From contig JAJZBR010000009.1 of the NCBI GenBank assembly GCA_021798795.1, positions 1 through 33,548 on the forward strand: a DNA stretch of 33,548 nucleotides, in the 5' to 3' direction. The notes under the pieces were generated by a model. That model searched no databases and was not told the DNA's origin. It was given only the letters and a program-made list of their open reading frames with translations. Position 1 is the first letter of the stretch. Every line of letters begins with the position of its first letter. This document shows, in pieces, positions 1 through 33,548 of the stretch. A program made the translations under genes and the position numbers. This DNA is from Pseudomonadota bacterium. Its GTDB lineage: Bacteria > Pseudomonadota > Gammaproteobacteria > JAKAQQ01.

Positions 1-4
1 AAAG

Positions 5-1957
5 TTGCCTGGCGAACGAGTGAATCGACCGGACTCCGTATTCGACGTCATCGTCGTCGGAGGTGGACATGCCGGAACGGAGGCGGCCCATGCGGCAGCC
101 CGCATGGGCTCGCGTACCCTGCTGCTCACCCAGAACATCGAAACGCTCGGTCAGATGAGTTGCAATCCCGCGATCGGCGGAATCGGGAAAGGACATCTGG
201 TCAAGGAGATCGATGCATTGGGCGGTGTTATGGGCGAGGCGGCGGATCAGGCCGGGATCCACTGGCGGACGCTCAACGCCAGCAAGGGATACGCCGTGCG
301 TGCGACGCGGGCCCAGTGCGATCGGAGCCTCTACCGGCAAGCCGTACGTAGCAGGCTCGAATCAACGCCCCATCTCTCCCTCTTCCAACAGCTCGCGGCT
401 GACCTCCTGGTTGAAGGCGACCGTGTGGTCGGAGTGGAGACCGAGATGGGGGTCAGGTTTTACGCCGGTGCTGTGATCCTTACGGTCGGGACCTTTCTGG
501 GCGGGCGGATTCATGTGGGCGCAGCCCAGACGGCGGGTGGGCGATTCGGTGATGCGCCCTCCAATCGACTTGCCGAGCGGCTTCGGGATCTCGATCTTCG
601 CGTCGGCCGGCTCAAAACCGGCACGCCACCCCGGATCGACGGCAGAAGTGTCGATTTCACACGTCTCGCAATCCAGGCGGGCGAGTCGCCTGTGCCCTAT
701 TTTTCATTTCACCCGAAAGCGCCAGTGGATCTGCGCCAGGTTGGTTGCTATCTCACCTATACCACCCCTGAGACACACGATTTGATTCGCCGGAATCTCG
801 ATCGCTCGCCACTTTTTACCGGCGTGATCGAAGGAGTGGGTCCACGCTATTGCCCCTCCATCGAGGACAAGGTCACCCGTTTCGCTGACCGAACCCGGCA
901 CCAGATTTTCCTCGAGCCGGAGGGGCTTGAAACCCACGAACTCTATCCCAATGGCATCTCGACCAGTCTGCCGTTCGATGTGCAGTGCGCGTTCGTACGG
1001 ACCATCCCGGGTCTCGAGCGGGCTCATCTCACCCGACCGGGTTATGCCATCGAATACGATTACTTCGATCCACGCGATCTCGATCATGCGCTCGAGACCC
1101 GGAGTATCCGGAATCTCTTTTTCGCAGGGCAGATCAACGGGACCACCGGGTACGAGGAGGCCGCTGCGCAGGGGCTCATCGCCGGCATCAACGCCGCCCG
1201 ACGGATCCAGGGGGAGACACCCTGGTTTCCCGGACGCGAGGAAGCTTATCTGGGTGTGCTTCTCGACGATCTCACGATTCGCGGAACCAAAGAGCCGTAT
1301 CGCATGTTCACGAGCCGAGCGGAGTACCGCCTGTTTCTGCGCGAGGACAATGCAGACGAACGCCTCACACCCCGCGGGCGTGAACTCGGATTGATCGATG
1401 ACGAGCGTTTTCGGTCCTTTGAGACGAAATACCGCGCGCTGTCCTCCGAACGGATGCGCCTCGAGGGCCTTGTGTTCGATCCGAAAGATCCGCTCGTTGG
1501 GGAGCGGGCGGAGCAGCTTGGCATGCGTCTTGAGGAACCCGTCCGCGCTGTGGAGCTCCTCCGCCGGCCCGAGATGAGCTACGAGCGCCTGATGACCTTC
1601 CCGGGAGCCGGTCCCGGCGCTGGCCGGATCGGTCTCGGGATCGAAATCAGGATCCGCTATGAAGGCTATCTCGAACGGCAGCAAATCGAGCATGCCCGTC
1701 TAGCGCGCGAGGGTGCGCGCGCATTCCCGGTGTGGTTCGACTATTCGCAGGTTCGGGGTCTGTCGCGCGAACTCGCCGAGAAGCTTCGCCTCGAGCGTCC
1801 CCCGACCCTGGATGCGGCTGCCACGATTCCGGGCATGACGCCAGCGGGCCTGTCCCTCCTTTTGGTCCATCTGCGTCGCCTTGCGGAGGGAGGGGTTCCT
1901 CCTGTGCCTCAGGATCGAGGGGAGTCACCAGTCGTTTTAAGACAGGATGCTAAGTGA
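5..1957 (+). CDS. mnmG: tRNA uridine-5-carboxymethylaminomethyl(34) synthesis enzyme MnmG (GidA)
   Basis: 650-aa ORF with FAD-binding motif [21 protein letters not shown], the [22 protein letters not shown] block and the [23 protein letters not shown] block typical of MnmG. The true start may lie slightly upstream or downstream because the window begins here. Confidence 0.97.
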
Positions 1958-2454
1958 TGGGGCGTCTGGATTCGGTCAGCATTCGATCCATCGAGGGTCC
2001 CCCTCTGTCTTTCGCTGACTATCGAGGTCAGGTTCTGCTCATCGTCAATGTCGCAAGCCATTGCGGTTACACCCCCCAGTACGCGGGACTTGAAGTGCTC
2101 TATCGCGAGTACCGGGATCGGGGTTTCACGCTCATCGGTGTGCCCTGTAACCAGTTTGGAAGTCAGGAACCGGGCACAGCGGACGAAATCGTGACATTTT
2201 GTCAGACCCGTTTTGGAGTCACTTTCCCGCTTACAGAAAAGATCGAGGTCAACGGACCCACTCGCCACCCGCTTTATCGGTGGCTCACCGATCCCACGCA
2301 GGGTCATCCCGGGGATATCCGGTGGAACTTCGAGAAATTCCTGATCGGGCGCTCGGGGAATCTCACCGCCCGGTGGGATTCCGATGTGAGTCCGGAGACG
2401 CTCGAGCCTGAGCTGGCCCGGCAGGTCGCGGCAGCGGCGGGAGGCGCGAAGTGA
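1954..2454 (+). CDS. Glutathione peroxidase-family (thiol-dependent) peroxidase
   Basis: 166 aa with [43 protein letters not shown] and the [10 protein letters not shown] block; active-site Cys rather than Sec. The GTG start overlaps the mnmG stop. Confidence 0.93.
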
Positions 2455-3422
2455 GCCTGGGGCATCCGGCCCGCCCCCTCGGTATCGACACTTGTGACGG
2501 CGGGATTTACGCAGTCGATTCGCAGTATGTGCGCCCGGGGCTCATGGCGAGCCATCTCCTGATCCGCTCGGGTGAGGCCGCTTTCGTCGATGTCGGTTCG
2601 AACGATTCCGTTGACCATCTGATGCGTGCACTCGATGCTTTGGGGGTCGGGGTGGCCTCGGTGCGGTTTCTGTTTCTGACCCACGTCCATCTGGATCATG
2701 CCGGTGGAGCCGGTCGGCTCGTTCGGGAGCTTCCGAACGTGCAAGTGCTGGTTCACCCGCGCGGTCTGCGGCACATGATCGACCCCGCAAAGCTCGAGGC
2801 CGGGACGCGCGAAGTGTACGGAGAAGAGCGCTTTGCCGCGCTTTTTGGCCAGATCATTCCGGTGCCCGAAAATCGGATCCGTAGCGTTGCGGACGGGGAA
2901 GTCATCCGTCTCGGAGGCTCCGAACTTGAAATCTGGCATACCGAGGGACATGCCCGCCACCACTTCTGTTTATGGGACCGTTCCACGCATTCAGTATTTG
3001 CCGGAGACAACTTCGGGATTGCCTATCGCGAGCTTGAAACCGGGCGCGGGCGGTTCATTTTCCCGACCACGACGCCCACCCAGTTCGACCCGGAACCGGC
3101 GCGGATGTCCATCGATCGCATCATGGGTTCCCGGCCACGCCGGATTTTCATCGCGCACTATAGCGCTCTCGAAACCTCACTCGGCGAGTTGGCGCAGACC
3201 CTCCAGACGGAGCTTGCTGCTTACGTATCGATCGGACAAAAGTTCGCTGATCGGCCAGACCGGCGCCACGCGATCCACGAGGCCCTTCGGGCCCACACCA
3301 GGGAACGCCTTGCGGAACACGGCGTAACGGATCCCGAGGTGGCACTGAATGATCTCCTCGCGTTTGATCTTGCGTTGAATGCGGCGGGAGTCGATCACTG
3401 GATGGCAAACACAAGCCGGTGA
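2451..3422 (+). CDS. MBL-fold metallo-hydrolase
   Basis: 323 aa with THVHLDHAGGAGRL (HxHxDH) metal motif, plus EGHARHHFCLWD and FAGDNFG. The GTG start overlaps the upstream stop. Confidence 0.92.
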   Translation: MSLGHPARPLGIDTCDGGIYAVDSQYVRPGLMASHLLIRSGEAAFVDVGSNDSVDHLMRALDALGVGVASVRFLFLTHVHLDHAGGAGRLVRELPNVQVLVHPRGLRHMIDPAKLEAGTREVYGEERFAALFGQIIPVPENRIRSVADGEVIRLGGSELEIWHTEGHARHHFCLWDRSTHSVFAGDNFGIAYRELETGRGRFIFPTTTPTQFDPEPARMSIDRIMGSRPRRIFIAHYSALETSLGELAQTLQTELAAYVSIGQKFADRPDRRHAIHEALRAHTRERLAEHGVTDPEVALNDLLAFDLALNAAGVDHWMANTSR

Positions 3423-4456
3423 GCGTGCCGACACGGTCGTTCCGGGCCCTGCGCCTGATCCAGACCGGATCTGGCGTCCGCATGGAACTCGAGGAGATCC
3501 ACTGGGACGATCTTGATCCGGGTCCGATCGGAATCCGTGTCCATTATTCGAGCGTGAACTACAAGGATGCGCTGGCCGCGACTGGAGCCGGCAAGATCCT
3601 GCGCCGGCCCACAGTCATCGGGGGGCTCGATCTTGCGGGCGAGGTGATCACTTCCGAGGATCCGGATTTCCCGTGCGGGTGCCGGGTTGTCGCGGTCGGG
3701 GGCGGGCTCGGGGAGGCCCGCGATGGCGGATTTTCAGAATACGCCCGACTTCCTGCGGATCTCCTGGTTCGCCTGGATCCGGGTCTCACGACCTACGCCG
3801 CCATGCAGATCGGCACTGCCGGTTTCACCGCGCTTTTGGCCCAAAGGCGGCTTGAGGCGTTCGGGCTCCGGCCCGGAGACGGGCCGGTTGTTGTGAGTGG
3901 AGCGACCGGTGGAGTGGGCAGTTTCGCGGTCAACCTCATGCGGGAGGCGGGCTATGCGGTTTCGGCCTTGACCCAAAAAAGAGGCTGCGAGGAGTATCTC
4001 CGCGCGATCGGGGCAGTAGACATCATCGGCCCGGAAGCATGGGAAGCTGGCGAACCAGCGCTGCTTCCGGCGCGCTGGGGAGCGGGCATCGACAACGTCG
4101 GCGGTCACGCTCTTTCCTGGATGATTCGCTCGGCGCGGCGCGGCGCAGCGATCGCAGCGGTGGGGATGGCCTCATCCGCCGACCTCCGGTTGACGGTCTT
4201 CCCTTTCATCCTCCGTGGGGTGAGTCTCATCGGCATCAACTCGACTGAGGTCGAAACCGGGGCGAGGCGGGCACTTTGGCATGATCTCGCGCACGCCTCG
4301 AGACCCCGGGCCCTCGACCGGATTGCACCGCAGCACATTTCCCTCGCCGCACTCCCAACGTCGTTCGGGGACTGGATCCAAAATCGGATCGTCGGTCGCG
4401 TGGTGGTCGCGATCGGGGAAGAGCCGTCAGGGGGATCCGGTGTAAAATCAGGGTAG
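3419..4456 (+). CDS. YhdH/AcuI-family MDR oxidoreductase (acrylyl-CoA reductase-like)
   Basis: 345 aa with SSVNYKDALAATGAGKI, GGLDLAGEV, AMQIGTAGFTALL, VVVSGATGGVGSFAVNLM and LIGINSTEV, characteristic of the YhdH/AcuI subfamily. Confidence 0.88.
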   Translation: MSVPTRSFRALRLIQTGSGVRMELEEIHWDDLDPGPIGIRVHYSSVNYKDALAATGAGKILRRPTVIGGLDLAGEVITSEDPDFPCGCRVVAVGGGLGEARDGGFSEYARLPADLLVRLDPGLTTYAAMQIGTAGFTALLAQRRLEAFGLRPGDGPVVVSGATGGVGSFAVNLMREAGYAVSALTQKRGCEEYLRAIGAVDIIGPEAWEAGEPALLPARWGAGIDNVGGHALSWMIRSARRGAAIAAVGMASSADLRLTVFPFILRGVSLIGINSTEVETGARRALWHDLAHASRPRALDRIAPQHISLAALPTSFGDWIQNRIVGRVVVAIGEEPSGGSGVKSG

Positions 4457-4476
4457 ATTCCAACCGGAGAAGTCGG

Positions 4477-5373
4477 GTGAGCCCGGGATGGCGACTGAAA
4501 GCTGCCTTGGCTGCGGAGTGCCCGCTGCAGATCGTGGGCACCATCAATGCCTATTGCGCGCTTTTGGCTCGTGAAGCGGGTTTTCGGGCACTCTATCTTT
4601 CCGGTGCGGGAGTTTCCAATGCTGCATTCGGGCTCCCGGATCTCGCTCTCACGACCATGACGGATGTGGTGGAGGAAGCCCGGCGGATCACCCAGGCTAC
4701 GGATTCGCCGCTTCTGGTCGATGGCGATACCGGTTTCGGCGGAGCGTTCAACATCGGCCGGTGCGTGCGCGAGTTGATTCGGTCAGGAGTCGCAGGCTTA
4801 CATCTTGAAGACCAGGTTGCGGCGAAGCGATGCGGGCACCGCCCGGGTAAAAAGCTCGTCACGGTCGGCGAGATGCAGGATCGGGTCAAGGCGGCGGTGG
4901 ATGCGCGCACGGACCCTGATTTCATGATCATGGCGCGAACCGACGCCTTTGCGTCCGAGGGTTTGACCGGGATGATCGAACGCGCGTCGGCTTACGTCGA
5001 AGCGGGAGCCGATGCCATTTTCGCCGAAGCGCTGCCCGCGCTCACGGATTATAGAGCGCTTACGGGTGTGATGCAGGTGCCGGTCCTGGCCAATGCGACC
5101 GAGTTTGGGCGGACGCCGCTCTTCGAGCTAGAGGAGTTTCGTTCCGCGGGGATCCGGATGGTGCTCTATCCGCTGACCGCCTTTCGCGCCATGAGCCAGG
5201 CCGCAGTGGAAACCTATGAAACTTTGCGTGCGCAAGGCAGTCAGAAAACCCTGATCGGGCGGCTCCAGACGCGCGAAGCGCTCTATGCGGTCCTCAGCTA
5301 CTTGGATTATGAGCGCAAACTCGACGAACTGTACGGCCCCTCACATATGACGAATCCAGAGGAGATGAACTGA
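4477..5373 (+). CDS. prpB: Methylisocitrate lyase
   Basis: 298 aa with YLSGAGVSNAAFGLPDLALTTM, LLVDGDTGFGGAFNIGRCVREL, HLEDQVAAKRCGHRPGKKLV and MIMARTDAFASEGL, as in PrpB. GTG start. Confidence 0.94.
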   Translation: MSPGWRLKAALAAECPLQIVGTINAYCALLAREAGFRALYLSGAGVSNAAFGLPDLALTTMTDVVEEARRITQATDSPLLVDGDTGFGGAFNIGRCVRELIRSGVAGLHLEDQVAAKRCGHRPGKKLVTVGEMQDRVKAAVDARTDPDFMIMARTDAFASEGLTGMIERASAYVEAGADAIFAEALPALTDYRALTGVMQVPVLANATEFGRTPLFELEEFRSAGIRMVLYPLTAFRAMSQAAVETYETLRAQGSQKTLIGRLQTREALYAVLSYLDYERKLDELYGPSHMTNPEEMN

Positions 5374-6494
5374 TGTCTGAGACCTCCAAAGCAGGTGGTT
5401 TGGCTGGTGTGACCGCCGGGCAGACCGCGATATCAACCGTAGGCAAGGAAGGCGTGGGATTGACCTACCGCGGATACTCGATCGAGGATCTGGCCCAAGA
5501 CGCGACGTTCGAGGAGGTGGCGTACCTGCTCTTGAACGGTGAGCCTCCCAAGGCCACCGAGCGCGATGCTTTTATCCGATCGCTCGGCGCCGCGCGCGCG
5601 CTTCCCGAACCCATGCGGGAGCTGCTCGAAAAGCTGCCCGCCACAGCGCACCCCATGGATGTCCTGAGAACCGGCTGTTCTTATCTCGGCTGCCTCGAAC
5701 CGGAGCGGGATTTCTCGGCGGGGCTTGGTGCATCAATCCGCCTTTTGGCGGCGTTCCCATCGATTTTGCTCTACTGGTACCACTATCATCAGAACGGGCG
5801 CCGGATCGACACTCGTCAGGGGGGCAGGTCGATCGCTTCTCATTTCCTCACGCTTCTTCATGGGCGCGAGCCGGAGCCGCTCGACTGCCGGGCGCTCGAT
5901 GTCTCCCTGATCCTCTATGCCGAACATGAATTCAACGCTTCGACCTTCGCCGCGCGGGTTTGTGCCGGCACGCTGTCCGATTACCATTCCTGCATCACCT
6001 CTGCGATTGGAACCCTGCGTGGTCCACTCCATGGCGGAGCGAACGAAGCCGCCATGGAGATGATCAGCCGCTATGAGACCCCAGAGGCGGCACGCACCGG
6101 AACGCTTGCTGCTCTCGCCCGCAAGGAAAAGATCATGGGCTTCGGGCACCGGGTCTACCGGGATCACGACCCCCGCAACACGATCATCAAGGATTGGGCG
6201 CAAAGACTCGGCGCGGCGCGAGGGGATCGCCGCTACTACCCGGTTTCAGAGGCGATCGAGCAGGTCCTTTGGGAGGAGAAAAAACTCTTCCCGAACCTCG
6301 ATTTTTACAGCGCGAGCGCGTATCACTTCCTGGGGATCCCACCCACCCTGTTCACGCCCGTCTTCGTCTGCTCCAGGGTGAGTGGCTGGTCTGCGCATGT
6401 ATTCGAGCAACGTGCGAACAACCGTTTGATCCGGCCCGATGCCGAATATATCGGTCCCGCGCCGCGTCCCTGGGCCGTACGGGCCGGACGATGA
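5373..6494 (+). CDS. prpC: 2-methylcitrate synthase (citrate synthase family)
   Basis: 373 aa with GLTYRGYSIEDLAQDATFEEVAYLLLNGE, LYAEHEFNASTFAARVCAGTLSD, GPLHGGANEAAMEMI and GFGHRVYRDHDPRN. Adjacent to prpB and prpD. Confidence 0.94.
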   Translation: MSETSKAGGLAGVTAGQTAISTVGKEGVGLTYRGYSIEDLAQDATFEEVAYLLLNGEPPKATERDAFIRSLGAARALPEPMRELLEKLPATAHPMDVLRTGCSYLGCLEPERDFSAGLGASIRLLAAFPSILLYWYHYHQNGRRIDTRQGGRSIASHFLTLLHGREPEPLDCRALDVSLILYAEHEFNASTFAARVCAGTLSDYHSCITSAIGTLRGPLHGGANEAAMEMISRYETPEAARTGTLAALARKEKIMGFGHRVYRDHDPRNTIIKDWAQRLGAARGDRRYYPVSEAIEQVLWEEKKLFPNLDFYSASAYHFLGIPPTLFTPVFVCSRVSGWSAHVFEQRANNRLIRPDAEYIGPAPRPWAVRAGR

Positions 6495-7975
6495 CACCCG
6501 GGATACGGGCGTCGGAAGATCGCCTCCCGGATCCGTGGGCATCGGAGGGTCTGGATCCGTCTCCCGATCGGGTCTGCAGCGCGATCGTCGATTATGTCTT
6601 TGCGGATGAAAAGGCGAACGCTTCGGCCTATGAGACGGCCTGGCTCAGTCTCATGGATTCGATCGGCGTGGCGCTCCGGGCCCTCGCCTACCCTGCCTGC
6701 ACGCGATTGCTCGGTCCCTGGATACCGGGCGGGGGCGTGACTTTGGGCGCACGCGTTTTGGGTACCCGCTTCGAACTCGATCCCATCAAGGCCGCATTCG
6801 ATACCGGCGCACTCATCCGCTGGCTCGATTACAACGACACCTGGCTCGCGGCCGAGTGGGCTCATCCCTCGGACAATCTCGGCGCATTGCTCGCAGTCGC
6901 GGACTACCACAATCGCGCCCTGTCGCTTGAGGGAGCCCATCCCGTGACCATCGGGCGGCTTCTCGAGGCCATGATCCACGCCTACGAGATTCAGGGAATC
7001 CTGGCGCTCACCAACTCCCTGAATGCGGTTGGGATCGATCACGTGGTCTATGTGCGTGTCGCATCAGCGGCCCTCGCCGCGCGCCTTTTCGGGGCTTCCC
7101 GCAAACAGGTTCTGAGTGCGGTGACGGGTGCGTTCGCAGATGGCGGGAGTCTCCGGGTATACCGGCATTTTCCGAATACCGGTTCACGCAAATCCTGGGC
7201 CGCAGCGGATGCCACGGCCCGCGGGGTTCAGCTCGCGCTCATGAGCCTTAAAGGTGAAATGGGTTATCCCCAGGTGCTGACCACACCACGCTGGGGTTTT
7301 AATGATGTGGTGCTCAAGGGAGAAGCGCTCGCGCTTGCGCGTCCACTCCGCTCCTACGTCATGGAAAACATTCTCTTCAAAGTGAACTATCCGGCAGAGT
7401 TTCATGGCCAGACTGCGGCGGAGGCCGCCGTCGTCCTTCATCCGGAAATCCGGGAGCGGATCGATCAAATCGAACGCATCGATATCGAGACCCAGCGCCC
7501 CGCTCTCCGCATCATCGACAAGAGCGGTCCCTTGAGAAACCCGGCTGATCGTGATCATTGTCTTCAATACATCGTGGCCAGCGCACTTTTGCGCGGCCGG
7601 CTTGTGGCTGAAGATTACGAGGATGTGAACGCCTCCGATCCTGCGATTGATACGCTCCGCTCCAAGATGCAGGTCACCGAGAATGCGGAGTTTACCCGCC
7701 ACTACTATGATTCCGAGAAACGTTTCATCGGCAATGCAATCATGATCCGTTTCCGGGATGGATCAACGAGCAGACGGGTCGCAGTCGAGGTACCGGTTGG
7801 TCACCGCCAGCGGCGCGCGGAAGCCCGGCCGCTCCTTTGGGAAAAGTTCAAGCAGAGTCTCAGTGCTCTCCCTTCGGGTCGTGCGCAGGCATTGACCGCA
7901 TTTTTTGAACCGTCGTGGCAGGAGCAAGCCGAGCGGAGTGTCTCGGAACTCATCGACCTGCTCATCCCCGTATAG
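6491..7975 (+). CDS. prpD: 2-methylcitrate dehydratase, MmgE/PrpD family
   Basis: In-frame ATG at 6491 (ATGA overlap with the prpC stop) gives about 494 aa. Contains FDTGALIRWLDYNDTWLAAEWAHPSDNLGALLAVADY and KVNYPAEFHGQTAAEAAV. The provided ORF extends upstream to 6194 only because of an open frame inside prpC. Confidence 0.92.
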   Translation: MTPGIRASEDRLPDPWASEGLDPSPDRVCSAIVDYVFADEKANASAYETAWLSLMDSIGVALRALAYPACTRLLGPWIPGGGVTLGARVLGTRFELDPIKAAFDTGALIRWLDYNDTWLAAEWAHPSDNLGALLAVADYHNRALSLEGAHPVTIGRLLEAMIHAYEIQGILALTNSLNAVGIDHVVYVRVASAALAARLFGASRKQVLSAVTGAFADGGSLRVYRHFPNTGSRKSWAAADATARGVQLALMSLKGEMGYPQVLTTPRWGFNDVVLKGEALALARPLRSYVMENILFKVNYPAEFHGQTAAEAAVVLHPEIRERIDQIERIDIETQRPALRIIDKSGPLRNPADRDHCLQYIVASALLRGRLVAEDYEDVNASDPAIDTLRSKMQVTENAEFTRHYYDSEKRFIGNAIMIRFRDGSTSRRVAVEVPVGHRQRRAEARPLLWEKFKQSLSALPSGRAQALTAFFEPSWQEQAERSVSELIDLLIPV

Positions 7976-8029
7976 CGGGTCCCCCCGGCCATTGGGCATC
8001 CTGATGGCGACAGTGCGAGAATCCAAGGG

Positions 8030-9199
8030 ATGAGCGCCCCACCCGCCCGGCTTCCTCCCGAAATGGCACGTTCCCTGGATCGGCTCGAGGGCGGAGCCAT
8101 CACATGGGATCCACTCCTGCTCGAGTTCCTGCGCGCGCGTTGCATCGAAGACCCGCGCGGGGAGACAGGATTCAGGCACCGGGGACACCCATACCGGTGC
8201 GTGACGCAGCCTGAGCAGATCCATGAACTCCTTCACCCCCAAACCGACGTGCTCACCCCCGGATTGCTGGATCCGAGCAAGGCCTGGACTCCCAATCGGT
8301 TGCAGTCCATGGGATCTCGACCCGCCGAAGGGGTCTGTGTTGGGGACGTGGCGGTTTTGCGGAAACGCTGCGAGGCGTATCTCGCAAACTGGCGAGCGGG
8401 GAGTATCCGATCACTTACCAAGGAGATCCGCGTGTTCGCAAGCCTCCTCCTCGAGACTCACGGATTCCTGCCACCCGAGGAAGATCCGGATCGGAGCTGG
8501 CTTTCTGGATGGCTCGATCTCGCGCACCAATCGGCATTTCAGCCAACCGCGCTGACCCGCCGGGAAAAAACGGCGCGCGCGCGCGCGCGGGGCCATCTGC
8601 TTGCGAGAAGGAAGGGCATCGCCCCGTCCCCAACGGATGCCCCGATCCCTCCCGCCGATTCCTCCCTGCTCTGGCATGCAGGTCCCGCTCTGGAACTGGC
8701 CATTCTGTCCCCGCTTTGGGTGATCGTGAATCGAGCCCTGTTCGATGGGGAGGAGTTCAAGCGTCCGCCCCGGGATTGGATTCGCCCCCTCATCGTGGCC
8801 TCCTGGCGGCTCCTGCCGCCATTCTGGTTGCGGAGCCGTGAAACGCGATATGAGTTCCGGCTCGGAACGGAACGGATTCCGGCTGGGATGCGGTTTCTGT
8901 TCGGCCCGGGTTTGCTCGATGAGAGCATGAGCTTCAGGAATTTCCGTTCCCTGTTCAGTTCGCCCCTTCCCGGCCGTCCAGCAATCGAGCCGGAGTGGCT
9001 TTTCGGCTCGGGTTCCAACGCATGCCCGTTCGGAGCGTTTGCCCTCGAGAGGATCGGCATCCTGCTCGAGGAGATTCTCACGGCGTTTAGGCCTGTGCTC
9101 GTCCCGGGTGGGGAGGGCTGGATGGACTGGGAGACAGATTTGCCTGAGGCAGAGGTCAAACTTCTGCCGTTTCATCTGTGTCCGGCACCCGTTGGTTGA
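8030..9199 (+). CDS. Cytochrome P450-like protein with non-canonical motifs
   Basis: 389 aa. C-terminal layout matches P450: IVASWRLLPPFWLRSRETRYEFRLGTERIPAGMRFLFGPGLL (K-helix/beta region) and FGSGSNACPFGAFALERIGILLEEIL (Cys-loop and L-helix). Key consensus residues are substituted; see findings. Confidence 0.72.
   Translation: MSAPPARLPPEMARSLDRLEGGAITWDPLLLEFLRARCIEDPRGETGFRHRGHPYRCVTQPEQIHELLHPQTDVLTPGLLDPSKAWTPNRLQSMGSRPAEGVCVGDVAVLRKRCEAYLANWRAGSIRSLTKEIRVFASLLLETHGFLPPEEDPDRSWLSGWLDLAHQSAFQPTALTRREKTARARARGHLLARRKGIAPSPTDAPIPPADSSLLWHAGPALELAILSPLWVIVNRALFDGEEFKRPPRDWIRPLIVASWRLLPPFWLRSRETRYEFRLGTERIPAGMRFLFGPGLLDESMSFRNFRSLFSSPLPGRPAIEPEWLFGSGSNACPFGAFALERIGILLEEILTAFRPVLVPGGEGWMDWETDLPEAEVKLLPFHLCPAPVG
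8565..8589. repeat. A6 homopolymer followed by a (GC)8.5 dinucleotide tract
   Basis: gggAAAAAAcgGCGCGCGCGCGCGCGCGggg inside the P450-like ORF; the GC tract is 8573-8589 and encodes part of KTARARARG. Confidence 0.95.
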
Positions 9200-9364
9200 C
9201 CCCGCAATCGTCGTCCATCCCCCCCCGGCCTTCCGGATACGGATTCCAGTACAATGAGTCGCAAGCGCGTGAGCAGGCTGCGCCAACCGGGTCACCCCGG
9301 CATGCACCGGCCAGGACCCTTAAGGACTGCTCGCGATCCATCCATGATGCCGAGGAAAGTATCT

Positions 9365-9820
9365 ATGAAAACCCATACCGTTGCTGCAATCGCGGGGGCC
9401 CTTGCAATTTCGTTCGGAGCATCTGTTCCAAGCTTCGCGAAACCGGTTGCGAATCCCTACTTCGACCCGGGGCTCTGGCGCCTCCACGTCGTGACCTACG
9501 GAGCCTCGCATGCAATCATGAAACGACTGTCGAAAACGATGTGTCTCACGCATCAGCCACGAGCCATGAAACCGCATGGAAAGATGGCTTCTCTTTGCCG
9601 CGTGACGAACCACCAGATGGTGGGCAATACCCTGACCTGGACCACCGCATGCCATTCGGCGAGCTTGGATATGATTAGCCAGGGGCGGGCGGTGTACCGG
9701 AAAACCACTCTCGATGAGTGGGTAAACGGGCACGTGCTGGCACCCGAGAAAATGGCCTACCGCGTTCACGTGATCGGGAAGCGGATTGGAAGTTGCCCGG
9801 CTGCAAAATCCGGTTACTGA
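9365..9820 (+). CDS. Small secreted protein, DUF3617-like
   Basis: From the in-frame ATG at 9365: signal-peptide-like MKTHTVAAIAGALAISFGASVPSFA, then PGLWRLHV...MCLT...LCRVTNHQMVGNTLTWTTACHS...GKRIGSC. The GLW start, spaced Cys residues and terminal GxRxGxC resemble DUF3617. The provided ORF begins at 9254. Confidence 0.6.
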   Translation: MKTHTVAAIAGALAISFGASVPSFAKPVANPYFDPGLWRLHVVTYGASHAIMKRLSKTMCLTHQPRAMKPHGKMASLCRVTNHQMVGNTLTWTTACHSASLDMISQGRAVYRKTTLDEWVNGHVLAPEKMAYRVHVIGKRIGSCPAAKSGY

Positions 9821-9981
9821 GCGCTCACCTGCGGAGGCCTGTCAGCAGGCATCCAAGGAGAGGATCACGGTTGTGAACACGCCCGTCGAATCCGCCGTGC
9901 GCGCGTACGGGGCTCATCCGGCTTTGCAGGCGTAGCCCCGGCGTGACCGATCCCGTCCACGGTGCGGGAAGGGCTGGGACA

Positions 9982-11727
9982 ATGAACGATGGGGCGAGAG
10001 CCCGGAACCGGCTTTCTCCCCTGCTGGGCAGGGCGGTCTTTTTTGCAGTTGCCAGCTTCCTCGTGACCGTGTCGAGCGCTGTCCAGGCCCACCCGGTGGC
10101 GCGCAGTCAGGGCACCGGAGGATGCCTAGCCGGTCTCCCGAATGGATTGGATCCCACCGCAGGACGTTTCTACGACGCCCACCTCTGGCGCTGGTTGGAA
10201 ACCGAACGGTATCGGTTCGGGCGGATTCATGTTCGAGTGGTCAATGTTTTCGACCGCACCCGGCCCGGGCAGGACACCTGGTATGCGCGCACTGCGGATT
10301 TCATCCACGCCAAAACCCGGCTCTACGTGATCCGGGATGCCTTGCTCTTCAAAAGCGGTGAGCGGGTTGTGGCACGGACCATCTACGAGACCTCGCGCAA
10401 CCTCCGTGCACTTCCGTTCGTGCGTGCGGTTCGGATCGTGCCCGAAGACTGCCACCACCGTGTGGTCTCGGTGAACGTGATCGAAAAAGATGCCTGGACC
10501 CTCAAGTTTGACTATCGGTTCAGCCATGTCGGCGGGGCCAGCGAAATCCGTTACAAAGCGCTCGACACCGACCTGCTCGGGACGGGCAAGACACTCTCCG
10601 TGAGTTGGCAAAAAACCCTCCAGCGGACCGAGACCGACTACGCCTATGAGGATCCCGAGATCTTCGGGAGCCGCTGGAGTGGTCTCGTGAGCGATGGAAC
10701 CTTGTCGGACGGTTATCAACGCCTCTTGACCGTGGCGCGTCCGTTTTACCGGGATACCGATCCCTGGTCAGTGACGTTCACAGGGCTTTCCCAGAAAGAG
10801 AATCTGGATCTCTACGAGGATGGCGTGCTGGTCGAATCCGTCCCCAATCAGTTGAACTCCGCGAGTGCGACCTTTGGTCACCTGATCGCTTTTGCGAAGG
10901 ACACGGGTGAACGCTTCTACCTCGGTTGGAGCCGGAGTTCGGAAACGTATGAGGCACCGATCCGGGAGGATGCGGTTCCGCTTTTGCCGTTGGACCTCCT
11001 CTCGCGGCGAGCGGTGGGACCGACGGTGGGTTGGCAGCTCTTTCAGGACCGGTACAGGAGTTTCGAGAACATCCAGCTGATCGACCGCGTCGAGGATTAC
11101 GATCTCGGCTGGAACGTGATGGGGACAGTGGGTTATGACCCGAGCTGGCTCGGAAGCCTCGGGGATTCCCTTTCGTTTAATCTCGACGTGAGTGATGGAT
11201 CCCGCCTCTTCGGTCACGATTTGTTGCTGGCGACGGGCGCCTGGAAAGCGCGTCGGCAATCCGGCCAGTGGCAGAACGAGTCGGGTCAACTCGGAGCCAC
11301 TTATTACAATCAAGATCTGCCGGATGAAACCTGGGTACTCCATGCGAGTTATGCGTTCACGGTCCATCCCTATCCCCTGAGTCTGCTTTATATCGGAGGG
11401 ATCCAGGGGTTGCGGGGCTACCCCAACTATTTCAGGCTGGGAACCCGGATGTGGACCGCGACGCTCGAGGATCGCATCGTGACGCCGGTCACGCTGTTTC
11501 ACAGTTTTGTTCTGGGGTTCGTGACCTATGCCGACTGGGCCCAGATTCAGGAACTCACGCCCGTACACTGGAGCCGGATCTATCAGGATGTGGGAGGTGG
11601 ACTCAGAATCGGCAATCTCCGGAGTGCCTATGGTCAGGTTTATTACCTGACCTTCGCCGTCCCGCTGGTTCACGCACCCGGCGTGTCAGCCGAGCAGTTC
11701 ATCGTGGGCGATATCGTGCACTTCTGA
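9982..11727 (+). CDS. BamA/TamA (Omp85)-like outer membrane beta-barrel protein with a POTRA-like segment
   Basis: N-terminal hydrophobic signal, POTRA-like KTRLYVIRDALLFKSGERVVARTIYETSRNLRALPFVRAVRIVPEDC, beta-barrel-like alternation, GIQGLRGYPNYFRLG (GxRGY-type motif) and C-terminal Phe (VGDIVHF). ATG 9982 preferred over GTG 9943. Confidence 0.75.
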   Translation: MNDGARARNRLSPLLGRAVFFAVASFLVTVSSAVQAHPVARSQGTGGCLAGLPNGLDPTAGRFYDAHLWRWLETERYRFGRIHVRVVNVFDRTRPGQDTWYARTADFIHAKTRLYVIRDALLFKSGERVVARTIYETSRNLRALPFVRAVRIVPEDCHHRVVSVNVIEKDAWTLKFDYRFSHVGGASEIRYKALDTDLLGTGKTLSVSWQKTLQRTETDYAYEDPEIFGSRWSGLVSDGTLSDGYQRLLTVARPFYRDTDPWSVTFTGLSQKENLDLYEDGVLVESVPNQLNSASATFGHLIAFAKDTGERFYLGWSRSSETYEAPIREDAVPLLPLDLLSRRAVGPTVGWQLFQDRYRSFENIQLIDRVEDYDLGWNVMGTVGYDPSWLGSLGDSLSFNLDVSDGSRLFGHDLLLATGAWKARRQSGQWQNESGQLGATYYNQDLPDETWVLHASYAFTVHPYPLSLLYIGGIQGLRGYPNYFRLGTRMWTATLEDRIVTPVTLFHSFVLGFVTYADWAQIQELTPVHWSRIYQDVGGGLRIGNLRSAYGQVYYLTFAVPLVHAPGVSAEQFIVGDIVHF

Positions 11728-11731
11728 CGGT

Positions 11732-11737
11732 TATAAT
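11732..11737 (+). promoter_or_regulatory. Candidate -10 box (TATAAT) upstream of ppsA
   Basis: Perfect TATAAT just after the stop of the Omp85-like gene. No good -35 was found at 16-18 bp. Confidence 0.4.
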
Positions 11738-11849
11738 GAGAGCCATCAACACGCGACGCATCCCGCAGGGTTCGTCAAGGTAGGAGCCCCCCTCAACGGG
11801 TCGGCTGGCTGTCGCGAAATCCGCATCATCCAAGGCTGTGGAGGGTTGC

Positions 11850-14273
11850 GTGGGCACGAACTATATCCGTTTCTTCAGTGAAATCAGGATGTCAGATCTC
11901 CCGACTGTGGGCGGTAAGAACGCCTCTTTGGGCGAGATGTACCAGGCACTTTTACCACAGGGCGTACGGGTTCCGAATGGTTTTGCGATTACGGCCGATG
12001 CCTATCGCCACGTGCTCGATGAAGCCCATGCCTGGGAGGCGCTCACCAGCGCCCTTTGTGCACTGCGGCCAGATGATGTGAGGGATCTGGCCTCATGTGC
12101 CTCGCGGGCCCGGCAGATTGTCTACGATGCGGGGATTCCAGACGACTTGAAGGGAGAAATCATTGATGCGTACACCAAACTTCGCGAGGAATACGGGCCG
12201 TCCCTCACGGTAGCGGTGCGATCCTCGGCGACGGCTGAGGATCTGCCGACGGCAAGTTTCGCAGGTCAGCAGGAGAGCTACCTCAACGTATCAGGAGAAG
12301 AGGCGCTCATCGACTCCTGCCGGCACTGCTTCGCGAGTCTGTTTACGGATCGGGCGATTCACTATCGCTCCGAACACGGATTCGATCATCTCAAGGTCGG
12401 CCTTTCGATCGGTGTCATGAAAATGGTCCGGTCGGATCTCGCATCGAGTGGCGTCATGTTTTCCCTGGATACCGAGTCCGGATTCCGCGAGGTGGTTTTC
12501 ATCACAGGTACCTGGGGACTCGGGGAAACGCTCGTCCAGGGGCTCGTTGACCCCGATGAGTTTTACGTCTTCAAGCCGACCTTCCGCACCGGGCATCGCG
12601 CCGTGCTCCGTCGGCGCCTGGGCAGCAAGGCGATCAAGATGGTTTACGCCACAAACGATCTCGGATCCGGTGGGACCCGAAGTGTGGAGACCACGGTATC
12701 GGAACGCAAGCAGTTCTGTCTCACGGACGAGGACGTGCTGACGCTCGCAGACTATGCGCTCGCGATCGAGACCCACTACAGCCGCGAAGCGGGTCAGGCG
12801 CGACCCATGGACATGGAGTGGGCGAAAGACGGAGTGGACGGGGTGCTCTACATGGTCCAAGCCCGGCCCGAAACGGTCGTATCCCGGAAAACGGGCCAGG
12901 TGGTCGAACAATACCAGCTTGAAAAACGAGGATCGCTCCTCGTCACCGGACGCGCGGTCGGTACCCGGATCGCGACCGGGAAGGTCCGGATCGTAAAGGA
13001 TATCGCGGCGCTCGGGAGTTTCCAGCCGGGGGACGTGCTCGTGGCCGAGACGACCAGCCCGGATTGGGAACCGGTGATGAAACAGGCTGCGGCCATCGTG
13101 ACCGATCGGGGCGGGCGTACCTGCCATGCTGCGATCATCTCGCGTGAGCTCGGGATTCCAGCCGTGGTGGGAACGGGGCAGGCGACCCGGATGGTGAAAA
13201 ATGCCGAAACGGTTACCGTCTCCTGTGCCGAGGGAGATACTGGCAGCGTCTATGCTGGTGCACTTCCCTACACCGTGCACCGGACGGACTATGCAACACT
13301 CCCGCGTCCGGTCACGAAGATCCTGCTCAATCTCGGCAATCCCGCGCTCGCCTTCCAGACCAGCCAGTTGCCCAATGATGGCGTGGGTCTCGCGCGTATG
13401 GAGTTCATCGTTACCAGTGCGATCCGAATCCACCCGCTTGCGCTTCTCCATCCCGAAAAAATCAGCGACGAGAACGAACGGCGCGCCATTGCCGAGATCG
13501 TGGCAGGCTACGAGCGGCCGGCGGATTTCTTCATCGAGCGTCTATCCGAGGGAGTGGGAACCATTGCCGCGGCGTTTTACCCGAAGCCCGTAGTCGTTCG
13601 CATGTCGGATTTCAAGTCGAACGAATACGCTTCGCTTTTAGGTGGGCACGCATTCGAGCCTGTGGAAGCCAATCCGATGCTCGGCTTCCGGGGCGCCTCG
13701 CGCTATGATCATCCAGCCTACCGCGAAGGCTTCGCGCTTGAGTGCGCTGCGATCCGGCGGGTGCGGGAAGGAATGGGTCTCACGAATCTCATTCCGATGA
13801 TTCCATTTGTCCGCCGCGTGGAGGAAGCAGACCGGGTTCTTGCCCGGATGGCTGAACTCGGACTTTCCCGAGGCGAAGGCGGGCTCGAGATTTACGCGAT
13901 GTGCGAGATCCCGAACAATGTGATCCTGATCGATGATTTTGCGAAGCGTTTCGACGGCTTTTCGATCGGTGGGAACGATCTGACTCAGCTCACACTCGGG
14001 GTCGACCGTGATTCCGAGATCGTGGCGTTCGATTTTGATGAGCGCGATGCCGGTGTGAAGGAGATGATCCGGCAGGCGGTATTGGGTTGCCGACGCAATG
14101 GCATCCATTCCGGTTTTTGCGGGCAGGCGCCTTCCGATTTTCCTGAAATGGCAGAGTTTCTGGTTGAGCTCGGGATTCACTCGATGAGTCTCAACCCCGA
14201 CACGATTCTCGCGACGACCCTCCACGTCCTCGCGGTCGAGGAGCGGCTCGGGCGCAAGCCGCCCGCGAAATGA
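11850..14273 (+). CDS. ppsA: Phosphoenolpyruvate synthase
   Basis: About 807 aa from GTG 11850 (GGAGGG at 11840-11845 upstream; the provided ORF starts at 11838). Contains VGGKNASLGEMY, DRGGRTCHAAIISRELGIPAVVG (phospho-His domain) and GGNDLTQLTLGVDRDS with SGFCGQAPSD. Confidence 0.96.
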   Translation: MGTNYIRFFSEIRMSDLPTVGGKNASLGEMYQALLPQGVRVPNGFAITADAYRHVLDEAHAWEALTSALCALRPDDVRDLASCASRARQIVYDAGIPDDLKGEIIDAYTKLREEYGPSLTVAVRSSATAEDLPTASFAGQQESYLNVSGEEALIDSCRHCFASLFTDRAIHYRSEHGFDHLKVGLSIGVMKMVRSDLASSGVMFSLDTESGFREVVFITGTWGLGETLVQGLVDPDEFYVFKPTFRTGHRAVLRRRLGSKAIKMVYATNDLGSGGTRSVETTVSERKQFCLTDEDVLTLADYALAIETHYSREAGQARPMDMEWAKDGVDGVLYMVQARPETVVSRKTGQVVEQYQLEKRGSLLVTGRAVGTRIATGKVRIVKDIAALGSFQPGDVLVAETTSPDWEPVMKQAAAIVTDRGGRTCHAAIISRELGIPAVVGTGQATRMVKNAETVTVSCAEGDTGSVYAGALPYTVHRTDYATLPRPVTKILLNLGNPALAFQTSQLPNDGVGLARMEFIVTSAIRIHPLALLHPEKISDENERRAIAEIVAGYERPADFFIERLSEGVGTIAAAFYPKPVVVRMSDFKSNEYASLLGGHAFEPVEANPMLGFRGASRYDHPAYREGFALECAAIRRVREGMGLTNLIPMIPFVRRVEEADRVLARMAELGLSRGEGGLEIYAMCEIPNNVILIDDFAKRFDGFSIGGNDLTQLTLGVDRDSEIVAFDFDERDAGVKEMIRQAVLGCRRNGIHSGFCGQAPSDFPEMAEFLVELGIHSMSLNPDTILATTLHVLAVEERLGRKPPAK

Positions 14274-14956
14274 GCGAGCGCCAGTCGCCGCTCGACACTC
14301 CCACGCTCGTCACGTTCTCCGATGAGAGGGTGGAACCCGCAATCCGCCCGGCGCTTCAACGGTTCGTCGAACTTCTCGTGGAATGGAATCGGGTCTACAA
14401 CTTGGTCGGGCCGGGTGCATCGCCTGCGATCTGGACCCATCATGTTCTGGACAGCCTCTCGGTCACGAGCCTCATTGAGGGCGCCCGTGTGGCCGATATT
14501 GGATCAGGAGCCGGGTTTCCCGGCCTCGTGCTCGCGATTGCCTTCCCCGCCCGTTCGTTCGTGCTCTTCGATGCGAATGGCAAAAAGGCCCGTTTTCTCG
14601 CTCATGCGAAGCGCCAACTGGGGCTCGACAATATCGAGATCGTGAACGCCCGTGTCGAAGAAACGCGCGCCTCGAGCCGTCCGAGTTTCGGAACACTGAT
14701 CACCCGGGCGCTCGGGACGATCGCCTATTTTCTGGAAGTCTCTTCACCCCTTGCGGGTCCCGGTACGCAGTGGCTTGCGATGAAGGGCAGGATTCCGCGT
14801 GAAGAAATCGAATCGCTTCCGAGGGGATACAGGCTGGAGAAGCTCTGGCGCATCAGGATCGCGGAAGTTCTGGCCGAGCGCCATGTGGTCGACTTGCGTC
14901 TGACGGATGCCGCGCATCAGGAACCGGTCTCTCAGCGCACGTCACCGTACGGATAA
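14270..14956 (+). CDS. rsmG: 16S rRNA (guanine(527)-N(7))-methyltransferase RsmG
   Basis: 228 aa with WNRVYNLVG, HHVLDSLSV, VADIGSGAGFPGLVLAIAFP and ITRALGT. ATGA overlap with the ppsA stop. Confidence 0.95.
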   Translation: MSERQSPLDTPTLVTFSDERVEPAIRPALQRFVELLVEWNRVYNLVGPGASPAIWTHHVLDSLSVTSLIEGARVADIGSGAGFPGLVLAIAFPARSFVLFDANGKKARFLAHAKRQLGLDNIEIVNARVEETRASSRPSFGTLITRALGTIAYFLEVSSPLAGPGTQWLAMKGRIPREEIESLPRGYRLEKLWRIRIAEVLAERHVVDLRLTDAAHQEPVSQRTSPYG

Positions 14957-14986
14957 GGGTGTTCGGCCGATCCATGCCGGGGCGCT

Positions 14987-15016
14987 TTCGCATTTTCGCC
15001 GGTTCTGCGTTAGAGT
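14987..15016 (+). promoter_or_regulatory. Candidate promoter for parAB
   Basis: TTCGCA (14987-14992), 18-bp spacer, TAGAGT (15011-15016), upstream of parA; 4/6 and 4/6 matches to consensus, so modest support. Confidence 0.35.
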
Positions 15017-15058
15017 GAACCGGATCCATCGCCCCGTCCGTTTCACGGAAACTGTGCC

Positions 15059-15901
15059 ATGAGCCAGGTGCTTGCCATCGCCAACCAGAAAGGGGGTGTC
15101 GGGAAGACCACGACCGCCATCAATCTCGTCGCGGCGCTGGCGTCCAACGGACGGCGGGTGCTTTTGGTCGATCTCGACCCGCAGGGGAATGCCACGACTG
15201 GCGTCGGGCTTGACAAACGACGCCTCAAAAAGAGCCTCTACGACGTTTTGTCGGGGCGTGTGCCGACCCTGGATGCCATCCTTCCGGTCGGCGCTTCAAC
15301 GGCCTCCTTTGAAGTGTTGCCGGCAACCGGTGATCTCACGGCAGCCGAGGTTGCACTCACGCGGAGCGGCGGGTCGGAAAACCGCCTCAAAACCCTCCTT
15401 GCCCCCGCACGCGAGGTTTTTCACGACATTGTGATCGACTGCCCGCCCGCCCTCAATGTGCTCACCGTCAATGCACTTGTGGCTTCCGATGCGGTGCTCA
15501 TTCCAATCCAGTGCGAATATTACGCATTGGAGGGGCTTTCCTCGCTCCTCGGAACCATCCGGGAGATCCAGCGTGAACTCAACCCGGCACTCCGCATCGA
15601 CGGCATGCTCCGGACGATGTTCGATGCACGCAGCAGCCTCAACAATGAAGTCTCATCCGAACTCCTCCTGCATTTCGGAGAGCAGGTCTACCGCACCGTC
15701 ATCCCGCGGAACATCCGGCTCGCGGAGGCTCCGAGTCACGGGGTTCCCGTGTTGAGCTACGACCTGCAGTCCCGCGGCGCACTCGCCTATCTCGCACTCG
15801 CGAGCGAGCGGCTGGAGCGTCTTCAGGCGCTGACCCGGTCCGGTTGGACCCAGGATGCCGGATCGGCTGATAGAATGATTTCCCCCGAGCGATCAGGATA
15901 G
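15059..15901 (+). CDS. parA: ParA-family chromosome partitioning ATPase
   Basis: 280 aa with deviant Walker A NQKGGVGKTTTAINLVAALA, LLVDLDPQGNATTG, and IDCPPALNVLTVNAL. Confidence 0.96.
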   Translation: MSQVLAIANQKGGVGKTTTAINLVAALASNGRRVLLVDLDPQGNATTGVGLDKRRLKKSLYDVLSGRVPTLDAILPVGASTASFEVLPATGDLTAAEVALTRSGGSENRLKTLLAPAREVFHDIVIDCPPALNVLTVNALVASDAVLIPIQCEYYALEGLSSLLGTIREIQRELNPALRIDGMLRTMFDARSSLNNEVSSELLLHFGEQVYRTVIPRNIRLAEAPSHGVPVLSYDLQSRGALAYLALASERLERLQALTRSGWTQDAGSADRMISPERSG

Positions 15902-15906
15902 GGTCC

Positions 15907-16788
15907 ATGCCATCCAAACGCCGCGCCCTCAACCGACCGCTGTCAGCGATCCTCGGACGCGATGACGGGGGGAGCGACTCGATTAACGAGGCCCTGACCC
16001 ATCTCCCCATCGAGCAGCTGGCTCCCGGGCGCTTCCAGCCGCGTCAAGACATGAGTTCGGAAGCACTGGCCGAACTCGCGCAATCGATCCGGAGTCAAGG
16101 GGTTTTGCAGCCCGTGATCGTGAGACGGCTGGAAGGATCCCAGCGCTTCGAAATCGTGGCTGGAGAACGTCGCTGGCGCGCGGCTCAGCTCGCTGGCCTA
16201 CTTGAAATTCCTGTTCTCATCCGGATCCTGGATGATGCGGCTGCGCTCCAGGTGGCATTGATCGAAAACCTGCAGCGTAAAGACCTGAACCCCCTCGAAG
16301 AGGCTGGGGCGCTGAGACAGCTCATCAACGAGTTCGAGATGACCCATGAGGCGGTGGCGGAACAGGTGGGGCGGTCCCGGGCTGCGGTTTCCAATCTCCT
16401 GCGGCTGCTCGACCTCGGCCCGGAGGCGCAAGCGCTCCTGCGAACGGGCCAGCTCGAGATGGGTCACGCCCGCGCCCTGCTTGCCCTCACCGGTGCACGC
16501 CAGGCCCAGGCCGCCCGTTTGATCCATGAACGTGGGCTTTCGGTTCGCGAGACCGAGCGTTACCTGGCAGGGCTGAAGGGCAAGGGCTCCCACCGGTCCC
16601 GTGCCCTGCGGAAGCCCAACCCCGATCAGGCGCGTCTCGAACGGAGCCTCGGTGAGGTTCTCGGCCGTGCCGTGGCAATCGTTCCCCCCAAGCGGGGCCA
16701 GACACGGGGCCGCCTCGTGATTCATTACGATGGGCTGGATGACTTCGATGCCCTTCTCGCCCGGCTGGGATATGAGGACGGGGCTTGA
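15907..16788 (+). CDS. parB: ParB/Spo0J-family chromosome partitioning protein
   Basis: 293 aa with PGRFQPRQDMSSEALAELAQSIRSQGVLQPVIVR, AGERRWRAAQLAG, LIENLQRKDLNPLEEA and the HTH EAVAEQVGRSRAAVSNLLRLL. Confidence 0.96.
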   Translation: MPSKRRALNRPLSAILGRDDGGSDSINEALTHLPIEQLAPGRFQPRQDMSSEALAELAQSIRSQGVLQPVIVRRLEGSQRFEIVAGERRWRAAQLAGLLEIPVLIRILDDAAALQVALIENLQRKDLNPLEEAGALRQLINEFEMTHEAVAEQVGRSRAAVSNLLRLLDLGPEAQALLRTGQLEMGHARALLALTGARQAQAARLIHERGLSVRETERYLAGLKGKGSHRSRALRKPNPDQARLERSLGEVLGRAVAIVPPKRGQTRGRLVIHYDGLDDFDALLARLGYEDGA

Positions 16789-16814
16789 ACAACTAGCGGC
16801 CGAACCCTTACAAT
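16785..16814 (+). promoter_or_regulatory. Candidate sigma70-type promoter for the atp operon
   Basis: TTGAAC (16785-16790), 18-bp spacer, TACAAT (16809-16814), about 70 nt upstream of atpI. The -35 overlaps the parB stop region. Confidence 0.55.
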
Positions 16815-16886
16815 ACGGGGCTCAAATGGGGTTCGCACGGGGCTTCGGGGCTGATCCCAGAAAAGTGGTGCGACGGGTGGGGAGGC

Positions 16887-18374
<1,488 letters not shown>

Positions 18375-18429
18375 GCGTGGATGCGAGCCGGGTACCCGGA
18401 CGTCTCGCGGTGTGATGCGGAGATAACTC

Positions 18430-18903
18430 ATGAACCTCGATCTGACTTTTTTCGCAGAAATCGTGGCATTCGCGCTTTTCGTCTGGCTCACCATGCGCTA
18501 TCTCTGGCCACCTTTGATGCGGGCCATGGATGAGCGGGCGAGGAAAATCGCTGATGGTCTTGCGGCAGCCGAACGCGCGGTGCGCGATCTCGAACTGGCC
18601 CGGGAGCGTGCGGTTGGCATTCTGCACGAAGCGCGGAGCGAAGCTCAGACCATTGTGGAGGGCGCTCATCTCCGTGCCAGTGAGCTTCTCGAGCGGGCTG
18701 AAAAGACGGCGATCGATCAGGCTGCCCGGGAGGTCGAGCACGGGCACGAGGAACTGGAACGCGCACGGGAGCAGGCGCGGACGGCACTGCAGAAGGAGGT
18801 TGCGGCTCTGGCACTCGAAGCGGCCCGCCAGATCATCGCCCAGGAAATTGATCCCGCTCGTCATGCCGAGTTGCTTGCGTCCGTGGCCCTGCGACTCCAA
18901 TGA
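18430..18903 (+). CDS. atpF: F0F1 ATP synthase subunit b
   Basis: 157 aa; N-terminal TM helix (FFAEIVAFALFVWLTMRYLWPPL) followed by a long charged helix; operon position. Confidence 0.94.
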   Translation: MNLDLTFFAEIVAFALFVWLTMRYLWPPLMRAMDERARKIADGLAAAERAVRDLELARERAVGILHEARSEAQTIVEGAHLRASELLERAEKTAIDQAAREVEHGHEELERAREQARTALQKEVAALALEAARQIIAQEIDPARHAELLASVALRLQ

Positions 18904-19436
18904 GCCGAACCCTGGCCCGACCGTATGCCCGGGCGGCTTTCGAGGTTGCACAAGCCGGAAATCGGCTGGAGCCTTGGGAGCAGTTTTTGGCCAGCTTATC
19001 CCGGATCCTCGCCCATTCCATGGTCTCCCGGATCCTCGCCCATCCAAGGATGGATCAGAGTGAACGGGTCGAGATCGTGACACTCGCCTTGGGCAAGGGG
19101 TTGGATCCGGAGGAGCACAACTTCATCCTGCTGCTCGTCCAGCACGACCGGCTCACGGTTGTGGCCGACATCGCAACCGAGTATCAGATCCTCAAGATGC
19201 GTGCTCAATCCATGATCGAATGCCTGCTCACGACCGCGGTTCCGCTTGACGAGCAGGCGAGACAGACCTGGATCACGCGGCTTGCGGCGCGATTCAACCG
19301 GAACGTCCATCTGCTCTGCCGGACGGATCCGGAACTTTTGGGGGGCGCCGAACTACGGGTTGGCGACCATGTCTGGGATGCATCGATCCGTGGCCAGATC
19401 GACCGTTTATCCCGTCTTTTAACTGCACGCATATAG
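18900..19436 (+). CDS. atpH: F0F1 ATP synthase subunit delta
   Basis: 178 aa with ARPYARAAFEVA, NFILLLVQHDRL and DPELLGGAELRVGDHVWDASIRGQIDRL. ATGA overlap with atpF. Confidence 0.95.
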   Translation: MSRTLARPYARAAFEVAQAGNRLEPWEQFLASLSRILAHSMVSRILAHPRMDQSERVEIVTLALGKGLDPEEHNFILLLVQHDRLTVVADIATEYQILKMRAQSMIECLLTTAVPLDEQARQTWITRLAARFNRNVHLLCRTDPELLGGAELRVGDHVWDASIRGQIDRLSRLLTARI

Positions 19437-19448
19437 AGGTGGATTGGA

Positions 19449-21002
19449 ATGAGTGAGATTCGAGATCTCAGCCCGGCTGAAATCAGCTCTGTGCTCAGGG
19501 CACGGATTCAGAAGTTCGAGGCAGGTGTCGCGGAACGGGAGGTCGGAACCATTGTGAGTGTGGCGGATGGGATCGTCCGCGTTTATGGATTGAGCGGTGT
19601 CCGCTACGGTGAAATGCTCGAGTTCGCGGACGGCACATTCGGTCTCGCGCTCAATCTCGAACGCGATTCAGTGGGTGCGGTGGTGCTCGGCGCCTACGCA
19701 CAACTCACCGAAGGCCAGGAGGTCAAGGCAACCGGACGCATCCTTGAGGTTCCCGTTGGCCCCGAACTCCTCGGGCGCGTCGTCAATCCCCTGGGGCAAC
19801 CACTGGATGGCGGAGGGGTGGTCACCACGGCCAAGACCGCACCGATCGAAAAAGTCGCCCCCGGCGTCATCGCCCGGCAGTCCGTTTCCCAGCCGGTCCA
19901 GACCGGGCTCAAGGCCATCGATGCCATGGTTCCGATCGGGCGCGGACAGCGCGAACTCATCATCGGTGACCGGCAGACCGGGAAAACCGCGCTGGCCGTC
20001 GATGCCATCATCAACCAGCGCACGACCGGCCTCCATTGCATTTATGTCGCCATTGGCCAGAAGTCTTCAGGTGTGGCCCGGGTCGTACGCAAACTGGAGG
20101 AACATGACGTTCTCAAGCGCACGATCATCGTTGCGGCCACGGCAGCGGAAACCGCTGCGCTTCAGTTCATTGCCCCCTATGCCGGCTGTGCCATGGGCGA
20201 ATATTTCCGTGATCGCGGCGAAGATGCCCTGATCATTTATGACGATCTGACGAAGCATGCCTGGGCGTATCGACAAATCTCGCTCTTGTTGCGTCGCCCC
20301 CCTGGCCGCGAAGCCTATCCTGGCGACGTCTTCTATCTCCATTCACGGCTCTTGGAACGTGCGGCGCGCCTCAATGCGGAGGAGGTGAGCCGTAGGACCG
20401 GGGGGGCGGTTCGGGGTCAGACGGGTTCTCTCACGGCGCTTCCCATTATCGAAACCCAGGCAGGCGACGTGTCGGCATTCATTCCGACCAATGTGATCTC
20501 GATAACGGACGGACAAATTTATCTCGAGAACGACCTGTTCAACGCCGGGATCCGCCCCGCCATCAATGCCGGGCTTTCGGTCTCGCGAGTGGGCGGGGCG
20601 GCCCAAACCAAGATCATCAAGAAACTCGGTGGAGGCGTGCGGTTTGCACTGGCCCAGTATCGCGAACTCGCAGCCTTTTCCCAGTTTGCCTCCGAGCTCG
20701 ACGAGATCACCCGCAGGCAGCTCGAACGGGGACGGCGGGTGACCGAGCTCATGAAGCAGAAACAATACAGTCCCTTGTCGATCGCGGACATGGCCATTTC
20801 ACTCTACGCTGTGAACGAGGGAGATCTGGACACCGTCGAGATCCCGTCCATCGGTGAGTTCGAATCTGCGCTGCATGATTTTTTCCGATCCGAAGATCCC
20901 GCTCTCTTCGCCCGGATCAACGAGAGCGGTGATTACAACGATGAAATTGCCGCAGGCATGCGGCGGGTCATCGATGCCTACCGCAAACAGACGGGGCACT
21001 GA
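19449..21002 (+). CDS. atpA: F0F1 ATP synthase subunit alpha
   Basis: 517 aa with [43 protein letters not shown] and [18 protein letters not shown]. Confidence 0.98.
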
Positions 21003-21007
21003 CGACG

Positions 21008-23285
<2,278 letters not shown>

Positions 23286-23291
23286 ACTCAG

Positions 23292-23717
23292 ATGACGATG
23301 GTCATGCGGGTGGATGTCGTGAGTCTCGAGGCCTCGATCTTTACAGGGGAGGCGGAGATGGTTTTTGCGCCCGCAGAGAATGGTGAGGTCGGAATCGCCC
23401 CCCGGCATGCACCCTTACTCACGCGGCTCAAGCCCGGCGAACTCAGGATCCAGATGCCGGGGGAAACCCTGTCGTTTTTCATCTCGGGCGGCATTCTCGA
23501 AGTCCAGCCCAACCAGGTCACGGTTCTGACCCAGACCTCGATCCGCACCGATGCGATCGACGAGGCGCGAACGCTCGAGGCCAAACTTCAGGCGGAAGCC
23601 GCACTCGCTACGGACCGGGAAGCGGTCGATGTTGCCCGCGCGGAAGCTGAGTTGTTAGAGATGAGTGAAAGACTTCGGGTTCTCGAACGGGCTCGCAAAC
23701 GCGGTCAGCTCAAATGA
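23292..23717 (+). CDS. atpC: F0F1 ATP synthase subunit epsilon
   Basis: 141 aa with VDVVSLEASIFTGEAEMVFAPAENGEVGIAPRHAPLLTRLKPGE. Confidence 0.95.
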   Translation: MTMVMRVDVVSLEASIFTGEAEMVFAPAENGEVGIAPRHAPLLTRLKPGELRIQMPGETLSFFISGGILEVQPNQVTVLTQTSIRTDAIDEARTLEAKLQAEAALATDREAVDVARAEAELLEMSERLRVLERARKRGQLK

Positions 23718-23754
23718 CCCGCAAAAGCCGGATGGAGCGGCCACTCGTCTAGGG

Positions 23755-25137
23755 ATGCGTGGGGTCCCGGATCGCCCGCTCATCGTGATTCTGGCTGCTG
23801 GTGCCGGCACGCGCATGCGATCGAGGCACCCCAAAGTGCTTCATGAACTCGCCGGTCGCCCGCTTCTCGGATGGGTCATCGAGACGGCGAGAAGCCTCGA
23901 CCCGGCTCAAATCCGGGTCGTGATCGGATCCGGGAGCCAGGCGGTCCGGGATGCTTTCCCCGATGCAGACCTCCACTTTGTCGATCAAGGCAAGCCTCTC
24001 GGAACCGGGCATGCCGTTCGGACGGCGCTGACCGGGGTCCGGGGCAATCCCCGGGTGCTCGTTCTGTACGGGGATGTTCCCCTGCTTCCTCAGGAGGAGC
24101 TCCGGGCACTCATCGCTGCCGCACAACCCGGACAGCTGGCCCTATTGACTGCCGAGCGGGATGAACCCCAAGGCTATGGCCGGATTCTCCGCGATGAACG
24201 GGGGGGTATCCGAGCGATCGTTGAACAGGCGGATCTCGCGGATTCCCCAATAGAGGCCATCCGGGAAATCAATACCGGGATCCTTGCCGCATCGGCCGAC
24301 GATCTTGCCTCTCTTCTCCCCCGGATCCAAAACGACAACGCCCAAGGGGAGTATTACCTGACCGATCTCGTCGCCCTGGCGCTCGCTGCCGGACTCGTTG
24401 TGACCACCCATCGTGCGAGGGATTCCGATCTCGCCCTCGGAATCAACCGGGCCTCAGATCTTGCCCGAGCCGAGAGGAAGATCCGCCTGCGCATCGTGGA
24501 AGATCTCCTCAACCAAGGCGTCCGGATCCGTGATCCGGACCGGTTCGATTTGCGCGGCACACTCGAGGCGGGCGCTGATGTGGCGATCGATGTTGGCGTC
24601 GTATTCGAGGGAGCGATCCATCTGGGAGAGGGGGTGCGTATCGGTCCTTACTGTGTGCTTCGGGATGTTGAACTGGGCGAGGGAAGCGAAGTGTATTCCC
24701 ACTGCGTCCTTGAGGGGGTCAAGACCGGAAAGGGAGTCCGGATCGGGCCCTTTGCCCGCATCCGCCCCGAAACCTCGCTGGGTGAGGGCGATCGGATTGG
24801 AAACTTCGTCGAGATCAAAAACACGCGCATGGGCGCGGACAGCAAAGCCAATCATCTCGCCTATGTCGGGGATGCCGATGTCGGCAGCGCGGTCAATCTG
24901 GGTGCGGGGGTCATTACCGTCAACTACGATGGCGAGAACAAACACCGGACGGTGATCGAAGACGAAGTGATGATTGGCTGTGATGTCCAGCTGGTTGCGC
25001 CGGTGACCATCGGGCGGGGCGCCTTCATTGGTGCCGGATCGACCATCGTGCGCGATGCACCCGCCGGTGGACTCACGCTCGCGCGGAGCGACCAGAAAAC
25101 GATTCCGGACTGGAAACGTCCGGGCCGCAAGGACTGA
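23755..25137 (+). CDS. glmU: Bifunctional UDP-N-acetylglucosamine diphosphorylase / glucosamine-1-phosphate N-acetyltransferase
   Basis: ATG 23755 gives MRGVPDRPLIVILAAGAGTRMRSRHPKVLHELAGRPLLGWVI. Left-handed beta-helix repeats and YDGENKHRTVIEDEVMIGCDVQLVAPVTIG. The ORF call at 23665 reads into atpC. Confidence 0.96.
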   Translation: MRGVPDRPLIVILAAGAGTRMRSRHPKVLHELAGRPLLGWVIETARSLDPAQIRVVIGSGSQAVRDAFPDADLHFVDQGKPLGTGHAVRTALTGVRGNPRVLVLYGDVPLLPQEELRALIAAAQPGQLALLTAERDEPQGYGRILRDERGGIRAIVEQADLADSPIEAIREINTGILAASADDLASLLPRIQNDNAQGEYYLTDLVALALAAGLVVTTHRARDSDLALGINRASDLARAERKIRLRIVEDLLNQGVRIRDPDRFDLRGTLEAGADVAIDVGVVFEGAIHLGEGVRIGPYCVLRDVELGEGSEVYSHCVLEGVKTGKGVRIGPFARIRPETSLGEGDRIGNFVEIKNTRMGADSKANHLAYVGDADVGSAVNLGAGVITVNYDGENKHRTVIEDEVMIGCDVQLVAPVTIGRGAFIGAGSTIVRDAPAGGLTLARSDQKTIPDWKRPGRKD

Positions 25138-25142
25138 TTCGG

Positions 25143-26993
25143 GTGTGCGGGATCATCGGCGCGCTGGGGCGAACCGATATCGTCCCCACCCTTCTCGAAG
25201 GCCTCCGACGTCTCGAATACCGGGGGTATGATTCGGCCGGGCTCGCGCTCATCAACGAACCGGGCGAACTCGTTCGCAGACGTCAGATGGGCAAGGTCGC
25301 GAACCTCGCCCAGATGATCCAAGACGAGAATCTCAGAGCCACCGTCGGGATTGCGCACACGCGCTGGGCCACTCATGGCGCACCATCCGAATCGAATGCC
25401 CATCCCCATCTTTCGCAGGGGATCGCACTCGTGCACAACGGCATCATCGAAAACTACCTCCTCCTCCGGGAGGAGCTCGAGGGCAAGGGATACCGGTTCG
25501 AATCTGACACCGATACCGAAGTTGTGGTTCATCTCATCCACGACATCCGGAAAACCCAGGCCGATCTCCGTTCCACACTCGCTCAGGTTCACAAGCGGCT
25601 GGAAGGTGCCTATGCCCTGGTCGCTATGGACGCAAGGGAGCCGGATGTTCTGGTGGCCGTCCGCATGGGCTGCCCGATGGCGGTGGGGTTCGGATCCGAA
25701 GCGACGTTTGTCGCCTCCGATGTCGCAGCGCTCCTGCCCTGGACGCAAGAGTTCTTGTTCCTCGAAGACGGGGAAGTCGTCGCCATCCGTGCCCCCGGCG
25801 AAGGAAGGGTTGCCTCACGGATTTGGGACCGGGAAGGCAGGCCCGTCGCACGGATGTCCGTACACTCGTCGTTATCACCGGATGCAGCCGATCGCGGCAC
25901 CTATCCGCACTTTATGCTCAAGGAAATCCACGAACAGCCCCGCGCGGTGAGCGAATCCCTGGAACAGCGCATGACCCGCGAACATGTGCTCATCGAGGCG
26001 TTGGGTCCCGTGGCCGCGAACGTTTTACCCCATGTAGAGGCCATTCATCTGGTCGCCTGTGGATCGAGTTTTCATGCCGGACTCCTCGCGCGTATCTGGA
26101 TCGAGCGATTGGCCGGCCTCCCCGCTTCGGTCGAAGTGGCCAGTGAATACCGATACCGGGAGGTGGCCGTTCCGGATCACTGCCTCTTCATCTGCATCTC
26201 CCAGTCCGGTGAAACCGCGGATACGCTCGCCGCCTTGCGACGCGCGCGGACGCTGCCCTATATTGGGCAGTTGTCTGTCTGCAACGTTCCGGAAAGCGCG
26301 ATGATGCGGGAATCTCCGCTCCGGCTTCTGACCCGCGCAGGTCCGGAAGTCGGGGTGGCGTCGACCAAGGCTTTCGTCACCCAGCTCACGGTTCTGCTTC
26401 TTCTGAGTTTGATGCTTGCCAAGGCTCGCCATCGTCTTGACCCGGATGCGGAGAAGCGGGCAGTTGAGGCGCTCCATCATCTACCGCTTCTCGCAGAGCA
26501 GATGCTCGGCCTCGATGCCGAAGTCGCGTCGATGGCTTGCGATCTCACGACGTATGATCATGTTCTGTTCATTGCACGGGGAGACCATTATCCGATTGCT
26601 CTCGAGGGTGCGCTCAAGCTCAAGGAGATTTCCTACATTCACGCGGAAAGTTACCCGGCCGGCGAACTCAAGCACGGTCCCCTCGCGCTGATCGACAGTC
26701 GCATGGCCGTGATCGCGCTGCAACCGGCCAACGAGATCGCGAGCAAGCTCCATTCGAATCTCGAAGTGATCCGGGCACGAGGCGGTCATCTGTATCTGTT
26801 TACAGACCCCGGGCTTGAGAAGCGGGCGGCAAGTAACCGCCGAGTCGTCACGTTGCCTGAGGTGCCCCCTCCTCTACTTTCCCCGATCGCCTATACCATT
26901 CCGCTTCAGCTCCTCGCATACCACGTTGCCATCCTCAGGGGGACGGATGTCGACCAGCCCCGCAATCTCGCAAAATCTGTCACGGTCGAGTAG
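25143..26993 (+). CDS. glmS: Glutamine-fructose-6-phosphate aminotransferase (isomerizing)
   Basis: 616 aa; GTG start exposing the catalytic Cys (MCGIIGALG), then RRLEYRGYDSAGLAL, SQSGETADTLAALR, SYPAGELKHGPLALID and C-terminal NLAKSVTVE. Confidence 0.97.
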   Translation: MCGIIGALGRTDIVPTLLEGLRRLEYRGYDSAGLALINEPGELVRRRQMGKVANLAQMIQDENLRATVGIAHTRWATHGAPSESNAHPHLSQGIALVHNGIIENYLLLREELEGKGYRFESDTDTEVVVHLIHDIRKTQADLRSTLAQVHKRLEGAYALVAMDAREPDVLVAVRMGCPMAVGFGSEATFVASDVAALLPWTQEFLFLEDGEVVAIRAPGEGRVASRIWDREGRPVARMSVHSSLSPDAADRGTYPHFMLKEIHEQPRAVSESLEQRMTREHVLIEALGPVAANVLPHVEAIHLVACGSSFHAGLLARIWIERLAGLPASVEVASEYRYREVAVPDHCLFICISQSGETADTLAALRRARTLPYIGQLSVCNVPESAMMRESPLRLLTRAGPEVGVASTKAFVTQLTVLLLLSLMLAKARHRLDPDAEKRAVEALHHLPLLAEQMLGLDAEVASMACDLTTYDHVLFIARGDHYPIALEGALKLKEISYIHAESYPAGELKHGPLALIDSRMAVIALQPANEIASKLHSNLEVIRARGGHLYLFTDPGLEKRAASNRRVVTLPEVPPPLLSPIAYTIPLQLLAYHVAILRGTDVDQPRNLAKSVTVE

Positions 26994-27260
26994 GGGATAA
27001 ACCGCGACCCAGAGGAATTCCTCACCGCTCAGTTGAGGGTGATGCGGTCAACTCGACTCTCGTCTCCTGCTCCGGACTTCCTTGTGGCGAAGCCATTTCT
27101 TCTCAGGGAATACCCAGGAGATATTTCCTGGCCCCGCGGCGAGCCAGCCACGCCGTAGACAGCGCCTTTCTCTGTGACGAAACTGTCACGCTCGGGCAGG
27201 CACTACGGCCTGTACGATGACGATCCAGATCCACCGTGGTTGCCACGGCCCACGCAAACG

Positions 27261-27791
27261 CTACGCCGAGCTTTTCGGGAGCAAATCCTCGAGCGCGTAC
27301 AGTGTCTTCTGTGGAAAGCGCCGCTGCGGATAATATTTCGTGATGATGCTGAGCGCATGGTCGTACGACCGAACGTCGAGAAAGCGTAGGAGGAAGCGTA
27401 CATCTTCTTCGTCGTGGAATTCCGCGCCAATACGCATCGCCAGGCATTTCATCGCGAGCAGATATTCTGGTTGCGCCGCCATCACGCGCAGGTGATCGAG
27501 CTCGAGGAAGGGCACGAATTCACCTTGGGCGCTCATGAAGCCCTTCACGGCGTCATTGAGCCAATGTGCATCGATACCAGCCTGGATGGCCGCGCGAGTC
27601 GCGGCCACACGGATTGCTTCGGCCGGCCGGAAGAAGGCATCGATATCCCTTGTGGAAGCACGCGCTCCGTACGCAAGGCACATGACCGCGCCACCCACGA
27701 GGTATACCTCGCCCGAGATATCGGCCCGCCGCAGCTCGTCATTCAGAAGCTCGAACAAGCGGCGGATATCCGTCTTGTTTAGCGAAGCCAT
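27261..27791 (-). CDS. DUF6036-like nucleotidyltransferase (AbiEii-type NTase fold), possible toxin
   Basis: 176 aa with VYLVGGAVMCLAYGARASTRDIDAFF (GG...DxD NTase signature) and LLAMKCLAMRIGAEFHDEEDVRFLL. Second gene after an RHH-type regulator. Confidence 0.75.
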   Translation of the reverse strand: MASLNKTDIRRLFELLNDELRRADISGEVYLVGGAVMCLAYGARASTRDIDAFFRPAEAIRVAATRAAIQAGIDAHWLNDAVKGFMSAQGEFVPFLELDHLRVMAAQPEYLLAMKCLAMRIGAEFHDEEDVRFLLRFLDVRSYDHALSIITKYYPQRRFPQKTLYALEDLLPKSSA

Positions 27792-27798
27792 TAGTGAT

Positions 27799-28296
27799 CT
27801 ACACCTGTTCCCCGACGCTTGAGTCGATGAAAATGTTGCGCCGGCGGAAGGGAGCCGGCGAGTGTGTCAGCAGGTACAGGCGCAGTGACGGAAGCGCGGA
27901 GCCGAATACCGGCTCCACCAGCGCCTCGCTCGCCCGAATCCACGCGGGCACCGGTAGTGCATACATGTCGCAAGCTGTCTCGATCATAGCTGCCACATAG
28001 TTGGCGAGGAACGGCTGGAGAGCGACCTTCGGAGCCTCTCTAACCGCCTGACGAAGCTCTGTGGCGGTGAACCTGCAGAGCAGCGAGTTGATCTCTGCAA
28101 GCGCGAAGGATGGCTCTGCGGGTCCGACCAGCGCGCCGACCGCCTCCTGAAACAGCGCCGAAGGAGCGGGCAGGACGCGGCGCAACACGTAGGCCGACAT
28201 ATCCATTCCCGCAAGCCGGGCTGCGCGACGGATTGCGGACTTTTCCTCCGTCGATACACGCAGTTGCAACTGCGAGAGTTTCGAGGTCTGCTTCAT
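27799..28296 (-). CDS. Ribbon-helix-helix/DUF1778-like regulator with a C-terminal extension, possible antitoxin
   Basis: From ATG 28296: MKQTSKLSQLQLRVSTEEKSAIRRAARLAGMDMSAYVLRRVLP (RHH-like). C-terminus LRLYLLTHSPAPFRRRNIFIDSSV. Stop is 7 bp upstream of the NTase gene start. The provided ORF start (28323, TTG) would lie inside the promoter. Confidence 0.7.
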   Translation of the reverse strand: MKQTSKLSQLQLRVSTEEKSAIRRAARLAGMDMSAYVLRRVLPAPSALFQEAVGALVGPAEPSFALAEINSLLCRFTATELRQAVREAPKVALQPFLANYVAAMIETACDMYALPVPAWIRASEALVEPVFGSALPSLRLYLLTHSPAPFRRRNIFIDSSVGEQV

Positions 28297-28302
28297 GTCC
28301 TG

Positions 28303-28331
28303 AGTATGGCAAGTGTCAATCAAAATGTCAA
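28303..28331 (-). promoter_or_regulatory. Promoter of the RHH/NTase operon
   Basis: Minus strand: TTGACA (28331-28326), 17-bp spacer, CATACT (28308-28303). Expected start site falls at about the ATG (28296). Confidence 0.7.
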
Positions 28332-28347
28332 TACATATGTATTGACA
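28326..28347. promoter_or_regulatory. Perfect 22-bp palindromic operator candidate
   Basis: TGTCAATACATATGTATTGACA is its own reverse complement. An additional direct half-site TGTCAAT lies at 28314-28320. Confidence 0.85.
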
Positions 28348-28998
28348 GATTTCAAGCGCAGTCCGGGCGTGGAATCGGGCTTTCGGCGGAGCGTACCGCC
28401 TTGCACAGGCTCGATGCCCAAGGCAAGCCGATGTGATTGATTGCCGGGGGGGGCAGTGGGCGGCGGAGGTTCAAGCGACCGGTAAGGGACCCATAAAACA
28501 TTACGGCCTGGTCCCAACCCAGATGCCTTGCCGAGTCCGACATTCAAGCGGACCGCTGCATGATTTGTAGCGTCCGAAAAACCGTGAGCGCCTTCGATTT
28601 ATTGGGTAATGAGTTACTCAGCGGTCAGTAATATAGGCAACAGTTGGATGTTTGAAAAACGATCGAATCCGTGACGACTGGCGCGTCTCTAGCGATGTTT
28701 GGTCAATCATGGTCATCCTCCGGTTTCCAGACAAAAAGAGCGGATCGCCCTCAAAGACCCATGCTCGGACAAGACAGTAAAGGGACATTCGTCAGGCCCT
28801 TCTCGGGTCACAGGCATCGGCGAGGAAGATCCTCGCCATCAGGAATTCCCGGCGACCGACAGGTCCAAGGAAAGACATTCATCGTCGGTCAGCATATGGG
28901 TCAGGACGCCGGGAATGCCCAACGGCATCAAGCACCTCTACGATGGGTCAACTGCTGTGTGTGTCAAACCCACCCAGGAGTACCTGACGTGGATATTA

Positions 28999-30417
28999 TT
29001 ACTGTCCGACATAGAGATCATGGAAACTGAATCCGAGGTTTTTTGCGAGCATCTGGTTGAGCGAGAGGCCGATGAAGAGGGTTGCGATGAGGAGGAGAAC
29101 GGCGAGCGCAATCTGAACCACGCTGAGCCCGGCCCGAATCCGGCCGACGCCGCCAACCGATCCGATCACGCGCATGCCGCCGGCCAGGAGAGCACGCGGA
29201 TTGCGGCGGAGGAGCAGAATCCGCGGCACGCCCACGATCAGGAAGCAGAGCAGGCCAGCCAAAAGCCAGATCAGGATCCAGCCCCAGATGCTCTGACCGG
29301 TCTGGAAAGCGGTTCGGTATGAGGCGATGCCGAAGGCCACGAAGATTCGCATGCCCCATCGGGCCAGCGGCCAGGCGAGGAGCGTGGCCACACTGGTCAG
29401 AACGATGGCCTCTCCCAGGCTTGCTGCGAGGAAATCCCGCATGCGGGCACCGACCGCCGCGCACAGAGCATACTCGGGGTAGCGCCCGAGAGCCCGGACC
29501 AAAGCCAGATTGGCCAGGCTCGCCAACGCGAGAAGGAAAAGGAGCCCCGCACCGAGCTGGATGATCACGAGGCGTTTTCCGGTGGTACCGACCAGCCAGT
29601 GTCGGAGGGAGACAGACCTCGCGCGTCCGCCAAAGCGTTGAACGAGGTGCTGAAGCATGGGCGAGGATTTTTGCATCAGACGATGAAACTCCATGGCGAG
29701 TGCCCCCCGAATGCGCACCCGGGTCACGCCAGGCGTCAGTCGGGCAAGCATCATTGAATCCACCCGGTCGAATGGATTTTTGGTCTCGGCCGGTTTGAGG
29801 ATGGTGGAAAGCCAGAGTTTCGTCTGCCGGGAGGGGAAAGCAAAGCGTCCGGGCATGACGCCCACGATTGTGAACGAATGATCATTGATGGTGATGGATT
29901 GCCCGACGATACGGGGATTTTGTCCATAGGCACTGCGCCAGAGCGCCGCGCTCAGGACCACCTGGCGGGGGCCGCCCGTTTCATCGGATGTGGGGCTCAT
30001 CCAGCTGCCGATCAACGGGCGAATGCCAAGGGTCGGGAAGACCGATGCCGTGACAGAGGCCGAGTGAAGCAGTCGGGGTTGGCTGCGCGGACGAAGCCGG
30101 ACGATGGCTCTGCTATTGTCCCGGATCAGGCCTGCATCAGTGAATACTTGAGCCTTCCGCAGTTCGCGGTAGGCCGTAGACGATAAAGCACGAATCGGAA
30201 ACCCCCGAGTCGTTGTGGAAACCATGACGAGCCGGTGACTTTGCGGATAGGGCAGCGGATGGAAGAGATAGGCGTCGAGTACGGAGAAGACGGCCATGTT
30301 GGCAGCGATGCCGAGCGCGAGGGTTGCTGCAAAAGTCACGAGAAAGCGGCTCTCAGGGGTCCAGTGCCGGAGAGATCGCAAGAGTTGCTTAATCGAGTCA
30401 AGAATCGAGCTGATCAT
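28999..30417 (-). CDS. MacB/FtsX-type ABC transporter permease, half-length (ADOP-like N-terminal half)
   Basis: 472 aa: N-terminal TM, MacB periplasmic-like region (VVLSAALWRSAYGQNPRIVGQSITINDHSFTIVGVMPGRFAFP), then FtsX-like TMs. Collinear with the first half of the neighbouring permease, then ends at tandem TAA TAA stops. Confidence 0.82.
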   Translation of the reverse strand: MISSILDSIKQLLRSLRHWTPESRFLVTFAATLALGIAANMAVFSVLDAYLFHPLPYPQSHRLVMVSTTTRGFPIRALSSTAYRELRKAQVFTDAGLIRDNSRAIVRLRPRSQPRLLHSASVTASVFPTLGIRPLIGSWMSPTSDETGGPRQVVLSAALWRSAYGQNPRIVGQSITINDHSFTIVGVMPGRFAFPSRQTKLWLSTILKPAETKNPFDRVDSMMLARLTPGVTRVRIRGALAMEFHRLMQKSSPMLQHLVQRFGGRARSVSLRHWLVGTTGKRLVIIQLGAGLLFLLALASLANLALVRALGRYPEYALCAAVGARMRDFLAASLGEAIVLTSVATLLAWPLARWGMRIFVAFGIASYRTAFQTGQSIWGWILIWLLAGLLCFLIVGVPRILLLRRNPRALLAGGMRVIGSVGGVGRIRAGLSVVQIALAVLLLIATLFIGLSLNQMLAKNLGFSFHDLYVGQ

Positions 30418-30512
30418 CTGTGAATCTCCAGAATCATTTCAGGCCAATGGATTTTGGACGCATCCAGGGGCTTCTCCCAAACGTTGTACGCGACCCAAGG
30501 TCCCGGTTCGGT

Positions 30513-32978
30513 CTACTCCCGCTGGAGTGCCACGGCCGGGCGGATGCGGCTCGCCCGCAGAGCCGGTGCCCAGGTGGCCAGGAAGAGAACGAGCGCGAGT
30601 GCGATGATGACGGCCCCGATGGTCAGAGGATCGTTGGGTGAGATCCCGTAGAGCAGTGCGGCGAAGATGCGGCCCAACGCGTACATCACACTCAGGCCAG
30701 CGATCAGTCCGATCACGAAAAGCCGTGCGGATTCTTTGAGCACGAGACGGACGAGCGATGGGCGATCCGCACCGAGTGCGGCGCGGATGCCGAACTCACG
30801 GAGTCTCCGGTTGACGAGATAGCTTTCGACGCCGTAGAGACCCACGGCGGCCAGGAGAAGCGCACCCAGGGCAAAGAGGCCGACCAGAGCGAGCACGATA
30901 TCGCGGTTTTTGAGGCTTTGGCTCAGGCGGGATTGGAGCGTCCGGAGGTGATAGAGCGGAAGCCAGGGAAGTGTGCGGTGGATGCTCCGGCGGAGCGTGG
31001 GCTCCAGGGCGGAGATACTGAGAGTCGATCGGATCACGAAGGCCCACTGGTGGATCGAAAACCAGGCCGGATTGAGCGCCATGACTTGCGGGGCATCGAG
31101 ATAGACCGTGCCGGTTCGGGGCGGGCGGCTGAGATGCCGGTTCCGGACGGTCGGAACGAGACCGATCACCCGGAAGCGCAGGCCCGGGCGGGTATTGTTC
31201 GGAGTATCGAAGGTAAAAATCCGTCCCAATGGGTTGTGATTGCCGTAAAGCTCGCGGGCCGTACGGCGGTCGATGACCGCGACCCCTGATTTCGAGCGGG
31301 CGTCTTCCGGGGTGAAAAGACGACCCCCGAGGGGGTCGAGTCCGAGAGACCTTAGGTAACCGGTATCGGTTCCGCGGAGGTAGGCAGCTTGCATCGGGTC
31401 ATGGGTCGACCAGGGAATGGGAAACACGGCTTCGGTATACGAGCCCACCCTGCCGAATGGTAGACCGGATGTGATGCCCACCGCCTGGACGCCGGGAATC
31501 CGCCGAAGCTCGGTTTTCAGGCGGGTGAGAGTCGGCCAGAGTTGCGTGGCCTTGACCTCGCTCGAAGGAAGATCGACATCGAACGAGAACGTATGGGTGG
31601 TTTGGAAACCCGGCTGCACGGCCGCGAGGTTGAAGAGGGTGTGGACAAGCAGCAATGAAACTCCGGCTAGCGCGGTTGCGAGTGCGATCTGGGAGGCGAT
31701 GAGTGCCCGCCTGGTGCGCGCGGATCCCCGCGAGATGCCGGATCTCGAACCGGCCTCACGCAGGCTGCGGCCTAAATCCGCTTTCTGGATCGAGACCAGG
31801 GGAGTGATGGTCATGACGAGGATCGAAGCTCCGGCCAGAATCAGGGACAGGATGGTGACGACGAGCGGAGCGCTTCGGGCAACGGAAACCGAAGATGGCA
31901 GGATCCGGATCCCTTGCATCCAATCCAGAAGTCCCACGGCAATCCCCAAGCCAAGGAGCGTCCCCGTGAGACCGATCCAGAACGCCTCCAGAAGAAACCG
32001 GACGAATAATCTACTGGGCGCCGCACCCAAAAACTCATGCAGGAGGAGTTCCCCGCGCTTCGCGATCCCGCGCGCAAGAAAGAGATTGGCGAGATTGAAC
32101 CAGACGACGAGGAGGAGGAGGAGCGAGGCAAGCCCGATGAGTTCGAGCATCATGCGGAGAGGTCCGACGGTGGCGTTTCGCCAGCTTTCCGCGTGGGCTG
32201 AAAAATGGGTGAAGAACTTCTGAGCCGCATTGGGGAAGCGATGAACCAGCGCAGCGGTCAGGGTACGCACTTGGTTGTTCAGCGCGTCGATCGAGCTCGC
32301 GGGTGCAAGTCGCCCGATCAGATGTCCGCGAAAGGCGGTCAGCTGGAAATAGCGGAAGTCATAGGGAGTGAAGGGATAGGGAATCCAGAGTGCGGCAGCC
32401 CGGTCCGGGAACCTGAATCCGGGCGGCATGACGCCGATCACCGTATACGGCCGTCCGTTGAGATCGAGGGTTTCCCCGAGTGCACGCGTCCTGCCCCCGA
32501 AGTCCGCCTGCCAAAGCGGCGCGCTCAAAACGACCACGCGCGGTTGTCCGGGTTGACTGGTTTGGTCGTCGAAGACCTGGCCCAAGAGCGGTTTCACTCC
32601 GAGCGTCGAAAAGAGGGACCCGGTGGTTTCAACCACGCTGATGCGCGTTGAGTGTCCACCCACATCGAGGTTATAGCCCCGCTCGTAGTAAAAGGCGGCA
32701 TCGGCGAGTGCCGGAATCCCGGTCCGAAAATGTTCATAGGCAACCGGCGACATCGGTCGGGCCATGCCCGGATTTCCGCGCATGGTGAGGGAGACGCTGA
32801 CCAAACGGTTGCCTGCCGGATAAGGGAGGGGTCCTATGAGTGCCGCATAGAAGATCCATGAGGCTCCTATGGTCACTCCCACTCCGAGTGCGAGCGTCAC
32901 AATCGATGGGATCGAAAAAGTCCACTCCCGGCAGAGACGGATAAGTGTCTGGCGGGTCTCAATCCAGATATTCAGCAT
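30513..32978 (-). CDS. MacB/FtsX-type orphan ABC permease, duplicated architecture (ADOP-like)
   Basis: About 821 aa from ATG 32978 (MLNIWIETRQ, preceded by a GGGGAG RBS; the provided ORF starts at 33038). Contains PRVVVLSAPLWQADFGGRTRALGETLDLNGRPYTVIGVMPPGFRFP, two MacB_PCD/FtsX modules and C-terminal REFGIRAALGADRPSLVRLVLKES. Confidence 0.88.
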   Translation of the reverse strand: MLNIWIETRQTLIRLCREWTFSIPSIVTLALGVGVTIGASWIFYAALIGPLPYPAGNRLVSVSLTMRGNPGMARPMSPVAYEHFRTGIPALADAAFYYERGYNLDVGGHSTRISVVETTGSLFSTLGVKPLLGQVFDDQTSQPGQPRVVVLSAPLWQADFGGRTRALGETLDLNGRPYTVIGVMPPGFRFPDRAAALWIPYPFTPYDFRYFQLTAFRGHLIGRLAPASSIDALNNQVRTLTAALVHRFPNAAQKFFTHFSAHAESWRNATVGPLRMMLELIGLASLLLLLVVWFNLANLFLARGIAKRGELLLHEFLGAAPSRLFVRFLLEAFWIGLTGTLLGLGIAVGLLDWMQGIRILPSSVSVARSAPLVVTILSLILAGASILVMTITPLVSIQKADLGRSLREAGSRSGISRGSARTRRALIASQIALATALAGVSLLLVHTLFNLAAVQPGFQTTHTFSFDVDLPSSEVKATQLWPTLTRLKTELRRIPGVQAVGITSGLPFGRVGSYTEAVFPIPWSTHDPMQAAYLRGTDTGYLRSLGLDPLGGRLFTPEDARSKSGVAVIDRRTARELYGNHNPLGRIFTFDTPNNTRPGLRFRVIGLVPTVRNRHLSRPPRTGTVYLDAPQVMALNPAWFSIHQWAFVIRSTLSISALEPTLRRSIHRTLPWLPLYHLRTLQSRLSQSLKNRDIVLALVGLFALGALLLAAVGLYGVESYLVNRRLREFGIRAALGADRPSLVRLVLKESARLFVIGLIAGLSVMYALGRIFAALLYGISPNDPLTIGAVIIALALVLFLATWAPALRASRIRPAVALQRE

Positions 32979-33095
32979 GTGTTCTCCCCTGCATGGTGCC
33001 GGGTACATCCGTGTTTTGCACACGGGCCGGGACCCCATCCCAATCCCCAGTCGCGTTGAGGTTTGGGTAATGAGTCAACGGGGGATGGCGCCATC

Positions 33096-33548
33096 CTAGG
33101 CGGCTCCCGATTTGAGCGTGTGGCTGGTGTCGGCCCGGGAAATGTTCCGGATCGGAACCCAGGAGGCGAAAAGCACGGTCGAGGCGATGATCAGGATGCC
33201 GATTAGATCTGCCGGCCAGTCGAGTCTGCCCACGCCGTAGAGCACGCCCTGGAGGAGATGCGTGAGGAAGAGCGCCAGGATCACTCCCAGGGAAAGACCC
33301 ATGGCCAGCATCCAGCCGCCCTCAGCAAGCGCCATGCGGGTCATGGAAGCGGGGCTTGCGCCCATGGCCGAGCGGATGGCGTATTCCTGGCGCCGGTTGA
33401 GGCTGGTCTGTGCGGTCAGGGCGTAGACACCGAATATCGTGAGGAAAAGCGCCACCAGGGCAAAGACCGAGGTGATCTCGGTAATGCTCAGGTACAACCG
33501 ATCGGAGGCGTGGATCATGGCGTCCAGTCTGGACAGATGGGTGACGGC
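33096..33548 (-). CDS. MacB/FtsX-type permease, C-terminal part (runs off the window)
   Basis: RRQEYAIRSAMGASPASMTRMALAEGGWMLAMGLSLGVILALFLTHLLQGVLYGV matches the C-terminal FtsX domain of such permeases. The frame stays open to the window end. Confidence 0.85.
   Translation of the reverse strand, partial: AVTHLSRLDAMIHASDRLYLSITEITSVFALVALFLTIFGVYALTAQTSLNRRQEYAIRSAMGASPASMTRMALAEGGWMLAMGLSLGVILALFLTHLLQGVLYGVGRLDWPADLIGILIIASTVLFASWVPIRNISRADTSHTLKSGAA

Follow-up and report, generated by a model that had tools for sequence, protein, structure and literature searches.

A probable P450-derived pseudoenzyme encoded behind prpD in a family of Gammaproteobacteria

The stretch of DNA analyzed here (the window, 33,548 nucleotides) carries, directly behind a set of methylcitrate genes for the breakdown of propionate, an ORF that begins with ATG and codes for 389 amino acids. 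From the sequence alone, its product had been predicted to follow the P450 layout while having lost most of the canonical catalytic signatures. Such a protein raises the question of what it is kept for: an atypical heme enzyme, a gene in slow decay, or a P450 fold put to another use. We examined its ancestry, its orthologs, the fate of its heme motifs and the selection acting on it.

P450 ancestry and motifs of the window protein

Sequence and profile comparison give good support for descent from a P450. A search with P450 HMMs, suggested as a check along with the original prediction, gave a divided answer: the window protein matched the NCBIfam models for the ApyO P450 (2e-5) and CYP170A1 (1.5e-4), whereas Pfam PF00067 matched none of the seven family members (the window copy and the six orthologs described below), nor did Pfam assign them to a family of any kind. 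In the PDB, phmmer returned CYP170A1 (4e-5), and the family profile matched CYP175A1 (3e-5) and CYP170A1 (4e-5). When the family was compared with 19 canonical P450s drawn from the same class as the window organism, HHalign gave a probability of 96.8 across aa 250-361. The family profile scored 36.6 bits against canonical P450s, and none of 20 column-shuffled controls exceeded 6.8 bits. Significant homology is confined to aa ~250-361, about 110 C-terminal residues running from the K-helix to the heme loop, and by these residues the protein belongs to the superfamily by descent. A profile of aa 1-245 alone had no significant P450 match, and the P450 layout originally proposed for the protein is established only for its last third. 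The closest solved structures by sequence are CYP170A1 and the Thermus protein CYP175A1, the latter of the same length as the window protein (389 aa), but both are canonical P450s with their motifs intact.

It is very improbable that the protein has a different fold, in which a K-helix-like segment arose by chance or convergence. The short extent of the match and the silence of PF00067 are compatible with such an origin, as is a poor AlphaFold2 model (pLDDT 37.7, pTM 0.30) built from two sequences only, those of the window and L010. The several independent sequence and profile matches, the retained spacing of the heme loop and the low scores of the shuffled controls argue against it.

Alignment to canonical P450s firmly placed the K-helix and the heme loop (Table 1). 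The K-helix lies within IVASWRLLPPFW (aa 255-266), and its firm placement bears out the predicted reading of ExxR as ASWR, with Glu replaced by Ala. The degenerate heme loop FGSGSNACPFG is also as described, and its Cys332 sits in exact FxxGxxxC register. The spacer that leads from the K-helix/beta region to the heme loop is shortened, and the PERF motif is not recognizable. Placement of the I-helix is less secure. The segment proposed for its oxygen-activation site, HAGPALELA, is present, and the AG of its AGPA aligns to the AG of AGHETT in the alignment made by MAFFT as well as in that to CYP175A1, with the acid and Thr gone; the significant profile match, however, begins at or beyond this segment, and the assignment is only of moderate strength. 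The original prediction had named two grounds for doubt, a proper ExxR or AGxxTT elsewhere in the ORF and the lack of any P450 match; no such motif was found elsewhere in the ORF, and the match is present. CYP152 peroxygenases and CYP74 share the loss of the I-helix acid/Thr pair, but both the heme Cys and ExxR are retained in them, and we saw no sequence link between them and the window family.

Table 1. Features of the prp locus and of the P450-like gene in the window
Feature	Position	Strand	Remarks
prpB, methylisocitrate lyase	4477..5373	+	
prpC, 2-methylcitrate synthase	5373..6494	+	
prpD, 2-methylcitrate dehydratase	6554..7975	+	True start approximate; directly upstream in 7/7 genomes with the protein
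Probable P450-derived pseudoenzyme gene	8030..9199	+	~54 nt after prpD; basis: orthologs, NCBIfam and PDB profile matches, dN/dS
HAGPALELA (aa 216-224), probable I-helix oxygen-activation remnant	8675..8701	+	AG kept; acid and Thr lost; placement moderate
ASWR (aa 257-260), K-helix ExxR position	8798..8809	+	Alignment to canonical P450s and orthologs
PPFWLRSRETRYEFRLGTERIP (aa 263-284), segment with the highest conservation in the family	8816..8881	+	Ortholog alignment; dN/dS of aa 241-300
FGSGSNACPFG (aa 325-335), heme-ligand loop	9002..9034	+	Cys332 kept in the window protein
DUF3617 protein	9254..9820	+	Conserved downstream neighbor; hydrophobic N-terminal stretch suggests export
BamA/TamA (Omp85-like) protein	9943..11727	+	Conserved next neighbor

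Orthologs and the prp locus

Whole-genome searches identified six orthologs of the window protein, distributed over three genera of the same family. The set thus numbers seven with the window copy (G000), the relatives being draft assemblies of varying completeness. The protein tree matches the three genera, which shows vertical inheritance. Beyond the family, 369 genomes of the class and 399 of the phylum yielded ordinary P450s only, those inspected having both ExxR and the heme Cys, and a plasmid search gave no match. A PF00067 search of all nine family genomes detected no other P450; three sub-threshold matches of 72 bases (E ~0.2) were judged not to be real. Ferrochelatase is present in seven of these nine genomes, indicating that heme is made. 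The gene is missing from G005 and G008. Joint loss with prpD was considered for these two and rejected, since neither genome has the prp-type prpC or the rsmG that belongs to this region. Because the surrounding region is gone as well, this absence is not evidence; it is more simply explained by a contig missing from an incomplete MAG.

The gene order in the window is mnmG, gpx, MBL-fold, acuI-like, prpB, prpC, prpD, P450-like gene, DUF3617, Omp85-like, ppsA, rsmG, parA, parB, atp. The order prpC-prpD-P450-like gene is found in 7/7 genomes, and the DUF3617 and Omp85-like genes follow in all six whose contigs extend that far. The P450-like gene lies 54 nt behind prpD in the window genus and 8 nt behind it in genus g2, spacings consistent with co-transcription; a promoter scan found nothing. 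As predicted, no ferredoxin or reductase gene was present among the window genes scanned.

Several other features of the region were noted. The prp operon and its followers sit between mnmG and rsmG (window positions 1-14956), genes that commonly adjoin in many bacteria (mnmG-rsmG-parA-parB-atp). In all members whose contigs extend far enough, the prp genes are accompanied by an outer-membrane pair consisting of the DUF3617 protein, which has a probable signal peptide, and the BamA/TamA (Omp85-like) protein. G001 alone has about 2.5 kb of extra DNA between the P450-like and DUF3617 genes (L037 about 420-2890). In G006 the rsmG match (C12:66740-67333) contains one in-frame TGA, reflecting a frameshift, a sequencing error or a real loss.

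Mosaic loss of heme motifs under purifying selection

The family members differ in which parts of the heme machinery they have lost. ExxR is gone in G000, G001, G002, G003 and G007 and is kept only in G004 (ECWR) and G006 (ESWR); it was lost in the window's genus and retained in a sister genus. The K-helix reads ASWR in the window, CSWQ in G002 and TAWH in G001. The heme loop can be read in six members, the G007 contig ending before it. Three of the six (G000, G002, G003) have the heme Cys, which is replaced by Leu in G001, Ser in G004 and Glu in G006, and no full-length ortholog possesses both ExxR and the Cys. No member has the Arg/His before the Cys, the Gly after it or the PERF motif; the AG of the I-helix is retained in most, the Thr in none. 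The complete signatures of a functional heme-thiolate P450, FxxGx[RH]xCxG and ExxR with the PERF Arg, are absent from the family. What it does retain is PPxWxxRxTxxxxRLGxxRxP, with P263, P264, W266, R270, T272, R277, L278, G279, R282 and P284 invariant in all seven. Of the His and Tyr residues that might replace the lost heme ligand, only His382 is conserved, near the C-terminus and kept in 6/6 members reaching it. On the tree, the simplest history would start from an ancestor that had ExxR as well as the Cys, each of which was then lost separately at least two times.

A broken K-helix ExxR also occurs in CYP157 of Streptomyces, which keeps the E and loses the R (EVLW, EQSLW) (PMC3599690); its Cys is kept as the one absolute residue, according to the title of a reference cited there (B30). 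In contrast, the window protein loses the E, G001 and G002 lose the R too, and three orthologs lose the Cys. The CYP157 combination of a K-helix ExxW with Cys present is therefore not that of the window family.

Despite these losses, none of the seven ORFs contains an internal stop. The original prediction had proposed a search for orthologs with low dN/dS. For the four closest pairs (dS 0.9-1.3, or about 1), Nei-Gojobori dN/dS values are 0.33, 0.34, 0.27 and 0.22, with bootstrap 95% upper bounds of at most 0.44 (window versus G002, 0.33; 95% 0.24-0.42). Constraint is strong in aa 241-300 (dN/dS 0.08-0.24) and weak in aa 81-160 in two genera (0.59-0.87). For the window-G002 pair, the neighboring prpB, prpC and prpD give 0.09-0.12 and the DUF3617 gene 0.30. 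The P450-like gene is under selection, yet less tightly than the adjacent enzymes; its constraint is moderate.

These values bear on the proposal, already foreseen as an objection to the original prediction, that the gene is simply decaying. A relaxed ex-P450 that persists only through its operon location would be in keeping with a dN/dS some threefold that of prpB/C/D and with the weak constraint in aa 81-160. However, the open frames in three genera, the upper bound on whole-gene dN/dS and the constraint on aa 241-300 already largely refute slow decay, and we consider it quite unlikely.

A role other than heme-thiolate chemistry

Because three orthologs are under purifying selection without the heme Cys, heme-thiolate function is not the conserved one; judged from the aligned sequences, a function common to all orthologs cannot need a thiolate ligand. 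The window gene is probably a P450-derived pseudoenzyme, kept for binding rather than for heme-thiolate chemistry. Two of the readings offered originally, a pseudo-P450 and an unusual new family, are supported. The others, a heme sensor or a peroxide- or rearrangement-type enzyme, are disfavored as the conserved function by the three Cys-less orthologs but may apply to the window copy with its Cys332. Heme binding by this copy and by G002 is possible, FxxGxxxC being intact and the organism making heme.

That the Cys-keeping lineages, such as the window's genus and G003, have a heme protein that is active if atypical (peroxygenase, isomerase or heme sensor), with activity lost elsewhere, is nevertheless unlikely. 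The exact register of Cys332 in G000, G002 and G003 and the supply of heme in the cell would suit it, as would the alignment of invariant R270 with the conserved Arg following the K-helix, a position that we take to be often a heme-propionate contact in P450s. On the other hand, it is these very lineages that have lost ExxR, the I-helix Thr and the Arg/His before the Cys are lost, PERF is not recognizable, and G001, a close relative and sister of G002, has Leu in place of the Cys while its dN/dS is still low.

For a pseudoenzyme, we suggest the following history. A P450 with ExxR and heme cysteine would have settled behind prpD in the ancestor of the family; the need for heme-thiolate chemistry would then have been lost, and the protein retained for binding something else. 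It would be folded, devoid of P450 oxygen chemistry, and act as scaffold, chaperone or allosteric partner. Since prpD immediately precedes the gene in what looks like a single operon, PrpD is the leading candidate partner; a second possibility is some other product encoded at the locus. The pairing with PrpD is guessed from gene order, and it is position and analogy that suggest both partner and mechanism. A more specific proposal, that the P450 fold became a non-catalytic subunit or chaperone of PrpD independently of the macrolide EryCII-type helpers, through intermediates that each lost different heme parts, is conceivable but doubtful.

The analogy is with EryCII, a heme-less P450 homologue that stabilizes and allosterically activates a glycosyltransferase. 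EryCII has no C helix and only part of G/H, whereas I-L and the beta-sheets are retained; its C-terminal half was preserved as parts of the heme and substrate region were lost (PMC3391682). Like the heme-less glycosyltransferase activators EryCII, DesVIII, DnrQ and AknT, the window family is P450-derived, adjoins candidate partner genes, is best kept in its C-terminal half and, in part, lacks the heme Cys. Unlike them, it resides in a proteobacterial prp (methylcitrate) locus, and some of its members keep the Cys. EryCII is not among the PDB matches at E<=10, whereas CYP175A1 and CYP170A1 are, and no glycosyltransferase or deoxysugar genes were found among the window neighbors. An EryCII-like mode of action is plausible by analogy; membership in the EryCII family is not supported, given the lack of a sequence match and of a glycosyltransferase.

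Little has been written about P450 pseudoenzymes. In the literature searched, the only bacterial set consists of the glycosyltransferase helpers encoded in antibiotic clusters, and no prp-linked P450 pseudoenzyme was found. The window family would be a second, separate bacterial case, outside secondary metabolism, in host genomes where no further P450 was detected. Since sister genera differ in what they retain (only ExxR of the two motifs, only the Cys, or neither), the family makes the order of heme loss testable in a P450 with a retained structural role.
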